Shown piece after piece: positions 1-64,000 of a stretch of DNA of 64,000 nt. Source of the DNA: Legionella quinlivanii. Lineage in GTDB: Bacteria > Pseudomonadota > Gammaproteobacteria > Legionellales > Legionellaceae. Positions within the stretch are counted from its first letter, which is position 1, and each line of letters begins with the position of its first letter. Made by a program: the position numbers and the translations under genes. Under the pieces are notes generated by a model. It did not search any database, was not told the origin of the DNA, and worked only from the letters and a program-made list of their open reading frames with translations. The stretch lies in contig NZ_UGOX01000001.1 of assembly GCF_900461555.1 (NCBI RefSeq), positions 2,617,501 through 2,681,500 on the forward strand, in the 5' to 3' direction.

Positions 1-39
1 ATTCGCTAGATTCACTGGACATTTCGTCAACCCTCTCTG

Positions 40-282
40 TTAGCCTGCTTGTGCACCTGCGTCAATTGGCGGAACAATACTGACTACTGCATTTTGTTTT
101 TGATCAGGCAAATCATAAAAATGACTGATATTATCACTGGTCAGGGGCGATGGTACGTTAAGTGATGGTCCATTTTGACTCCTTAAATACAAACTTTCAC
201 CATTACTGGCATAGCGTGAGCAAGAAGAAAGCAGCACCATTATTACCATAACTATAAAGCATTTTTTCACAACTATCCCCAT
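40..282 (-). CDS. short BamC/NlpB-like lipoprotein
   Basis: An 80-residue lipoprotein. Residues 1-20 form a signal peptide and the lipobox is L18-S19-S20-C21, so the mature protein has only about 60 residues. The pattern after the Cys (R-Y, G..LYL, P.L.VP, a Y.LP block, then VSI.PP) resembles the unstructured N-terminal part of BamC, the BAM-complex lipoprotein that is encoded next to dapA in many gammaproteobacteria. The folded helix-grip domains of full BamC (about 340 residues in E. coli) are absent. It lies 178 bp downstream of dapA on the same strand. In E. coli the BamC N-terminal segment binds BamD, so this short form could keep only that contact; that is inference. Confidence 0.6.
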   Translation of the reverse strand: MGIVVKKCFIVMVIMVLLSSCSRYASNGESLYLRSQNGPSLNVPSPLTSDNISHFYDLPDQKQNAVVSIVPPIDAGAQAG

Positions 283-460
283 TAACTTAAAGAAAAAACA
301 ACAATTTGGTAACTTTCACTTTTCCTGACCTGCGAACAATCAATGAACACAAATATCGGGATAGTGGTTACATGTTTCACAAAAATGGCCGACATTTTTT
401 GAGCCAGCGATTAGTTTAGCCTGTTTGATACTTAAAAGTAACACACACCATCACTTCATT

Positions 461-1333
461 TTAAATTAACTGAAGTTCCTGCAAAACTTTTTCCAGCTCT
501 TCGTGATAACTTTCAGACAGAGGAGTCAATGGCAGGCGCAATTCATTTTTTAGCAAATTCATCTTGCTTAAAGCCCATTTAGCAGGAATTGGATTCGCTT
601 CACAGAATAATAATTTATGTAAGGGCATCAGCTGATCATTATAGCGAAGGCAAGCTGCCTGATCTTCATCAAAAGCAGCATCACACATTTTAGCCATTAA
701 TCGCGGAGCCACATTGGCAGTTACTGAAATAACCCCTTTGGCACCAGCCAGCATCCAGCGCGCACCGGTTTCGTCATCTCCGCTGTATACATCCATGCGA
801 GATTCGCACAAACGAAGAATCTGCTGCAAACGAGTCATTTGTCCAGTGGCTTCTTTAATACCGATGATGTTCGATATTTTATCCAGTCTGGCTACTGTTT
901 CAGGCAAAAGATCGCAGGCCGTACGTCCGGGAACATTATAAAGAATGATAGGAATGGCGACATTCTCAGCCACATGGCGATAGTGTTGATACAGACCCTC
1001 CTGGGTCGGTTTGATATAGGCCGGCGTCATGATGAGCGCAGCATGAGCGCCGCACTCCATTGCCATGCGTGTCAATTCAATACATTCTCGAGTGGCATTG
1101 GCAGCGGTACCGGCAATAACCGGAATGCGCTCGCGCGCCTGCTCAATTACCGTTTTAATTACCAGATGTTTTTCCTCTTTGTTTAAGGTTCCCGACTCTC
1201 CGGTCGTGCCTGCTGCAACAATGGCATGAGTTCCTGCGGCAATATGAAATTCAACCAGTTCGCGCAGAGCTTTTATATCGACCTTGTCGTCCAGCAAGGG
1301 AGTGGTCAAAGCAACTATACTACCTCGAAACAT
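461..1333 (-). CDS. dapA: 4-hydroxy-tetrahydrodipicolinate synthase
   Basis: Condenses pyruvate with aspartate semialdehyde, the first committed step of lysine and diaminopimelate synthesis in the cytosol. The 290-residue length matches the family. The AGTTGES loop is at residues 41-47, the catalytic triad residues T43-T44 and Y132 are present, R137 follows in the NVPGR motif, and the Schiff-base lysine is K160 in IIGIKEATG. These align within one position of the E. coli enzyme. The gene diverges from the glycine-zipper gene and is followed by the BamC-like lipoprotein gene, the usual dapA-bamC order. Confidence 0.97.
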
Positions 1334-1491
1334 AATATCCTCATTTTTTTAGGAATAATCTTGCCAATACTACTGGTGGAATTAGTTTTTCTCAAGATTT
1401 CTTCAATTAGCGCAAAAGTTAAATTTTAATCAAAATGGTTAAAATTGAGCTATTATGATAAAGAAGGAATCTAAAAAGATGAGGAAACATC

Positions 1492-1731
1492 ATGAAAAAA
1501 ACCTTACCCATTCTAGTGTTTGCGGGAGCTTCTTCCTTTATGACAGCCTGTACTAACACTGAAGTTGGAACCGCAACCGGAGCCGCTGCGGGAGCAGGTA
1601 TCGGTTATGCCGTTTCAGGTGGAGACGCCTGGGGAACTGCCATTGGAGCAGGTGCGGGCGCTCTGGTAGGACATCACATAGGCCGTGAACAGGATCGACG
1701 CTATTACTATAATCGTTATTATTATTACTAA
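1492..1731 (+). CDS. glycine-zipper lipoprotein
   Basis: A 79-residue exported lipoprotein with a signal peptide and lipobox ending at C20 (FMTAC). Residues 24-64 hold two glycine-zipper runs (GTATGAAAGAGIG and GTAIGAGAGALVG) that should form a two-helix membrane hairpin, as in the 17 kDa surface antigen/OsmB group. The C-terminus is basic and then strikingly Tyr-rich: eight of the last ten residues are Tyr. A GAGGAAAC Shine-Dalgarno precedes the ATG. The gene stands alone, divergent from dapA, and ends at a strong inverted repeat. The function is probably envelope stability; the exact role is unknown. Confidence 0.8.
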   Translation: MKKTLPILVFAGASSFMTACTNTEVGTATGAAAGAGIGYAVSGGDAWGTAIGAGAGALVGHHIGREQDRRYYYNRYYYY

Positions 1732-1763
1732 TATAGCTGTCTGACTATCTTCGCTAGTGGAAA

Positions 1764-1799
1764 CAGGTATTAAATACTTATAGTAATATTTAATACCTG
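1764..1799. terminator. bidirectional hairpin between convergent genes
   Basis: A perfect 13-bp inverted repeat (CAGGTATTAAATA at 1764-1776 and its complement at 1787-1799) with a 10-base loop. It sits between the convergent glycine-zipper and DUF421 genes, so it could stop transcripts from both sides. It is AT-rich and has no long T-run, so termination strength is uncertain. Confidence 0.55.
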
Positions 1800-1815
1800 A
1801 TTTCACCGCTGCTGT

Positions 1816-2340
1816 TTAATTCTTTGAGTCAACCGAGTTTCTGCATACAAAACTAATAGAGCCGGTTCTTTCCAGATAAGCTTTTTCAATGCTGGCAAAA
1901 TTCTCGGTGTTTAACTGACGCCGCATTTCTGCTATCAAATCATTTTCTGTGATATGAAGTCTGTTCATCGTATCCATTAGAAACTCACCTTGATCAAATA
2001 ATAAATAACAGCGTCCTTTCAGAACATGTTCACAGGTTTCAAAATTTAAAGTGAGCATTGCGATAATCCGATGTAACAGCATTAGGGTAAATGTCGCTAT
2101 CAAAGTCGACAGTAAAGTGGCCGATCCATTAATCCCCCGGCTGATTAATCCCCCTAGAATGATTAAGAGCAGATAATCAAACGAGGTTTGCAGATTAAAA
2201 CGCCGATTTCCGTAGCGCAAAGCGATTGTGCTGATTAGAAAAAGCAATACTGCACGGATTATCATATATAGATACGCCTGATCCTCATTGAGGTGTTCCA
2301 AAAATATCATCCAGTCCATTTGTTCTCCCCAATCAATCAT
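1816..2340 (-). CDS. DUF421 (YetF/YcaP-type) membrane protein
   Basis: A 174-residue inner-membrane protein with three N-terminal transmembrane segments (about 22-40, 52-68 and 74-95), followed by a cytosolic alpha/beta domain with the family pattern LKG....L...GE...D.M....I...DL....R. The length, the order of membrane and soluble parts, and the closing LERTGSISF motif fit DUF421. Members of this family are implicated in envelope or spore functions in other bacteria, but the biochemical role is not established. Monocistronic, convergent with the glycine-zipper gene and divergent from bdhA. Confidence 0.75.
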   Translation of the reverse strand: MIDWGEQMDWMIFLEHLNEDQAYLYMIIRAVLLFLISTIALRYGNRRFNLQTSFDYLLLIILGGLISRGINGSATLLSTLIATFTLMLLHRIIAMLTLNFETCEHVLKGRCYLLFDQGEFLMDTMNRLHITENDLIAEMRRQLNTENFASIEKAYLERTGSISFVCRNSVDSKN

Positions 2341-2471
2341 TCAATCCATGTTTGGTTTTAACACAAGCATTGCACCGCTACAACCCAGGCAATAAATTAA
2401 GTTATTGAATGGATGCGCTAATTCAAATTACTGCTATACTTCTTCACAGACCATTTTACAAGGATTGTGTT

Positions 2472-3254
2472 ATGAAACTTCAGAATAAAGTTGCTGTTGT
2501 TACCGGGGCCGCCAGCGGCATTGGAAAAGAAATCGCACTGCTTTATGCAAGTGAAGGCGCAAAAGTTGTCATCGCCGATTTAAATCTCGATCAGGCAGAG
2601 CAGGTCGTTAGCGAAATAAAGTCTAAAGGCGGCGAAGCAATGGCAGTCGCAATGGATGTGACGAATGAGCAGCAAGTCGATGAGGGGATAGAATCAGTTG
2701 TCAAAAAATTTGGCAAGATTCACATTCTGGTAAGCAATGCCGGTATTCAGATTATTGAATCAGTGGATAAATTATCATTGGCCAATTGGAAAAAAATGCT
2801 GGCCATTCACTTGGACGGCGCGTTTTTAACCACCCGCGCCTGCCTGAGACACATGTATGCTTCAGGTGAAGGCGGCAGTGTAATTTACATGGGTTCGGTT
2901 CATTCCAAAGAAGCCTCCAAATTAAAAGCACCTTACGTGACTGCCAAGCATGGCCTCTTAGGTTTATGCAAGGTCGTGGCTAAAGAAGGCGCTGCCTATC
3001 GTGTCCGCTCTAATGTCATCTGCCCAGGCTTCGTCAGAACACCGCTGGTGGATAAACAAATTCCGGAACAAGCCAAAGAATTGGGAATCAGCGAGCAGGA
3101 TGTGATTAAAAATGTCATGCTGAAAGAAACGGTCGATGGAGAATTTACAACTGTTGATGACGTTGCCAATACGGCTCTTTTCCTTGCGGCATTTGAAACA
3201 AACGCACTGACCGGTCAATCCATTGTAGTCAGTCATGGTTGGTTTATGGAATAA
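2472..3254 (+). CDS. bdhA: 3-hydroxybutyrate dehydrogenase (SDR family)
   Basis: Oxidises D-3-hydroxybutyrate to acetoacetate with NAD+, the step that follows poly-hydroxybutyrate depolymerisation. Using the ATG at 2472 gives 260 residues, the usual length. An in-frame start at 2409 would add a 21-residue tail that the family lacks, and AAGGA lies just ahead of 2472. Seen: TGAASGIG (11-18) for NAD binding, NAG (89-91), and the catalytic S142, Y155 and K159 with N-terminal Rossmann fold. The next gene, acetoacetate decarboxylase, starts 25 bp later behind its own strong Shine-Dalgarno, so the two probably act in sequence on C4 ketone bodies. Confidence 0.93.
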
Positions 3255-3279
3255 GCCCTTAGAATAAAAGGAGTTTAAC

Positions 3280-4017
3280 ATGAAGGAATCTGAAGTAAGA
3301 GACAAGGCCTTTGCAATGCCTTTAGCGAGCCCAGCCTATCCGCGTGGGCCCTATCGATTTAATAATCGAGAATATTTGATCATTACCTATGAAACGGATA
3401 TTGACCTGTTAAGGGAAGTAGTTCCCGCCCCTCTTGAGGTAACCGAACCTCTGGTTAAATTTGAAGTTATCCGCATGCCTGACTCCACAGGTTTTGGAGA
3501 TTATACTGAATCGGGACAAGTCATTCCGGTTAGCTTCAAAGGCAGGACAGGAGGATACACCCATGCCATGTATCTTGATGATCTGCCGCCAATCGCCGCT
3601 GGACGGGAAATCTGGGGCTTTCCAAAGAAACTGGCTAATCCCAAACTGTACGTAGTCCAGGAAACGCTGATGGGAATTCTTGACTATGAAACCACACGTA
3701 TCGCAACGGCCACTATGGGTTATAAATACGAAAGCCTTGACCATAAGAAAATTCACAGTTCAATGGTCAGCCCTAACTATTTGCTGAAACTTGTTCCTCA
3801 TGTGGATGGCACCACTCGAATTTGTGAGCTCGTCGAATATGAACTGCAAGACGTGGTGATCAAGGGTGCATGGTCAGGACCGGCTCAGCTGGAGCTTTTC
3901 CATCATGCCCTTGCACCTATTGCTTTATTGCCGGTAAAGAAAGTCGTGAGTGCAGTACATATTCTGAGTGATTTGGTATTACCCTACGGGAAAGTGGTAT
4001 ACGATTACCTGAAATAA
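3280..4017 (+). CDS. adc: acetoacetate decarboxylase
   Basis: Predicted to decarboxylate acetoacetate to acetone and CO2. The 245-residue protein carries the family signature [10 protein letters not shown] at 108-117; K116 is the likely Schiff-base lysine and K117 the neighbour that lowers its pKa, as in the clostridial enzyme. The N-terminal [14 protein letters not shown] region and the acidic E54/E62 area also fit. AAAAGGAG precedes the ATG. It lies between bdhA and motA with gaps of 25 and 8 bp, so it is probably cotranscribed with both. Some relatives in this fold act on other substrates, so acetone formation is not proven. Confidence 0.85.
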
Positions 4018-4025
4018 GGAAATTT

Positions 4026-4886
4026 ATGCTGATTTTAGTTGGATATCTGGTTATTCTGGCAAGTGTTTTTGGCGGTTTCGCGTTGGCTGGCGGTCATTTA
4101 AAGGCGATTTTTCAGCCGATTGAATTATTGATCATCGCAGGAGCTGCGATTGGGTCGTTGATTGTAGGAAGCAGCCCGGCGGTTTTGAAATCGATTGGGA
4201 AAGCACTTCCTGCCGCTTTTAAAGGTCAGAAAGCACCTAAAGCCGTGTATATGGATTTATTGGGATTGATGTATGCGCTGCTCAATAAAGCGCGGCAGGA
4301 AGGCCTGATGTCGCTCGAGGCGGATATTGATGATCCACAGAACAGTGCAATCTTTAGTAATTATCCAAAGATTACAGCCAAACATCATGTCGTCAGTTTT
4401 ATCTGTGATTATTTCCGATTGATAATCACTTCCAACCTGCAGCCTTTCCAACTTGAATCACTGATGGATGCTGAAATAGAGTCTCATCATCAGGAAGAAA
4501 TGATCCCGGTGAATGCGATTACCAAGCTCGCCGATGGCATGCCCGCTTTTGGTATTGTCGCCGCCGTGCTTGGCGTTGTGCACACAATGGAATCGATCAA
4601 CCTTCCCCCTGCACAGCTAGGCGTTCTGGTCGCGCAGGCGCTGGTAGGTACTTTTCTCGGTATATTGCTGGGCTATGGTTTTATTGGTCCTGTAGCGCAA
4701 GCTATGGAGCAGCGCGCCAATCAGACGCAAATTATGCTGAATTGCATCAAAGTAATCATTCTGGCAAGTCTGCATAATAACCCCCCTATTATTTCACTGG
4801 AGTTTGGGCGAAAGGTTCTATTCAATAATGACAGGCCGTCATTTAATGAGTTGAGCGAGGAAATTAAAACTCCTAAAACAGCTTAA
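4026..4886 (+). CDS. motA: flagellar stator protein MotA
   Basis: Proton-channel stator subunit that turns ion flow into flagellar rotation in the inner membrane. The 286 residues hold four transmembrane segments (about 2-21, 32-50, 172-190, 205-225). P173 and P222 match the two conserved channel prolines, and R90 and E98 match the charged residues that contact FliG in E. coli MotA. It starts 8 bp after adc with AGGAAA ahead of the ATG, and motB follows after 19 bp. The placement in a ketone-body operon rather than in a flagellar operon is notable. Confidence 0.95.
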   Translation: MLILVGYLVILASVFGGFALAGGHLKAIFQPIELLIIAGAAIGSLIVGSSPAVLKSIGKALPAAFKGQKAPKAVYMDLLGLMYALLNKARQEGLMSLEADIDDPQNSAIFSNYPKITAKHHVVSFICDYFRLIITSNLQPFQLESLMDAEIESHHQEEMIPVNAITKLADGMPAFGIVAAVLGVVHTMESINLPPAQLGVLVAQALVGTFLGILLGYGFIGPVAQAMEQRANQTQIMLNCIKVIILASLHNNPPIISLEFGRKVLFNNDRPSFNELSEEIKTPKTA

Positions 4887-4905
4887 ATTCGGAAAAATTA
4901 TCCAA

Positions 4906-5769
4906 ATGGCTAACAAAGAAGAAAACCCACCCATTATTATAAAAAAACGTCATGGGCATAGTCATGGGCATCATGGGGGATCCTGGAAAATTGCCTATGC
5001 CGATTTCGTTACCGCGATGATGGCCTTTTTTCTGCTAATGTGGCTACTGGCATCACTGAACAAGGCCCAGAAGGATGGTTTGTCCGAATATTTTAAGCAA
5101 CCCTTGAAGATATCGCTTATAAGCGGCGATAGCATGGGTTCACGAGAGATAACCGTAAAAGGCGGCGGTGATAATTTAGAGAAGAAAGATGGCCAGGTTT
5201 CGGGTAACAATCAACCTGCCAAGTCAGGTCAGCAATCCACCGCCGGTAATCTCAAACAGGAAGAAATGAAGCAGTTGAAGGAGCTGCAATCCAACATCAT
5301 GCTAAGCATCGAAAATGATCCTGCTCTCACTGAATTAAAGGATCGCATGTTAATGGATGTGACCTCGGAGGGCCTGCGGATACAATTAATTGATAATGAC
5401 GATAAGCCTATGTTTGGATTAGGCAGTGATGAGATTGATCCAGCGATGGCACAAATCCTTGCGAAAATCGCCGTTTTGCTTAACTCTGTTCCCAATAAAG
5501 TGACCATCCAGGGGCATACCGACGCCCACCCCTATCACAATCCTGAAGACCTGGAGCAAACCAACTGGGAGCTTTCAACTCAACGCGCCAATACCGCAAG
5601 ACGAGCCCTGCTGAAATCGGGATTGCAGGAGGATAAAGTAATGCGGGTTACAGGCTACGCCTCGACTGTTCTTCTCGATAAAAAAAATCCGCTAAATCCC
5701 AAAAATCGGCGAATCAGTATTATTGTGATGAAAAAAAATGCTTCCGCTAAAATATTAGAGGAAGATTAG
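4906..5769 (+). CDS. motB: flagellar stator protein MotB
   Basis: Partner of MotA that anchors the stator to peptidoglycan. A His-rich cytosolic tail (residues 15-24) precedes the single transmembrane helix (about 29-50); D33 in the AYADFVTAMMAFF motif is the proton-carrying aspartate. After a plug and a low-complexity linker, the C-terminal half is an OmpA-like peptidoglycan-binding domain with IQGHTDAHPY and NWELSTQRA motifs. 287 residues is normal. Its 3' end is followed by dispersed repeat copy A, not by another flagellar gene. Confidence 0.95.
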   Translation: MANKEENPPIIIKKRHGHSHGHHGGSWKIAYADFVTAMMAFFLLMWLLASLNKAQKDGLSEYFKQPLKISLISGDSMGSREITVKGGGDNLEKKDGQVSGNNQPAKSGQQSTAGNLKQEEMKQLKELQSNIMLSIENDPALTELKDRMLMDVTSEGLRIQLIDNDDKPMFGLGSDEIDPAMAQILAKIAVLLNSVPNKVTIQGHTDAHPYHNPEDLEQTNWELSTQRANTARRALLKSGLQEDKVMRVTGYASTVLLDKKNPLNPKNRRISIIVMKKNASAKILEED

Positions 5770-5847
5770 TTTCCGTGAATCATGGATAGATTTCCGGCTC
5801 CGCGAAAAGGCGTTGTTGCGCAAATGAAAACAGGTGTGCATAAGTTC

Positions 5848-5941
5848 GTCTTTGCGAGCCTCAGCGAAGCAATCCAGCCCATAACCCTGCTCAAAGCTTG
5901 ATCTGGATTGCTTTACTTCGTTCGCAAAGACGACAGCTTAG
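5848..5941. repeat. dispersed hairpin repeat, copy A
   Basis: Intergenic inverted-repeat element. Terminal arms GTCTTTGCGA (5848-5857) and TCGCAAAGAC (5932-5941) enclose GAAGCAATCCAG and its near-complement CTGGATTGCTT. A flank containing GGCGTTGTTGC (from 5809) recurs next to copies C and E. It lies after motB and before the convergent orphan gene. Confidence 0.85.
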
Positions 5942-6013
5942 GTTGCTTGGTTCTATCCACACAACAATGCTGCACAGAATGACAGGGCTTGTTCTCAGTA
6001 GCGGTCAGTGCCC

Positions 6014-6994
6014 TCAAACTGAATAAACCGCTTCGTCAGTGAGGTTAATACCTGTTTGCTCCTCATCCTTATCCGGCTGAAAAAAGCTTGCTCGATTGTT
6101 CTTATCCTGATCGATGTTATTTACAAGCAGTCTGGCGTTAGCTAAAGTGATTTCTCGATCAATTTGAGAATGTAATTCTGCGCTATTAATATATTCATTA
6201 CCAAACCATTTTTTGCTTATATTAAGATGAATATCGCTGCCGATTTGGCTAATGTACTCTTGTAGTTTTTCTTTTTGCAATGCTGAGACAGGAACAAGGT
6301 CTTCTCGCTTTTTGTCTTTAAACCAGTCTATTAAGCCCACCATTAAAAGACCAATCAATGGTGTCAGATAACAAGCTGCGATCAACTGGTTTAAAGTCGT
6401 TTCTAAATTATGTCTGTTTGTCTCATCATCCACATATTGAAAGTTAGTTGAGTTTAAAATGTTACACATTGTATCCATAATATTTAAACATGTCTGAATG
6501 TACAGGTCCGAGCATACTAAATTTTCCAGAGATGAATAACCTGCTTGAGTGCAGTTAGCCAAGGAATTGGAATTAAAATGAAGAAAGTTCGGATAGTAAC
6601 CTGCGCACCCAAAAGAAGCAGACGTGCATCCATCATCATCTTGTGTCATGAATTCGAATCTTTGCCTATATAAAAGGTCTTTTTGTTCCCAGTAAGGATT
6701 AAAAAACTTATGCTTTAAGCGACCAATTCCTCCTCCCAATGCCGCAGTCAAGCCAATACTGACCAATACAGTTGACACTTTCCACCTGAAGAAGGATTTA
6801 TTATATTCACTCTCTATTTCCTCAATTTCTGCTTTAAATTGTTTTAATTGATCAATTCGTATTTGCAAAGTTTGTTGTTCTGCAGCAGCAGGTTGTGATT
6901 CAGGTTTTATATCCGGACTTTCAATATCATCGTGAACAGGATTGTACCCTCGTGGAGAAGATTGAAATAGACTAAAAACGTTCCGAAAAAACAT
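6014..6994 (-). CDS. orphan two-TM protein with Cys-rich loop
   Basis: I do not recognise a family. The 326 residues read as: Pro-rich head, a coiled coil at about 40-66, TM1 at 72-92, a 110-residue loop with six cysteines (C123, C130, C148, C161, C169, C177), TM2 at 204-224, then a charged 100-residue tail. The loop would face the periplasm, or a vacuole lumen if the protein is translocated into host membranes; paired cysteines fit an oxidising compartment. The tail ends in an acidic stretch followed by hydrophobic residues, loosely like Dot/Icm signals. It is AT-rich, monocistronic, and divergent from the outer membrane protein gene. Confidence 0.6.
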   Translation of the reverse strand: MFFRNVFSLFQSSPRGYNPVHDDIESPDIKPESQPAAAEQQTLQIRIDQLKQFKAEIEEIESEYNKSFFRWKVSTVLVSIGLTAALGGGIGRLKHKFFNPYWEQKDLLYRQRFEFMTQDDDGCTSASFGCAGYYPNFLHFNSNSLANCTQAGYSSLENLVCSDLYIQTCLNIMDTMCNILNSTNFQYVDDETNRHNLETTLNQLIAACYLTPLIGLLMVGLIDWFKDKKREDLVPVSALQKEKLQEYISQIGSDIHLNISKKWFGNEYINSAELHSQIDREITLANARLLVNNIDQDKNNRASFFQPDKDEEQTGINLTDEAVYSV

Positions 6995-7173
6995 GAACTC
7001 TCCTACAGATGACCACTCATTTTTTGGACATTTTAGCCACGAGGTTTATATTAAGCAACTCAAAATGACAGCTTGTTTCTTACGGAAAAACAAATCAATA
7101 CCTTATTGCATAAGCTGAGTTATTTAGCTATTCTTTTCCGCAAATCATTTAACTATCTGAAAAAAAATACATT

Positions 7174-8259
7174 ATGGATAAAGTCTTTATAAAAACGTTT
7201 CTAGTAGCGGCTCTGCAATGCTTTAATAGCACGAGCTTTGCAGGCGCTATGGGCACTACGGATAACCTCTTTAATGTATTTATCCCAAATTTAAAACCGG
7301 GTTTTGATCTATCCTTAAGTGCACTTATTTTGCAACCTCAGGCTGGAAATTTAGGATGGGGAGCGGTCACAACTGTTCTGCCTATTCCCACCCCTCAATG
7401 GCAAATAAAATCGTTTGATCCTGATTATCGAGCAGGATTTCAAGCAGGAGCACGCTATATTTTTGCAAACTCAGGCACAGACCTTCAATTAAATTGGTTT
7501 TCATTAAGCACTAATTATAAAGATGCTGTCAATGTCAATCCTGTATCGCAATGGATATCGCCGTTTTCTCAAACAGGTACTCCTCCAACTGGCGGTGAAA
7601 TCACCGGTGTTGCTTCCTTAAATAGTGCAAAAGCTAAATTAACTTTCAATTATAATGCTGTGAATTTAGATGTTGGCAAATTTGTTAACTTGGGCTCAAA
7701 CTTACAAACTCGCTTCTTTACAGGTTTGAGTAGCACCAGGATTAAAGAAAAATTAGTTTCTAATTTTTATGGGGGATCAAAAGTCAATTTTTCTTTAAAT
7801 AATACTTCAACTTATATCGGTGTAGGCCCACGATTAGGATTAGCGAATGACTATTATATCCATCAAGGTATTCATTTTATAGGTCAGTTCGCGAGTAGCC
7901 TTTTAATCGGTAACATGCAACCTGCACAATATAAATTTAAGGCAATTTCTTCTGATTTAGCATTAGTAGGAATTGCTGTTAATAGTGAGCAGCTATCCAG
8001 TTCCAGTGTGACTCAACTTGTTCCAGAGCTTGATGCAAAAATTGGATTAAGTTATAGCCATATTCTGCAAAAGGGCCATGAGCTTAGCGTTGAGCTCGGT
8101 TATATGGGGGCTGTTTACTTTAATCCCTTATCAGCTTATGAAACAAATACCAATGTAATTGCTTTAGATTCGGGGTCGTTATCCACATCTAGTGTAAAAC
8201 ATGTACAAAGTAATTTTTCAGTTGCTGGGCCCTACCTGTCTTTACATTTTAAATGCTGA
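7174..8259 (+). CDS. Legionella major outer membrane protein family porin
   Basis: A 361-residue beta-barrel protein of the Legionella_OMP type. A signal peptide ends near residue 23 (STSFA), then comes the GAMG...FDLSLSALILQP opening typical of Legionella MOMP paralogues, alternating aromatic and polar strands, repeated GY/GAR/LNW motifs and a closing strand ending SLHFKC. L. pneumophila carries many paralogues of this family in addition to the abundant porin OmpS. The terminal Cys could form a disulphide, as known for the major porin. No strong Shine-Dalgarno is visible. Likely role: outer membrane channel or adhesin; which paralogue is unclear. Confidence 0.85.
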   Translation: MDKVFIKTFLVAALQCFNSTSFAGAMGTTDNLFNVFIPNLKPGFDLSLSALILQPQAGNLGWGAVTTVLPIPTPQWQIKSFDPDYRAGFQAGARYIFANSGTDLQLNWFSLSTNYKDAVNVNPVSQWISPFSQTGTPPTGGEITGVASLNSAKAKLTFNYNAVNLDVGKFVNLGSNLQTRFFTGLSSTRIKEKLVSNFYGGSKVNFSLNNTSTYIGVGPRLGLANDYYIHQGIHFIGQFASSLLIGNMQPAQYKFKAISSDLALVGIAVNSEQLSSSSVTQLVPELDAKIGLSYSHILQKGHELSVELGYMGAVYFNPLSAYETNTNVIALDSGSLSTSSVKHVQSNFSVAGPYLSLHFKC

Positions 8260-8334
8260 ACAAGGGTATAGATTTCCTATGCCCGGCGCTCTAAGGAAGA
8301 AGGCGTCGTCGTAATACGAAGAAACTGGCGTGCA

Positions 8335-9372
8335 TTACCCACAATCCCTTGCCTGCAATAGTTCCTGCAAAGGTTTCGGGAGCAGGGACTGGAGTTTTAT
8401 TCGTAATTTATCTTCGTTTTTATGCCATAAGGTACCCAAGTAGATAATCAGGAGACCAATACAAGCCAAAGCCGCAGGAAATCCCAGGCTGTCTTTAAAC
8501 ACATTCGATGCCAGATGTCCAAGATAAAAAGCCACACCGATGCCGCCGAAAATAACAAATACCTTACGGTTTAGAACGACGCCAATTATGATCATCACTA
8601 AATTAATACAGAGATAGAAAAATTTCGACAGCTCGCTGTCGGAGCTCTGGCAGGTGAGCCCTCCCCAAAAGGCAATGACACCAAAGATATAAAGCCAGAA
8701 TGCGTAATCCGCTGAATGCCGCGAACGAACATCCACCCAAAAAGCAATTAAAACAATCACCAGTCCAAAATACATGGAAATAATCGCTCTGAACTCAAAA
8801 TCCATAGAATGCGGATCAACAATCAATGCAGCCACATCCATCGAGAGATACCAAAGTGTTACGGCAATGGGCATAATCATAAAAGGATAGCGGTAGAGCC
8901 AGGCCATGATAATCCCCACAATTAATGTGCCTGCTTCCATATAAATCCAATGCCATTGAATCCGGTCATGAAATTCATTATATACACTGTCATCAGGCCA
9001 CCATCCCATGCCTTTCTGCAGCCCATAAATTGCCAGCGGGGTTAAGGCTACAACGAAGGTTGCACAAATGCCCGCGGGTATCGGAAACTCCTTTTGTGCG
9101 AGCATATGGGCTAAACCCAGACCGACTACGGCATAGAGCAGTGAAACATAAAATATGCCCATGCCGCCGTAATGTTCCCAGCTGACGTTCATAAATATGG
9201 TCATTGCCCCAATGGCGATTAAGCCGCCCAGGTAATAAAGGACATTAGTGAAATCAAAATGGGGTTCGTGTGCGGATTCTATCTTGATAAATTCCAGTAA
9301 ACGATTGGCCTGGTTTTCATCGATGATTTTTGCCTCGACTGCTTTTTGTAAAAGCCTGCCTGAAATTTTCAT
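8335..9372 (-). CDS. DUF2157-like polytopic membrane protein
   Basis: 345 residues with a short cytosolic head (1-35, helical, with the I.E.QA..LL pattern seen at the start of DUF2157 proteins) followed by about ten transmembrane segments from residue 42 to 320 and a basic helical tail. The family is uncharacterised. Monocistronic; the flanking gene on the left is convergent. No catalytic motif seen. Confidence 0.6.
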   Translation of the reverse strand: MKISGRLLQKAVEAKIIDENQANRLLEFIKIESAHEPHFDFTNVLYYLGGLIAIGAMTIFMNVSWEHYGGMGIFYVSLLYAVVGLGLAHMLAQKEFPIPAGICATFVVALTPLAIYGLQKGMGWWPDDSVYNEFHDRIQWHWIYMEAGTLIVGIIMAWLYRYPFMIMPIAVTLWYLSMDVAALIVDPHSMDFEFRAIISMYFGLVIVLIAFWVDVRSRHSADYAFWLYIFGVIAFWGGLTCQSSDSELSKFFYLCINLVMIIIGVVLNRKVFVIFGGIGVAFYLGHLASNVFKDSLGFPAALACIGLLIIYLGTLWHKNEDKLRIKLQSLLPKPLQELLQARDCG

Positions 9373-9462
9373 AGCCCCTCAAAGTGAACTGAGCTTGTCT
9401 AAATAAATTATAGGAGGCTTATAAGCGTTTGAAATGAAATCTAAAAAATAATTTAAGTAAAA

Positions 9463-9888
9463 TTATTTGACCGTGAATAAAATACTGAAAAATAGCCAGA
9501 GCAGCAGACAAATCAACCAGGTGTAAGGAAAGGGAAGTATTGTTTTACGCTTGCGCAAAGTGATAAAAATGAAAGGAGGTACAAGAGTTAAGATGAGTAA
9601 AAACAAAATCTGCACCGTTTCAGCCGCGAACTGCTCAAAAGGAAATAAAGATGCAATAGAACTCATAGCGCTATGAAATGCATACTTATTGATTAGCAAT
9701 ATCCATACAATCCAATCTTCATAAAGCGCTACGATGGATGAAGCAATTAACAAAGGCAGAATCAGTTTAACACCAGGAATTGCGAAAATTTTCTTAGCGA
9801 CGCCGCCAAACTCCTCCGCAAAGAAGACGATTATTGCCGAGCAAAACACAACCAGCGCCAAGGTTAGCAACACAGTGCATTTCTCCAA
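9463..9888 (-). CDS. small hypothetical membrane protein
   Basis: 141 residues with about four transmembrane segments (3-25, 38-56, 62-70 weak, 90-110, 120-140) and few charged residues. Not recognised. It is in the same direction as the preceding DUF2157-like gene but 90 bp upstream of it, so a joint transcript is possible. Confidence 0.5.
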   Translation of the reverse strand: MEKCTVLLTLALVVFCSAIIVFFAEEFGGVAKKIFAIPGVKLILPLLIASSIVALYEDWIVWILLINKYAFHSAMSSIASLFPFEQFAAETVQILFLLILTLVPPFIFITLRKRKTILPFPYTWLICLLLWLFFSILFTVK

Positions 9889-10030
9889 TTACGAGGAAAA
9901 TTGATATTAATCAAACTATAACTCTGATGTGGTTAGCTTATCAAGGATAGATTGCATCACACAGGCCTACCCGCTACATAGCGCAATTTAATCTCACTGG
10001 CCGATTCAAATTCAGAGCGCTTACAAGCAT

Positions 10031-10071
10031 TCCTGGATCCCTCGGACAAGCCCGCAGCACGTAGCCGGTAG
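10031..10071. repeat. second dispersed repeat family, copy 1
   Basis: TTCCTGGATCCCTCGGACAA followed by a GC-rich stretch and ACGTAGCCGGTA. It matches 17841-17880 at most positions and resembles the GGATCCAGGA / GGGAACGTAG parts of 50420-50560. It lies at the 3' end of the uup gene. Confidence 0.65.
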
Positions 10072-10073
10072 TG

Positions 10074-11927
10074 CTAACCCTCCAACTCCTCCCATCGAGA
10101 ATATAATCTCGTGAGCTCCGCTTCATCTGCCTGTAACTGCTGGCCGAATAAGGCAATCGCCTGTGCATCCTGTTGGTAAAAATCAGCTTCTGTCATTTTT
10201 AACTGCGCTTCAGCAACTTTTGCCTCCAGCGTTTCTATCTGCTGCGGCAATTGCGAAAGTTCACGTTGCTCATTAAAACTTAGCTTACTCGAAGTGTTGG
10301 TCCGTTTTGGCGAAGTCCTGGCTGTTGAAGCTGCGGAGGGAGACTGTCTTTGGGCTTTCTTCTGCATCTGGTAATCATCGTATCCACCCACATACTCGTT
10401 AAACTGTCCTTCCCCTTCCCATACCAGCACACTGGTCACCACCTGATTGATAAATGCGCGATCATGGCTGATCAAAATTAAGGTTCCAGGGTAATCTATC
10501 AGCATGGTTTCAAGAAGTTCCATGGTTTCTATATCAAGATCATTAGTTGGTTCATCCATAACCAGAAAATTGACCGGTTTAGCCAGTAATTTCGCCAATA
10601 ACAAACGGTTTCTTTCGCCTCCGGACAAACTGGAAACAGGCTGGTTAAAGCGCTCCGAGGGGAACAAAAAATCCTTCAGATAACTGGCAACATGTTTTTG
10701 CTTGCCATTGATGCTGACGTGATCCGCCCCATCTGCAACGTTTGCCATCACGGTCTGTTGCTCGTCCAATTGCCTTCTAAGCTGATCAAAATAGGCTACC
10801 GCCAGCGATGTGCCCTGTTTCACCAGGCCTGAATCGGGGGTCAATTCACCAAGAAGCAGACGAACAAGTGTAGTTTTACCACAGCCATTAGGTCCAATAA
10901 TACCCAATTTATCCCCGCGGGAAAGCAGCAGCGAGAAATCGCGAAGAATCGTTTTACCCCCTATCTGATAATTAAGCTTTTCTGCCTCAATGACCACATT
11001 CCCCGAATGAGCAATCTCAAGATTAATGCCTTTGACTTTACCTTGCTGGTTTCGGCGCGCTTTATACTGTTCCCGCATGGCTTTCAAAGCACGAACCCGG
11101 CCTTCATTGCGAGTACGCCTGGCCTTAATGCCAGTACGGATCCAGGCTTCTTCTTCCGCTAAACGCTTATCGAATAATTCATTATGACGCTGCTCGGTCA
11201 CCCGCATTGCCTCACGCCGGTCAAGATAGGTTTCGTAATCACATTCATGGGTGTAGAGTTTACCGCGATCGATTTCAACAATACGATTGGATACAGCACT
11301 AAGAAACTCACGATCGTGAGTCACGAGTAAAACCGCTCCCTGATAGGTTTTTAGATAGGATTCCAACCATTCAATAGCTTCTACGTCCAGATGGTTGGTC
11401 GGTTCGTCCAGTAGCAGTAGATCAGGATTGGCAATCAGCGCCGCTGCAAGCAATGCCCGCCTTTTCATCCCTCCAGACAATTTGTCCATTCTTGAGGAAG
11501 GATCAATACCCAGACGCGAAGCCATTGTATCTACCCGAGGCAATAGATCCCAGGCATGCAAATTGTCCATTTGCTGTTGGCAACGAGCTAAAGCAGATAA
11601 ATCCTCACCTTGAGACAAATGGTAGAATTCGGCTAACACCTCACCCGTTTCACCCAGACTTTTCACCAGAAAATGATACACTGTTTCATTATCGTGCACA
11701 GGAACTTCCTGAGTTAATCCCGCAACTCTAAGACCGCTTAGACGGTTTATCTGGCCACTGTCAGGCAGCATCTCACCTTGCAATAAGCGCAGCAAGGAGG
11801 ATTTGCCGGCCCCATTCCGCCCCACCAGGGCAACACGATCCTGCGGCTGGATTTGCCAATCGGCTTCATCAAGCAATCTGTTGCCGCCTACATTTAAGAT
11901 GACCTTGTTTAATGTCACAATACTCAT
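10074..11927 (-). CDS. uup: ABC-F ATPase Uup
   Basis: A soluble tandem ATPase of the ABC-F group, which acts on ribosomes and, for Uup, also on branched DNA. 617 residues: ABC1 with Walker A GRNGAGKSS (36-44), signature LSGGMKRR and LLLLDEPTNHLD; an arginine/lysine-rich interdomain linker near 240-310; ABC2 with GPNGCGKTT, LSGGERNR and LVMDEPTNDLD; then a Ser/Thr/Arg linker and a C-terminal coiled coil (about 545-615), the feature that separates Uup from EttA and YheS. No transmembrane segment. Last gene of the leftward yicC-uup run; 38 bp from the aspartic protease gene. Confidence 0.92.
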   Translation of the reverse strand: MSIVTLNKVILNVGGNRLLDEADWQIQPQDRVALVGRNGAGKSSLLRLLQGEMLPDSGQINRLSGLRVAGLTQEVPVHDNETVYHFLVKSLGETGEVLAEFYHLSQGEDLSALARCQQQMDNLHAWDLLPRVDTMASRLGIDPSSRMDKLSGGMKRRALLAAALIANPDLLLLDEPTNHLDVEAIEWLESYLKTYQGAVLLVTHDREFLSAVSNRIVEIDRGKLYTHECDYETYLDRREAMRVTEQRHNELFDKRLAEEEAWIRTGIKARRTRNEGRVRALKAMREQYKARRNQQGKVKGINLEIAHSGNVVIEAEKLNYQIGGKTILRDFSLLLSRGDKLGIIGPNGCGKTTLVRLLLGELTPDSGLVKQGTSLAVAYFDQLRRQLDEQQTVMANVADGADHVSINGKQKHVASYLKDFLFPSERFNQPVSSLSGGERNRLLLAKLLAKPVNFLVMDEPTNDLDIETMELLETMLIDYPGTLILISHDRAFINQVVTSVLVWEGEGQFNEYVGGYDDYQMQKKAQRQSPSAASTARTSPKRTNTSSKLSFNEQRELSQLPQQIETLEAKVAEAQLKMTEADFYQQDAQAIALFGQQLQADEAELTRLYSRWEELEG

Positions 11928-11965
11928 GTATTTCTCGTTTTATAATCAGTGCAGTGCGGAAATGC

Positions 11966-12466
11966 CTACTGCTCATCGGATTTCTTAATCACTAATGTCT
12001 TATTAGTTTGCGTCAGGCTAAAATGCGAAAGAACGTTCATACCCATTAACAGCATGTCATCTTCAGCACCTAAAATAATCACGGCTTTCACATTATGTAA
12101 GGTAAAATTGCCGAAAGAGAGTTTATTTACCCTTGTCAGCGAGCCTTCAACGGTTCCTTTTGCGGTTTGCATACGGATTGGATAGCGCCCGATTAAATTT
12201 AAATCCCGCGCAACTTTTTCTGGTATCGCTAACAGTGTAGCCCCTGTATCAATGATAAAATGGACAGGTTGGCCATCAATAGCGCCATCGATACGATAAT
12301 GGCCCTGCGCATCTGCCTTAATGATCACTTTGCCTGGATGGCTTTCAACACGGCCTTTGTCGGATTGGCTATGGAAATAAAAAAATATAAACAGCAAAGC
12401 AAAAAGGAGGAGCCAAGTGATAATAAACATCCGACGCCCGGTTTGGGCGTACTGATTATTATCCAC
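11966..12466 (-). CDS. membrane-anchored retropepsin-like aspartic protease
   Basis: 166 residues. A transmembrane anchor (14-31) is followed by a single aspartic protease half-domain with the active-site motif IIDTGA at 71-76 (D73) and a hydrophobic LLA flap. One D-T-G motif means it must act as a dimer, as in retropepsins and the TIGR02281 group. The active domain would be periplasmic. It starts 6 bp after ridA in the spoT operon. The substrate is unknown. Confidence 0.8.
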   Translation of the reverse strand: MDNNQYAQTGRRMFIITWLLLFALLFIFFYFHSQSDKGRVESHPGKVIIKADAQGHYRIDGAIDGQPVHFIIDTGATLLAIPEKVARDLNLIGRYPIRMQTAKGTVEGSLTRVNKLSFGNFTLHNVKAVIILGAEDDMLLMGMNVLSHFSLTQTNKTLVIKKSDEQ

Positions 12467-12472
12467 TGCAAA

Positions 12473-12865
12473 CTATCCCGTAACAGACTTATCAAGTACC
12501 ATAATGCCATCCATTTCGACCTGCGAGCCACGCGGCAATGCTGACACGCCAATGGCAGCGCGAGCAGGATAAGGCTCGACAAAAAAGCGGCTCATTGCTT
12601 CATTTACCAGAGGAAAATGATTTAAGTCGGTCAGATAAACATTCAACTTGACAATATTAGCCAAGCTGCCGCCTGATGCCTGACAAACGGCGGTTAAATT
12701 ATTTAATACCTGATCTATTTGCAGTCGGATTTCATCACTACATAAAACACCGGTCGCGGGATCCAATGGGATTTGACCGGAAAGATAAACTGTATCGCCG
12801 CAGCGGATAGCCTGACTATAAGTTCCAATAGCAGCCGGAGCTTGTTCACTATGAATTGGTTGCAT
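12473..12865 (-). CDS. ridA: RidA enamine/imine deaminase
   Basis: Hydrolyses reactive 2-aminoacrylate and other enamines released by PLP enzymes. The ATG at 12865 gives 130 residues, the family norm, and follows AAGGGGAATGAG; an upstream start at 12907 would read back into spoT. Seen: AIGTYSQAI (11-19), G-(D/E)[12 protein letters not shown], and the closing [16 protein letters not shown] with the substrate-binding arginine. The start lies 1 bp after the spoT stop, so the two are translationally coupled, an arrangement also common elsewhere in gammaproteobacteria. Confidence 0.93.
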
Positions 12866-12866
12866 C

Positions 12867-14987
12867 TCATTCCCCTTGTTTTTTTCGATAAAGGCGCATG
12901 ACGACATTGTTGGAACGAAGTCTTCTCATCACACGCGCCAAATGCGTTCTGTCACGCACACTGATTGAAAAAGTAACGGCATTGTGGCGTCCATCGCGAG
13001 GATCCACATTAATATTTCCAATATTGGACTCCGCTTCGGCAATCGCCGTTGCCAAGGCGGCGAGAACACCTCGCTGGTTGGCCACTTCAACGGTTATATC
13101 CACCCAGAACTCACCTTCAACCTGCTCATCCCAACGTAACGCAATGAACTGCTCAGGGCTGCGGACATGATGAATCAGCGGGCAATCGCTGGCATGCACG
13201 ATAATTCCCCGTCCCTGCTGAAAGCGCCCGACAATGCTATCCCCTGGAATAGGCTGGCAGCATTCGGCAAAATGCACCACCATACCCTCGGTTCCCTTAA
13301 TGGCCAGGGGACGGCTTTTACCATTTTTATCGAGCTCGGCAGGCTCCGGGCGAACCACCAGACGTTTTGCAATAACCATTGGCATTTGGTTGCCAATCCC
13401 AATAGCATAAAGTAATTCCTCAGCGGATTTATAATTTAAATCATGGAGTATCGCCTGCAGGGATTCGGGTGGTACTTTGGCATAATCGGAAGATAATTCC
13501 GCAAGTGCCTGTTCCAATAAGCGTTTCCCCATTACAATCGATTCATTATGCTGCTGGCTTTTAAGAAAGTGGCGAATATTGCTTCTGGCTTTTCCGGTAA
13601 CCACAAAATTAAGCCAGGCTGGATTGGGGTGAGCCCCGGGAGCAGTGATAATTTCTACCGTCTGCCCATTCGTCAAAGGAATGCTTAAAGGCACCAGACG
13701 GCGATTGACCTTGGCAGCCACGCAACTATTACCGACACCAGAATGTACTGTATAAGCGAAATCAACCGGAGTGGCTCCTTTGGGAAGCTCCATGATATGC
13801 CCTTTAGGGGTAAATACATAAACCTCATCCGGGAACAAATCAATTTTAACGTTTTCAATAAACTCGAGAGAGCTTCCGGTGCTTCGCTGCATTTCCAATA
13901 AACGCTGTACCCATTCTCGGGCACGAAGCTGTGCTTCATTTACTTCCAAACCAGCGGATTTATAAATCCAGTGCGCCGCCACCCCGTTTTCTGCCACTTT
14001 ATCCATATCGCGTGTACGGATTTGTACCTCCAGTGGAACACCAAAGGGGCCGAACAAAGTAGTATGTAAGGACTGATAGCCGTTGGCTTTGGGAATACCT
14101 ATATAATCCTTGAATCGCTGCGGAACAGGTTTGTAGGTGCGGTGCAATGCCCCCATTACACGATAGCAGGCATCTATATCTTCGGTGATTACACGAAAAG
14201 CGAACACATCGGTGATTTCAGTAAAAGAGGCCTTTTTCTGGCGCATCTTTCGATAAATACTGTATAAATGTTTTTGACGGCCGAATACATGCTCGTAAGG
14301 AATATTTAATTGCTGGAGGGCTTCTTCCAGGTCATGTTCTATTTTTTGTGTGAGCTCACGGCGATTGCCCCGTGACTTCTCAACGGCTGATTTGATTGCG
14401 CGAAATCGCATGGGATAGAGCGCCTGAAAGCCTAAATCTTCCAGACCCACATAAATAGCATGCATCCCCAGCCGATTAGCAATAGGCGCATAAATTTCAA
14501 GGGTTTCAATTGCAATGCGTCGACGCTTGGACGAAGGCATCGCCCCAAGAGTCTTCATGTTGTGATAGCGATCAGCCAACTTGACAATGATGACGCGAAT
14601 GTCCTTCACCATAGCCAGAACCATCTTTCTAAAATTTTCAGCCTGGGCTTCCGCTCGGGACTCAAACTTTATTTTAGTCAATTTGGTGACACCATCTACC
14701 AGGGCAGTGACTTCCTCACCAAACAACTGGCTTAACTCTTCCTTGCTGATGGAGGTATCCTCGACCACATCATGCAACAGGGTTGCCATAATAGTTTGAT
14801 AGTCGAGGCGCATGCGGGCGAGTATCAGCGCAGCGGCTACTGGATGGGTAATATAAGGTTCACCCGATCGGCGCATCTGCCCATGATGCGCTTTTTCGGC
14901 AACCAGATAGGCCTGATGACACTTTTCAACCTGCTGTTGCTCAAGATAATGTTGAAGCTCTTCGTGTAACTCCTTAAAGTAGCTCAC
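12867..14987 (-). CDS. spoT: bifunctional (p)ppGpp synthetase/hydrolase SpoT
   Basis: Makes and degrades the alarmone ppGpp in response to nutrient and fatty-acid stress; in Legionella ppGpp drives the switch to the transmissive form. 706 residues. The N-terminal HD hydrolase has H72-D73 in LLHDVVEDT and YITHP at 45-49; the synthetase half has [20 protein letters not shown] and GYQSLHTT; then a TGS domain (about residue 390-450), a helical region and a C-terminal ACT domain. The intact HD motif separates it from RelA. It lies between rpoZ and ridA, the conserved gammaproteobacterial order. Confidence 0.97.
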
Positions 14988-15047
14988 AGAGCACTCCCTT
15001 CGCTTAAAGCTGAAAAATTGAATTGCAACTGATACTGCCGATTTGAA

Positions 15048-15251
15048 TTAATCTTTATCCAGAATATCTGGTTTTACTAATCCAGCCGCAATTTCTCTTA
15101 AAGCCACAACCGTCGGTTTATCGTTTTCCCATTCCACTAAAGGCTGCTCGCCGCGAACAGCAATCTCACGCGCTCTTTTGGTTGCAACCATCACTAATTC
15201 AAAGCGATTCGCAACATGCTCCAAACAATCTTCAACTGTGACACGTGCCAT
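15048..15251 (-). CDS. rpoZ: RNA polymerase omega subunit
   Basis: Small subunit that helps fold beta' and forms part of a ppGpp site on RNA polymerase. The ATG at 15251 follows GGGGG and gives 67 residues beginning MARVTVEDC; an upstream ATG at 15263 is in frame but lacks this spacing. Seen: NRFELV..A..RAREI and the closing ALREIAAG. Gene order gmk-rpoZ-spoT is the classical one. Confidence 0.95.
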
Positions 15252-15365
15252 TAGAACCCCCACAATACAAGTATTAAGTTATAGCATCAGTCGTATAGTA
15301 AGCCTGAACCGGTTTCACCAGGGCCCGCAGTCACGATCTTAAGCTTATAACCAAAATAATCTATT

Positions 15366-15995
15366 TTACTTCGATGCTAATAAGAAGGAAAGTAATTTTG
15401 CAATCTTTACTGATTGCCGCTGTATGTTTAAACGATTGGCAAGTACAATGGACCTTAATTCAGCGGACGCGACCTCGAAACTGTCATTGACAATCAGATA
15501 ATCAAATTCGGAATAATGGCTCAATTCTTCCTGTGCCTGTAACATCCGGCTCCCAATCACCGCTTCATTATCCTGCTTACGGTTTTGAAGCCGCTGTTTG
15601 AGAATTTCAAGCGAAGGGGGGATAATGAATATGCTGACCGAGCCGGGAAACAATCTTCTGATTTGCTGCGCTCCCTGCCAGTCGATATCAAGAACAACAT
15701 CGATTCCGGCAGCCAGCCTGTCTTTAATCTGAGCCACTGAAGTACCATAATAATGGTTGAAAACTCTTGCGTATTCAATAAACGCTGAGTCGTTAATCAT
15801 GCGGAGAAATTCGCTTTCCGAAACAAAGAAATAATCCACGCCATTTTTTTCGGCCGGACGCATGGAACGGGTAGTATGCGAAACAGACACCTCAATATCA
15901 GGCATGCTGTTAACAAGCTCTTTCACGAGACTGGTTTTTCCCCCGCCTGAAGGAGCCGCTACGATAAATAAATTTCCTGTGCCATCATTCGCCAT
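15366..15995 (-). CDS. gmk: guanylate kinase
   Basis: Phosphorylates GMP to GDP with ATP. 209 residues with the P-loop APSGGGKTS (14-22), the GMP-binding SHTTRSMRP (39-47), GVDYFFV, and the lid region around [11 protein letters not shown]. The usual P-loop reads GAGKS, so the second Gly is a mild variant. It starts 6 bp after yicC and feeds the same guanine pool used by SpoT downstream. Confidence 0.96.
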
Positions 15996-16001
15996 TTATC
16001 T

Positions 16002-16868
16002 TTACTCTATATTTTGAATTTGTTCTCGCATTTGCTCGATTAATACTTTCATTTCTACCGCAGACTGCGTCATTTCAATGGAATCAGATTTTGAGCTCAG
16101 TGTGTTTGCTTCGCGATTCAATTCCTGCATTAAAAAATCAAGCCGCCGCCCCGCGGGCTCTTTTGCATTGAGACTATTATTCACTTCATGGATATGAACC
16201 GACAATCGTTCCAGCTCTTCGTTTACATCCATTTTACTTAAAAGAATCGCCAATTCCTGTTCAATTCGACTGCTATCCACTTCCAGATTCAGACTCTGCA
16301 ATCGGGTCAGCAGTTTATCGCGGGCGAGCAAGCTGTTCTTCCCGGCAAACCCGCGGGCTTTCTCAATCTCGGTTTTTAACCGTGAAAGTTTATCCAGTAC
16401 ATGTTGATGCAGTGCCGCTCCTTCCGCAGATCTCATTAACTGCAGCCGTTTTAACGTATGATTGAACAGGTCTAAAATCGAAGCCGAATATTGCTCAAGA
16501 ACCGGTTGTTCTATGTTTACAACTCCAGGCCATGCCAGCACCTTTGACAGACTCATATCATTGGCCAGATGGTTATCACTGGATAGTTTTTCAGCCGTAT
16601 TAACTAAAGCATTCAATAAAGGCTCATTAACTGCAATCGTTTTTTCAATACCGGAATTATCCTGATGTTTTAACTGACACTCGAGTTTACCGCGGCTAAT
16701 CTGCCCTCTAAGCATTGTCCGCAGATCATTTTCGAGAAAACGCCAAGGTTCTGGCAAGCGAAAGGAAACGTCCATATAGCGATGATTTACCGAACGAATT
16801 TCCCAGCAAAAAATCATGCCGTCTACTTGAATTTGCTCTCGTGCAAAAGCGGTCATACTATTAGTCAT
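16002..16868 (-). CDS. yicC: YicC-type endoribonuclease
   Basis: 288 residues. N-terminal motif MTNSMTAFAR, then EIRSVNHRYMD and the RGKLEC segment, and the C-terminal DUF1732 part with LDFLMQELNREANTLSSKS and the closing EMKVLIEQMREQIQNIE. YicC proteins are now described as hexameric endoribonucleases that cut small RNAs such as RyhB. First gene of the leftward operon; divergent from rph over 126 bp. Confidence 0.92.
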   Translation of the reverse strand: MTNSMTAFAREQIQVDGMIFCWEIRSVNHRYMDVSFRLPEPWRFLENDLRTMLRGQISRGKLECQLKHQDNSGIEKTIAVNEPLLNALVNTAEKLSSDNHLANDMSLSKVLAWPGVVNIEQPVLEQYSASILDLFNHTLKRLQLMRSAEGAALHQHVLDKLSRLKTEIEKARGFAGKNSLLARDKLLTRLQSLNLEVDSSRIEQELAILLSKMDVNEELERLSVHIHEVNNSLNAKEPAGRRLDFLMQELNREANTLSSKSDSIEMTQSAVEMKVLIEQMREQIQNIE

Positions 16869-16994
16869 AATCGAGTTTTACTACTAATTCTTTCTGAGGA
16901 TGGCCGACTATAAACTAAATTTGTACAAATGCAAGTCTGCGTGCATCATTAAGAAGAAAGGGGTATACTTTGCAATTTTATCGAGGAGCAAACC

Positions 16995-17702
16995 ATGCGC
17001 CCCAGCAATCGTGAACCCAATCAACTTCGAACCATTCAGTTGCACCGCAACTATACGCAGCATGCTGAAGGATCTGTACTGGTCGAATTTGGCCAGACTC
17101 GAGTTATTTGTAATGCTTCAGTTATAGACGGTGTTCCACGGTTTCTCAAGGGAAAAAATCAAGGCTGGATTACTGCAGAATACGGAATGTTGCCCCGAGC
17201 CACTCACAGCCGCTCTGACCGGGAAGCCAGTAAAGGAAAGCAAGGCGGCCGAACCCTTGAAATTCAGCGTTTGATTGGCCGCTCACTTCGCGCCTGCTTC
17301 GATCTTAAAGTGCTGGGTGAAAATACTATTACCATCGACTGTGATGTGCTTCAGGCTGACGGAGGAACAAGAACAGCTGCCATTACTGGGGCTTGTCTTG
17401 CATTAAGAGACGCGCTGAACTGGATGGTTAGCCGTGAGAAAATTAAAAAAATGCCGGCGTTCACTTATGTCGGAGCCGTCTCAGTAGGGATTTACCGCGG
17501 GCAATCCGTGCTGGATCTGGACTATGCAGAAGACGTGCTTGCTGAAACGGACATGAATGTCGTTATGAATGAAGCCGGTGACTTTATTGAAATACAAGGC
17601 ACCGCGGAGGAAAAAAGTTTCAACCGCGCTCAATTAAATGGCATGCTGGATTTGGCTGAGACTGGGATAAAGGAATTAATTAGTCTGCAGAAATCGGCAT
17701 AG
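16995..17702 (+). CDS. rph: ribonuclease PH
   Basis: Phosphorolytic 3'-5' exoribonuclease that trims tRNA precursors. 235 residues, full length. Seen: [12 protein letters not shown] at the start, the phosphate-site [38 protein letters not shown] and [17 protein letters not shown]. The ATG follows CGAGGAG. The yicC-rph divergent arrangement is widespread in gammaproteobacteria. Unlike E. coli K-12 rph there is no frameshift at the end. Confidence 0.96.
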
Positions 17703-17744
17703 TTCAGGCAAATCCTGCGTTTTGCGGTTTTATCAGAACCTGAA

Positions 17745-17828
17745 GTCTTTGCGAACGAAGTGAAGCAATCCAGATCCAACTCTGAACAGGCTTAAGAGCT
17801 GGATTGCTTCGCTGTCGCTCGCAAAAAC
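17745..17828. repeat. dispersed hairpin repeat, copy B
   Basis: Arms GTCTTTGCGA (17745-17754) and TCGCAAAAAC (17819-17828), with GAAGCAATCCAG inside and CTGGATTGCTTC facing it. About 84 bp, just after rph, so it would also fold at the end of the rph transcript. Confidence 0.85.
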
Positions 17829-17840
17829 GGGTTTTGAGTA

Positions 17841-17880
17841 TTCCTGGGTCCCCCGAACAAGTCGTGGAACGTAGGCGGTA
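17841..17880. repeat. second dispersed repeat family, copy 2
   Basis: TTCCTGGGTCCCCCGAACAA, then a variable core and ACGTAGGCGGTA. It is a near-match to 10031-10071. The stretch 17880-17950 that follows is G-rich with a further GGGACGTAGG, suggesting a decayed neighbouring copy. Confidence 0.65.
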
Positions 17881-17979
17881 TGGTTGGCACGGAGGGGGGA
17901 TAGTCGGGACGTAGGTTATATGATTGTATAAGCCCTCAAACTTTGCTACCCTGCCCTTTTTGTCTTTGTTGGTTAAAAA

Positions 17980-18318
17980 ATGGATATCCTGGAAATTAAA
18001 GCCTTAAGAATTGCCACCCGCATTGGCGTACATCACTGGGAACAGCAAATTAACCAGAATTTGTTTATTGACATCAGTATTCCCAGCGACTTTAGCCAGT
18101 GTAATGACGATATTAATAAAACGATTGATTACGATGCGCTTTGTCGAAGCGTGACTGATTATGTTGAATCCAATTCGTTTCAATTAATTGAAACTGTCGC
18201 AGACCGTGTGGCTGCTTTAATTAAAGAAGAATTCAATCTTGAGCAAGTGGTCGTTAGCGTAAGCAAACCACATTCTGTAGCTCACGCCAATGATGTAAGG
18301 GTGACGGTTAAACGCTGA
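17980..18318 (+). CDS. folB: dihydroneopterin aldolase
   Basis: Cleaves (or epimerises) dihydroneopterin in folate synthesis. 112 residues, slightly below the common 118-122. Seen: the opening DILEIKALRIATRIGVHHWE with the catalytic-site Glu, DYDALC, the ETVADRVA helix and the VSVSKP motif holding the catalytic lysine. The more common R/T before IGV is replaced by TR. It is alone here, not in a fol cluster, and converges on the GDSL gene. Confidence 0.93.
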   Translation: MDILEIKALRIATRIGVHHWEQQINQNLFIDISIPSDFSQCNDDINKTIDYDALCRSVTDYVESNSFQLIETVADRVAALIKEEFNLEQVVVSVSKPHSVAHANDVRVTVKR

Positions 18319-18344
18319 ATCAACCTGCGGCACTTAAAACACTC

Positions 18345-18359
18345 GGCCCATTTTGGGCC
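18345..18359. terminator. short hairpin between convergent folB and GDSL genes
   Basis: GGCCC-atttt-GGGCC at 18345-18359, a 5-bp GC stem placed midway between two convergent stops. There is no T-run on the + side, so it is at best a weak bidirectional stop. Confidence 0.35.
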
Positions 18360-18366
18360 TGCCTGA

Positions 18367-19779
18367 TTACATTCTTTTTGACAACCTCTCGTCTTCAGGG
18401 CGCTCCCTTCTTATCCCCTCCTTCGCCTCCACAACCATTTTTGCAGTTTCCAAAGGCGGCACTTTCAAAGTGATATTTCCCTTCTTGTCTATCCAGTTTA
18501 AATGAGTGATGCTGGCGCGCGTTCTATAGCCCTTTTCATACAGTGCGTGACGAAATATCTCTTCGAGACTGGCATTTTTATAATCAATATTGGAACGATA
18601 CAAGCTGCCAAAAAAGCTGTTTTTATCTTTGGCCAGACGGGTGCCGTATTCTTGAATAAACTGACGCCGCAATTCACTAATAGTTGAACTCGCCTCTTTT
18701 CGCTGGCTTTCACCTAAAAAATCAGGCGCAATAAAATTGTATTTGAACTGATATTTCAGATAGAAATGATGAGCAAGAAGAGCATGCATATCGGCGGAAG
18801 GATGAATAGTATCCCAGAAAATATAACCCTTTGCCGGCGAGCTGCCGTCTTCATTGTAAAAATCAGCAGAGCCATAATAAGGAGTACTCACCTTCTCTGG
18901 ATCAAATCCCCATTTCAGGGGATGCTGAATTATATCAGTAAACAGCGAGTTAATATCAAAGCATTCAATTGAACAATGGGGATAGCGAATCTTTAACTCA
19001 TTACAGGCTAGCCGTAACTGCTCATTAAAATAAAGCGAGCAGGATTGAGCATTCTCTCTCTCATATTCACTTTTTTGCTGATACATGGGAGTAAATGACA
19101 AGTCCGGCAGATTAAATAAAATAAAATTCGAGTAGCCTTTTTTTATTAGTTCCTCAACATTTTCAACTCTGGCCTTCAAAGCTTTTTTTGCTTCGCCAAT
19201 AGTGGGCCGCTCATTAACCGTGATTAAATCATTGGCTCCAGACCATTCAATAACCAGTGTTGATTTTTTCTGTGTATTCGACACCTGATGAGTCTCGTCA
19301 TATTTGATCATTTTCTCCCGCATTTCTTCAAGCGTTGATACCACCATTCGATTAAAGAAACGGCTCAAACTTGAGCTTGGAACCCAGCTATAATCATGCG
19401 CGCTTAATCCCCCTTCGCTGTAATTTCTAACGAAATCAACTCCTTTATAGCGGACTACCAGATCATCATCCAAATCATAACTATCCTGAACATGTGCTCG
19501 AACTTTACTATCATGGGCAATCACTGCGTCGCTAATGTCCGTCGCATCCATTTTGTACTCTTTACCTACCTCTTTGATAATGAAATCTTCAGCAATACCG
19601 GCGCTCAGATGATCACTCCATGCATAGCCATTGGTGAAACGGCCATCCGGTGATTTTTTATCCAGACCGGTTATCCAGCTCATAGGAATACAACCCCATA
19701 AATATTTATTCGCAATAGTGCCACGGTCGGTCAGGCTATCCCCCATTAATACAAAGTATGAAATCTTTTCCGGGCTCAT
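18367..19779 (-). CDS. GDSL/SGNH-family lipolytic enzyme
   Basis: 470 residues from the ATG at 19779, which has AAGGAAG six bases upstream; an in-frame GTG at 19926 would add 49 Cys-containing residues with no clear signal. Block I is LMGDSLTDRG with S15 as nucleophile; block III is the GAND motif; block V is DTIHPSADMH with the catalytic Asp and His. A C-terminal segment of about 130 residues (from about residue 345) follows the hydrolase core. L. pneumophila has GDSL enzymes PlaA, PlaC and PlaD with lysophospholipase or acyltransferase activity; this protein shares the blocks but I cannot place it in one of those three. No signal peptide is visible, so type II export is unlikely from this start. 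Confidence 0.82.
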   Translation of the reverse strand: MSPEKISYFVLMGDSLTDRGTIANKYLWGCIPMSWITGLDKKSPDGRFTNGYAWSDHLSAGIAEDFIIKEVGKEYKMDATDISDAVIAHDSKVRAHVQDSYDLDDDLVVRYKGVDFVRNYSEGGLSAHDYSWVPSSSLSRFFNRMVVSTLEEMREKMIKYDETHQVSNTQKKSTLVIEWSGANDLITVNERPTIGEAKKALKARVENVEELIKKGYSNFILFNLPDLSFTPMYQQKSEYERENAQSCSLYFNEQLRLACNELKIRYPHCSIECFDINSLFTDIIQHPLKWGFDPEKVSTPYYGSADFYNEDGSSPAKGYIFWDTIHPSADMHALLAHHFYLKYQFKYNFIAPDFLGESQRKEASSTISELRRQFIQEYGTRLAKDKNSFFGSLYRSNIDYKNASLEEIFRHALYEKGYRTRASITHLNWIDKKGNITLKVPPLETAKMVVEAKEGIRRERPEDERLSKRM

Positions 19780-20059
19780 GTTTTCTTCCTTGTTGTTATT
19801 TAATCCTTTAATGCAGAATGCGTTCTCAGGCTTGCAGCGAATGCCCAAATGATAATCAGAATGGCATTTAAGACTCATATCGACATATTTTGGATTCGCC
19901 TTAGGATTGAAAGAATTAAATCGCACAGTCGCTGATAATTGGGTTAATCGGCAACCTACTTGATTATTTTTAGAACATTTAGGATTTACAGATTATAATT
20001 GAATATAGGTTGGTATCGAATTTCCTATGCAATGGATTGCAGAAAATAACAGGACGACA

Positions 20060-21226
20060 ATGCGACGATTACCTTTCAAAAAATCAGCTCTGGTGTCGAT
20101 TGGAATAGAACTTGAGTTTCAATTAATCAATCCGAGAAGCTGGGGGCACAAATTTTGCTCAAAAGACATCATAAGAGATGTGCATGGCAGTAATTTTGAA
20201 ACGCGTATTGTTCCGGAAATTACTCAGAGCATGATTGAAATTAACTCCTCAGTGCATCAGTCGGCTCAGAGCATGCTTCACGAGTTTTCAGAACTGCAGC
20301 AATACCTGTTACAGGAAGCCGAGCGAGTCGGCGCTTATATTTGCGGCGGCGGCTCTCACCCCTATGAGCGCTGGTCTAAGCAAAAGATTTTTCCAGCAAA
20401 ACGTTACAAAAATCTGGCCAGAAAATACCGTTATCTTTCAAAAAGAGCCACTATTTTTGGGCAGCATATTCATATCGGCTGCACCAGCCCCGAGGATGCT
20501 TTGTATCTGACCCATGCATTAGGTCGATATGTTCCGCAACTCATTGCAATAGCAGCATCCTCGCCATTTTATCAGGGAGTGGACACCGGCTATTGCTCTT
20601 CCCGTTCCAGTATCTTTAGCGCCTTTCCCTTAAGTGGTGTAATCCCCTACTTAATTAATTGGAATGAGTTGTCTGAGTACTATTATAAATTTCGCCGACT
20701 CGGAATAATCGGCAGCATGAAAGACTTCTACTGGGATATTCGTCCCAAACCAGAGTTCGGCACGGTGGAAGTCCGGGTATGTGATACGCCTTTAAGCCTT
20801 GGTAAAGCCATTCAAATCGCGGCTTATTTACAAAGCCTTTCACTTTATCTTCTTGAAGAACGCCCCACTCAAGTCAGTCATGATCTTTATTTTTTATACA
20901 GTTATAACCGGTTCCAGGCAAGCCGTTATGGTTTTGAGGGCGACATCATTGACTCCGATAATGGCCAGCATCATCTGATACAGGATGATATTCTTAATAC
21001 GCTAAAAAAAATAAGGCCGCAAATTGAGTTTTTAAACAATCAATATTTTATGAATCTACTGCAAAATGATATTCTTAACAAAATCAATGATGCTTTTCTG
21101 CTGAGGAAGGTTTTCAAGGAAAGTGGTTCTCTGAATCAGGTGGTAAAACTCCAGTGTGATATCTGGAATCAGAAACTTGATAAATATTGCAATGAGGATC
21201 TTGATTTCTCTCAGCCAATGAACTAG
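20060..21226 (+). CDS. YbdK/GCS2-type carboxylate-amine ligase
   Basis: A glutamate-cysteine-ligase family-2 fold, expected to join Cys (or another amine) to Glu with ATP. From the ATG at 20060 (CAGGAC ahead) it has 388 residues; the ATG at 20027 adds 11 residues without a visible Shine-Dalgarno. Seen: the opening SIGIELEFQLI with metal/ATP-binding Glu residues, the MIEINSS strand, CGGGSHPYERW, the FGQHIHIGC motif with conserved histidines, and GTVEVRVCDTP. E. coli YbdK has weak GCL activity, so the true substrate is open. Stand-alone, upstream of malic enzyme by 61 bp. Confidence 0.83.
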   Translation: MRRLPFKKSALVSIGIELEFQLINPRSWGHKFCSKDIIRDVHGSNFETRIVPEITQSMIEINSSVHQSAQSMLHEFSELQQYLLQEAERVGAYICGGGSHPYERWSKQKIFPAKRYKNLARKYRYLSKRATIFGQHIHIGCTSPEDALYLTHALGRYVPQLIAIAASSPFYQGVDTGYCSSRSSIFSAFPLSGVIPYLINWNELSEYYYKFRRLGIIGSMKDFYWDIRPKPEFGTVEVRVCDTPLSLGKAIQIAAYLQSLSLYLLEERPTQVSHDLYFLYSYNRFQASRYGFEGDIIDSDNGQHHLIQDDILNTLKKIRPQIEFLNNQYFMNLLQNDILNKINDAFLLRKVFKESGSLNQVVKLQCDIWNQKLDKYCNEDLDFSQPMN

Positions 21227-21287
21227 GTTCACAGAGCCTAATATATGTTCATTTGGCATTTTAAATTACAGTTACCAGGGAGTGGTT

Positions 21288-22958
21288 ATGAGTTCCAAAA
21301 TTACGGCACGCGGCCAGGAAATATTAAAAGACCCCTTATTAAATAAAGGCACCGCTTTTACTGAAGCTGAGAAGGATTTGTTTGAGCTGCATGGACTCCT
21401 TCCCTGCAATACCGAAAGCATTCTCGAGCAACTGAGACGCAGCCGCGATGCCTATGATGCGAAAGATACTCCTCTTGAAAAACATATCTATCTTAGAGCG
21501 TTGCAGGATCGCAACGAAGTGTTATTTTATCGTTTTGTCCTTGATAACTTGCTCGAAGTATTACCTATAATTTATACCCCGGTAGTGGGGGAAGCCTGTC
21601 AGCAGTTTCATCGTATTTATCGTCAACCCCGCGGGTTATTTATTAGTTATCCGGAACGGGATAGAATGGAACAGATCCTTTCAACTGTTGCGAGAAATCG
21701 ACGGATTGATGTGATCGTCGTCACTGATGGCGAACGGATTCTGGGATTGGGCGATCAGGGGGCTGGCGGTCTGGGAATTCCTATTGGAAAATTATCGCTT
21801 TACTCCGTTTGCGGAGGTATCCATCCCGCTCATACATTACCTATTGTATTGGATGTGGGTACCAATAATCAGGAAAAATTTAATGATCCTGAGTATTTAG
21901 GATGGCGGCATTCCCGTATTACAGGAGAGGACTATGATCAATTTATTGATCAGTTTGTGCAATCAGTCAAAAAATACTTTCCCAATGTACTGCTGCAGTT
22001 TGAAGATTTTGCCCAACAGCATGCCTATCCAATTCTCGAAAAATACCGTGACCAGCTCTGTACCTTCAACGATGATATTCAGGGAACAGCTGCTGTTGCA
22101 GTAGCCGCTATCATTGCTGCAACGCGTGTTTCGGGTGTTCCACTAAAAGACCACCGTATCGCCCTTCTCGGTGCCGGTTCAGCTGGCTGCGGCATCAGCG
22201 AGCAACTGGTGCAGGCCATGATGAATCAGGGGCTTAGCGAATCAGAGGCTCGATCACGTTTTTATCTCGTCGACAGGATGGGCTTACTACAGGAAGGATT
22301 GGAAAATATTCTGCCCTTCCAAAAAGGCTTTGTTCAATCCAAAAACCGATTAAAAACCTGGACAGTCCAAAACAGACAACAGATTAACCTCCTGGAGGTA
22401 ATTAATAACGCCAAACCAACTATCCTGCTCGGGGTTTCCGGCCAACCGCAGCAATTTAGCGAGCCAATGATACGCAGTATGGCCAGCTACTGTGATCGGC
22501 CCATCGTATTCCCACTATCAAATCCCACTTCACGGGCTGAAGCGACTCCGCAGCAAATTCTTGACTGGAGTGCCGGTAAAGCACTGGTTGCCACAGGAAG
22601 TCCATTTGATCCGGTCTTGATCGGTTCTCATCCGATTGAAATTTCCCAATGCAACAATTCCTATATTTTTCCAGGTGTAGGCTTGGGAGTAGTTGCCGGA
22701 AAAGCACGTCGCGTCACCGATAAAATGATGATGGCCGCCGCCATGGCATTGAGCGATCTGTCTCCGGCAATGATTAAGGGTGAAGGCGCTCTGCTGCCCG
22801 ATCTTCGAGTCATTCGTGATGTAAGCCGACATATTGCCAAGGCAGTGATTTTACAGGCTATTAAGGAAAACCATGCAGATAAAATCAGTGATGCGGAAAT
22901 TGAAACAGCGATAAAGGAAACCATGTGGTACCCTGAATATGAGGTATTTACGAAGTAA
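21288..22958 (+). CDS. maeA: NAD-dependent malic enzyme
   Basis: Oxidative decarboxylation of malate to pyruvate. The ATG at 21288 (AGGGAG upstream) gives 556 residues; the GTG at 21282 is less likely. Seen: YTPVVGEACQQF, the catalytic Tyr and the Lys region VVTDGERILGLGDQGAGGLGIP, the metal-binding FEDFAQQHAYP and TFNDDIQGTA, and the Rossmann LLGAGSAGCGI. The size puts it in the large SfcA/MaeA group rather than the MaeB fusion group. In Legionella, which feeds on amino acids, this enzyme can draw malate from the TCA cycle for pyruvate supply. Confidence 0.94.
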   Translation: MSSKITARGQEILKDPLLNKGTAFTEAEKDLFELHGLLPCNTESILEQLRRSRDAYDAKDTPLEKHIYLRALQDRNEVLFYRFVLDNLLEVLPIIYTPVVGEACQQFHRIYRQPRGLFISYPERDRMEQILSTVARNRRIDVIVVTDGERILGLGDQGAGGLGIPIGKLSLYSVCGGIHPAHTLPIVLDVGTNNQEKFNDPEYLGWRHSRITGEDYDQFIDQFVQSVKKYFPNVLLQFEDFAQQHAYPILEKYRDQLCTFNDDIQGTAAVAVAAIIAATRVSGVPLKDHRIALLGAGSAGCGISEQLVQAMMNQGLSESEARSRFYLVDRMGLLQEGLENILPFQKGFVQSKNRLKTWTVQNRQQINLLEVINNAKPTILLGVSGQPQQFSEPMIRSMASYCDRPIVFPLSNPTSRAEATPQQILDWSAGKALVATGSPFDPVLIGSHPIEISQCNNSYIFPGVGLGVVAGKARRVTDKMMMAAAMALSDLSPAMIKGEGALLPDLRVIRDVSRHIAKAVILQAIKENHADKISDAEIETAIKETMWYPEYEVFTK

Positions 22959-22967
22959 TTTCATCCT

Positions 22968-22993
22968 GAATACAAGCCTCCTGGCTTGTATTC
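22968..22993 (+). terminator. hairpin after maeA
   Basis: GAATACAAGC and its perfect complement GCTTGTATTC (10-bp stem, loop CTCCTG) start 9 bp after the maeA stop. Only a broken T-rich tract follows, so termination may be partial; the next gene reads the same way. Confidence 0.55.
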
Positions 22994-23021
22994 CTTACCC
23001 GTTTTATAAGAGGATTTAACT

Positions 23022-24593
23022 ATGCGGCGCCAGTGGTATATTGGATTCGGGCTCGTCCTGTTAAGCTTTATTTTTTTCCTAATCATGATGCACGACACCC
23101 TCTGGTGCATTGTCTTTCTGGTACCAATCATTATTGTGGGTATCTACGATCTGATACAAACCAAACACTCCATCCTTAGAAACTTCCCGGTATTAGGTCA
23201 TTTTCGGTTCATCATGGAATTTCTAAGGCCTGAGATTCAGCAATATTTTATTGCGGATGATCAGGAAGAGCTTCCCTATAATCGTGAAATCAGAAGCATG
23301 GTGTATGAGCGCGCAAAAAATGTTCGCGATACGATTCCCTTCGGTACCAGCCGTAACATTACACAGGTCGGTTATACCTGGGTTTTACACTCGCTCTCTC
23401 CCAAACATGTATCAGAAGTTGAACCCAGAATTGTGGTCGGCGGACCTGACTGCAGCAAGCCTTATAGTGCCTCACGTCTGAATATCTCTGCAATGAGTTA
23501 TGGTTCTTTATCACCTAATGCCATCATGGCGCTTAATAAAGGAGCAAAACTGGGAAATTTTGCTCACAACACCGGTGAAGGTGGCTTAAGCCCCTATCAT
23601 TTGCAGGGCGGCGACATTATATTCCAGATTGGGACTGCCTATTTTGGCTGCCGGGATGACAATGGCAATTTCGATGAAAAGGAGTTTGTCACCGAGTCGA
23701 CTCGCGAAGAAGTCAAAATGATTGAAATCAAACTCTCGCAAGGGGCAAAGCCCTCGCATGGAGGGATTTTGCCAGCAGCTAAAGTGACTCCGGAAATTGC
23801 GAAGGTGCGAAAAATTAAAATCGGAGGCGATATTCTTTCTCCGCCAGCCCACACAGCCTTTGATTCTCCGCGTACTTTACTGGAGTTTGTAAAACATTTA
23901 CGACAATTATCCGGAGGCAAACCGGTAGGATTTAAACTGTGTATAGGCAAACGCCATGAGTTTCTGGGGATATGCAAGGCAATGCTTTTAACCGGCATTA
24001 CTCCTGATTTCATCACAGTGGATGGCGCTGAAGGCGGTACGGGAGCCGCACCGGTTGAATATACCAATCGAGTGGGAGAGCCTTTGGAAGCGGCTTTGGT
24101 TTTCGTCCATAATGCCCTGGTAGGGGTTAATTTACGGGATAAAGTCCGAATAATTTCCAGTGGAAAGGTAGCCAGCGGCTTTGATCTGGTCGCCAATATC
24201 GCGATGGGAGCGGACATGTGTAATGCGGCACGCGCCATGATGTTTGCAGTAGGCTGTATTCAGTCAAAGCAATGCAATGCCAATACCTGCCCTACCGGAG
24301 TTGCCACCCAAAATTTAAGATTACAACGTGGTCTGGTGGTCGAAGAGAAACAATACCGTGTACTGAATTTTCATAATAACACCGTCAGGAGTTTTCTTGA
24401 GATGGTAGGTGCGATGGGATTATGTAATCCCAGCGACCTTTCACCTGAATATCTGATGAGACGAGTCAGTGCGGATTGTGTTAAACCCTTTAACGAAATC
24501 TATGATTATTTAAAACCCGGACAATTGCTTGGCGAAGAGATTCCGGAATGCTTCAAAAAACACTGGCTAAAAGCGGATCCTGAACGTTTTTAG
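23022..24593 (+). CDS. membrane-anchored FMN glutamate-synthase-like protein
   Basis: 523 residues. Two N-terminal transmembrane helices (4-22 and 27-47) precede a TIM-barrel of the GltB central-domain type: ISAMSYGSLSPNA, NTGEGGLSPYH, KLSQGAKPSHGG, FITVDGAEGGTGAAP for FMN binding, and a Cys cluster CIQSKQCNANTCPTGVATQ (around residues 409-427) that would hold a 3Fe-4S centre as in glutamate synthase. No glutaminase domain is present, so it is not a complete GOGAT. The reaction is unknown; such stand-alone proteins are common in bacteria. AGAGGA precedes the ATG. Confidence 0.85.
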   Translation: MRRQWYIGFGLVLLSFIFFLIMMHDTLWCIVFLVPIIIVGIYDLIQTKHSILRNFPVLGHFRFIMEFLRPEIQQYFIADDQEELPYNREIRSMVYERAKNVRDTIPFGTSRNITQVGYTWVLHSLSPKHVSEVEPRIVVGGPDCSKPYSASRLNISAMSYGSLSPNAIMALNKGAKLGNFAHNTGEGGLSPYHLQGGDIIFQIGTAYFGCRDDNGNFDEKEFVTESTREEVKMIEIKLSQGAKPSHGGILPAAKVTPEIAKVRKIKIGGDILSPPAHTAFDSPRTLLEFVKHLRQLSGGKPVGFKLCIGKRHEFLGICKAMLLTGITPDFITVDGAEGGTGAAPVEYTNRVGEPLEAALVFVHNALVGVNLRDKVRIISSGKVASGFDLVANIAMGADMCNAARAMMFAVGCIQSKQCNANTCPTGVATQNLRLQRGLVVEEKQYRVLNFHNNTVRSFLEMVGAMGLCNPSDLSPEYLMRRVSADCVKPFNEIYDYLKPGQLLGEEIPECFKKHWLKADPERF

Positions 24594-24653
24594 CCAGAGG
24601 GTACACGGTAGAACGTCACCATGAAAAACGCTGACGTTCTCAACGATTGCTTA

Positions 24654-25676
24654 TTAATCCAGACCTAACAATCTGGCACGATCATCCTCATTAGTGTTCA
24701 CCAGGTTAACGTCTCTGGCCCGGTACACATTTTCAAGCACATCATTATAAAACTTTGTAGTGGAAGGCTGGCGACCCTGTCGTGGATTATCCAGGGCTTC
24801 CTGAGCGATATCCTTTATCTGCTCATACAGGTCGTACAAATCATTTTCCGTTTTGTTTTGTTTGGCTTCATAAGTTTCAATAGCTCTAGCCATTTCAGCG
24901 ACTCGGTGAGGTACTCTCAATGTTCTGCCGTCGACATTCATATCCACCCCGCCTCGAATAAACAAGAAACCGGGTATACTCCAGGGTTTGCTGCGAATTA
25001 ACTGTTTGATGTTCTGAATCGCATTATTGTGCAATTCTTCTTTTTCATCCTGGGCTTTTGTTTGCGCTTCAAAATAAGGCTCTACGCCAGCGCTGAAATC
25101 TTTTGGATCTGAAAGATGCGTGGTAAAGTACTCATCCAATGCAGTTTTATTTGCAATTATCTGTTGTAATGGTGCTAATTCCTGAGGATTAACGATACCT
25201 TCCATAATCAAGGAATTGAATATTTTAATAGCCAGATTACTGTAGAGGTATTGTTGATGCAGCTCTCCTTTTCTTGCAGCAATGCTTCTTATAATATTCA
25301 GAATTTGGTCTATCTTTTCATTAAACGCATAATCTTTCGGATAGGCATTTTTAATATTGCTTTCTTGATAAGCCTTTGCAAAAGCGTCTCCATCCAGTTC
25401 TTTTATAATCTTAAGCAAGATATTCGCGAAAAAGTCGCCGCTGTCAGCTCGAATAAATTTTTCACCTTTGGCTTCAAAACAGAGATCGGTCAAACGAATG
25501 ATTAATAACTCCATACCACCATCATGCTTGATTTGCTCAACTATTTCATTTGCATATTGTTCTCTCTCTTCCTTCGACATGGCACATAAGTCATCGTAAA
25601 ACGCTTTGTCCAGATAAGGATCAGTTAAAAATTCAATTTTATTTGACGACTTTTTAAAGCGGCTGAGCTGAGACAT
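24654..25676 (-). CDS. orphan helical protein, effector candidate
   Basis: 340 residues, almost all predicted helix, no signal peptide or membrane segment. Not recognised. The N-terminus is basic, the middle has charged amphipathic helices, and the protein ends with an acidic NEDDRARLLGLD-type tail, which is compatible with a Dot/Icm E-block signal but not proof. It diverges from the HAD-like gene (130 bp apart), and both look Legionella-specific and AT-rich, so they may be jointly controlled. Confidence 0.55.
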   Translation of the reverse strand: MSQLSRFKKSSNKIEFLTDPYLDKAFYDDLCAMSKEEREQYANEIVEQIKHDGGMELLIIRLTDLCFEAKGEKFIRADSGDFFANILLKIIKELDGDAFAKAYQESNIKNAYPKDYAFNEKIDQILNIIRSIAARKGELHQQYLYSNLAIKIFNSLIMEGIVNPQELAPLQQIIANKTALDEYFTTHLSDPKDFSAGVEPYFEAQTKAQDEKEELHNNAIQNIKQLIRSKPWSIPGFLFIRGGVDMNVDGRTLRVPHRVAEMARAIETYEAKQNKTENDLYDLYEQIKDIAQEALDNPRQGRQPSTTKFYNDVLENVYRARDVNLVNTNEDDRARLLGLD

Positions 25677-25806
25677 GATTGACCTTATTTTTACCTAGAT
25701 GCCTAATATTATAACTTAAGCGCCAGTTTAAAAACAGTCCCATCGATAATAAAGCAACTTCTTTTCTACTAGAATAAATAGTAAGCAATTTACCTAATGA
25801 ACTTAC

Positions 25807-27063
25807 ATGCCCCGATCATCCAAAGGTTTCATCGCGATTGATATAGACGGAACTACTCTGGTAGAAAAAATTGACAAGAATCCTCTCTATGGCCTTCGCA
25901 ATAAACAAAGCCATATGAGACAGGTTTTATTGGAATATGTCCGCAGAGCTCAAAAAGAAGGCTATGACATTTTGATATTAACTGCCAGACCTGGCATTGT
26001 GGATAGAGGATTGCAGGCATTGAGTAACTATCTGGGAACAAAACCCACCAATGAAATTGTTAATATTCTTGAGGCCTATGATGTACATAATGTTGAAATA
26101 GTCCGCGCGCCAGCAGGGCTCAAAGGCCATAAAATGGCTGAAATCCTTCAATCTTATCATCAGGAAGGCCACCATGACGCTATTGGCCTGTTGTTTGATG
26201 ATCAATTGAAGCAGGTGAATGATGTGATTGCTCAGAATAATAGTCAATTAGTCGCTATTGATATCAATAGTGCTTCTGATCTTGACCGGTTCTGGACTGA
26301 AACGAAAATCCCTGTCACTGGCCGAAACCCTTTTCATCCTCAGAATCTGATTAAAGATATTAAAGAAACTCACCGGGAAATAAGCTTACTGTATAAAAAC
26401 ATTGAGCAAATCAGGTTTGCACAGGAAGCAGAGCTAATCACAAAAATTGTCGATGATTTATCAATACGTATTTATGAAGCAAAGCATAGAGACTATCACC
26501 CCGAAATCAATTGGGTTAATAATGCGATCACGGGGATTAATACAATTATTAATAAATTAAGCAAAGATAGGCCGCATATTCGACAAGCTGAGCTGAATGC
26601 AATTAGCCAGTTAATATTTGGAACAGATGATTTATCAAGAATTGTACCCAATTCCCAAATTGAAGTGTTACTGCAAGATCTCATGATTGATTTAAAAGAT
26701 TTCGTCCTTCGGGACGAATTGCTTAAAACACTGAAGGATTATCAGTCCCGGTTTCAAGCCAATGCGCTAGTTAAAGAACAGCCCGGTAATCTTATTGAAA
26801 TCAATCGGCTTAATCAGCTGATTGACAAGTTAGAAACCATCCCTCAGGCAAGTGAGGCTTTAGCCGCTTTTGCAAATACCCTTCAAAAAAATGAATCCGA
26901 ATATCGCAGTTCCTCCTGGTGGCAACCCGTAGACAATCTGTTAAATCAATCGCTCACTGTTAATTCGTGTACAACTATAAGTAAATCGCATCAGTTCAGA
27001 CAGAGGATAGGAGAGATGAAAGATGATTGTATGCCCAATGAAGGTTCCGGCTTAAAACTTTGA
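25807..27063 (+). CDS. HAD-like phosphatase-domain protein, effector candidate
   Basis: 418 residues. The first 155 form a HAD-like fold: motif I is IDIDGTT with D12 and D14, motif II is LTARPG with T59, a motif III lysine is K106 or K109 in GLKGHK, and motif IV is LLFDDQ with D131-D132. No cap domain is obvious. The remaining 260 residues are helical and unrecognised. L. pneumophila Lem4 is a HAD-fold protein tyrosine phosphatase effector, so a secreted phosphatase role is possible here; that is inference. The C-terminus is not clearly acidic. Confidence 0.65.
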   Translation: MPRSSKGFIAIDIDGTTLVEKIDKNPLYGLRNKQSHMRQVLLEYVRRAQKEGYDILILTARPGIVDRGLQALSNYLGTKPTNEIVNILEAYDVHNVEIVRAPAGLKGHKMAEILQSYHQEGHHDAIGLLFDDQLKQVNDVIAQNNSQLVAIDINSASDLDRFWTETKIPVTGRNPFHPQNLIKDIKETHREISLLYKNIEQIRFAQEAELITKIVDDLSIRIYEAKHRDYHPEINWVNNAITGINTIINKLSKDRPHIRQAELNAISQLIFGTDDLSRIVPNSQIEVLLQDLMIDLKDFVLRDELLKTLKDYQSRFQANALVKEQPGNLIEINRLNQLIDKLETIPQASEALAAFANTLQKNESEYRSSSWWQPVDNLLNQSLTVNSCTTISKSHQFRQRIGEMKDDCMPNEGSGLKL

Positions 27064-27149
27064 CCCGCCATAAATTGCCAATGTGAACTTCTCTTAATCA
27101 TAATGAAACCTTTGACGACAAAAATTTTCAAAAATATGAAGAACATAGC

Positions 27150-27177
27150 TTGATCAAATGCGCCACTCTAATATAAT
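27150..27177 (+). promoter_or_regulatory. sigma-70-type promoter of the Cys-peptide cassette
   Basis: TTGATC at 27150-27155, a 16-bp spacer, and a perfect TATAAT at 27172-27177. The transcript would start near 27184 and carry a leader of about 130 bases before the Cys-rich peptide gene. Confidence 0.6.
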
Positions 27178-27241
27178 TAAATTGACCTTTTGAAACTGTA
27201 AGCAAGCTTTAACTGCGGCTCACAAAGTTCCAAAGGAGTAA

Positions 27242-27271
27242 ATGTGCCAGATAACTGTTTCTGGTCCTTAA
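27242..27271 (+). CDS. 9-residue leader peptide candidate
   Basis: ATG at 27242 preceded at ideal spacing by AAAGGAG, the best Shine-Dalgarno of the area. It encodes MCQITVSGP and stops 43 bp before the Cys-rich peptide start. The second codon is Cys. It lies inside the predicted transcript leader, so it could act as an upstream ORF that senses Cys charging or ribosome stalling (it ends in Pro before the stop). No function is proven. Confidence 0.45.
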   Translation: MCQITVSGP

Positions 27272-27313
27272 CTGTGTTTCAAATTCTAAACTTTTTCAAA
27301 GGAAGGATTCATC

Positions 27314-27523
27314 ATGAAAAAATCGACTTTAGCCGTGGCCGCATTACTGACTGCCCTTTCAGCTGCTTCTGTTGTTCCTGCTGCCTATGCTGATTCAACT
27401 ACTACTCAAGCAAGTGGTTGCGCTGGTTGCAAAGGCTGCAAAGGTTGTAAAGGCTGCAACGGATGCAAAGGTTGCAAAGGTTGCAATGGCTGCAAAGGTT
27501 GTGGCGGCTGCAGCGGTAGCTAA
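27314..27523 (+). CDS. exported Cys-triplet repeat peptide
   Basis: 69 residues. Residues 1-26 are a signal peptide (MKKSTLAVAALL...AAYA), residues 27-34 a Ser/Thr linker, and the rest is an uninterrupted G-C-x triplet array with 11 cysteines at exact three-residue spacing (x is K, N, A, G or S). Synonymous codons vary between triplets, so the array is kept by protein-level selection rather than by recent slippage. A strong AAAGGAAGG Shine-Dalgarno and an intrinsic terminator suggest high expression. Similar Cys-rich exported peptides (HvfA, BufA types) are copper-binding RiPPs modified by DUF692 enzymes, but no DUF692 gene is near. Metal binding or a modified peptide is inference. Confidence 0.8.
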   Translation: MKKSTLAVAALLTALSAASVVPAAYADSTTTQASGCAGCKGCKGCKGCNGCKGCKGCNGCKGCGGCSGS

Positions 27524-27531
27524 TATTTTTT

Positions 27532-27559
27532 AAAGGAAGCGGAAACGCTTCCTTTTTTT
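27532..27559 (+). terminator. intrinsic terminator inside the Cys-peptide cassette
   Basis: A perfect 10-bp stem (AAAGGAAGCG / CGCTTCCTTT) with a GAAA tetraloop, running into seven T residues (27553-27559). It lies 9 bp after the peptide stop and 13 bp before the next start codon, so the next gene must rely on read-through or on a promoter inside the peptide gene. Confidence 0.9.
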
Positions 27560-27572
27560 CCAGCGTGTATTT

Positions 27573-28310
27573 ATGTCTGAATTTTCATTACCTTATTTGA
27601 GTAAAACGAAACAATCCCGACTTTTGGCCTATGCGTCTCAGATTCTGGAAGCCCAGCAACAGATGACGACTGCCAAAGGAAAAAACATTATTCATTACAC
27701 CCTGCAAAAGAAGCGCCGTCACGAGTCGATGAGCCATTATCCCAAGGGAGATCGTATTGATCGCCAAACGGGAGCCCAGTATTTTTATCATTGCCATCGT
27801 GAAGATTATGAAAGCATGGAGCATGGCCATTTTCATTGTTTCCTGCGCTATAAGGGGATCCCTGCCAAAATTACGCCTACTCCTTTATCCGACTGGGATA
27901 AAAATATGGATAACCCAATGACCCATATCGTGGCTATTTCCATGAATTGCCTTGGCCAGCCGATACGTCTGTTTACCGTAAACCGATGGGTATCCTCCGA
28001 GATCTGGTATGATGCAAAACACGTGTCCAGTTTCATCAAAAAGTATGAAATGACACTGGAAGATGACCCTTACTGGATGATTCTTGATCAATGGGTTGAG
28101 GGCATGCTTCATTTGTTTGAACCTCAGATTGTCTGGCTGCATCAGGAAAGGGATAAGCAAATTGCCCGGATCAAAGCAGAAGATGCGGAGTCTAATCCCT
28201 ACGAAGATCACCGCTATGAAGAGCTTTCCTACATTGACATTGATCTCACTAGCCAGGTTCAATGGGTACTAAACGCAATCAATCAGAGCGAAACCCCTGC
28301 TGAAGTTTAA
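27573..28310 (+). CDS. DUF6969-like His-motif protein
   Basis: 245 residues, cytosolic, no signal peptide. The defining stretch is YHCHRED (72-78) followed by EHGHFHCFLR (83-92): five His and two Cys within 18 residues, well suited to bind a metal ion. A second conserved-looking block is HIVAISMN...GQPIRLFTVNRWVSSEIWYDA (about 125-160). I believe it belongs to the uncharacterised DUF6969 family (name from memory). It starts only 13 bp after the terminator of the Cys-triplet peptide gene, so low-level read-through expression relative to the peptide is likely, as for precursor and maturation enzyme. The function is unknown. Confidence 0.7.
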   Translation: MSEFSLPYLSKTKQSRLLAYASQILEAQQQMTTAKGKNIIHYTLQKKRRHESMSHYPKGDRIDRQTGAQYFYHCHREDYESMEHGHFHCFLRYKGIPAKITPTPLSDWDKNMDNPMTHIVAISMNCLGQPIRLFTVNRWVSSEIWYDAKHVSSFIKKYEMTLEDDPYWMILDQWVEGMLHLFEPQIVWLHQERDKQIARIKAEDAESNPYEDHRYEELSYIDIDLTSQVQWVLNAINQSETPAEV

Positions 28311-28330
28311 TCTTTTTACTATATGGATAG

Positions 28331-28433
28331 TGTAGGTCGGGCGCTTCGCCCGACGCTCGTTTTTTTATCCAAATGGACAAATTCGACGCAGTCACTTATC
28401 CAAGGAAATGTCGGGCGAAGCGCCCGACCTACA
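28331..28433. repeat. REP/BIME-type element with 24-bp perfect inverted repeat
   Basis: Arms at 28331-28354 and 28410-28433 are perfectly complementary over 24 bp (TGTAGGTCGGGCGCTTCGCC plus CGAC and its mirror). Each arm is itself a GGGCG-ctt-CGCCC hairpin. The 55-bp centre is AT-rich. GTAGGTCGGGCG-type palindromes recur in many bacterial genomes as REP sequences; here the pair lies between the DUF6969-like gene and the efflux gene. Confidence 0.9.
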
Positions 28434-28449
28434 TAATCTTGATAACCTA

Positions 28450-28478
28450 ATGACATCTCCCTTCGTTTACTGTATAAT
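28450..28478 (+). promoter_or_regulatory. strong sigma-70 promoter of the efflux gene
   Basis: ATGACA at 28450-28455, a 17-bp spacer and a perfect TATAAT at 28473-28478. Transcription would begin near 28485, giving a leader of about 130 bases before the transporter start, which contains the short ORF and hairpins listed next. Confidence 0.75.
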
Positions 28479-28511
28479 AGTCGCTCTACTTTTTGCTTCA
28501 GGTGTTATGGA

Positions 28512-28535
28512 ATGAAAAAAATCGTCGTTGTTTAA
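28512..28535 (+). CDS. 7-residue leader peptide MKKIVVV
   Basis: A short ORF ATG AAA AAA ATC GTC GTT GTT TAA inside the predicted transporter leader, with AGGTG upstream. A run Ile-Val-Val-Val before the stop resembles the IFVI and IAVV stalling motifs of Erm leader peptides, and would also suit branched-chain amino-acid sensing. A two-codon ORF (ATG GAA TGA) at 28507 overlaps it in another frame. Confidence 0.5.
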   Translation: MKKIVVV

Positions 28536-28539
28536 GAGA

Positions 28540-28608
28540 AGAACTACTTCATTTTCACAATGAGCTGCTTTTTTAGAAAAGCAGAAGTGTTCTATTTTCT
28601 AAAACTTC
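28540..28608 (+). promoter_or_regulatory. alternative hairpins in the efflux-gene leader
   Basis: Arm 1 (28540-28550, AGAACTACTTC) can pair with arm 4 (28584-28593, GAAGTGTTCT) with one bulge. Arms 2 and 3 (CTGCTTTT 28565-28572, AAAAGCAG 28577-28584) form an 8-bp hairpin inside it. Arm 4 can instead pair with arm 5 (AAAACTTC, 28601-28608), which touches the GAGG ribosome site at 28608-28612. Arm 1 starts 4 bases after the leader stop, so a ribosome stalled there would cover it. The direction of control cannot be deduced from sequence. Confidence 0.45.
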
Positions 28609-28617
28609 GAGGTTTTT

Positions 28618-29796
28618 ATGAATTTTAAAATGCCGCCTGTGTGGCTGATTGTACTTATCGCGGGTTTACCCCAACTGTCTGAAACAGTTTATACGCCCTC
28701 ACTTCCTGTCATCGCGCAAAGTCTGCATACCTCTGCGTCAATGATGGAATATACACTCACTATCTATCTATTCGGCTTTGCTATTGGCACGCTGATATGG
28801 GGAAAATTCTCCGATCGGTTTGGACGAAAACCCGGAATTCTACTGGGACTGCTGATATTCATTATAGGCTGTACGGGATGTTACTATTCCACAACTATCA
28901 GCGGATTAATGATCAGTCGTTTTGTTCAGGCCTTTGGCGGAAGTATCGGCAGTGTTCTTGGACAGGCGATTTGCCGGGATGCCTTTCAAGGCAGTGCTTT
29001 AGGTAAAGTCTACTCTGTGGTCGGTAGTGCACTGGCTGTGTTTCCTGCGGTAGGACCGGTCGTGGGCGGTTTTATTGCAGAACATCTGGGTTGGCGAAGC
29101 ATTTTTACAGTGTTAGCTCTTTTCAGCTTGCTGCTAATCATTCTGGTAGCGAGAAATCTGCCTGAAACGCATCTTCCACAGCAACGAGCCCGAATTTCTC
29201 TTGCCAGAGTGGCTATTCAATTACTGGGTAACAAAAAAGTAATGGGATTTGCACTTCTGGTAGCAGGTTGTAATGGCATTTCATTTAGTTATTTTGCTGA
29301 AGGCCCTTTTTATTTCATCAAGATGCTAGGTTTGTCGCCCAGTCAATTTGGTATGAGCTTCATTGCCATTGCCATAAGCACCATGTCGGGCGGTCTGCTG
29401 TCCAAATATCTGCATGCCTATCGTTCTTCCGGTAAAATCATGCAATACGGCTTAATGATAATTTTGATTGCGACCCTGATATACAGCTTTATCGCTGTCT
29501 ATTTGCACCTGCCTGCGAGGTTCATGATTATTATGAGCCTGGTAATGCAAATGACTATTATGTTTGGCGTTTGCATGGTCACGACTAATGCCCTGGCACT
29601 CGCTCTGACTGACTTCAAATGGTGTATCGGCACCGCGTCCAGCGTGTTCGGTTTCTTTTATTACTCTTTGATTTCCGTCTTTACTTTGGGGATGGGCTAT
29701 TTTCATAACGGCACACTCCAGGCAATGCCCTTATATTTTTTAGCCATCGGACTTTTCATGTTTTTAATCGAAAAATGGATGATTAAAAACAGCTAA
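28618..29796 (+). CDS. Bcr/CflA-family MFS efflux transporter
   Basis: 392 residues with 12 predicted transmembrane segments. The opening L.G.P..SETVYTPSLP.IA..L places it in the Bcr/CflA drug-efflux group; the MFS motif GKFSDRFGRKPGILLG lies after TM2 (about 61-76), and RFVQAFGGSIGSVLGQAICRD is the antiporter-type TM4/5 region. It would export small hydrophobic drugs or metabolites with proton antiport. It stands alone behind a strong promoter and an attenuator-like leader, which suggests inducible expression. It is not of the Legionella Pht phagosomal-transporter type. Confidence 0.88.
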   Translation: MNFKMPPVWLIVLIAGLPQLSETVYTPSLPVIAQSLHTSASMMEYTLTIYLFGFAIGTLIWGKFSDRFGRKPGILLGLLIFIIGCTGCYYSTTISGLMISRFVQAFGGSIGSVLGQAICRDAFQGSALGKVYSVVGSALAVFPAVGPVVGGFIAEHLGWRSIFTVLALFSLLLIILVARNLPETHLPQQRARISLARVAIQLLGNKKVMGFALLVAGCNGISFSYFAEGPFYFIKMLGLSPSQFGMSFIAIAISTMSGGLLSKYLHAYRSSGKIMQYGLMIILIATLIYSFIAVYLHLPARFMIIMSLVMQMTIMFGVCMVTTNALALALTDFKWCIGTASSVFGFFYYSLISVFTLGMGYFHNGTLQAMPLYFLAIGLFMFLIEKWMIKNS

Positions 29797-29808
29797 AAAC
29801 AATAGGCG

Positions 29809-29841
29809 GGGGATAATTCTCTTTAGGGCGGCATTATCCCC
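29809..29841. terminator. possible terminator after the efflux gene
   Basis: GGGGATAAT and ATTATCCCC form a perfect 9-bp stem around a 15-base loop, 13 bp after the transporter stop. No T-run follows, so this is a weak call. Confidence 0.35.
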
Positions 29842-29863
29842 TTGTCTGATAAGCAGCGCTTTA

Positions 29864-29893
29864 TTATCAATTTTATCAATGATTTTGATAAAA
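29864..29893. promoter_or_regulatory. operator-like TTATCAA cluster
   Basis: TTATCAA at 29864-29870 and again at 29873-29879, then the inverted TTGATAA at 29885-29891. The last two sit in a perfect palindrome TTTTATCAA-tgatt-TTGATAAAA. The cluster ends about 68 bp upstream of the hydrolase start, where a regulator could act. The factor is unknown. Confidence 0.35.
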
Positions 29894-29960
29894 AATATTG
29901 ATTATGAAAATGGGGTTATATGCCCTAAGCTGTATATCCCTTTTTCATGGACGAAGTTAG

Positions 29961-30785
29961 ATGAACCGATTTTTAAAATACTTATTTTTCTGCTTGTTAT
30001 TTCAGAGTGCAGCAGCCCAGAGTAATTATTATTCCTATACTGACGTCGGCGAAGGCCCTGCGCTGGTATTAATTCATCCTTTTCCTGCCGACCAGAACAT
30101 CTGGAAAGCTCAGAGAGAAGGACTAAAGCACAGATTTCGGGTGATCACCGTGGATTTGTGGGGCTTTGGTCAGTCTGGTGAAGTTAATGGTAAGCCAGTC
30201 TCTATGGATGAATATGCCGAGGAAATCAGGATGGTTCTTGATCACTTGCAACTTCCCAATGCGATCATTGGCGGTGAGTCAATGGGTGGTTATGTTGCAC
30301 TGGCTTTTTTAAAAAAATATCCCCAACGCATTAATTCCCTAATCTTATCCGGCACGCAATCAATTGCAGATAACGAGGATACAAAAAAGCGGCGCGAACT
30401 TGCAGCCCAGGAAATCTTAAACAAGGGCACTTCGTCATTTATCCAGGCATTTATCAGCAAAGCACTTTCCACGCAGGCATCAGAACAAATAAAGGCGGAG
30501 CTTCTCGAAATTCTGGAATCTCAGAAAGCAACTGCCCTGGCATCGGCACTACGCGGGATGGCGCTGCGAGAAGACACTTCTTCCATTCTCGGAAGTACGG
30601 AACTCCCTGTGTTAATTCTAAGCGGAGAATACGATTCAGTGCTCTCACCCCGGCAAAGTGAGAATCTGCATGAAATCGCCAGAAACAGTGCTTTGGTGAT
30701 TATTGAAAATGCCGGCCATCTGTCCAGCCTGGAACAACCGCAGCAATGGAATCAAGCAGTGCTTGACTACTTTTCTGATCGCTGA
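29961..30785 (+). CDS. secreted alpha/beta hydrolase
   Basis: 274 residues. A signal peptide ends near A19 (QSAAAQ). The fold shows the oxyanion HP motif (LVLIHPFPADQ), the nucleophile elbow GGESMGG with S107, an acid Asp in LSGEYDSV (about 222) and a His in AGHLS (about 250). The VDLWGFGQS strand is typical of esterase, epoxide hydrolase and haloperoxidase relatives. The substrate is unknown; export suggests a periplasmic or type II-secreted esterase. Monocistronic and followed by repeat copy C. Confidence 0.82.
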   Translation: MNRFLKYLFFCLLFQSAAAQSNYYSYTDVGEGPALVLIHPFPADQNIWKAQREGLKHRFRVITVDLWGFGQSGEVNGKPVSMDEYAEEIRMVLDHLQLPNAIIGGESMGGYVALAFLKKYPQRINSLILSGTQSIADNEDTKKRRELAAQEILNKGTSSFIQAFISKALSTQASEQIKAELLEILESQKATALASALRGMALREDTSSILGSTELPVLILSGEYDSVLSPRQSENLHEIARNSALVIIENAGHLSSLEQPQQWNQAVLDYFSDR

Positions 30786-30850
30786 TCAACAGAGATTTTG
30801 TCATTCCCAGAGGCATTGTTGCATAAATGAAGGTAGGTACGCAAAAAATC

Positions 30851-30934
30851 GTCTTTGCGAGCGTCAGCGGAGCAATCCATCTTTTAAGGTTATTCAAGTT
30901 TCGATCTGGATTGCTTCACTTCGTTTGCTAAGAC
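30851..30934. repeat. dispersed hairpin repeat, copy C
   Basis: Left arm GTCTTTGCGA (30851-30860), right arm TTGCTAAGAC (30925-30934, one change), with AGCAATCCA and TGGATTGCTTCACTTCG inside. The flank GGCATTGTTGCATAAATG precedes it. It lies between two convergent hydrolase genes. Confidence 0.85.
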
Positions 30935-30954
30935 TATAGGTAATAAAGAAAAAA

Positions 30955-32460
30955 TTAGCTCCTCTTAGAGAGCTGCTCTTCTATCCGCTGAATCATGTAG
31001 GGGAAAAACGGATTGGATGAAAGTCGAAGGATTGAATCCAGACTGACAATAAGCACTTGCCGTTCACCATGCGAAGCAATGGTTCCTAATTGAACTCCAT
31101 AGTCCATTGAGTCAGGAAAAAGACCATACAGACTATCGTTCATTGGAAAAGGAATTGCAACATGCGACAAAGAATAGACATCACGCGGATAAGTCAATCC
31201 TAGTGGAAAAATACGTTCATTAACCGTTCCAGCATTAGTGACACGTTCAACCACATCAACACTGTCATTATTCGCATTCGTGATAATGACGCTGCGGTAG
31301 TTTCGGGGAGGAGCATTCAGAAGCCTTTCCACTGCCGTATCTGCTGAAGGACGTAATAAAAGACCTAATTTTGATGCCCTGTTCAAATCAAATAATACTA
31401 ATTCACTGCCATTTGCAGGAAGATTAGCATAGAAAGATCGGATTATCGCTCGCGTACTGACTGTAAAATCCATTACAGACTGAAAGGTTAATACCGGTGG
31501 GAGTTCAACTAGTCGACCTTCATTGGCAAGGCGTGTTATCTGTTGTTGCAATACTGTAGTTAGACGATGAGACTGACTTGCTGCATTGACTGGAAAAGAG
31601 TTGTATTTAAATGGATTGAATTCAGGGAGTATAGTGAGCCAGGCTGCTTTTGCAAAGGGTGGTAATATCGCTGGCAAGGCAGCAAAGCCCGCAAAACGTG
31701 CGAAGCGTGTAATTCCAATCATGGGTGAAATTAATATAATCCTGTCTGGCTTGGTTAATTCTTTATTTTCAAGAGAATCAAGAGCATATTTTAATGCCAG
31801 TGCACCCCCATTTGAAAAACCAACAAGATGCAGAGGTTGCGACGGGCCTATGCGTCTTCGTGCTTCACGTACTGCTAGCCGGGTTGCCGCCAACCAGTCT
31901 TCCCATTTCACATCAGTTAAGGCAGCCGGTACTGTGCCATGGGCTGGTAATCTAATCGCGATTGCCACGTAACCATGAGCAACATATCGTCTGGCGATAT
32001 GGCGCAAGCTATAAGGAGAGTCCGTCAACCCATGTAATAAGACTACAGCGCCGACAGCTGGACCCTGGGGATCAAGTATATAGGAACGATTCCAGTCAGT
32101 AGAAAATTTTTCAGGATAAACCGGGCTGCCGGAGAAATATCGATTACCTGGAATGCGCTGCTTGCTAGTTAATTTTTCAGTTACCTCAGTGCGCACAGCA
32201 TCAAAAAGAGAATTTTCTATGTCGATGTATTGTGGCCAGCCAAGCTTATCCAGTTCTTTAGCCTGCTTCTCCTTTGGAACATAAGTATGCCATAGCTCTA
32301 ATGCAGGGCCTCGCTGTAACTCAAATATCCTTAATCCAAGTAAAATTAAAAGACTTAAACAGATAAGCTTGATTAGTGGTTTTAACCATGTAAATAATTT
32401 GACTCTCATTAAGGGGGCTCTTTGGTACCACATCCTGAACGCATTCATCCAGAATATCAT
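30955..32460 (-). CDS. membrane-anchored alpha/beta hydrolase
   Basis: 501 residues from an ATG preceded by GAGGGA. A basic head and one transmembrane anchor (about 29-45) are followed by a serine hydrolase domain: VVLLHGLTDSPYSLRHIA (oxyanion region, about 140-157), the nucleophile motif GFSNGGA (about 217), and a late SHVAIPFP segment that may carry the catalytic His. The catalytic Asp is not certain. It looks like a lipase or lysophospholipase-type monoacylglycerol hydrolase facing the periplasm. A LetA-like box lies only 23 bp ahead of its start codon, but it may serve the RNA on the other strand. Confidence 0.75.
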   Translation of the reverse strand: MIFWMNAFRMWYQRAPLMRVKLFTWLKPLIKLICLSLLILLGLRIFELQRGPALELWHTYVPKEKQAKELDKLGWPQYIDIENSLFDAVRTEVTEKLTSKQRIPGNRYFSGSPVYPEKFSTDWNRSYILDPQGPAVGAVVLLHGLTDSPYSLRHIARRYVAHGYVAIAIRLPAHGTVPAALTDVKWEDWLAATRLAVREARRRIGPSQPLHLVGFSNGGALALKYALDSLENKELTKPDRIILISPMIGITRFARFAGFAALPAILPPFAKAAWLTILPEFNPFKYNSFPVNAASQSHRLTTVLQQQITRLANEGRLVELPPVLTFQSVMDFTVSTRAIIRSFYANLPANGSELVLFDLNRASKLGLLLRPSADTAVERLLNAPPRNYRSVIITNANNDSVDVVERVTNAGTVNERIFPLGLTYPRDVYSLSHVAIPFPMNDSLYGLFPDSMDYGVQLGTIASHGERQVLIVSLDSILRLSSNPFFPYMIQRIEEQLSKRS

Positions 32461-32482
32461 TTAGTTTCCCTCAAATTCAAAT

Positions 32483-32496
32483 TGAGATATTTCTCA
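32483..32496. promoter_or_regulatory. LetA (GacA/UvrY-type) binding box
   Basis: TGAGATATTTCTCA matches the published Legionella LetA box TNAGAAATTTCTNA at 11 of 12 defined positions; it extends to the arms TTGAGA and TCTCAA. In L. pneumophila such boxes activate the Rsm regulatory RNAs. Its centre is about 64 bp upstream of the predicted RNA start. Confidence 0.7.
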
Positions 32497-32519
32497 AGTG
32501 ACGCGCATACAGTTTCTTA

Positions 32520-32548
32520 ATGACCCATTGCCAAGTAAAGACTACACT
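32520..32548 (+). promoter_or_regulatory. promoter of the Rsm-like RNA
   Basis: ATGACC (32520-32525), a 17-bp spacer and TACACT (32543-32548). It is a modest match to sigma-70, as expected for an activator-dependent promoter. The start would lie near 32553-32555. Confidence 0.45.
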
Positions 32549-32552
32549 TTAG

Positions 32553-32660
32553 GGTAAGGATAGTTGCAAATTCAGGAACAGGATGTTCCAGAACAGGGAA
32601 ACGGCGCAAGGATGCGCTGGTCCACAAGGATGTGGATTTGCAACTTCCACACTCATTCGA
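32553..32660 (+). ncRNA. Rsm/CsrB-type CsrA-sequestering sRNA candidate
   Basis: Three consecutive small stem-loops present a GGA motif in the loop: GGAAC-AGGAT-GTTCC (32575-32589), GCGC-AAGGAT-GCGC (32604-32617) and CCAC-AAGGAT-GTGG (32622-32635). They are enclosed by a perfect 9-bp stem GTTGCAAAT (32563-32571) / ATTTGCAAC (32636-32644). Further GGA motifs occur at 32558 and near 32596. This is the layout of RNAs that titrate CsrA, and a LetA box lies upstream at the right distance. It would link the LetA/LetS two-component system to CsrA control of growth and transmission. The 3' end is not fixed: I see no U-rich terminator. The alternative is a GGA-hairpin repeat element without function. 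Confidence 0.7.
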
Positions 32661-32703
32661 TAATTACTCCCTTTAAAAAACAAACCAATGTCTTTAATTA
32701 AAA

Positions 32704-32786
32704 GTCTTTAAAGCTTTGGCGAAGCAACCAATTTTGACACCATACAGGCAATGGTCACTGGATTGCTTCACTTTGTTCGCAATGAC
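32704..32786. repeat. dispersed hairpin repeat, copy D (degenerate)
   Basis: The left arm GTCTTTAAAGC is decayed; the right half CTGGATTGCTTCACTTTG and TCGCAATGAC (32777-32786) matches copy F closely. It lies just downstream of murI, where its transcript could fold. Confidence 0.7.
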
Positions 32787-32794
32787 CATACACC

Positions 32795-33640
32795 TTAAGC
32801 AGCTCGAGTTGAATTATCCGCCTCTACTGGGAAACAGGCGTCCACCAGTTCAATATGGTGATCTTTTAATACTTCACCCAGAAAAATCTCTCCCACCGTC
32901 TGGAAACGACGAATAGAGTCGGTTACCAGATATTCGATTTTTCCCGAAGAAGTAGAGTCTGTTTGCAGATGATGCGAATACAATAGCTTTTGAAACGCAT
33001 AGGCAGTTGCCTCGGCAGAATCAACTACCGCGACTGATTCGGGCAGCAACGTCGCAAGCAAGGGGCGAAAAACTGGGAAATGCGTACAGCCCAGCAATAA
33101 AGTATCTTCGTTCTTGAATTCAGACAGATAATAAAGCAGCGCTTCGCGTGCTACTGCATTATTCACCATCCCCTCTTCGGCAAGCGCTACCAAAACGCTA
33201 CAGGCACGCGCACTGATAGACGCCTGAGGCAGCTGTTCGGTAATTAAGCGTTGGTAAGCATTGGAGGCAATAGTGGTCTCGGTGGCAAACACGGTAATTT
33301 GCTGGTTGCGTGTGGCAGCCACTACTGCACCTGCTCCCGGCCGAACCACTCCAAGCACCGGTATTTCCGTAAACATGGCCTGCAAATAGGGCAAGGCGGC
33401 AGTGGTTGCCGTATTACAGGCAATCACTAGCGCCTTGATGCGTCTGGCTATCAATAATCTGGCCATCTGAACAGCATATTGTTGCACAGTTTCTGCACTT
33501 TTCGTTCCATAAGGCAAACGGGCTGTATCCCCCAGATAGATGAAGGACTCTCTGGGTAATAAGCTTTTCAAGGCACGCAGAACGGTCAGGCCGCCCATCC
33601 CTGAGTCGAATACACCGACTGGCAAATTATTATTATTCAT
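32795..33640 (-). CDS. murI: glutamate racemase
   Basis: Makes D-glutamate for peptidoglycan. 281 residues with GVFDSGMGGLTV (9-20), GDTARLPYG, the first catalytic cysteine C75 in IACNTATT and the second C185 in LLGCTHFP, both with their partner residues. A C-terminal tail of about 20 residues is variable. It starts 20 bp after the 1366-residue orphan gene, so it may share that transcript, an odd pairing for an essential enzyme. Confidence 0.96.
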   Translation of the reverse strand: MNNNNLPVGVFDSGMGGLTVLRALKSLLPRESFIYLGDTARLPYGTKSAETVQQYAVQMARLLIARRIKALVIACNTATTAALPYLQAMFTEIPVLGVVRPGAGAVVAATRNQQITVFATETTIASNAYQRLITEQLPQASISARACSVLVALAEEGMVNNAVAREALLYYLSEFKNEDTLLLGCTHFPVFRPLLATLLPESVAVVDSAEATAYAFQKLLYSHHLQTDSTSSGKIEYLVTDSIRRFQTVGEIFLGEVLKDHHIELVDACFPVEADNSTRAA

Positions 33641-33660
33641 GTTGTCCTTAATTGCTCTTG

Positions 33661-36600
33661 TTATGGAGAACCAACCGAAGGGCTTTGAGGCCGATTGGCA
33701 TTCTCCTGTTCTAATTCCTTAAGCGCACGTCCATCCTGAATAGCCGTTTTATACATATTACCGGAATTCGTGACCTGCTTTTCCACACGCTTCAAATCAG
33801 CCTGCGCCTTTTCCTGCTGGATTACCATCTTACTAAATCCCTGGGTTAAGGCTTTAAATTCAGGATTATTTTTTATTATTTTATAATTGGGGTCACTCCA
33901 TACACTCGATCTTGGAGGAACATACGCAGTAGTGCCCATACGAATGCATTCTTCACTGATTTTAAATCGAGGATGAAGTTCACCGACAGCTAATAAAGCA
34001 CCATACAATAATCTGACCTCATCCGCATTATCCCCGGTTAGCAGAAACGGATGATCCTTATCTGGGGCTTTCGCTAAACCGGTAAGCGCCTTCATAGCCA
34101 TGAATATGGCATCCTTAGCCATCTGATCTTCTGTACGTTTCTTATTAGGAACCAACGTCAGTGATTTTGAAGGATTATAGGCCTCTTCTCCCTTGCTGGT
34201 TTTAGGGGCCATATCCTGCGAATGGCGTCTCTCAAGTACGGTACTGGTAGTGATGGTGACCGTACCATCACTGCCTTTGGTTTGATGCTCCAGAATATAG
34301 GGCCGGACTTTGCCTACCGGAACCTTTTTCTCTGTTTCATAATCCTTGACTGCCACCCCGATATCAAGCTGTAAAGCCTGATTATAGGTCGCCTGTTTTC
34401 TTTGTCCGTCTTCCTTCTTAATCAGATCATCAAAGACAGCAATATCTTCGTCTTTGCCAACCTTTACCTTAAACTCAGTAAACTGGATTGTATACTCCCC
34501 TTTTTTCGCTTCCTCAACGGCCGCCAGCAATCCTTTTTGCATGCGTTCATCGGAAGCATTGGGGTTACCCTTTAATACATCCTCTATTTTGAGATACATA
34601 TCCAATTCGGTTTTAATCTCATTATATGCTTGGGTAAGAAAGGCTTTTTCTTTCGTGATTGCCTTGGCTTTTTTGCTATTAAGATCATTATCTGGTAATG
34701 ATTTGAGGTGCTCTTCAATCAGAGCCAAATGCGCTTTAAGTGCAGGGATCACAATATTACACATTTTTTCTGTGTTTATTAGATCCTCCTCTATTCGCGC
34801 CGCATTGGTTTTAGACAGGCCCTCAAATGCAGGATCAAGCCAGAGGGCTTCCTGTAACTCACTGAAGGACTTTAAATAAGAATGGCCGGACTCTTTCTGT
34901 AAACTATGAAGCTTATCGAGATTCATTTCAACTACAAGATGGCTAGCATCTATGGAAGCGCTTAGCTCCTGAAGGCTCATGTTCTTGTATTTATCACTCT
35001 TGATACCCTGGGTCAGGAAACTATAGACACTCTCCGTTAATTGCCGGCTAAATTCAGGCGGCATTGCTCCTTGTAAAGCAGGATCATTAGTGATCAAACG
35101 ATCCAATTCAGCCCGATCCTTTGCTGCTCCCAGATGCGTACACAATTGCTGAAACTGATTCGTTGTAAATTGCTGATTTTTGGATAAGCCCAGCATAAAA
35201 TCAGCAACTCTTTTCCTGCCCGCGGGATTTGCGCCATTCATAAAAGCGCGTAAATCCTGATTATGATCATGCTGATGTGAAATGTTGTTCTTGGGATCGT
35301 GGCGGTTTAAAGCGCTTCTATCGTCATTATAGCCGAAGGCTCGATTAAAGGCGGCTTCTTCAACATGCCGATTAGCCCTTTCCAGAATTTCCCAAAGTTT
35401 TTTAACTGAATCAGCAAATGCCTGTGGCTGTCCTGAAAGCTCAGCCGTTGTTTTAGAATCAATGTATTCATTGATACTGCGCACCAGACTGGGGTCAATT
35501 TTTACGTTGAGACCTTTTAAGGTATTCGCAATAGCGGCATTATGAATCTTGTGGAATAGCCCAAGATTTGTGTTTTCCTGAACCAGTGCATCGAGATTCA
35601 GATGCTTGTCGTTCAGCAAATCCCTGATTTTATCAGCGTCAGTCCGGCTAGCTAATAATGAAATCAATTCGCCATTGGCAGCAAGAGAAGCCTGCTTTTT
35701 TGGGGGAAGATTCAGGATGACTTTTTTCAGTTCCGGTCGTTGATCAAGCGAAACCCCGAGGACATTCTCGGCTCGGATAATCATGGCTCGTTCACCGGCA
35801 ACCTTCTGAGCCGCCTGCATACGAGCTGGATTCACCCAGTCCTGGCGATTAATATGCAGGTCAGTTAAGGCTTGTTTAAATTCAGCCTCTGAAATACCTG
35901 GCTTGGTTAAATTAACCAACAGATTCAAATCAGCATCAGCAGGGTATTTATTAAGCAAGGCCTGAATCAGTTCTGCTTCAAGATTCTGCGCATCGTTTTG
36001 ACTTAAGCCGGGAAGCACGGTTTGCATTACCGGCGGCAAGCCCTCCCAACCGTTTGCCCCTACAATCCGCGACAAATCAGCGTAATTCTTTTCCGCCAGA
36101 AATTGCGGCATCTGGTAAAGATGTGCATAGGCACGAATCTTCAGATTATAGGGAGAATTTAAATCGTTATCGATCAAATCATTGGCTTTATCATGCCCCA
36201 ATACTGCGGCAACTGCCGCTTTCAGTTTATTAGTATCATCGGCGGCTATAATTCCATTTAAAAGCCCTGAATCGGCATTCTTCAGGGTAGCCGGTATTAA
36301 ACCGGCCAGAGCCATTTTGCGTGCCTCCATTAAGCGGGCCGGATCACTGAAATAATCCTTGAACGATTGCAATTCCTCAGGCTTTGGATTGGCGGGTAAG
36401 AATTGCGCAGCGTAATTGGCAGAGGTATAGGCGGGATCAAGTAGAGTGGCTAAACGATCAGCATGTACCCTGGCCTCTCCCCAGTCTTTGTCCGTCTGCG
36501 GTATTTTAGGCAGTAAATTACTGCGAACATGAGCAATGGTACTCAGTTTTTTAATTTCTTCTAAATTGGTAAAGGCTTCACAGACCGATTTTTTAGCCGG

Positions 36601-37761
36601 TGTATTTAAACCAAAAGCCGAAACGGTCTCCAGTACCTGGGAGAAGTCTTTCTGCGTTTTTGCCCTGGCCAGCGCTTCAAGGGCTGCCACATCATTCATC
36701 GTCGCAATTTTATCAGTCAGAGCTTTGCTGGCTGCGACTTGCCGGAAGCTGTTTATAGTGCTCTGGGTGACTGCTTCGCCAATATACTGATTCAGTGCAT
36801 CTTTGTTACCTGCCTGGCTGCCATACTCATTGGCTAACGCTGCTTGCAAATTGTCAAGTATGGTCATTCCAGCGAGTTGCAATAATGTATCTTGCCGCTG
36901 CTCTGCGTTCAATCTGGCTTTGAGATATTCTCCCCCCATCGCGCCACGAAGTGCTTTGGCATCTTCAGCGTCTACTTTCTGATCATAAGGAGCCCCAAGA
37001 TGAGCAGCGAAATCAGCATCATCATTTCGTTGAATCATAGCAAGCAGATCATTATGGCGATCTTGCTGACTTGCCAGAAGACGCGCCCTTGCTTCAAGCG
37101 CCTTAAGCGCGAGGGAGTGTGTAATTTGGGCACCGACTCCCTCAGTAGTCATCTTATCAAGAGCAGGCTGGGGAATTTGCCAGTTCTGAAGCACGCGCCG
37201 AAATGCCGCATCATCATCGTCATCAATTGCCTGCAGCAAGGCATCTAATTGCTGAGAATCGTCGCTTGCTTTCAGTTTGGATTCGAGATAGTAAGTCTGG
37301 GCAGCCAAGCTGATTTCAGCAGCTGCGGGATTGGAAATGACTCCCTCATTGCTGGCATCCCAGGGCAATTTTGATTTGGTCAGATCGCCAAAGTGGTTTT
37401 TATAAGGGTCTACTACTAATTGTCTTCGTAATTCGACAGGATTATCGAGAATGAATTTTACGAGATGGCTTTCATGTATACCTAGACGGCTAATCACCCG
37501 TTGTTTGGCAACCTGTTTGTAAAGCTCCACAAAATTGGGTGCATCATCTGCACCATCTTTAGCAAGGTCGTCAACCGGGTCCACCCCATTCTCTTTCCAG
37601 AACGCCTCATGGGCTTTAACCGCCGCCTTAAAGGCCGCTTCATCATTTGGATCAGCCGCAAAAATTGCATCCAGTGCTCGCTGGGCTTTTTCATGTTTCT
37701 CTTTATTATTGTTATGATGTAGTTTCTTTATGGCATCTTGTAATGTCTGATTCTGAGGCAT
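33661..37761 (-). CDS. 1366-residue helical-repeat protein, effector candidate
   Basis: Not recognised. The protein is almost wholly helical, acidic and free of Cys-rich or transmembrane parts. Modules of about 50-110 residues recur with the core pattern LL..I...DDA.F...L (for example at about 33-55, 175-200, 240-260, 365-385, 510-530 and 635-660), alternating with LKARL/KLKAS-type linkers. The C-terminal third (about 980-1340) differs: coiled coil, a TTSTVLERRHS region, and a PRSSVWSDP block, which could be a catalytic or binding head. The last residues are Pro/Ser-rich. Size, lack of a signal peptide and orphan status fit a Dot/Icm effector, but no motif proves it. Upstream of murI by 20 bp. 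Confidence 0.6.
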   Translation of the reverse strand: MPQNQTLQDAIKKLHHNNNKEKHEKAQRALDAIFAADPNDEAAFKAAVKAHEAFWKENGVDPVDDLAKDGADDAPNFVELYKQVAKQRVISRLGIHESHLVKFILDNPVELRRQLVVDPYKNHFGDLTKSKLPWDASNEGVISNPAAAEISLAAQTYYLESKLKASDDSQQLDALLQAIDDDDDAAFRRVLQNWQIPQPALDKMTTEGVGAQITHSLALKALEARARLLASQQDRHNDLLAMIQRNDDADFAAHLGAPYDQKVDAEDAKALRGAMGGEYLKARLNAEQRQDTLLQLAGMTILDNLQAALANEYGSQAGNKDALNQYIGEAVTQSTINSFRQVAASKALTDKIATMNDVAALEALARAKTQKDFSQVLETVSAFGLNTPAKKSVCEAFTNLEEIKKLSTIAHVRSNLLPKIPQTDKDWGEARVHADRLATLLDPAYTSANYAAQFLPANPKPEELQSFKDYFSDPARLMEARKMALAGLIPATLKNADSGLLNGIIAADDTNKLKAAVAAVLGHDKANDLIDNDLNSPYNLKIRAYAHLYQMPQFLAEKNYADLSRIVGANGWEGLPPVMQTVLPGLSQNDAQNLEAELIQALLNKYPADADLNLLVNLTKPGISEAEFKQALTDLHINRQDWVNPARMQAAQKVAGERAMIIRAENVLGVSLDQRPELKKVILNLPPKKQASLAANGELISLLASRTDADKIRDLLNDKHLNLDALVQENTNLGLFHKIHNAAIANTLKGLNVKIDPSLVRSINEYIDSKTTAELSGQPQAFADSVKKLWEILERANRHVEEAAFNRAFGYNDDRSALNRHDPKNNISHQHDHNQDLRAFMNGANPAGRKRVADFMLGLSKNQQFTTNQFQQLCTHLGAAKDRAELDRLITNDPALQGAMPPEFSRQLTESVYSFLTQGIKSDKYKNMSLQELSASIDASHLVVEMNLDKLHSLQKESGHSYLKSFSELQEALWLDPAFEGLSKTNAARIEEDLINTEKMCNIVIPALKAHLALIEEHLKSLPDNDLNSKKAKAITKEKAFLTQAYNEIKTELDMYLKIEDVLKGNPNASDERMQKGLLAAVEEAKKGEYTIQFTEFKVKVGKDEDIAVFDDLIKKEDGQRKQATYNQALQLDIGVAVKDYETEKKVPVGKVRPYILEHQTKGSDGTVTITTSTVLERRHSQDMAPKTSKGEEAYNPSKSLTLVPNKKRTEDQMAKDAIFMAMKALTGLAKAPDKDHPFLLTGDNADEVRLLYGALLAVGELHPRFKISEECIRMGTTAYVPPRSSVWSDPNYKIIKNNPEFKALTQGFSKMVIQQEKAQADLKRVEKQVTNSGNMYKTAIQDGRALKELEQENANRPQSPSVGSP

Positions 37762-37923
37762 GTGAATACTCCAATCGCAATTCTTCCGTCATTTTAACTA
37801 TAAAAGCTTAAGAAGTCCTTAATATCCTGTTTTTTTAATTGCTGTAAGCTAAAGCGCAGATAAGTCACCGGTCCGTCTTACATTTTTACTAAAATCAACT
37901 ATTCTTATCAGTATAGCAAGTGA

Positions 37924-38238
37924 ATGGATCAAATAAGAATGAAAACAATAGCTCTTTTACTTGTTTTAATCCCCTCTATCAGCCTGGCGCAAGGCTGCAT
38001 TATTGGCAATCCTCCTTCCAAAGCACGTTATGTTTGCATTGACGGGCGATCGCTTAGCTGCACTGGCAAAGGCTTTGTCTGGAATGCCAAGCGCGGATGC
38101 TTTTTAAGCCGGCTGCCTTGCTGTGCTTATGAGGCCGAACACTATGGTTATTATCCGAATCCTGCGCGCATGTATAGAGCCTACGAGCAATGCCGTGTTG
38201 ATTATCCATTTCGCCTGGGCGAGATGCAGACTCATTAG
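37924..38238 (+). CDS. small secreted Cys-rich protein
   Basis: 104 residues, or 99 from the ATG at 37939, which begins a cleaner signal peptide (MKTIALLLVLIPSISLA, cleavage before QG). The mature part has eight cysteines, including a CC pair, and many aromatics; disulphides in the periplasm or outside the cell are likely. No family is recognised. It diverges from the 1366-residue gene and converges on pilU. Confidence 0.6.
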   Translation: MDQIRMKTIALLLVLIPSISLAQGCIIGNPPSKARYVCIDGRSLSCTGKGFVWNAKRGCFLSRLPCCAYEAEHYGYYPNPARMYRAYEQCRVDYPFRLGEMQTH

Positions 38239-38244
38239 GTGTGT

Positions 38245-39369
38245 TCAGGAACCCTCGGGAAAATCTTCCTGAATAGTTAAGTCCTGAATGTCATCAAGGC
38301 TTTTTTCGTCGGTCAGGCGGATTTGTAATCCCACGTTATTCTTGGAATCGGCAAAGCGTATGGCATTGTCTTTGCTGATTTTTCCTGCTTTGTAAAGATC
38401 AAATAAGGCCTGATCAAAAGTCTGCATACCCTGTTCTCTGCTTTTAGCCATCACCTCTTTGATTTCATCGACTTTTCCTTTTTCAATTAAATCAGCAATA
38501 TAAGGTGAGTTGAGCATGATCTCGACTGCAGGAACTCTTTGTTTTTCAATACCGGGTACGAGGCGAAGGGAAATCACTGCCCTTAGATTCAGCGAGAGAT
38601 CAAGCAGCAATTGCTGTCTCGCGTCATCGGGAAAAAAATTAAGAATACGATCCAGGGCCTGATTGGCATTATTCGCATGCAGGGTTGATAAGCACAAATG
38701 TCCGGTTTCTGCATAGGCAATCGCATGCCTCATTGTATTGCGATCGCGGATCTCACCAATCAAAATTACATCAGGCGCTTCGCGCATGGCATTCTTAAGA
38801 GCTGATTCATAACTAAGGGTATCAAGGCCCACCTCTCGCTGATCAACAATCGATTTTTTATGGCGATACAGGTATTCAATCGGATCTTCAATAGTAAGAA
38901 TATGACCTCTGTGATTATCATTTCGATAGTCAATCATTGATGCCAGTGTAGTCGATTTCCCGGAGCCGGTGGATCCCACAACCAATATCAGGCCCCGCAT
39001 TTCAAGAATGATCGATTGCAGAATGGCAGGCAATTGCAACTCTTCAATACTGGGAATGATGCCTTTGATATACCGCACCACCATAGCGACTTCCCCGCGC
39101 TGGCGAAACAGATTAATTCTGAAACGGCCAACTCCGGTAAGCGAAATGGCCATATTCAGTTCCATTGTGGCATCAAATTCCTTTCGTTGCTCATCGTTCA
39201 TGATAGACGAGGCGATTTCAGACATTTGCTGAGATTTTAAAGGTGATTGACCAATCGGGGATGTGATGCCTTCAATCTTGATATGGGGAGGAGCGCCCAC
39301 ACTAAAAAATAAATCTGAAGCGCCGCGTTCAACCATCAATTTGAAAAAAGGTGTGATATCCATATTCAT
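38245..39369 (-). CDS. pilU: type IV pilus retraction ATPase PilU
   Basis: A cytosolic hexameric ATPase that assists PilT in pilus retraction. 374 residues: N-terminal PAS-like half with ASDLFFSVGAPPHIKIEG, Walker A GSTGSGKST (132-140), the Asp box TIEDPIEYLY, Walker B VILIGEIRD and the His box STLHANNANQALDRI. The acidic C-terminal tail and length above 370 point to PilU rather than PilT (about 345). No pilT lies next to it here. Confidence 0.9.
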   Translation of the reverse strand: MNMDITPFFKLMVERGASDLFFSVGAPPHIKIEGITSPIGQSPLKSQQMSEIASSIMNDEQRKEFDATMELNMAISLTGVGRFRINLFRQRGEVAMVVRYIKGIIPSIEELQLPAILQSIILEMRGLILVVGSTGSGKSTTLASMIDYRNDNHRGHILTIEDPIEYLYRHKKSIVDQREVGLDTLSYESALKNAMREAPDVILIGEIRDRNTMRHAIAYAETGHLCLSTLHANNANQALDRILNFFPDDARQQLLLDLSLNLRAVISLRLVPGIEKQRVPAVEIMLNSPYIADLIEKGKVDEIKEVMAKSREQGMQTFDQALFDLYKAGKISKDNAIRFADSKNNVGLQIRLTDEKSLDDIQDLTIQEDFPEGS

Positions 39370-39538
39370 CCGATTTTTTTCTTTTTTTATTATTTTAATT
39401 GTAGATAAATGAAATGAATTTAACCAACTTAGTCTAAAATTAAATAGCAGGCTATTGTTAATTTCCGCCTTGAATAATTAACTTGTCTCGGTTTTTCAAA
39501 CCTTGGCTGTTATCAGGTTTAATACAGGAGACATGCTA

Positions 39539-40084
39539 ATGAAAAAACGCAAAGACGATGCGCTATCATTACATAATCCCAGATTGCTATGCGCTTCCTA
39601 TTACGCATTCCTTGCTGTCATCGGTACCATTCTGATTGATGCCTTTCTATTTTTAATAGGATTTGAGCAAATCCTGCCTGTTTTCCTTGCAGTCGCTCTG
39701 GCGGGTTTTATCGCCTGCGTCTTTGGATTTCTATTTGGCAAACGAATAGTGCATTGCCCAAGGCCCTATCCTTTGAAAGTGTTTTTGTATGGCTTTCTCA
39801 TGGTATCCGCAGCAATGCCATTTTACGATTTTCTTTTCCTCTACTTTCTTAAAGAATATGATACCTATTTCAGTATTGTTCCCTATTCTCCCGACTGGCT
39901 GAACATTTATTTTTTTGTTTTGAGGAACAGCATTATCATAGTAGGATGGTGGCTAGCGATTTTATCCGGGTTTGCAGCGGTGTATTTGCGTGGTCATCTG
40001 GTTTACATTATCCTGCATAGCGAAATGGAACAGCGTGATTTTCGGCTGAAAAGAAAAACGATAAGCAGACAAAAAAGATTATGA
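39539..40084 (+). CDS. four-TM hypothetical membrane protein
   Basis: 181 residues from the ATG at 39539, eight bases after AGGAG; a start at 39533 is too close to it. Four transmembrane segments (about 20-40, 45-65, 80-105, 125-150) and a strongly basic C-terminal tail. Not recognised. It overlaps the next gene by ATGA, so the two membrane proteins are co-translated and may form one complex. Confidence 0.6.
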   Translation: MKKRKDDALSLHNPRLLCASYYAFLAVIGTILIDAFLFLIGFEQILPVFLAVALAGFIACVFGFLFGKRIVHCPRPYPLKVFLYGFLMVSAAMPFYDFLFLYFLKEYDTYFSIVPYSPDWLNIYFFVLRNSIIIVGWWLAILSGFAAVYLRGHLVYIILHSEMEQRDFRLKRKTISRQKRL

Positions 40085-40575
40085 ACTCAATAAGTGAACA
40101 AAAACCAATCAGCGCTCGATTTGCAGCTGCTGTTTTCTTTGGCATTTTTGCCTTTCTATTTCTGATATTTACTCGCTATACTTTGCTTCCCTTAAAAGCC
40201 AGCCAGGGCTTTCCCTTGGGATATGCCTTAATCGTTGTTCCTTTTATCGGCATCCTGCTGGGAGCTTTGTTTGGAAATCAACTGGCCAAACCTTCTCGCT
40301 GGTGGAGGCCTTTTTTGCTTGGAATTCTGTTAGCCATTGTTTATCTGCTCATTATCAGCCTTGCCGTACTGGTCAACTCTTATTGGAATGATCCTAATTT
40401 CGCCAGGCTCTCAGTCAAAGATAATATGGTTGTTTTTGGCGCAATTTATTTGTCAGCCACCCTGATTATCGGACTTTGGTTAATTCCGGTTACCGCATTG
40501 GCCGCAGTGTATTTTAATAAACACTTCTTTCCCGGTTTACGGGCAGTGGACAAGCGCCGGCATAAGGAACTCTGA
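40081..40575 (+). CDS. four-TM hypothetical membrane protein, partner
   Basis: 164 residues with four transmembrane segments (about 14-32, 45-65, 76-98, 118-142) and a basic tail, the same layout as the preceding gene, of which it may be a distant paralogue. The 4-bp overlap with it and the 5-bp gap to the AddB-like gene suggest one transcript for all three. Confidence 0.6.
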   Translation: MNSISEQKPISARFAAAVFFGIFAFLFLIFTRYTLLPLKASQGFPLGYALIVVPFIGILLGALFGNQLAKPSRWWRPFLLGILLAIVYLLIISLAVLVNSYWNDPNFARLSVKDNMVVFGAIYLSATLIIGLWLIPVTALAAVYFNKHFFPGLRAVDKRRHKEL

Positions 40576-40580
40576 GCCGG

Positions 40581-43085
40581 ATGATTGCCAAAGATAAACT
40601 GTTTGCCCTAATGGCAGATGGCGCTGTAGTTATAACACCAACCAAGCGTCTTTCGATTGAACTTTTAGAGCAGTTCTTTCAGTTTCATAGCAGCAGCACA
40701 TTAAAAAAACCGCTTTGCATGCCTTATCAGGATTTTCTTCGCATGCAATATAACAGAATGTGTTTTGATAATTCCCAAAAGGCTCATCCTTTATTATTAA
40801 ATAAAACCCAGTACGATTATCTCTGGCTTGATATTCTGAAACAGCAGACTGAAATTACCCTGCACACAGGCCTGATCGATGCGGTTAAAGACGCATGGGC
40901 CAAATGTCAGCGCTGGCAGCTTGATATCAATACCACCACATTTTCTCAAACTGCGCAGACTCAATCTTTTGCAAAATGGTCTCTCTTGTTTCAGCAAGCT
41001 CTGGATAAAATCCCGGCTATCGTTGATGAGCAATTGGCGGATTATCTGGCCCTGGCTCTTGAAAGCGTTCAGCATACAGCCAGTATTTGGGTTTGCTTTG
41101 AGGAATACACTCCACAACAAAAAAGTTTACAGATTAAATTAGAGAGGCTCGGCTGTAATGTGCTTCATACCACATTAAACCCCGCCACAAGCATCACCTG
41201 TCTCTATCAGGCCAAAAATGCAAGCGATGAATATGAGGAAATGATTGCCTGGACAAAAACCCAGCTTTCTGAAGCCAGGCGAATTGGGGTTGTCGTACCC
41301 TCTCTGGAGACTGAAGGCACAAAACTGCAGCGTCTGCTTCAGAACAGACTGCCCAATGTTCCCTATAGTATTTCACTGGGCAAGCCCTTAAGTGAATATC
41401 CACTTGTTGGGCATGCCATGCAGTGGCTGAAACTGGATTGCCAAACGCTCAGCAACCATCAGGCTCGATTGCTGCTATATTCACCTTTTTTACATCAGTC
41501 CAGTAAAGAATTTCTTAAGCGGGCTCAGTTCATACAAAACAGCGTTTCACTTCAGGAAGAGAGGATAGACTGGCATTTCTTTTTACAAGAACTTCATCAC
41601 CAGACGCCAGGATTATATAAAACGCTTTCTTCAATCGAGATTTATCCTCAATCAGCCTCCCCTTCTCAATGGCTGCAGCATTTTCAGAACAGGCTGAATC
41701 ATATGGGATTTCCGGGTGATCAGGCACTGGATTCGGAAACGTATCAGTGCCTGCAAAAGCTGCTTAATCTATTCTCTGAATTGAAACAATTGCAGCTTTT
41801 TAGCTCCAATTTAAGCCAGGAGCAAGCACTTGATGCCTTGCATTCGATAGCGTCCAATACTATTTTTCAACCCAAAGCGGAAAAAAGCGGTCTACATATT
41901 ATGGGGGTACTGGAAGCCTCAGGGGCACGTTTTGATGCGCTTTGGGTGACTGGTATGACTGATGAATGCCTGCCGAAGAAAATTAAACCTTCTGCCTTCA
42001 TCCCTTTAGAATATCAAAGGATTTACACCAGCTCAGAATATGCCTTGAATCTGGCGGAAAAACAGTTTGACTCCTTTCTGCGAAATGCGCCGCTTGTTGT
42101 CTTCAGCTATGCCTCTATTGATGAAGATAAACCCCAGCTTCCTTCTCCTTTGTTAAAAGACACGGTACAAAGAACCGGTCAGGGGGTTAATAATACCAGG
42201 CCTCTGGTTAAACTTGAAAAGCTGGAAGAAACCTATCAGATTCCTCAGAGCAAACCCCTAATCAAGGGAAGCACTGCTTTATTGGCTAAACAATCAAAAT
42301 GCCCTTTCCAGGCCTTTGCAGCTCATCGTCTTCATGCTCAGCAAAGCCAGGCTGCCTTTGATGGCTTAAATCTCCTGGAGCGCGGGCAGCTAACTCATAA
42401 AGCCCTTGAATATTTCTGGCTTCAGGTTATTGATCAGGAACGTTTGCTGGCTTTAAGCGAAGAGGAACTTAACGCATTAATTTCCGATTGCATTCTTTCT
42501 GCCATTGAACCTTACCGACGCCAGAGAGTGTATTCTTTTTCACCGCTGATACAGCAAGTAGAGATTAAACGCCTGCACCGTTTGTTGTCTCTGTGTCTCG
42601 AATGGGAAAAAGAGCGTCCTGAGTTTAAAGTGGAGGCTCTTGAAAAAAGCTTTCTTTTAACCCTGCAAGGTATTGAGTTTAATTTGCGCGTAGACCGAAT
42701 AGACCAATTGGCTGATGGAAGCAAATGGGTTATTGACTACAAAACCAGTATACCCTCCAGCCTTCCCTGGAATGAAGAACGACCGCGCGAACCACAGCTT
42801 TTGATGTATGCTTTGCTTGATCAAGCCATCGATACACTGATTTTCTCGGCACTCAAAGAAGGGCAGCATGTCTGCAAAGGCTTAAGCGAGAAGGATTATG
42901 AACTGAAAAATATCCAAAGCCTTCCCGAAGAACGTTCCTGGGCAGAAGCGAGAGCGGGCTGGCAAGAATCTCTCGAACAACTGGCCAAAGAGTTTGCAGA
43001 AGGTTTCTGCCCTCCGAAGCCTGTCAATCGTTCGGTCTGTCAGCAGTGTAACTATGCCTCGCTTTGCCGGATCAACCATAATTGA
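40581..43085 (+). CDS. AddB-like PD-(D/E)XK nuclease with helicase-like core
   Basis: 834 residues, resembling TIGR03623-type probable DNA repair proteins. The N-terminus reads ITPTKRLS where UvrD enzymes have a Walker A, so the helicase half is likely inactive. A late helicase-like block is VLEASGARFDALWVTGMTDECLP (about 445-470). The C-terminal nuclease has LTHKALEYFW, RVDRIDQL and the core D-Y-K motif in WVIDYKTS, and QLLMYALL. One Cys at CPFQAF (about 574) and three at the extreme C-terminus (VCQQCNYASLC) fit the AddB iron-sulphur staple. The usual partner, a UvrD/RecB-like AddA subunit, is not adjacent. Confidence 0.82.
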   Translation: MIAKDKLFALMADGAVVITPTKRLSIELLEQFFQFHSSSTLKKPLCMPYQDFLRMQYNRMCFDNSQKAHPLLLNKTQYDYLWLDILKQQTEITLHTGLIDAVKDAWAKCQRWQLDINTTTFSQTAQTQSFAKWSLLFQQALDKIPAIVDEQLADYLALALESVQHTASIWVCFEEYTPQQKSLQIKLERLGCNVLHTTLNPATSITCLYQAKNASDEYEEMIAWTKTQLSEARRIGVVVPSLETEGTKLQRLLQNRLPNVPYSISLGKPLSEYPLVGHAMQWLKLDCQTLSNHQARLLLYSPFLHQSSKEFLKRAQFIQNSVSLQEERIDWHFFLQELHHQTPGLYKTLSSIEIYPQSASPSQWLQHFQNRLNHMGFPGDQALDSETYQCLQKLLNLFSELKQLQLFSSNLSQEQALDALHSIASNTIFQPKAEKSGLHIMGVLEASGARFDALWVTGMTDECLPKKIKPSAFIPLEYQRIYTSSEYALNLAEKQFDSFLRNAPLVVFSYASIDEDKPQLPSPLLKDTVQRTGQGVNNTRPLVKLEKLEETYQIPQSKPLIKGSTALLAKQSKCPFQAFAAHRLHAQQSQAAFDGLNLLERGQLTHKALEYFWLQVIDQERLLALSEEELNALISDCILSAIEPYRRQRVYSFSPLIQQVEIKRLHRLLSLCLEWEKERPEFKVEALEKSFLLTLQGIEFNLRVDRIDQLADGSKWVIDYKTSIPSSLPWNEERPREPQLLMYALLDQAIDTLIFSALKEGQHVCKGLSEKDYELKNIQSLPEERSWAEARAGWQESLEQLAKEFAEGFCPPKPVNRSVCQQCNYASLCRINHN

Positions 43086-43149
43086 AGGCTATTGCAAGTC
43101 TTTGATTTATCTTTTAAGCTTTTGATTTTTTGGAAAAGGATTTTATCTG

Positions 43150-44523
43150 ATGCGCACTTCTGCCAAATGGCTTTTCCCTTTGCTTGTCGGATTCGGAACA
43201 GCCGCGTATTCTGACCATCCCTCAAGCTACATGCCAGTCGATATCAAAGAAGACTTTCAGTCAATTATGAAGCGGATGGTTGATCAGAAAGAAGCGGTTG
43301 AAAAAAAACATGCTGATTTGCTCGAACAGCGTTATGACCTCAGTAATAAACCGGCAACTGGCACCACCATGACTGGCGGCAAGCCGATTCAGGAAGGAGT
43401 CCGTGTTAAATTACCTGCAGGTCTAACCTGGGAAGCCCTGGCGAAGATGACCCCGGAAGAGATTAAGGAAAAAGGGGTATACCCGTTGGGTTTTCTGCCA
43501 CTGCCCCATCCTAATCACCCGGAAGGTGGAATGCTATTTCCCAAATTTGTTATTGATGAATTCAATAAACAGGAACAACGTGATTTAACCCGCTTTGATT
43601 TGGATTTCGATATTCCCGATCATTTCCTACCCATTTTCCCTGCGCCGATTTTCCTGACAACCCGCCCTGATCTGGGCGATGTTTCCAAAGGAAAATTGGT
43701 CAATATCAATAACTATTATGAATTGTTTAATGGCCTTTTAAATCCAAAACAATTAGAAGGATTGCGTTTGCTGGTTACCCCCTTCCCGCAGCAGCAATTT
43801 AATCAGACAGAAGACAGACGAACAGTGGCCCCTAGCCGCGGCGTTGCCTGTTTCGACTGCCATTCGAACGGCCATACCAATAAAGCGACCCACCTGGTAG
43901 GTGATATCAGACCACAGGAATTCAGACATCGGATTAATACTCCCAGTTTGCGCGGCCTGAATATCCAGCGTTTATTTGGATCGCAAAGAGCGTTAAAAAC
44001 GGTGGAGGATTTTACCGAATTTGAGCAGCGAGCAGCTTATTTTGATGGGGATCCGGTGATTGCTACCAAGAAAGGAGTGAATATTCTCGAGCGTGGCAGC
44101 CAGGTTCATTTTATGGCGGAATTTCAGGAAATCCTGGATTTCCCACCCGCTCCAAAACTGGCAATAGATGGGAAACTGGATCCTTCCAAAGCAACCGCAG
44201 AAGAGTTGCGCGGCCAGGAGCTCTTTTTTGGTAAGGCGCAATGTTCAACCTGTCATACGCCTCCTTATTACACCGATAACACCATGCATAATCTGCAAAC
44301 AGAGCGGTTCTTTAAACCGGTAATGATTAACAACATGATGGCAGTGGGTGACGGGCCGATTAAAACCTTTCCTTTGAGAGGTATAAAGGATTCTCCCCCC
44401 TATCTGCATGACGGCCGCTTATTAACCCTGGATGATAGCGTTGAATTTTTTAATCTGATATTGAAGCTTCAGCTTAATGATCAGGAAAAGAAAGATCTTG
44501 TCAGCTTTATGAAAGCACTCTAG
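43150..44523 (+). CDS. di-haem cytochrome c peroxidase-like protein
   Basis: 457 residues, exported (signal peptide 1-20, ending near TAAYS). Two haem c sites are visible: CFDCH (C234, C237, H238) and CSTCH (C365, C368, H369). The C-terminal FPLRGIKDSPPYLHDGRLLTLDDSVEFFN segment is the typical MauG/CcpA-family end. It may reduce peroxide in the periplasm or oxidise an unknown partner. The 130-residue N-terminal part with a long charged helix is not typical of CcpA. Followed by a strong hairpin. Confidence 0.85.
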   Translation: MRTSAKWLFPLLVGFGTAAYSDHPSSYMPVDIKEDFQSIMKRMVDQKEAVEKKHADLLEQRYDLSNKPATGTTMTGGKPIQEGVRVKLPAGLTWEALAKMTPEEIKEKGVYPLGFLPLPHPNHPEGGMLFPKFVIDEFNKQEQRDLTRFDLDFDIPDHFLPIFPAPIFLTTRPDLGDVSKGKLVNINNYYELFNGLLNPKQLEGLRLLVTPFPQQQFNQTEDRRTVAPSRGVACFDCHSNGHTNKATHLVGDIRPQEFRHRINTPSLRGLNIQRLFGSQRALKTVEDFTEFEQRAAYFDGDPVIATKKGVNILERGSQVHFMAEFQEILDFPPAPKLAIDGKLDPSKATAEELRGQELFFGKAQCSTCHTPPYYTDNTMHNLQTERFFKPVMINNMMAVGDGPIKTFPLRGIKDSPPYLHDGRLLTLDDSVEFFNLILKLQLNDQEKKDLVSFMKAL

Positions 44524-44536
44524 CCCTCACTGCTAT

Positions 44537-44565
44537 CGTTTGTTGGGCCCTTGGCCCAACAAACG
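44537..44565 (+). terminator. hairpin terminator/REP element after the cytochrome gene
   Basis: CGTTTGTTGGGCC and GGCCCAACAAACG form a perfect 13-bp stem around CTT. A partial second copy in the opposite sense (TCGGCCAAGGGCCCACCTAC) lies at 44593-44612. The pair mirrors the 28331-28433 element in layout but has another core sequence. Confidence 0.75.
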
Positions 44566-44613
44566 GCTCGCACCACTCCAGAACTCAATGTTCGGCCAAG
44601 GGCCCACCTACAA

Positions 44614-46806
44614 TTAATTGCTAATGGCGCTACCTAAAATCTGCGGCAGAGTATTTACACTAATATCAGTTGCCAGGGCCTGAGGTATATACGCAAATAG
44701 CGGATTTCTCTTATCAGAGCTATACCCCATCGAAACACCTGGGGTATTTTCAAATACACTCACTTTAGAAGGCTGAATATGAACCCTTTTTGCAAATTCA
44801 TCCGCCAGGGAGTGAACAGTGACTTTGTTCTTCAGTTGTTCTAACTGAGAGGTAAACCGGTCAAACTCATCCTTAAGGTACTGAGGTGAATGATCAGGAA
44901 AGCTTTCAGCAATATTCTTTTTAAACCATTCTGAAACCTGCTCTTTCACTTGAGTTTCGCTTAAACCTGCTTTTTTAGCATAGGTCTGGATGAGATCATC
45001 ATAACCAGTTGCCAGACTACCCATTTCCTGAGTATTACTGAAATGCAAATCACTCACCCCCATGTACAGAAATCTCGATAAACAAAGTTGTCGCTGCAGC
45101 CAGTTCAGGGGCATATTATTATGAACCACAATGACTGATATATTATTAGCGCCCTGTTTCTTTAAATTGCTAATGGCCTGGCACAGGGTATTACCCGTCG
45201 CGGTTTCATCGTCAGTAATTAAATATCTGTCCTGTGCATTAATTCCCAGCTCACCAGCATTCATATTATTGATAGTCGCACTAGTATCCTGATGAGAATC
45301 CCGCTGCTTTTCCCCAAGCACGCGGGATGAACATAATTTATCGCCCAAAATACTTAGCAGATGCTGAGTCAACTCATTGGTTCGTTTGGCCGCCCCAGCG
45401 TCTGGGGTTACCAGGCGTAACTGCCCTTGTCCCGGATTATTGAGCCATTCTGTAGCAATCCGGGTAGCAAGAATTGTCAGTGCGGGGACTGCCGAGCCTC
45501 TTATCTCTTTGCCAGTGTATGTTCCTGACAAGGTATGATTATCATGACACTCCGCAGTAACCACATTATTTACCCCGGCCGCCTCAAATAGTTTTCCATT
45601 ATGCTGAACATAAGCACCCGTTTTTCCCTTGGGATTATCTTCTGCCTTATCCGAACGAGCGCTGAATTGGTAAGGATTAATCAGATTGATATGCATGGCA
45701 CCCCGTAAATGCGCCTGCCTTGCAATCATCGCAGCCTCAAAAAAATAGGCGGAAGCGCCATTTTTCTCGTATTCAGCCGATGCCTCAAAATCATCAGGGT
45801 TGGGGCGAGTGGATTGTACAATCGTCACTACCGAACCTGCGATAACCGCCTCATCAGGAATCGTGGCTCCCATTCCTGATCCATCGATGTAATAGAGTTT
45901 AATTTCCTCCCCCTTCAGGCGAAGCTCTTTTGCGATTTCTTCAGCTAAAACCCTGTTGGCTGAACAGCAAATCAATATATGTTCTTGTTTTTTTTCAGGA
46001 ACTTCAAGGCTTACCGGTGCATCGCCACAGACAATTTCCATTAGATTACTGTGAGACAAATCGAGCTTGGACCAGACGGCATTTAAATAACTTCGCCGGG
46101 TAAAATGAAGTACTTTAGCGTCTAACGTTGCCGCGCTCGTCTGGTTAGCGGGTAACTCCAGGTAAGCTGATAATTCGTCTTTACTGACCTGATACTCTTC
46201 CGGCTTTGATTGCTGAGATACTTTAAAAGGGATATTCGCTTCAATATGATTTTCATCCAGAATGCCCTGATAATTCTTATCATAATAATAAAGTTTATTA
46301 GCGCCGCTTGCCTTGAATAATTTAATTAATAGTAAATTAAAATCATCAGGATATAATACCGGATGAAATTGTTCGGGTAATGCAAGGGTTATTCGCTCCG
46401 CACCATGTTCATGTATCCCGCGGCAAAGCTGCAATGCTTCATGAAGCAATACTGACTGCGAATAGGTACCCGATGAAACCCCCACATGAATATTGATATT
46501 CTCACCGCGAATGGCAACATTCGGGGATAGAATAGAAAATGCGTCACCGGTTGAAAACACTTTGAACTGGTTACGCGCGACTTTTTGGGGGTCAATATTC
46601 CAGGCTTCAACTGGGCAGCCATGATTATAAAAGTTAATAAATTTACTCGACATTGTTTTCGCAGCAGGAAAAAAAATACCGCGGCGGGCAAAATTTTTGA
46701 TGGGACGATTATTGCTAAGATTCAATAAACGGCTAATAGTGAATTCTTGCGTATCCCCTTCAGGATTTTCAGTATTTACAGGACTGGCTTTAACGGAAGG
46801 TTTCAT
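44614..46806 (-). CDS. PRPP-synthetase-like multidomain protein
   Basis: 730 residues from the ATG at 46806, which has GAGGAGACAAGC ahead of it; an upstream start at 46848 lacks this. The middle and C-terminal halves follow ribose-phosphate pyrophosphokinase: VVTIVQSTRPNPDD, IARQAHLRGA, the VVTAECHDNHT catalytic-flag strand, VTPDAGAAKR, and the PRPP loop ITDDETATGNT. A first half (about 90-230, HVGVSSGTYSQSV...ALQLCRGIHEHGA) looks like a further, weaker copy of the Prs N-domain, so the protein may be a Prs duplication. The last 130 residues are unrelated helices. Standard Prs has about 315 residues. Several positions differ from active enzymes, so activity is uncertain. It is a possible effector that touches host nucleotide or NAD metabolism; that is inference. 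Confidence 0.68.
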   Translation of the reverse strand: MKPSVKASPVNTENPEGDTQEFTISRLLNLSNNRPIKNFARRGIFFPAAKTMSSKFINFYNHGCPVEAWNIDPQKVARNQFKVFSTGDAFSILSPNVAIRGENINIHVGVSSGTYSQSVLLHEALQLCRGIHEHGAERITLALPEQFHPVLYPDDFNLLLIKLFKASGANKLYYYDKNYQGILDENHIEANIPFKVSQQSKPEEYQVSKDELSAYLELPANQTSAATLDAKVLHFTRRSYLNAVWSKLDLSHSNLMEIVCGDAPVSLEVPEKKQEHILICCSANRVLAEEIAKELRLKGEEIKLYYIDGSGMGATIPDEAVIAGSVVTIVQSTRPNPDDFEASAEYEKNGASAYFFEAAMIARQAHLRGAMHINLINPYQFSARSDKAEDNPKGKTGAYVQHNGKLFEAAGVNNVVTAECHDNHTLSGTYTGKEIRGSAVPALTILATRIATEWLNNPGQGQLRLVTPDAGAAKRTNELTQHLLSILGDKLCSSRVLGEKQRDSHQDTSATINNMNAGELGINAQDRYLITDDETATGNTLCQAISNLKKQGANNISVIVVHNNMPLNWLQRQLCLSRFLYMGVSDLHFSNTQEMGSLATGYDDLIQTYAKKAGLSETQVKEQVSEWFKKNIAESFPDHSPQYLKDEFDRFTSQLEQLKNKVTVHSLADEFAKRVHIQPSKVSVFENTPGVSMGYSSDKRNPLFAYIPQALATDISVNTLPQILGSAISN

Positions 46807-46893
46807 GCTTGTCTCCTCATGATTGAATAACGTCATGTTAATAATCACGGAGATTCAAAGCACTCCGTCCTGAATACGGGGTTGCCAGGTTAT

Positions 46894-47619
46894 TTACACA
46901 TCAAGCACTTTTTGAATCATCTCGCGTTTGGTACTGACACCCAATTTTATTTTTACCTGATTAATATATTCCTCTACCGTGCGGGGGGAAATCGAGAGTT
47001 CTCTGGCAATCTCCTTGGCTGTAAATCCCTTCACAGTATATTCCAGACACTCCTGCTCTCTCGGCGTTAATGAGGCATTTTCCAGATTTAGTTTAATTGC
47101 GGGGTTGTTAGATGTTTTTTCAGGTAAAAGACCTGAATCAGTCAGGCGCATTATGGCATCCGCAAGTGAGTGCTCACCTAAAACAATCGATATTCCCAGC
47201 GTACCCTGTAATTGACAAGCCGAGTCGTAACAGGGAAATTTTACGGATAAAAACTGCAGCGATTTACCATCCAGACGCGTATTAAACTCATCAAAAAATT
47301 GAATGGTTTCCTGTTTTAAAATGGATTCACAATTATCCAGCAAATGCCTGGCACTGTCTGTGGATACATCAAAAATTGTTTTCCCCACTGCTTGCTCGGG
47401 TGTATTGTAACCACAAACTGCAGCCCCTATTTCATTGATTTTAACTGTGGCTCCTCTGGCATCCAGTAAATAGACACTGTAGGGAAGATCAAATAAATCA
47501 GCGAGGCTAAGCAGCAGCTCAGGGCTTTTATTTTCCATGTTATAAAGCATTAAACCATTCTGATGTTTCGCAATGCCAATAGCATTTAATTCAATGGAAT
47601 TTGGGAAATAAGGTTTCAC
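46894..47619 (-). CDS. PAS-LuxR transcriptional regulator
   Basis: 241 residues. A PAS-like domain (about 36-150, YSVYLLDARGATVKINE...) precedes a LuxR-type helix-turn-helix at about 176-238, with LTPREQECLEYTVKGFTAKEIARELSISPRTVEEYI. No receiver domain, so it is not a classic response regulator; it resembles the Legionella PAS-LuxR group. It lies 88 bp upstream of the Prs-like gene in the same direction and may control it. Confidence 0.85.
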   Translation of the reverse strand: MKPYFPNSIELNAIGIAKHQNGLMLYNMENKSPELLLSLADLFDLPYSVYLLDARGATVKINEIGAAVCGYNTPEQAVGKTIFDVSTDSARHLLDNCESILKQETIQFFDEFNTRLDGKSLQFLSVKFPCYDSACQLQGTLGISIVLGEHSLADAIMRLTDSGLLPEKTSNNPAIKLNLENASLTPREQECLEYTVKGFTAKEIARELSISPRTVEEYINQVKIKLGVSTKREMIQKVLDV

Positions 47620-47759
47620 ATTTTTCTCATAATGGAGGGAACAACCCAGACAGTCTGTTATTCTAACAAATAAAGTATTGGAGTGGGTAGCTGCAATGCA
47701 ACGCTGTTACAAACTCTGTCATTTCCGCGAAGGCGTTGTTGCATAAATAGCAACCTGTC

Positions 47760-47843
47760 GTCTTTGCAAACGAAGTGAAGTAATCCAGATCGAACCCTGA
47801 ACAAAGTGATAAGCTGGGTTGCTTCGCTAAGGCTCGCAAAGAC
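47760..47843. repeat. dispersed hairpin repeat, copy E
   Basis: Arms GTCTTTGCAA (47760-47769) and TCGCAAAGAC (47834-47843), with AGTAATCCAGATCG and GGGTTGCTTCGC inside. The flank GGCGTTGTTGCATAAATA (from 47732) matches copies A and C. It ends in seven T residues. It lies between the LuxR and orphan genes. Confidence 0.85.
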
Positions 47844-47918
47844 TTTTTTGCACACACATAAAGGCCGAACGGTTTTGCAAGATTTAATTTACCCAGGAAA
47901 TCCAATCATCAATGACCT

Positions 47919-48425
47919 CTACTTTAAAGTAATTTCCGGCGAATTTTCAGTAGGAAGAATGGTAAATTTTTTATTAATCTCATTTAGAACCCGTTCTTTA
48001 CGTCTTGCAGCAAACTGTTCTGCTGTTTCCTGAATGAGCTTGGTAAACAATGTGGTAGTTGCAGCACTTGAAGGACCTGCAGGAGATCTCGATAGCGGCT
48101 CTGGCGTGACCGGCCAATTACTTAAAACATCTCCATTTCCCTTCACAAATAATCGAGCCTGCGAGGTATTCCTGAAATAATCTTTGGTAAATTGATGATA
48201 AGCAGCGATTAACCCTGAATTTCGGTCATTCAGAAGGTCAACGTTTTGAGCAATTTCCATAACAAACTGGGCGTCATTATATTCGCTGTCATCTACACTG
48301 ATTCGATATAGCCACTGCTTCAGATGGCGATGGAGATTTTCAAAGTCCTTATCTTCCAGACCATTTTTTTGATAATTCAGAATCATTTCTTCAAATGATT
48401 TACGGCACAGATCACTGACAGGCAT
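47919..48425 (-). CDS. hypothetical 168-residue protein
   Basis: No recognised domain. A helical N-terminal half (about 1-95), a Ser/Pro/Ala-rich hinge (about 105-125), and a basic helix near 135-160. No signal peptide or membrane segment. Its start region shares a divergent promoter with the SDR gene; operator-like palindromes lie between them. Could be a small Legionella-specific effector or a remnant; undecided. Confidence 0.5.
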   Translation of the reverse strand: MPVSDLCRKSFEEMILNYQKNGLEDKDFENLHRHLKQWLYRISVDDSEYNDAQFVMEIAQNVDLLNDRNSGLIAAYHQFTKDYFRNTSQARLFVKGNGDVLSNWPVTPEPLSRSPAGPSSAATTTLFTKLIQETAEQFAARRKERVLNEINKKFTILPTENSPEITLK

Positions 48426-48471
48426 TCCCTTACTCCATCGATGTGTTCTTTTTCATTAAATATCAAATTGT

Positions 48472-48526
48472 GTAAATTTACAACCAAATTGGATGTTTTA
48501 ATTAGTAATCGTTCAATAAAGTGAAC
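48472..48526. promoter_or_regulatory. two palindromes in a divergent promoter region
   Basis: A perfect palindrome GTAAATTTAC (48472-48481) within TTGTGTAAATTTACAACC, and GTTCA-ataaag-TGAAC (48511-48526). Both lie between two divergent genes and could bind dimeric regulators. No factor is assigned. Confidence 0.35.
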
Positions 48527-48586
48527 ATAATCTATTGATTTTTTAAAATTTTATTGAATAATGAAAGGTTTATTTTCCTAATCATT

Positions 48587-49441
48587 ATGCATCATCTAAT
48601 TCTCGGTTATGGCTATTGCGGATTCTATCTTGCGCAGCATTTATTAAAACAGCATGGGGAAGTCACCGCGGTTTCCAGACATTACGATCCTGCATTATAC
48701 CTTCCTGGTCTACAGCATGTGGCCAGCGATTTGCTCGATCTCAATATCGAGCAGAAAGATGATTTGACCATCTATTATCTTATTCCTCCTCCCCCGTCAG
48801 GAGATTATGACTCTCTTCTTCAGGACTTTTTAAGCATTACAAGCTTAAAACCCATTAAAATTGTTTATTTCGGTTCCAGCGCTGTTTATGGCAATCATCA
48901 GGGTAAATGGGTGAGCGAGCGGGCTAAATGCCGTATACAGCATGACAGGCAATTAAGGCGCCTGGATGCGGAACAGCAATGGAAACGCTTTGCCAGAAAA
49001 AACGAGGCAGCGTATGTCTTATTGCGTATTGCCGGAATTTACGGACCTAATCGACTTCCAATTGAAGCGGCGCGCAGTCAGAGCCCCCTTTTATTCCCCC
49101 AACAAGCCCCTTATACTAATCATATACTGGTCACCGATTTAGTTAAAATTGCCTCACAGCTTGCTGCCAGAAGCAATGTGCAGGGTATTTTTAATATCGC
49201 AGACGGGCATCCTAAAAAGATGGGTGCTTTGCAGCAACTGGTAGCTCACCACCTCGATTATCCAGCAGCCTCTTTTCAAGCCTGGAATGAGATCTGGGAA
49301 ACTGCCAGCGACATGAAACGGGAAATCATGCAAAGCTCCAGGCGATTAAGTATAGAATTACTAAAAAAGGAATTAGGGAATGATTTAGTGTTCACTCCCA
49401 TGACAGCAGGCATTCTTCAAAGTCTGTCATTAATGGCTTAA
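48587..49441 (+). CDS. YeeZ-like NAD(P)-binding SDR protein
   Basis: 284 residues from the ATG at 48587 (a TTG at 48554 would add 11 residues). An extended-SDR Rossmann fold with the nucleotide motif GYGYCGFYLAQHLL (about 7-20), YFGSSAVYG with a Ser and Tyr that could be catalytic, and LLRIAGIYGPNR. The usual YxxxK is not clear. Relatives include E. coli YeeZ; the function is unknown. It precedes a second SDR gene by 8 bp. Confidence 0.75.
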   Translation: MHHLILGYGYCGFYLAQHLLKQHGEVTAVSRHYDPALYLPGLQHVASDLLDLNIEQKDDLTIYYLIPPPPSGDYDSLLQDFLSITSLKPIKIVYFGSSAVYGNHQGKWVSERAKCRIQHDRQLRRLDAEQQWKRFARKNEAAYVLLRIAGIYGPNRLPIEAARSQSPLLFPQQAPYTNHILVTDLVKIASQLAARSNVQGIFNIADGHPKKMGALQQLVAHHLDYPAASFQAWNEIWETASDMKREIMQSSRRLSIELLKKELGNDLVFTPMTAGILQSLSLMA

Positions 49442-49449
49442 GGATCATC

Positions 49450-50373
49450 ATGAATATACTGATTGCAGGAGCTTCCGGGCTTATAGGAAGAAAGCTGGTT
49501 TCGGCCTTTTGTACTGAACATCAAATCACCGTATTAGGCCGTAATCTGCAAACCCTGCAAATGCAATTTCCAGAGTCAGTTAAACACTTGGCCTGGGAAC
49601 AGCTCGATAGTGTGGATCCGAATAGCTTTGATACCCTGATTAATCTCTGCGGCAGAAATATCTCATCCCTTCGATGGAATAATACCATCAAGCAAGACAT
49701 CATTAATTCACGTGTTCAATCCAACAGAACACTGATCGACTGGCTGTTAAAACATCAGGCACGGCCCCATTACTTCTGCGCCAATGCAGTTGGAATTTAT
49801 GGTACACAATCTCAAAATGAGAGCCAGGCCTTTGACGAAAACAGCGCTATTGATGATGAATCACCTCATGATTTTCTAAGCGAGGTGGGCATCCGCTGGG
49901 AGCAATCTTTGCAAGCAGCCATTGAAGCAGACATACCCGTAACCATCACCCGCTTTGGGGTGGTTCTATCACCGGACGGCGGTATGTTAGGTCAGCTTAC
50001 ACCTGTTTTTAAATTAGGCATTGGCAGTATTTTAGGCAAAGGTCAGCAAGTCATTTCCTGGGTTGATATGCAGGATGTTATTGGGGCTTATCAATTTCTC
50101 CTCGCTAATCCAGGCATCACCGGTCCGGTGAACATTTGCTCTCCCGAACCCGTTACTCAGGAGATTTTTGCTAAAACATTAGCACGCGTTCTGAAGCGCC
50201 CTCTTTTATTCAGAATCCCGGCGTGGGTCATCAAACTGCTTTTTGGTCAAATGGGTGAATGCCTTCTGCTCAGCGGACAAAGAGTTCTCCCTAACCGCCT
50301 GATGGATAATGGTTATCAGTTTCAATATCCTGAGCTTGAGGATGCCTTGGAACATCAACTCGTATATAAATAA
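49450..50373 (+). CDS. YfcH/TIGR01777-type epimerase-family protein
   Basis: 307 residues. Nucleotide motif ILIAGASGLIGRKLV (3-17), NLCGRNISSLRWN, then YFCANAVGIYG and SEVGIRWEQSL, TRFGVVLSPDGGML and WVDMQDVIGAY. This order is diagnostic for the TIGR01777 family (E. coli YfcH, human SDR39U1), which binds NADP(H) but has no proven reaction. Translated right after the YeeZ-like gene. Confidence 0.87.
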   Translation: MNILIAGASGLIGRKLVSAFCTEHQITVLGRNLQTLQMQFPESVKHLAWEQLDSVDPNSFDTLINLCGRNISSLRWNNTIKQDIINSRVQSNRTLIDWLLKHQARPHYFCANAVGIYGTQSQNESQAFDENSAIDDESPHDFLSEVGIRWEQSLQAAIEADIPVTITRFGVVLSPDGGMLGQLTPVFKLGIGSILGKGQQVISWVDMQDVIGAYQFLLANPGITGPVNICSPEPVTQEIFAKTLARVLKRPLLFRIPAWVIKLLFGQMGECLLLSGQRVLPNRLMDNGYQFQYPELEDALEHQLVYK

Positions 50374-50455
50374 TTTACTTCCTCTGCTTGTGTACAGCCA
50401 CGTCCCTCGATTCCTGCGAGGGATCCAGGAAACTCGTAGACAAACTGGATTCCCC

Positions 50456-50558
50456 GCATAAAGCGGGGAACGTAGTAGTGTGCATAAAGCGGGGAACGTA
50501 GTAGTGTGCATAAAGCGGTGAACGTAGTTGTGTGCATAAAGCGGGAACGTAGTAGTGT
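50456..50558 (+). repeat. tandem repeat of a 26-bp hairpin unit
   Basis: Four head-to-tail units of GCATAAAGCGGGGAACGTAG plus TAGTGT, at 50456, 50482, 50508 and 50534; the third has two changes and the fourth lacks one G. The first is preceded by TCCCCGC, which pairs with GCGGGGA in the unit. It looks like local expansion of a REP hairpin related to the second repeat family. There are no spacers, so it is not CRISPR. Confidence 0.85.
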
Positions 50559-50607
50559 GAGGGAATGCCTCGAAGCCTATAGGATTATCCACATTAACTT
50601 ACTCACA

Positions 50608-50636
50608 TTGATTGTTTTTTTATCAAATGGTATATT
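50608..50636 (+). promoter_or_regulatory. promoter of the helicase-fusion gene
   Basis: TTGATT (50608-50613), a 17-bp spacer containing a T-run, and TATATT (50631-50636). The start would lie near 50643, 28 bases before the ATG at 50671, which supports that start over the longer reading frame. Confidence 0.6.
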
Positions 50637-50670
50637 TCCCCTCTTCCGCTTCGCCTTATTTATAACGTTC

Positions 50671-53600
50671 ATGACCAGAAAACATTCTCATAAAAAACGC
50701 AGCCGCCAACCTCAGACAAATCAAAAGACAAGAAATATAAAAAACCCCTCAATCCCCATTGAAAAAGCCAACGAAGCTAATGAAATATTTATTTGGGCAA
50801 GTATGCTTACTTTGCACAAAACAACTTACGGGGTTCTTGAGAAAAACCACCGTGATGCAGCCATTCTTGATAATACTTTGGCAAAAATCAGAAACAGGGA
50901 ATGGGCAGCACTCGATCTGGAAGTACTGGCCGGTACTACTCCCAAAATCTACAGCGTTCGCATGAACCACTCCGACAGGCTCTTATTAACCACCGAAATA
51001 CTTAATGGCAAACCTCGCCTGCTTGTTTTAGAAGTTATTCTTAATCATAAATATGAAAATTCACGTTTTTTAAAATCCCAGGTTTTAAAAAACTATTTGC
51101 ATAACCACAAAGACCAGCTATGGGAAAAAGTAAACGCTGAGGATTTGGAAAGCACCGGTCTGCAAGAATTAGTGCCTGAGAACCCAAGATTCAAGCCGGT
51201 GGAATATCATCACCGATTTATTGAGTTGAGCGATTTACAGCAATCTGCATTTGAGCTTCAAACCCCAATTCATGTAGAGGGTATACCAGGCTCAGGAAAA
51301 ACGATTTTGGCTGAAACATTTATCAGACAAAAGCGCTGGCAAAACAGAGGGTCGCAACAGCCAATTATTTATCTTGCCAAATCGCCAGCGCTTGTTAATC
51401 AGGTCAGAGATAAATTATCGGAGTTACTTGATAGTATTGATCCTGAGCTCCCTCCCGTCTGGGTCATGACCTATGAACAATTCGCCGCACTGGATGTACC
51501 AGGTGATGAAAATGCACCAAAACGGACTTTATTTACTGAAGAAGAAGCGGATAATTTCTTTAAAAGCTGGTATGACCAGTTCTATGCCGAACAAAAGGTA
51601 TTGGCGAAAGCGAATCAACAGATTTTGCATCCTTTCATTGCTGATCCGGTCAGACTTTATAAGGAATTCAAATTAATCTCAGGCTATACAAAAACTCAAT
51701 ATACCGATAAAGCCAAACGGATAAGCGAAGTCTCAGCGGAGTTTCGTGAGGTATTCTTCCAGCATTATACAAAATTTGAAGCCGCTATTCCCAAGGATAA
51801 AATCCACCCGCACTTTTCTTCTCTCAATCTTGGAGTTCAACCTTCATTTATAGCTGTTGACGAATGCAATGATTTAACTGGCAAACAGTTGGCCAATATT
51901 TTTGATATTTCTAAAGGGGAGGTAGTCTTTTTAGGTGATGGCAATCAAAAGCTCGACGGCAATAAATCCAATGCGAGACTTATCCAGGCTCAGGCGCAGA
52001 AATTAGGGCATAGTCTCAATATCCTGAAATTACCCACAACACACCGCAGCGCCAAACTTCATAGTAAATTTTTAAATTTACTCCTACAAATCAAGTATGA
52101 ATTAACCGGCGGCATCGGCGAAAAGAATGAAAACAGTTTTATTAAATCGTCAGAAGACGCTGCTGAAGGCGAATTGATTTGGGTTGATCACCTAAGCCCG
52201 CAGTTTATCAGCGAAATTAATGAGCTTAAGAAATCGCATAAATTTTGTATTATTGCAGATGATGTTCATAAGCCTATGCTGGAAAAGCATTTTCCTGGCA
52301 CCACCTTTATATCACCTGAGGCGAGTAAAGGCCTTGAGTATACCACTACCTTACTGGTTGAACCTTTTTCAGAGGAAGTCTATGAGAAAATCAGTAAAAA
52401 TTTGCCCAGCGATTTTGAATTTGATGAGAATCAACAGCAATTTAACCGGCCCGCTCCAGACCGTGGGAATCCAGAATTTGCTGCTCCCATGCATAGGCTG
52501 GTGGTCTTATTCTCAAGGTCGACCGCCAATATCATTGTTTTGCACTCTGCTAATAAAAAGCTGGCGAAATTAGTTTCGCCCATGCACAAAATGGGACGGC
52601 GCCTCGCAGAAAATGAAGGCCTCAATATTAAAGGCCATAGCGCTTCCACCGAGGAAGAATGGCTTATGCAGGCTAAGGCCTATCATTCTGAGAATGATTA
52701 TTTATCTGCACTTTCCGTCCTGATGAAAGAGTTAAAATATTCTGAAGAGAAGGCAAATAGTATACTGGGGAGTTGGGATAGACCAAAGCCCGGGCCGGCC
52801 TCTCTGGCATTTTCCCCGAACCTGCAAGATATTTCCGTCAATTCAAAACAAGCGGCTAAAGAAGTCTCAAAAGCCCCCGCTCCCATAGCCAATCAAGAAC
52901 AAGAAAAGAAGAGCATTCATACTGACAAAGCCGCCAAGAGCTTACTGCGTGCTCAAGAACTGAAGACACTTCGTCATAATTATTTAAATTGTCTTAAAGC
53001 GCTTGCTCCTGATGAAAAAACAGCTGAACAAAATCAGGACACCATGGATTGTGTGTGGAATGAAATTTTTACTCATCCCCAATCGATGCAACTACTGACC
53101 GAAGAGGATATGGACTTTCTGAAAGCCGTTTTCTCCTCCTCACATTTAGTTAGCAGTTTGTTTAATTATTTTCCCCTGATAGAAAAGAATGATACATGCA
53201 TTCTGAGTCCGACGGCGACAAAGCGAAAGGGCCACTTCTCAGACAAGCTTATTCTCAAAATAGCCCCTCTGATGATAAACCATAGAGATCTCAAGGTTGT
53301 TGAGATCCTTAATATCCTGCTTCGTGGTAAACCGCAAACACTATTCAACGAACTATGTTCTTTATACAGAGAAAGTTATCTGAGACGATTGAACCAGCTG
53401 GCACCTATTGCAACCTCTAAGTGGCGGGCTGGGGAGGAGTTGTATAGCCTTTGGGAAAATATATTTTCTCATCCGCACATCACTCAACTACTGACCCATG
53501 ATGGAAAAAAAACGAATATGGATTTCTTAGACAGTATCCTCTCTTCCAAATCTTTAATGCACAGTCTTCTTTATGATTATTTTCCTGTTGTGATAAGGGA

Positions 53601-55119
53601 TCCGGAAAGCTATCCCATTATAACCCCGGATGCGATTGAACATGCAGTCGAGCTTCCAGATGAGCTGGTATTGAAAATTGCACCGCTTATGCTTACACAC
53701 AACAATCAATTAGCTATTGCTATCTTTCTGATTCTGCTTCGCTGCAAACCTCATTTGGTCAGCCCCGTCTTTCCTTTATTATGCAAAAACGAAGAGACCA
53801 GGAAACAGCTTGATCTGCTTGGGTATCCTGATGCCTTCAATGGGCGGCCCTTACATGCGTATCTTGATATGAAAATGCTATTTCCTCAAATCCCTAAAAA
53901 GCAGCCTCCCCTCTTTCCCAAACTTTGCGAAGATGCCTATGGAATTTATACCTTGCATGCTCTGCAAGGACAGGCGGAACTGGAATGGGATGAAGATTAT
54001 CTCAGATCAATTTTTACAGGCACTGAACAAGGGCATCTGCTGGCGCAGCTTTTTCATTATAATGTTGGCGCAGATCTTGTACTTAGATGGGCGGCAAGAT
54101 ATCCCAGCCTCACACTGTCGATGGATAGGTTAAGAAAGAAGTACCCCTGTAAAAATGCTCTGCAAGCCCCCAAATCCGACATATCATACATGCCTTATGT
54201 TGCATATCATGGCAGCAATTTATTTTATCACATGACTTCTTTTCCAGCCGGTCGTATGTTGTTTGGTATGCTAGCGACCCCTGAGTTCCAGGCTTCCATA
54301 ACGAAAGAGGATCTATTTACAAATAGCCATCATGACGTCTCTGTCTTTCATAACTTATTTATGAGTATAGAAAGTCAGGGGGCTTTATATTGTCTTCTTC
54401 ACAATCGTCCGGAATTGATTTCTTTTATAGGCAATAGTCATTTTCATATTCCCAATCCAAAGAAATCAGCCCCTCGTTCTTTTGGCGGTATATTGATGTT
54501 TGGATTTTGCAACGAGACAGGCAATAGACTGGTCAATGTCATTCTATCTCATAGGCAGGAAGTCCTGCACATGCTCGATACTGCGCTGCTGATTACCCGA
54601 CTGGAATCAAGCAGAAGAGACAATAGCAGACGAGGGGATACCCAGCTCTTCCCGCCAGAAGATTATTTTTTTGAAAATTTAATGGTTATTTTGGATCTGG
54701 ATCTGTTAAAGCTTTTTTTACAAAGTCAGCACACAAAATTTCTCACTGAAATTAACCCAAAGACTGATAAACCCTATATCTATCGCACACTGCAGATCTG
54801 TTCCGCCCAGCAGCTTGAAATCATACTGGAATGTCCCTGGCTCGCTTTGAAAAATATTTCCGGACAAGGTAAACATTCTGTTCTAAAAATAATTAATGAG
54901 CGCCCGGATAAAGAGCAGCTCTTGCCGATTGTGGAAAAACGCATTGCAGTATTAATTGAGAAATTAAAAGAAACCCTGGAAAAGAAAACCCTATCCCCTG
55001 TGGTCACAGAGGGATTATTCGGAACAAAGAACACAACCAGGTCATCCGGAAGGAAAGCGAAAAAAATGACAGTGGAGCAAACAGAAAGACATGAGTCCGG
55101 GGTTAACGAGCTTCGCTGA
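50671..55119 (+). CDS. giant UvrD-like helicase fused to helical repeats, effector candidate
   Basis: 1482 residues from the ATG at 50671. The frame stays open upstream, but that part would read through the tandem repeat and has no support. About 35-130 looks like a RelE/ParE-type fold (ILDNTLAKIR...RLLVLEVILNHKYE). The SF1 helicase core follows: Walker A GIPGSGKT (about 204-211), Walker B VDECN with D397-E398, LPTTHRS (about 457), SKGLEYTTTL (about 552), and a motif VI-like LFSRSTANIIVLHS (about 612). From about 763 to 1035 two homologous 130-residue helical units follow each other; the rest is unrecognised. Eukaryote-like TRANK1-type UvrD proteins share this helicase style. Probably a host-directed or DNA/RNA-handling protein; unproven. 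Confidence 0.7.
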   Translation: MTRKHSHKKRSRQPQTNQKTRNIKNPSIPIEKANEANEIFIWASMLTLHKTTYGVLEKNHRDAAILDNTLAKIRNREWAALDLEVLAGTTPKIYSVRMNHSDRLLLTTEILNGKPRLLVLEVILNHKYENSRFLKSQVLKNYLHNHKDQLWEKVNAEDLESTGLQELVPENPRFKPVEYHHRFIELSDLQQSAFELQTPIHVEGIPGSGKTILAETFIRQKRWQNRGSQQPIIYLAKSPALVNQVRDKLSELLDSIDPELPPVWVMTYEQFAALDVPGDENAPKRTLFTEEEADNFFKSWYDQFYAEQKVLAKANQQILHPFIADPVRLYKEFKLISGYTKTQYTDKAKRISEVSAEFREVFFQHYTKFEAAIPKDKIHPHFSSLNLGVQPSFIAVDECNDLTGKQLANIFDISKGEVVFLGDGNQKLDGNKSNARLIQAQAQKLGHSLNILKLPTTHRSAKLHSKFLNLLLQIKYELTGGIGEKNENSFIKSSEDAAEGELIWVDHLSPQFISEINELKKSHKFCIIADDVHKPMLEKHFPGTTFISPEASKGLEYTTTLLVEPFSEEVYEKISKNLPSDFEFDENQQQFNRPAPDRGNPEFAAPMHRLVVLFSRSTANIIVLHSANKKLAKLVSPMHKMGRRLAENEGLNIKGHSASTEEEWLMQAKAYHSENDYLSALSVLMKELKYSEEKANSILGSWDRPKPGPASLAFSPNLQDISVNSKQAAKEVSKAPAPIANQEQEKKSIHTDKAAKSLLRAQELKTLRHNYLNCLKALAPDEKTAEQNQDTMDCVWNEIFTHPQSMQLLTEEDMDFLKAVFSSSHLVSSLFNYFPLIEKNDTCILSPTATKRKGHFSDKLILKIAPLMINHRDLKVVEILNILLRGKPQTLFNELCSLYRESYLRRLNQLAPIATSKWRAGEELYSLWENIFSHPHITQLLTHDGKKTNMDFLDSILSSKSLMHSLLYDYFPVVIRDPESYPIITPDAIEHAVELPDELVLKIAPLMLTHNNQLAIAIFLILLRCKPHLVSPVFPLLCKNEETRKQLDLLGYPDAFNGRPLHAYLDMKMLFPQIPKKQPPLFPKLCEDAYGIYTLHALQGQAELEWDEDYLRSIFTGTEQGHLLAQLFHYNVGADLVLRWAARYPSLTLSMDRLRKKYPCKNALQAPKSDISYMPYVAYHGSNLFYHMTSFPAGRMLFGMLATPEFQASITKEDLFTNSHHDVSVFHNLFMSIESQGALYCLLHNRPELISFIGNSHFHIPNPKKSAPRSFGGILMFGFCNETGNRLVNVILSHRQEVLHMLDTALLITRLESSRRDNSRRGDTQLFPPEDYFFENLMVILDLDLLKLFLQSQHTKFLTEINPKTDKPYIYRTLQICSAQQLEIILECPWLALKNISGQGKHSVLKIINERPDKEQLLPIVEKRIAVLIEKLKETLEKKTLSPVVTEGLFGTKNTTRSSGRKAKKMTVEQTERHESGVNELR

Positions 55120-55188
55120 GGAAGCTCCCTGCCTGCCTTGGTTTGTGTAAGGCATATTGTATAAGTTAAACCAGGTACACAACAAACC

Positions 55189-55272
55189 GTCTTTGCGAGC
55201 GTCAGTGAAGCAATCCAACTCCCAACTTTGTTCAGCTTTCGATCTGGATTGCTTCACTTCATTCGCAATGAC
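55189..55272. repeat. dispersed hairpin repeat, copy F
   Basis: Arms GTCTTTGCGA (55189-55198) and TCGCAATGAC (55263-55272), with GAAGCAATCCAAC and GATCTGGATTGCTTCACTTC inside. It lies between the helicase-fusion gene and the convergent greA gene. Confidence 0.85.
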
Positions 55273-55281
55273 AGCAGGTGT

Positions 55282-55761
55282 TCAGTTTAAATAATCCACT
55301 TCAATAATGTCATATTCCACCCTGCCCCCTGGTGTTTCAACAACCACTGTGTCGTCAATCTGTTTGCCAATCAACGCGCGGCCGATGGGAGAGCTGTAGG
55401 AAATTTTATTCGATTTTATGTCAGCTTCGTCTTCACCGACTATCTGATAACTGAGTTCATTCCCTGTCTCTGTATGACAAATCGTTACTGTTGCGCCGAA
55501 AACTACCTTGCCATTATTTTCAAGCTTACTGATATCCACGATTTGAGCATGAGAAATTTTGGCTTCAAGCTCTTTGATACGTCCTTCGGTAAAGCTTTGT
55601 TGCTCACGGGCTGCATGGTACTCTGCGTTTTCCTTTAAATCGCCAAGCGCTCTGGCAGTAGCAATCGCCTCGATGATTTGCGGACGCACAACGCTTTTTA
55701 AATGAGATAATTCCTTCTTCAGTGCCTCTGCACCTGCAATTGTCATTGGATGCTTATGCAT
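55282..55761 (-). CDS. greA: transcription elongation factor GreA
   Basis: Binds stalled RNA polymerase and triggers cleavage of backtracked RNA. The ATG at 55761 follows AGAGGTGG and gives 159 residues, one more than E. coli; the GTG at 55767 is less likely. Seen: the N-terminal coiled coil with the acidic tip [16 protein letters not shown] (about 40-55) and the C-terminal FKBP-like domain with [13 protein letters not shown]. It starts 8 bp after carB, a conserved pairing. Confidence 0.96.
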
Positions 55762-55769
55762 ATCCACCT

Positions 55770-58700
55770 CTAATGTAAATCTTGTAAACGAGTAACCGTT
55801 TCACGGTCTTCATATTTCATTGCCAGACAAGCTGCCTCGGCACCTGACAGAGTCGTCGTATAGCTCACTTTATGTTGTAAGGCATTTCGACGAATTGCAA
55901 ACGAGTCGGCGGCGGCCTGCTTTCCTTCTGTGGTATTGACGATAAAATCAATTTCATTATTCTTGATGAAGTCAACCACATGAGGTCTTCCTTCTGCCAC
56001 TTTATATACTCTGCGGCAGTCTATCCCTGCTGCATGCAATACCAGGGCTGTACCCCGGGTCGCAATAATCTCAAATCCCAATTGAATCAGACGCTTGGCA
56101 ATTTCACCAATTCGTGTTTTGTCCGCATCCCTCACTGACACGAAGGCACGGCGCCGTTTAACAATGTTGCCCCCGGCTCCAAGCTGTGCTTTTGCATAAG
56201 CCTGTCCAAAGCGCCTGGCAATTCCCATTACCTCGCCAGTCGATTTCATTTCAGGTCCTAAAATGGAATCCACACCAGAGAATTTAATAAACGGAAATAC
56301 AGGCAGCTTAATGGAGTAAAAAGCCGGCATCGGATAATGCTGACTTAATCCTTGTTGCCTTAGAGTTTGCCCTAATTTGCAGCGCGCTGCAATTTTTGCC
56401 AGAGGAAGACCGGTTGCCTTGGAAACAAATGGTACCGTCCGAGAAGCTCTTGGATTCACTTCCAGCACATAGATATCATCAGCCTGGATAGCAAACTGCG
56501 CATTGATCAAGCCGACCACTCCTAATTTTAAAGCCATTTGTCTGATTTGTTCAATTAAGTCCTGCTGAACTACCGAACTCAGACTAAAAGGCGGTAAAGT
56601 ACAGGCTGAATCACCGGAATGAATACCGGCCTGCTCAATATGCTCCATGATCCCGCCAATCATGACATCCTGTCCATCACAGACGGCATCAATATCTACT
56701 TCAATGGCATCATTTAAAAACTTGTCCAGCAACACCGGAGAGTCGTTGGAAACCGCTACAGCGTGTTCGAGGTAATAGCGCAAATCTTCTTCCTGATAAA
56801 CTACTTCCATTGCCCGCCCACCCAAAACATAAGATGGTCTTACCACCAATGGATAGCCGATGCGTTTTGCAACTTCCAGGGCTTCTTCCGTACTGCGCAC
56901 TGTGCCATTGGCAGGTTGGTGCAGATTAAGTTCCGCCACCATTTTCTGAAAGCGCTCTCTATCCTCTGCCTTGTCGATAGCGTCAGGTGACGTTCCCACT
57001 ATGGGTACACCATTCGCTTCCAGATCTCTGGCCAGTTTTAAAGGGGTTTGGCCGCCGTAATGCACAATAACACCCATCGGTTTTTCAACATCCACTATGG
57101 ATAACACATCCTCCAGAGTGAGCGGCTCAAAGTACAGACGATCCGAGGTGTCAAAGTCGGTGGAAACAGTTTCAGGATTACAATTGACCATGATGGTCTG
57201 GTAACCTTCTTCCCTCAATGCCATCGCCGCGTGGACGCAGCAGTAATCGAATTCAATTCCCTGCCCGATTCGATTAGGTCCCCCTCCGAGAATCATCACT
57301 TTTTTTGTATCAGATTCAGCGCGCGCTTCACAACTGCCCTCATAGCAGGAATACAAATACGCGGTGGAACTGGGAAATTCGCCTGCACAGGAATCGATGC
57401 GCTTGTAAACCGGTTTCACGCCTAAAGCCAGCCGATGCTGACGTACCTGCTCTTCCCGGCAATATAAAATTTTCGCAAGAAACGCATCAGAAAATCCATG
57501 CCGCTTTAATTGCAGAAGCTGCTGTTGATCCAGATCAGTAATCGTCTTTCCGTAAATTGCCCGCTCCTGCATAACCAGATCCTGAATCTGGTACAGGAAC
57601 CAGGCATCTATTTTGCTTTCCAGCTGAATTTCTTCCAGCGTTAAATCCTGGCGAAAGGCGTCGGCAATATACCATAGACGATCCGGAGTAGGCTCACGTA
57701 AATGCCCTCTAAGCCGGCTTAAATCTTCCCCTTTCTTAAACAAACTGTTTAAACCATTGCGCCCGATTTCCAGGCCCCGTATCGCCTTTTGCAATGACTC
57801 CTGAAAATTACTGCCAATTGCCATAACCTCACCTACTGATTTCATTTGAGTCGTCAGAGTGGTTGAGGTCTGGGGGAATTTATCGAAGTTAAAGCGGGGA
57901 ATTTTTGTTACCACGTAATCAATACTGGGTTCAAAAGAAGCTGGCGTTTTGCCGCCAGTAATTTCATTATCCAATTCATCCAGGGTATAACCAACCGCCA
58001 GTTTTGCCGCAATCTTAGCAATTGGAAAGCCGGTTGCTTTTGAGGCGAGCGCCGAACTTCTGGAAACCCGCGGGTTCATTTCAACTATCAGCATTCTGCC
58101 GTCTTCAGGATTGATGGCAAACTGGACATTCGAGCCTCCGGTATCCACACCCACCGCCCTTAATACCTTAACGGCGGCATCACGCATACGCTGGTATTCT
58201 TTATCGGTCAATGTTTGCGCAGGAGCGACAGTAATCGAATCCCCGGTATGCACTCCCATTGGATCAAAATTTTCAATGGTACAGACGATAATGCAATTAT
58301 CGTTTTTGTCCCTCACTACCTCCATCTCGAATTCTTTCCAGCCGAGAACTGATTCATCGAGTAATAACTCATGCGTCGGCGACATATCAAGACCGCGCGT
58401 ACAAATCTCTTCGAATTCCTCACGATTGTATGCGATACCGCCCCCACTGCCGCCCATAGTGAAGGAGGGTCTGATAATGGTCGGAAAACCTAATTGAGCC
58501 TGAACCTGAATCGCTTCCTCCATGCTATGAGCGATTGCCGAACGCGGCATTTCAAGGCCAATTTTTTTCATCAGCTGACGGAAACGATCACGATCCTCGG
58601 CGCGATCAATCGCTTCCTTGGTCGCACCAATCATTTCAACAGAGTATTTTTCGAGGATGCCGTGCTTTGCCAAATCAAGCGCACAGTTTAAAGCAGTCTG

Positions 58701-58976
58701 ACCACCCATAGTGGGCAACAGCGCATCGGGACGCTCTTTTTCTATAATTTTGGCTACTTCTGGCCATAGAACAGGTTCGATATAAGTCGCATCGGCCAGT
58801 TCCGGATCGGTCATGATGGTCGCCGGATTGGAATTAACAAGAATGACGCGATAGCCTTCTTCTTTTAAAGCACGCACAGCCTGCGTACCCGAGTAGTCAA
58901 ATTCACAAGCCTGACCGATAACAATTGGGCCTGCACCGAGAATCAAAATGGATTTAATATCTGTACGTTTTGGCAT
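55770..58976 (-). CDS. carB: carbamoyl-phosphate synthase large subunit
   Basis: Makes carbamoyl phosphate for arginine and pyrimidines. 1068 residues, with two homologous ATP-grasp halves: [20 protein letters not shown] (12-31), [23 protein letters not shown], and [19 protein letters not shown] in the first; the second starts near 553 with [17 protein letters not shown], and has [11 protein letters not shown] and [21 protein letters not shown]-terminal MGS-like regulatory domain follows. The small subunit carA, usually directly upstream, is not in this window; the upstream neighbour is unrelated. Confidence 0.97.
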
Positions 58977-59048
58977 GACAACTTAGAAAACGGTTTGAGT
59001 GACCTATTCTAACGATTTTAGTTAAAAGATCCTATCTTATCTTTAGTT

Positions 59049-59804
59049 TTATAACAAACCTCTGACCTTGCCCCAGGCCAGCCCCATCAGTTCATGCAAG
59101 GCAATATTGAGAAACACCATATTCTGCGCATTAGGAATGATTGTTTTTTGCCAGCGCTCGTCTCCCCAATACAAAGTAAAATCGGTAGGAGCTGCAATCG
59201 GATGCAAGCCCTGGGCTTCACAAAGTGCCATTGCTCTTGGCATATGAATTGCCGAGGTCACCAGATAAAAAGGTTTATCCTTGACCCATGCTTTTATGGC
59301 GACAGCCTGATCGGCGGTATTTAATGAACCTGTTTCTATCTGCAGCCTGCTGGTATCCAAAGGATACAATAATGCGAGTTTACGCATACGAAACGCTTCT
59401 GCTTTCTCTTGACCATAGCCGCCACCTGAGAGCAGCAGATTGATTGACGGGCTTTGCCGCCACAAACGCAAGCCTTCAAGGACGCGTTTGACCGAGGCCG
59501 AATATAGTAAGGATTGCGGCGGTAAACCTTCAATTTCGGTCTGCCCACCACTCAGTACCACTATCCATTGGACTTCCGGGTTGATTTTCTTTACCGGGAG
59601 ATATTGTTTTTCGAGGGAGTGGGTAAGGAGTTGAGGTAACCAGCCGGTGCTTATCACTAGCAAGAAAGCAAAAAAAATACTGAACCCAATAAAAAGAGGC
59701 CGTGAATCAGTCGATTTTCCCAGTTTGTAAAGTAAAAAAGCAAAGAATAAAATCAATAAAAAAAATGGATTAGCCACTGCTTCAATCAAATGACGTATAA
59801 CCAT
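59049..59804 (-). CDS. YdcF/ElyC-family (DUF218) membrane protein
   Basis: 251 residues from the ATG at 59804, which overlaps the lptG stop as TAATG. Two N-terminal transmembrane helices precede a DUF218 domain: VVLSGG, LLLSGGG, an ETGSLNTADQA segment and VTSAIHMPRAMALCEAQG. E. coli ElyC and SanA of this fold affect envelope and peptidoglycan biogenesis. Coupling to lptFG supports an envelope role here, which is inference. Confidence 0.8.
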   Translation of the reverse strand: MVIRHLIEAVANPFFLLILFFAFLLYKLGKSTDSRPLFIGFSIFFAFLLVISTGWLPQLLTHSLEKQYLPVKKINPEVQWIVVLSGGQTEIEGLPPQSLLYSASVKRVLEGLRLWRQSPSINLLLSGGGYGQEKAEAFRMRKLALLYPLDTSRLQIETGSLNTADQAVAIKAWVKDKPFYLVTSAIHMPRAMALCEAQGLHPIAAPTDFTLYWGDERWQKTIIPNAQNMVFLNIALHELMGLAWGKVRGLL

Positions 59805-60868
59805 TATCTGACCCGTTTCATCAGATACAGGCCTAAAATGGCGAATAAGATTGTGGGTCCAAGTGCCGCTACCACTGGCGGCCATTGCAGTACCTGACTC
59901 ACTGGACCAAAAAAACGGTTAATGATATGAAAACCAAAACCCATAGTCGCTCCCGCCAGTAATTTTGATCCCATTGTTGATGAGCGTAGCGGCCCGAAGA
60001 TAAAGGGAATGGCAAGAATCATCATTACCACAGTAGTAAAAGGCTGAATAATTCGCTGCCAGAAGGCGAGTTGGTAATTTAATGCCGTCTGATGATTTTG
60101 TTTCTGAGCCCGCAGATATTGCCGGAGTTCCTTCAAAGTCATCTCATCCGGTTCACTGCTGCTGACATTGAGAATAGACGGTTTAACAGCGACATCCCAG
60201 GGCATTTTATCGATATGCTGAATCACTGTATGATCTTTATTGATCAAGGTCTGCGAGATATTCTCTGCCCACCAGCTATTATCATAAAATTTTACCGTCC
60301 AGATTTGACGTGCAAAAGTCATCTGATGATGTTCGTCAAAATGATACTGTCTCACATCAACCAGGGTATTATCCTGCTGCACGGTTCCAATGGTAATAAA
60401 ATCATTCTGATAACGAAGCCAGACGCCATGAGAGGTTCTAAGAGCCTGCCCGCCGCTGATGGCCTGCACTTTGACATCATTCGCATAATAGGCAAGCTTT
60501 GGCACTACAGTTTCGCCAATGAGCGTAACCAGAACAATCAGAATGAGGGACGCTTTTAAAACTGCCATTGTTATTTGGCCAATAGACATTCCTGCCGCAC
60601 GCATTACCACCAACTCGCGATTGTTGGCCATAACGCCAAGACCAATTAATGAACCTAGCAAGCTTGCCATTGGAAAAAATAGATAGACCTGATAAGGCAT
60701 TTGCAATAACACATAAATCGCCGACTGAATGATTCCGAAATCCCCGCGGCCAAGATCCTCGAGCTGGTTAACCATAAGAATGAAGATTTGCAAACCCGCG
60801 AGCAGCAGCGTAACCAGGCCAATAGCCAGCAGAACATTTTTAGCGATATAGCGATCCAGTAATTTCAT
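59804..60868 (-). CDS. lptG: LPS export permease LptG
   Basis: Inner-membrane half of the LptB2FG ABC transporter that lifts LPS to the Lpt bridge. From the ATG at 60868, which overlaps the lptF stop as ATGA, it has 354 residues. Transmembrane segments at about 10-30, 60-75, 98-118, then a beta-jellyroll periplasmic domain (about 135-250) and three C-terminal helices. Motif LLDRYIAKN at the start, and IGLGVMANNRELVVMRAAGMS before TM3. Confidence 0.95.
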   Translation of the reverse strand: MKLLDRYIAKNVLLAIGLVTLLLAGLQIFILMVNQLEDLGRGDFGIIQSAIYVLLQMPYQVYLFFPMASLLGSLIGLGVMANNRELVVMRAAGMSIGQITMAVLKASLILIVLVTLIGETVVPKLAYYANDVKVQAISGGQALRTSHGVWLRYQNDFITIGTVQQDNTLVDVRQYHFDEHHQMTFARQIWTVKFYDNSWWAENISQTLINKDHTVIQHIDKMPWDVAVKPSILNVSSSEPDEMTLKELRQYLRAQKQNHQTALNYQLAFWQRIIQPFTTVVMMILAIPFIFGPLRSSTMGSKLLAGATMGFGFHIINRFFGPVSQVLQWPPVVAALGPTILFAILGLYLMKRVR

Positions 60869-61944
60869 GCCAGCTTCACCCTGTTTCGCCAGATTAATAA
60901 CAAACCGATTCCAGCCACAATCAGATGCAGCCACCACATCCCTATCCAGATCGGTAATTTACCAGCGGCAATCCAGTCACGAGCCACAAACATGAAATTG
61001 GCATAAATGATAAACAGCACAATAGCGGGTAATAATTTGGCATATTTCCCTGAACGCGGATTGACGCGGCTCAGCGGCACAGCAACCAGCGTTAATGTCA
61101 GTACCATCAGCGGTATGGAAATCCGCCACTGTAGCTCAGCCGCTTTTTTGGGATCAGAATTAAACCAGGGAAATAAGGAAGCAGTCGTTGCGGTACGCAT
61201 ATCGTTGTCAATTTTAATATCAGGATGCGGCAGTCTGGCCTTGTATTCCTTAAATTCAGCAACCTGATAATCCGCATGGCCGGGTTGCCCCTGATAGATA
61301 CTGCCATTTTGTAAAATTAAATAATCTTCCATGGTTTCGGGATCGGTTTGTGCATAAGCTTGCTCAGCCCACAATATATCCCACTGAAATTGATAATCCT
61401 TAATCACCTGTTTAGCCAGAAAGATATTTTTCGCCTTGCTGTGATCCCGGCTCATTGATTCCACATAAAACACTTCCTTTCCCCCGGAAATACCGCGAAA
61501 ACGCCCGGGAACAATCGTTTGGATTAAGGTTTGTATTCCAGTGGTACGCAGTAATTTGCCCCTTTCTGTGGCAATCACAGGACTTACCCACAAGGTTAGC
61601 GCGGTGACAATGACAGTGACAATAATTGCCAGAATGAAACTGTGCTTCAGTAATTGCGAATTCCCGTATCCGCAAGCCTGCAATACAGTCATTTCACTCT
61701 CGGCGTAAAGGCGGCCATAAGCAACAAGAAGTGCTACATAAAAGCCCAATGGCAGAAGCAATCCCATCAGATTAGGTAATTCAAGCATCATCAGTTTCAT
61801 GATAATGACAATTGGGATTTGCCCGCTGGCAGCACGATTTAAATAACGGACAAACTGATTACTCATGAAAATGAGCATTAAAATGCTGGTAAGCGATGCC
61901 AGTGTAATAAAAACTTCTTTTGCCAGATAACGGAATATAAGCAC
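60865..61944 (-). CDS. lptF: LPS export permease LptF
   Basis: Partner of LptG. 359 residues: three N-terminal transmembrane helices, the coupling region YGRLYAESEMTVLQACGYG (about 75-93), a periplasmic jellyroll (about 135-255) and three C-terminal helices with VAVPLSRVNPRSGKYAK, the family motif. It is divergent from pepA over 156 bp, the standard gammaproteobacterial order pepA/lptF. Confidence 0.95.
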   Translation of the reverse strand: MLIFRYLAKEVFITLASLTSILMLIFMSNQFVRYLNRAASGQIPIVIIMKLMMLELPNLMGLLLPLGFYVALLVAYGRLYAESEMTVLQACGYGNSQLLKHSFILAIIVTVIVTALTLWVSPVIATERGKLLRTTGIQTLIQTIVPGRFRGISGGKEVFYVESMSRDHSKAKNIFLAKQVIKDYQFQWDILWAEQAYAQTDPETMEDYLILQNGSIYQGQPGHADYQVAEFKEYKARLPHPDIKIDNDMRTATTASLFPWFNSDPKKAAELQWRISIPLMVLTLTLVAVPLSRVNPRSGKYAKLLPAIVLFIIYANFMFVARDWIAAGKLPIWIGMWWLHLIVAGIGLLLIWRNRVKLA

Positions 61945-62100
61945 GACCTTCGGTCTCTATATAAATTAATCATATTACTGAGACGAATTCCTGCACTGCG
62001 ACAGGCTGCAATTTAATGCCTGGTCTCGAATAATTAAAACCATTTGAATGATATCCAAGATTGGGTAAACTACCAGTTTTTGCGTCTTATAGGAAGTCAA

Positions 62101-63552
62101 ATGAACTACGGATTAATCCAATCATTGCAGGATGCCTCACATGAATGTCTGGTGCTGGGACTGTTTTCAGAATCCAGAGCCGATGAATTTTCAACAATCG
62201 ATGATGCCGAGCTGGTTGCTTTACTGCCGCGGCTCATGGCTAAAATTAACGAAGCAGGCGACAGTGTCTGGCAAAGCGATATCAATGGCCGCTCCCTATT
62301 GCTGCTGCATTGCGGTAAGCAGTCTGAGTTTAAAGCCTCATCCCTGCGAAAACGTGTTGAAGAAATCACAATGGCACTGTTAAAGCAGAAAATCAAAAAA
62401 GCCTGTATAGCCCTGCCTGCAATTAACAAACAGGATGCTGACTGGCAGCTGACCCAGATGCTGCTTGCAGTGGACAGCCTTTGTTATCAGTTAACTGATT
62501 ATAAAACCCGGCAAAAAAAGCCACATAGCCTGGAGGCGATTGATTTTTACCTGCCAAACACCAGCGATACTGCATTGTCGACTGCGCAATCGATTGCAGA
62601 AGGCATCCGGTTAACCCGGCGTCTGGCCGACTTGCCTGCCAATCACTGCACTCCCAGTTTTCTTGCAGAACAGGCTCAGAAACTGGCCGAAGACTTTTCG
62701 CAAATAAAAACCCGTGTTCTTGGTATTCCCGAAATGACTGAGTTGGGCATGGGTGCTTTGCTGGCTGTCAGCAAGGGAAGCCTTGAAGAGCCTCGCCTTA
62801 TTGAACTGGCTTATAATGGCAATGGCAGTCAGGCCCCTGTTGTTCTGGTCGGCAAGGGAATTACTTTCGATTCTGGCGGATTGTCAATTAAACCTGCCAA
62901 TGCGATGGACGAAATGAAATACGATATGGCGGGAGCAGCCAGCGTACTTGGCACTCTCAAAGCCTGTGCAATGCTTAAACTGCCGATTAATGTGATTGGT
63001 TTAATTGCAAGTGCGGAAAATATGCCAAGCGGGAGTGCTGTCAAGCCCGGCGATATTGTGACCAGCATGTCCGGGCAAACTGTGGAGATTTTAAATACTG
63101 ATGCCGAAGGCCGTTTGGTGCTGGCAGATGCCCTCACCTACGCTGAACAGTTTAATCCCGAACTGGTCATTGACATCGCCACATTAACTGGTGCGATGGT
63201 TGTTGCATTAGGCACGATCACTACCGGATTTATGACTTCTGATGAGGCATTGGCAGAACAAATCACTGCCGCTTCATTAAAAAGCGGCGACAAATGCTGG
63301 CGCCTGCCTCTTGATGAGGAATATCAGGATGCTCTCGATAGCCCGCTGGCGGATATGATCAACGCATCATTTGACCGAAGCGCGGGAGGCATCACCGCAG
63401 CCTGCTTTCTCTCCCGTTTCACTAAAAAATACCGCTGGGCGCATCTGGATATCGCAGGTACAGCCTGGGTTTCAGGCAAAAAGCGCATCGCAACCGGCCG
63501 GCCCGTTCCTTTATTAATTCAGTTCTTACGCCATGCCGCCAGTTCGCGTTGA
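62101..63552 (+). CDS. pepA: leucyl aminopeptidase
   Basis: M17 metallo-aminopeptidase that removes N-terminal residues; in E. coli it also binds DNA at cer and carAB. The ATG at 62101 behind AGGAAG gives 483 residues; a TTG start at 62044 is less likely. Seen: [16 protein letters not shown] (metal-binding Lys and Asp), MKYDMAGAA, and the active-site [14 protein letters not shown]. The first 160 residues are more divergent than the catalytic part. HolC overlaps its end by 20 bp. Confidence 0.95.
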
Positions 63553-63964
63553 TTTTTATTTATTAGGCAGCAGTGACAAGCAAACCGCTTTGCAGTTCGC
63601 TTGTCGTCTGTTAGAAAAAGCCTATTTACGAGGCCATCAGGTGTTTGTTTTTTGCAATGACCGGCAAGAAGCAGAAAGCCTTGACGAGTTGCTGTGGACT
63701 TTTAAGGATGACAGCTTCATTCCTCACAATCTACAGGGTGAAGGTCCTGAGCCTCCACCGGTCATTCAAATTGGCTATCAGCAGGAGCCGCGGGGGTTTC
63801 ATGATATTTTGCTGAATCTGTCCGATGAAATTCCAGCCTTCTTCACAAAATTCAAACGCGTGATTGAATTGGTTGTTGATGAGGAACAAGCTAAAACACT
63901 AAGCCGTTCTCATTTTCGGCAGTATCGCAGCGCAAATTGCGAAATAAACACCCACAATGTATAG
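63533..63964 (+). CDS. holC: DNA polymerase III chi subunit
   Basis: Links the clamp loader to single-strand-binding protein. 143 residues starting VRVDFYLLG; seen are the [17 protein letters not shown] helix-strand, [13 protein letters not shown] and VIELVVDEE, all diagnostic. It overlaps pepA by 20 bp, so it is co-translated; pepA-holC-valS is the usual order, and the window ends before valS. Confidence 0.94.
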
Positions 63965-63984
63965 AGGAAGCGAGGGGCTTCCTC
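63964..63984 (+). terminator. hairpin after holC
   Basis: GAGGAAGC and GCTTCCTC form an 8-bp stem with a 5-base loop at the holC stop. No T-run is seen before the window ends, so it may only be a stabilising hairpin. Confidence 0.45.
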
Positions 63985-64000
63985 AGATATATTCATTATT

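What the first reader, a model, noticed from the sequence alone, without database searches (positions are those of the whole stretch)
32483..32660. LetA box plus triple GGA-loop RNA: an Rsm-type sRNA candidate upstream of a hydrolase
Seen: TGAGATATTTCTCA (11 of 12 match to the LetA box), a 17-bp-spaced promoter, then three adjacent stem-loops each with GGA in the loop, inside a perfect 9-bp closing stem. Known: Legionella LetA activates Rsm RNAs that sequester CsrA through loop GGA motifs. Inference: this is an Rsm family member, either an orthologue of RsmX/Y/Z or an extra one. It would tie this locus to the growth-phase switch. The missing terminator is the weak point.
Basis: partly seen in the sequence, partly recalled or inferred. 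Interest (0 to 1): 0.88.

Follow-up and report, generated by a model that had tools for sequence, protein, structure and literature searches.

The report
Second LetA-driven Rsm RNA in Legionella
A Legionella genome carries, besides its ordinary Rsm-type regulatory RNA, a second and differently built one that probably soaks up the regulator CsrA when growth ends, and relatives of this RNA have multiplied to several copies in other Legionella species.

Summary
Window 32483-32648 (+ strand) holds a palindromic LetA-type box, a promoter with a 17-bp spacer, and an RNA of about 95 nt in which a 10-bp closing stem encloses three GGA hairpins. A covariance model built from ten RNAs of a different Legionella class (class A: hairpins in a row plus terminator, near gyrB in this genome, matched in 130 of 143 Legionellaceae genomes) picks this RNA as its second-best hit in the genome (E 1.4e-7). 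The window sequence was not in the training set. The RNA therefore belongs to the Rsm kind.

It is an extra lineage ("class B"), not the gyrB-linked RNA. 29 copies of at least 45 bits lie in 13 genomes. 26 of 29 keep the box with at most one mismatch, 54-56 nt upstream. Stems covary and the closing stem is nearly invariant. Terminator-like sites occur in 1 of 29 class B against 9 of 10 class A RNAs, so the missing terminator is a family trait. Three genomes carry 4-7 copies. In four genomes 13 places adjoin, tail to tail, a small LuxR-type HTH gene or remnant.

The hydrolase link is incidental. CsrA binding and LetA dependence are inferred. Orthology to L. pneumophila RsmX/Y/Z could not be tested.

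The parts
32483..32496 (+). LetA-type box TGAGATATTTCTCA, the core of the 16-bp palindrome 32482-32497
   Evidence: Only exact TNAGANATNTCTNA match in the window. The same box lies 54-56 nt upstream of the RNA model start in 26 of 29 class B copies with at most 1 mismatch.
32515..32525 (+). conserved TCTTAATGACC element holding the -35-like hexamer ATGACC (32520-32525)
   Evidence: Second peak of conservation across 28 copies anchored on the closing stem; TAATG element in 28 of 29 copies.
32543..32548 (+). -10-like hexamer TACACT, 17 bp after ATGACC
   Evidence: A similar hexamer at the same 17-bp spacing in 28 of 29 copies. Not found by the generic sigma-70 scan.
32555..32650 (+). class B Rsm-type RNA (5' end inferred from the -10; 3' end unknown, taken just past the closing stem)
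   Evidence: R1 match 32553-32655, 102.6 bits (the window is one of the 8 training sequences). Independent R2 match 32561-32659, 32.7 bits, E 2.5e-9.
32562..32571 (+). 5' arm of closing stem, AGTTGCAAAT
   Evidence: Pairs with 32636-32645. Six of 11 closing-helix pairs never vary in 29 copies and 99.7% of cells are paired.
32575..32589 (+). hairpin 1, GGAACAGGATGTTCC, GGA in the loop
   Evidence: Pair 39-61 of A6 is GC in 20, AU in 8 and GU in 1 copies. Only 10 of 29 copies keep GGA in this loop.
32592..32602 (+). single-stranded linker AACAGGGAAAC with AGGGA
32603..32618 (+). hairpin 2, GGCGCAAGGATGCGCT, AAGGA in the loop
   Evidence: Strongest covariation: 5 of 7 pairs changed on both sides; GGA in the loop in 28 of 29 copies.
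32622..32635 (+). hairpin 3, CCACAAGGATGTGG, AAGGA in the loop
   Evidence: GGA kept in 28 of 29 copies, 84.6% of cells paired. In the window itself a rival pairing is 0.6 kcal/mol more stable.
32636..32645 (+). 3' arm of closing stem, ATTTGCAACT
32795..33640 (-). murI, glutamate racemase, tail to tail with the RNA
   Evidence: TIGR00067 227.9 bits against cut-off 146.65. Neighbour also in L. quinlivanii (stop 8 nt from the RNA model end) and G002 (134 nt).
30955..32460 (-). alpha/beta hydrolase, divergent neighbour, not judged part of the unit
   Evidence: PF12697/PF12146 over cut-off. Absent beside the RNA in G002.

Best explanation
The + strand at about 32555-32650 encodes a small Rsm-type RNA. 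LetA, the GacA/UvrY-type response regulator of Legionella, would bind the palindromic box at 32483-32496 when growth slows and switch on the promoter at 32520-32548. The RNA folds into a closed, cloverleaf-like shape: a closing stem around three hairpins carrying GGA, with a fourth GGA in the linker. It would bind CsrA at these sites and so release CsrA's target mRNAs, adding to the separate class A Rsm-type RNA near gyrB. Shown here by computation: box, promoter spacing, fold, covariation, kinship to the class A Rsm-type RNA, conservation as a unit, presence of a LetA-type regulator and CsrA. Inferred: transcription, activation by LetA, CsrA binding, growth-phase role. The 3' end is not made by an ordinary terminator; the stable closing stem probably protects an end made by Rho or by an RNase.
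For: Model R2, trained on 10 class A RNAs without the window, finds the RNA second-best in the whole genome, E 1.4e-7; the best is class A itself (a training sequence) and the third has E 0.043. It also finds the L. quinlivanii copy and the G002 copy. R1 finds 29 copies of at least 45 bits in 13 genomes, 8 of them its training sequences. The box has 0 mismatches in 23, 1 in 3, 2 in 2 and is lost in 1 of 29; the 28 have it at 54-56 nt, against 74 of 11700 random positions of the same loci with at most 1 mismatch in a 16-nt range of spacings. Conservation rises at the box and falls off within about 20 nt past the closing stem. Covariation: 10 of 26 pairs with changes on both sides against 4.6 in shuffles, 96.0% cells paired against 27-42% in slid controls. 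GGA in 28 of 29 copies in hairpin 2 and in hairpin 3. Regulators present.
Against: No transcript data were available. No Rfam Rsm/Csr family matches, though the class A and class C loci tested there give no Rsm match either, so this says little. There is no intrinsic terminator. The generic promoter scan misses the promoter. 19 of 29 copies lack GGA in the loop of hairpin 1, so many relatives have only two GGA hairpins. In the window hairpin 3 competes with a pairing that buries its GGA. The fitted alignment A6 leans toward the structure it was fitted to. The LetA consensus is recalled plus inferred from relatives; no passage read gave it.
Confidence: 0.85

Rival explanations
1. It is the direct orthologue of one of the named L. 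pneumophila RNAs RsmX, RsmY or RsmZ that has moved and diverged, not a separate lineage.
Against: Class C and class B share neither closing-stem sequence nor the neighbours seen. R1 did not list a class C place at E <= 0.1, under stricter filters. Rsm RNAs clearly move, so position settles little.
Confidence: 0.3
2. A mobile repeat or a two-way structural element at gene ends (terminator-like), with no CsrA role.
For: The reverse strand folds as stably. Relatives are multicopy in some species, and 13 of 29 copies have a tail-to-tail open frame ending within 11 nt of the RNA model end. No terminator of its own. Target-site duplications were not looked for.
Against: Single copy in its own genome. 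The conserved unit is box plus promoter plus RNA at constant spacing, which an inert repeat would not need. Stems change in pairs while GGA of hairpins 2 and 3 stays in 28 of 29 copies. Class A model match.
Confidence: 0.07
3. A leader or antisense RNA acting only in cis on the hydrolase or on murI.
For: The box lies 22 bp from the first possible hydrolase start and the RNA is tail to tail with murI. With no terminator a longer transcript could run into murI.
Against: G002 lacks the hydrolase neighbour, and murI was not seen in the g31 flanks listed, while box and RNA persist. The RNA model ends 140 nt short of the murI stop here and 8 nt short in L. quinlivanii.
Confidence: 0.05

Closest known systems
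Legionella RsmX/RsmY/RsmZ, the LetA-activated CsrA-binding RNAs (PMC5338858 and PMC5928044, passages read)
   Different: Extra RNA beside a separate class A one, closed fold with nearly invariant closing stem, no terminator. Identity with X, Y or Z not testable with the records held.
Class A of this report: Rsm-type RNA near gyrB in this genome, probably RsmY or RsmZ (naming is inference)
   Same: LetA-type box at 55-60 nt in R1 coordinates, GGA hairpins; its model finds the window RNA.
   Different: Four hairpins in a row; terminator-like site in 9 of 10 loci against 1 of 29 for class B. R2 matches 130 of 143 genomes; class B was seen in 14.
Class C of this report: second R2 hits in g26
   Same: Closed stem around three GGA hairpins, LetA-type box 49-52 nt upstream of the R2 hit in 13 loci, terminator-like site in 3 of 13.
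   Different: Closing stem typically ACGAGGA/TCCTCGT instead of AGTTGCAAAT/ATTTGCAACT; other neighbours.
E. coli CsrB/CsrC with UvrY
   Same: Response regulator of the same family. The UvrY site is given as TGTAAGNNNNNNCTTACA (PMC4682653, passages); 15 of 29 class B copies match it exactly, the window copy does not.
   Different: There the csrB site is centred about 183 nt upstream; the E. coli RNAs are much longer with many more sites (recalled).

Membership tests
CsrA-sequestering Rsm/Csr RNAs | GacA/UvrY/LetA-type box upstream of the promoter | tested here: met
   Exact box at 32483-32496; at 54-56 nt in 28 of 29 copies with at most 2 mismatches.
CsrA-sequestering Rsm/Csr RNAs | Several ANGGA motifs, mainly in hairpin loops | tested here: met
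   7 GGA and 4 ANGGA in the window RNA. Hairpins 1 and 2 show GGA in the loop in the minimum-energy fold; hairpin 3 competes with a rival pairing. Hairpin 1 loop keeps GGA in only 10 of 29 copies, hairpins 2 and 3 in 28 each.
CsrA-sequestering Rsm/Csr RNAs | Kinship by sequence and structure to a canonical Rsm-type RNA | tested here: met
   R2 without the window: E 1.4e-7 in the genome. That class A is itself RsmY or RsmZ is inferred.
CsrA-sequestering Rsm/Csr RNAs | Genome has the LetA-type regulator and CsrA | tested here: met
   NF007018 at cut-off, E 2.3e-83; 5 CsrA matches.
CsrA-sequestering Rsm/Csr RNAs | Intrinsic terminator (usual, not taken as defining) | tested here: not met
   None on the + strand after the RNA; terminator-like site in 1 of 29 class B copies against 9 of 10 class A.
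CsrA-sequestering Rsm/Csr RNAs | Binds CsrA and relieves its targets | not testable with these tools
   Needs binding data.
CsrA-sequestering Rsm/Csr RNAs | Transcribed in a LetA-dependent way after exponential growth | not testable with these tools
   Needs transcript data.
Rfam Rsm/Csr families | Score at the curated threshold | tested here: not met
   No match; one class A, two class B and one class C locus also give no Rsm/Csr match.
L. pneumophila RsmX, RsmY or RsmZ as such | Same gene by sequence or position | not testable with these tools
   No named L. pneumophila genome in hand; Sahr 2009 (PMC2888818) not held.
Plain repeat or MITE | Many scattered copies in the genome | tested here: not met
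   1 full copy in the own genome, though 4-7 copies of at least 45 bits in three other genomes. Target-site duplications not tested.

The most novel reading that the evidence does not exclude
Legionellaceae carry a distinct lineage of LetA-driven CsrA-sponge RNAs with a closed fold and no terminator. It spreads as a self-contained box-promoter-RNA unit to as many as seven copies per genome, often copied as a pair with a small HTH-only LuxR-type gene that ends at the RNA's tail. Copy number would then set the strength or timing of the growth-phase switch, and the HTH protein might act on the same boxes.
Probability: 0.35. Interest if true: 0.7.

Novelty: new variant of a known kind. Interest (0 to 1): 0.52.

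Why it matters
Rsm RNAs gate the switch between growth and transmission in Legionella, and the papers read speak of two or three of them. A further lineage with its own fold and without a terminator, amplified in some species, would mean that the number of CsrA sponges is a variable that evolution has tuned. That makes questions testable by comparison: how sponge number relates to the switch, how such RNAs end without a terminator, and why an HTH gene travels with them. The loci of all three classes that I scanned give no Rsm match in Rfam, so annotation of the genus probably misses them.

Tried and rejected
Rfam at gathering and permissive thresholds gave nothing useful (enod40 at 9.9 bits is chance). 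DNA similarity alone found relatives in 10 of 143 genomes at E <= 0.01; three of these (G137, G090, G096) are 19-22 nt matches without the RNA and were dropped. Alignment A1 was useless because one locus lay on the other strand; redone. RNAalifold on A3 did not give hairpin 3 correctly because MAFFT shifted it by one column, so I set the structure by hand from the individual folds. Idea that Rsm amplification follows CsrA number: not supported by eye, since G120, G123 and G138 have 4, 3 and 4 CsrA matches while G089 has 12 and no listed R1 match; no statistic was run. Idea that other members of the genus have a remnant beside murI: no model match in the 8 other g1 murI loci. The third R2 place in the own genome (E 0.043) lacks a LetA box and was dropped. 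From the class B count I dropped places below 45 bits (among them the decayed or divergent L166, L170 at 4138, L174, L194, L195, L196, L197) and the reverse-strand hits; the R1 hit in G110 (24.8 bits) was not classified. Searches for a printed account of this RNA or of multicopy Rsm RNAs in Legionella (listings and abstract starts seen, passages in ten papers) found none; most subscription papers are not held.

Full report
What is there. The window lies in a Legionella genome (G000, 3.6 Mb) close to L. quinlivanii: the neighbouring hydrolase is 94% identical to that of L. quinlivanii. The box is the only exact match in the window, with 0.10 expected. The folding energy is far below shuffled sequence, on both strands. 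One qualification: in the minimum-energy fold hairpin 3 is replaced by a pairing 0.6 kcal/mol lower that buries its GGA, and its own pairs have probabilities of 0.34-0.45; in L. quinlivanii hairpin 3 forms.

Is it more than chance? The stretch is single-copy in its genome. L. quinlivanii (G006, identified because its contig has the same length as the named record of L007) keeps it at 93% identity and G002 at 80%. The G002 alignment shows that the match begins at the box and ends just past the closing stem. In G002 the hydrolase is not next to it, while murI is. In L. quinlivanii the murI stop lies 8 nt from the RNA model end; in the window a stretch holding the GAAGCAATCCAG repeat lies between RNA and murI.

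The wider family. Four genomes of another genus-level group (g31) gave five further DNA matches with the same layout. A covariance model from eight of these sequences (R1) was run over 143 Legionellaceae genomes: 28 of 143 have a match at E <= 0.1. That figure includes weak hits to a different RNA (class A, below) and some reverse-strand hits, and the stricter filters make it a lower bound. Keeping places of at least 45 bits leaves 29 places in 13 genomes, 8 of them training sequences: 7 in G123, 5 in G138 (L. tunisiensis), 4 in G120, 2 each in G128, G129 and G130, and 1 each in G000, G002, G006, G117 (L. brunensis), G121, G125 and G131. G122 adds two weaker places, making 14 of 143 genomes. 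Named identities come from matching contigs.

Each copy carries its own switch. Of the 29, the box has 0 mismatches in 23, 1 in 3, 2 in 2, and is lost in 1. The 28 with a box have it 54, 55 or 56 nt upstream of the model start (2, 18 and 8 places). Random positions in the same loci reach at most one mismatch in 74 of 11700 tries even with 16 spacings allowed. 28 of 29 have the TAATG element, with a -10-like hexamer 17 bp after it (CATACT in 18, TACACT in 4, TAAAGT in 3, others in 3). Conservation across 28 copies peaks at the box, at TCTTAATGAC and at the -10, is nearly complete in the closing stem, and falls to background within about 20 nt downstream. 15 of 29 copies, not the window's, match exactly the E. 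coli UvrY form TGTAAGNNNNNNCTTACA quoted in PMC4682653 (passages; count).

The fold is under selection. On the fitted alignment of 29 copies, 96.0% of cells pair, 10 of 26 pairs show changes on both sides (shuffled mean 4.6, 0 of 500 as high), and slid controls pair in only 27-42% of cells. The alignment was fitted to the structure, so this is favourable by design, but the unfitted MAFFT alignment of 8 sequences already shows 5 pairs with double changes. Hairpin 2 carries most of the covariation. The closing stem is different: six of its 11 pairs never vary, so its sequence as well as its pairing seems constrained. Hairpin 3 is the weakest (84.6% paired). GGA is kept in the loop region of hairpin 2 in 28 of 29 and of hairpin 3 in 28 of 29, but of hairpin 1 in only 10 of 29, so many relatives show two GGA hairpins rather than three.

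Is it an Rsm RNA? The weak R1 hits that I examined are mostly a second kind of RNA, class A, with a LetA-type box, GGA hairpins in a row and a terminator-like site in 9 of 10 loci, against 1 of 29 in class B and 3 of 13 in class C (my own scan with stem, loop and T-run limits like those). In the own genome class A sits at C1:6460-6569 near gyrB. A model of ten class A RNAs (R2), none of them from the window, matches 130 of 143 genomes at E <= 0.1. In the own genome its best hit is class A (a training sequence), its second is the window RNA (E 1.4e-7), and the third is E 0.043 without a box. The genome also has a UvrY/SirA/GacA-family response regulator at the curated cut-off and five CsrA matches. 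That class A is RsmY or RsmZ is inference: the paper that would settle it is not held, and no named L. pneumophila genome was at hand.

How it most likely works. Passages read say that LetA activates RsmX, RsmY and RsmZ in L. pneumophila and that these sequester CsrA (PMC5338858; PMC5928044); a review adds that IHF helps LetA at RsmY and RsmZ (PMC4273665, passages). By analogy the class B RNA would be made when LetA is active and would bind CsrA through its GGAs. None of these steps is shown here. The 3' end is open: 28 of 29 class B copies show no terminator-like site, so it is probably formed by Rho or by processing against the closing stem. In 13 of 29 copies an open frame of at least 90 codons runs tail to tail and ends within 11 nt of the RNA model end, in 5 more at 87-140 nt, and in 11 none was found in the range searched. 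Most of the 13 belong to one gene family, so they are not independent.

A travelling pair. In G120, G123, G130 and G138, 13 of 36 examined places carry a gene, or its remnant, of about 131 aa with a LuxR-type HTH (PF00196, 47 bits) convergent with the RNA; 11 of the 13 matches end 6-9 nt from it. Its HTH resembles several LuxR-type families weakly and none specially; UvrY/GacA scores 26 bits against a cut-off of 280. Some copies are decayed. This suggests that the RNA and the gene duplicate together; what the protein does is unknown.

Third kind. In g26, second R2 hits are class C RNAs: a LetA-type box 49-52 nt upstream, a closed stem, typically ACGAGGA/TCCTCGT, around three GGA hairpins and mostly no terminator-like site, with other neighbours. 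The closed plan is therefore not unique to class B and may include a named RNA such as RsmY; I could not tell.

Verdict. The RNA is an extra, structurally distinct lineage beside the class A RNA near gyrB, and the link to the hydrolase is incidental. The main uncertainty is not whether it is Rsm-like but whether its lineage already has a name, and whether copy number matters in the species where it multiplied. The confidence was lowered by 0.01, for hairpin 3 in the window and hairpin 1 in the relatives.

Noticed in passing
window 5866-5914, 17762-17810, 30906-30917, 32758-32769, 47777-47825, 55207-55255: GAAGCAATCCAG occurs 10 times with at most one mismatch (0.41 expected), as four facing pairs 37 bp apart and two single sites: a scattered inverted repeat. 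One single site lies between the RNA and murI.
   Followed up: partly
L163, L164, L165, L166, L167, L169, L171, L172, L175, L176, L178, L179, L182: Small LuxR-type HTH gene or remnant tail to tail with a class B RNA in four genomes, apparently duplicated with it.
   Followed up: partly
L235-L247: Class C Rsm-type RNAs in g26: closed stem typically ACGAGGA/TCCTCGT, LetA-type box 49-52 nt upstream, several genomic places.
   Followed up: partly
G000:C1:6460-6569 (L090, L227): Class A Rsm-type RNA near gyrB with a LetA-type box and a terminator-like site; its model matches 130 of 143 Legionellaceae genomes, and this locus gives no Rfam match.
   Followed up: yes
window 33661-37761: A 1366-aa protein on the minus strand upstream of murI with no Pfam or NCBIfam match; a similar frame lies beside murI in L. 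quinlivanii.
   Followed up: no
window 27314-27523: A 69-aa secreted-looking protein with Cys-Gly repeats; weak match to BufA2-type bufferins (20 bits, cut-off 60).
   Followed up: no
L167 2798-2876 and 2938-3032: RAGATH-32 and RAGATH-13 RNA matches over their gathering scores about 1.1-1.4 kb downstream of a class B copy in G123.
   Followed up: no
G006 and G089: L. quinlivanii has 10 and G089 has 12 CsrA matches, against 5 in the window's genome.
   Followed up: no
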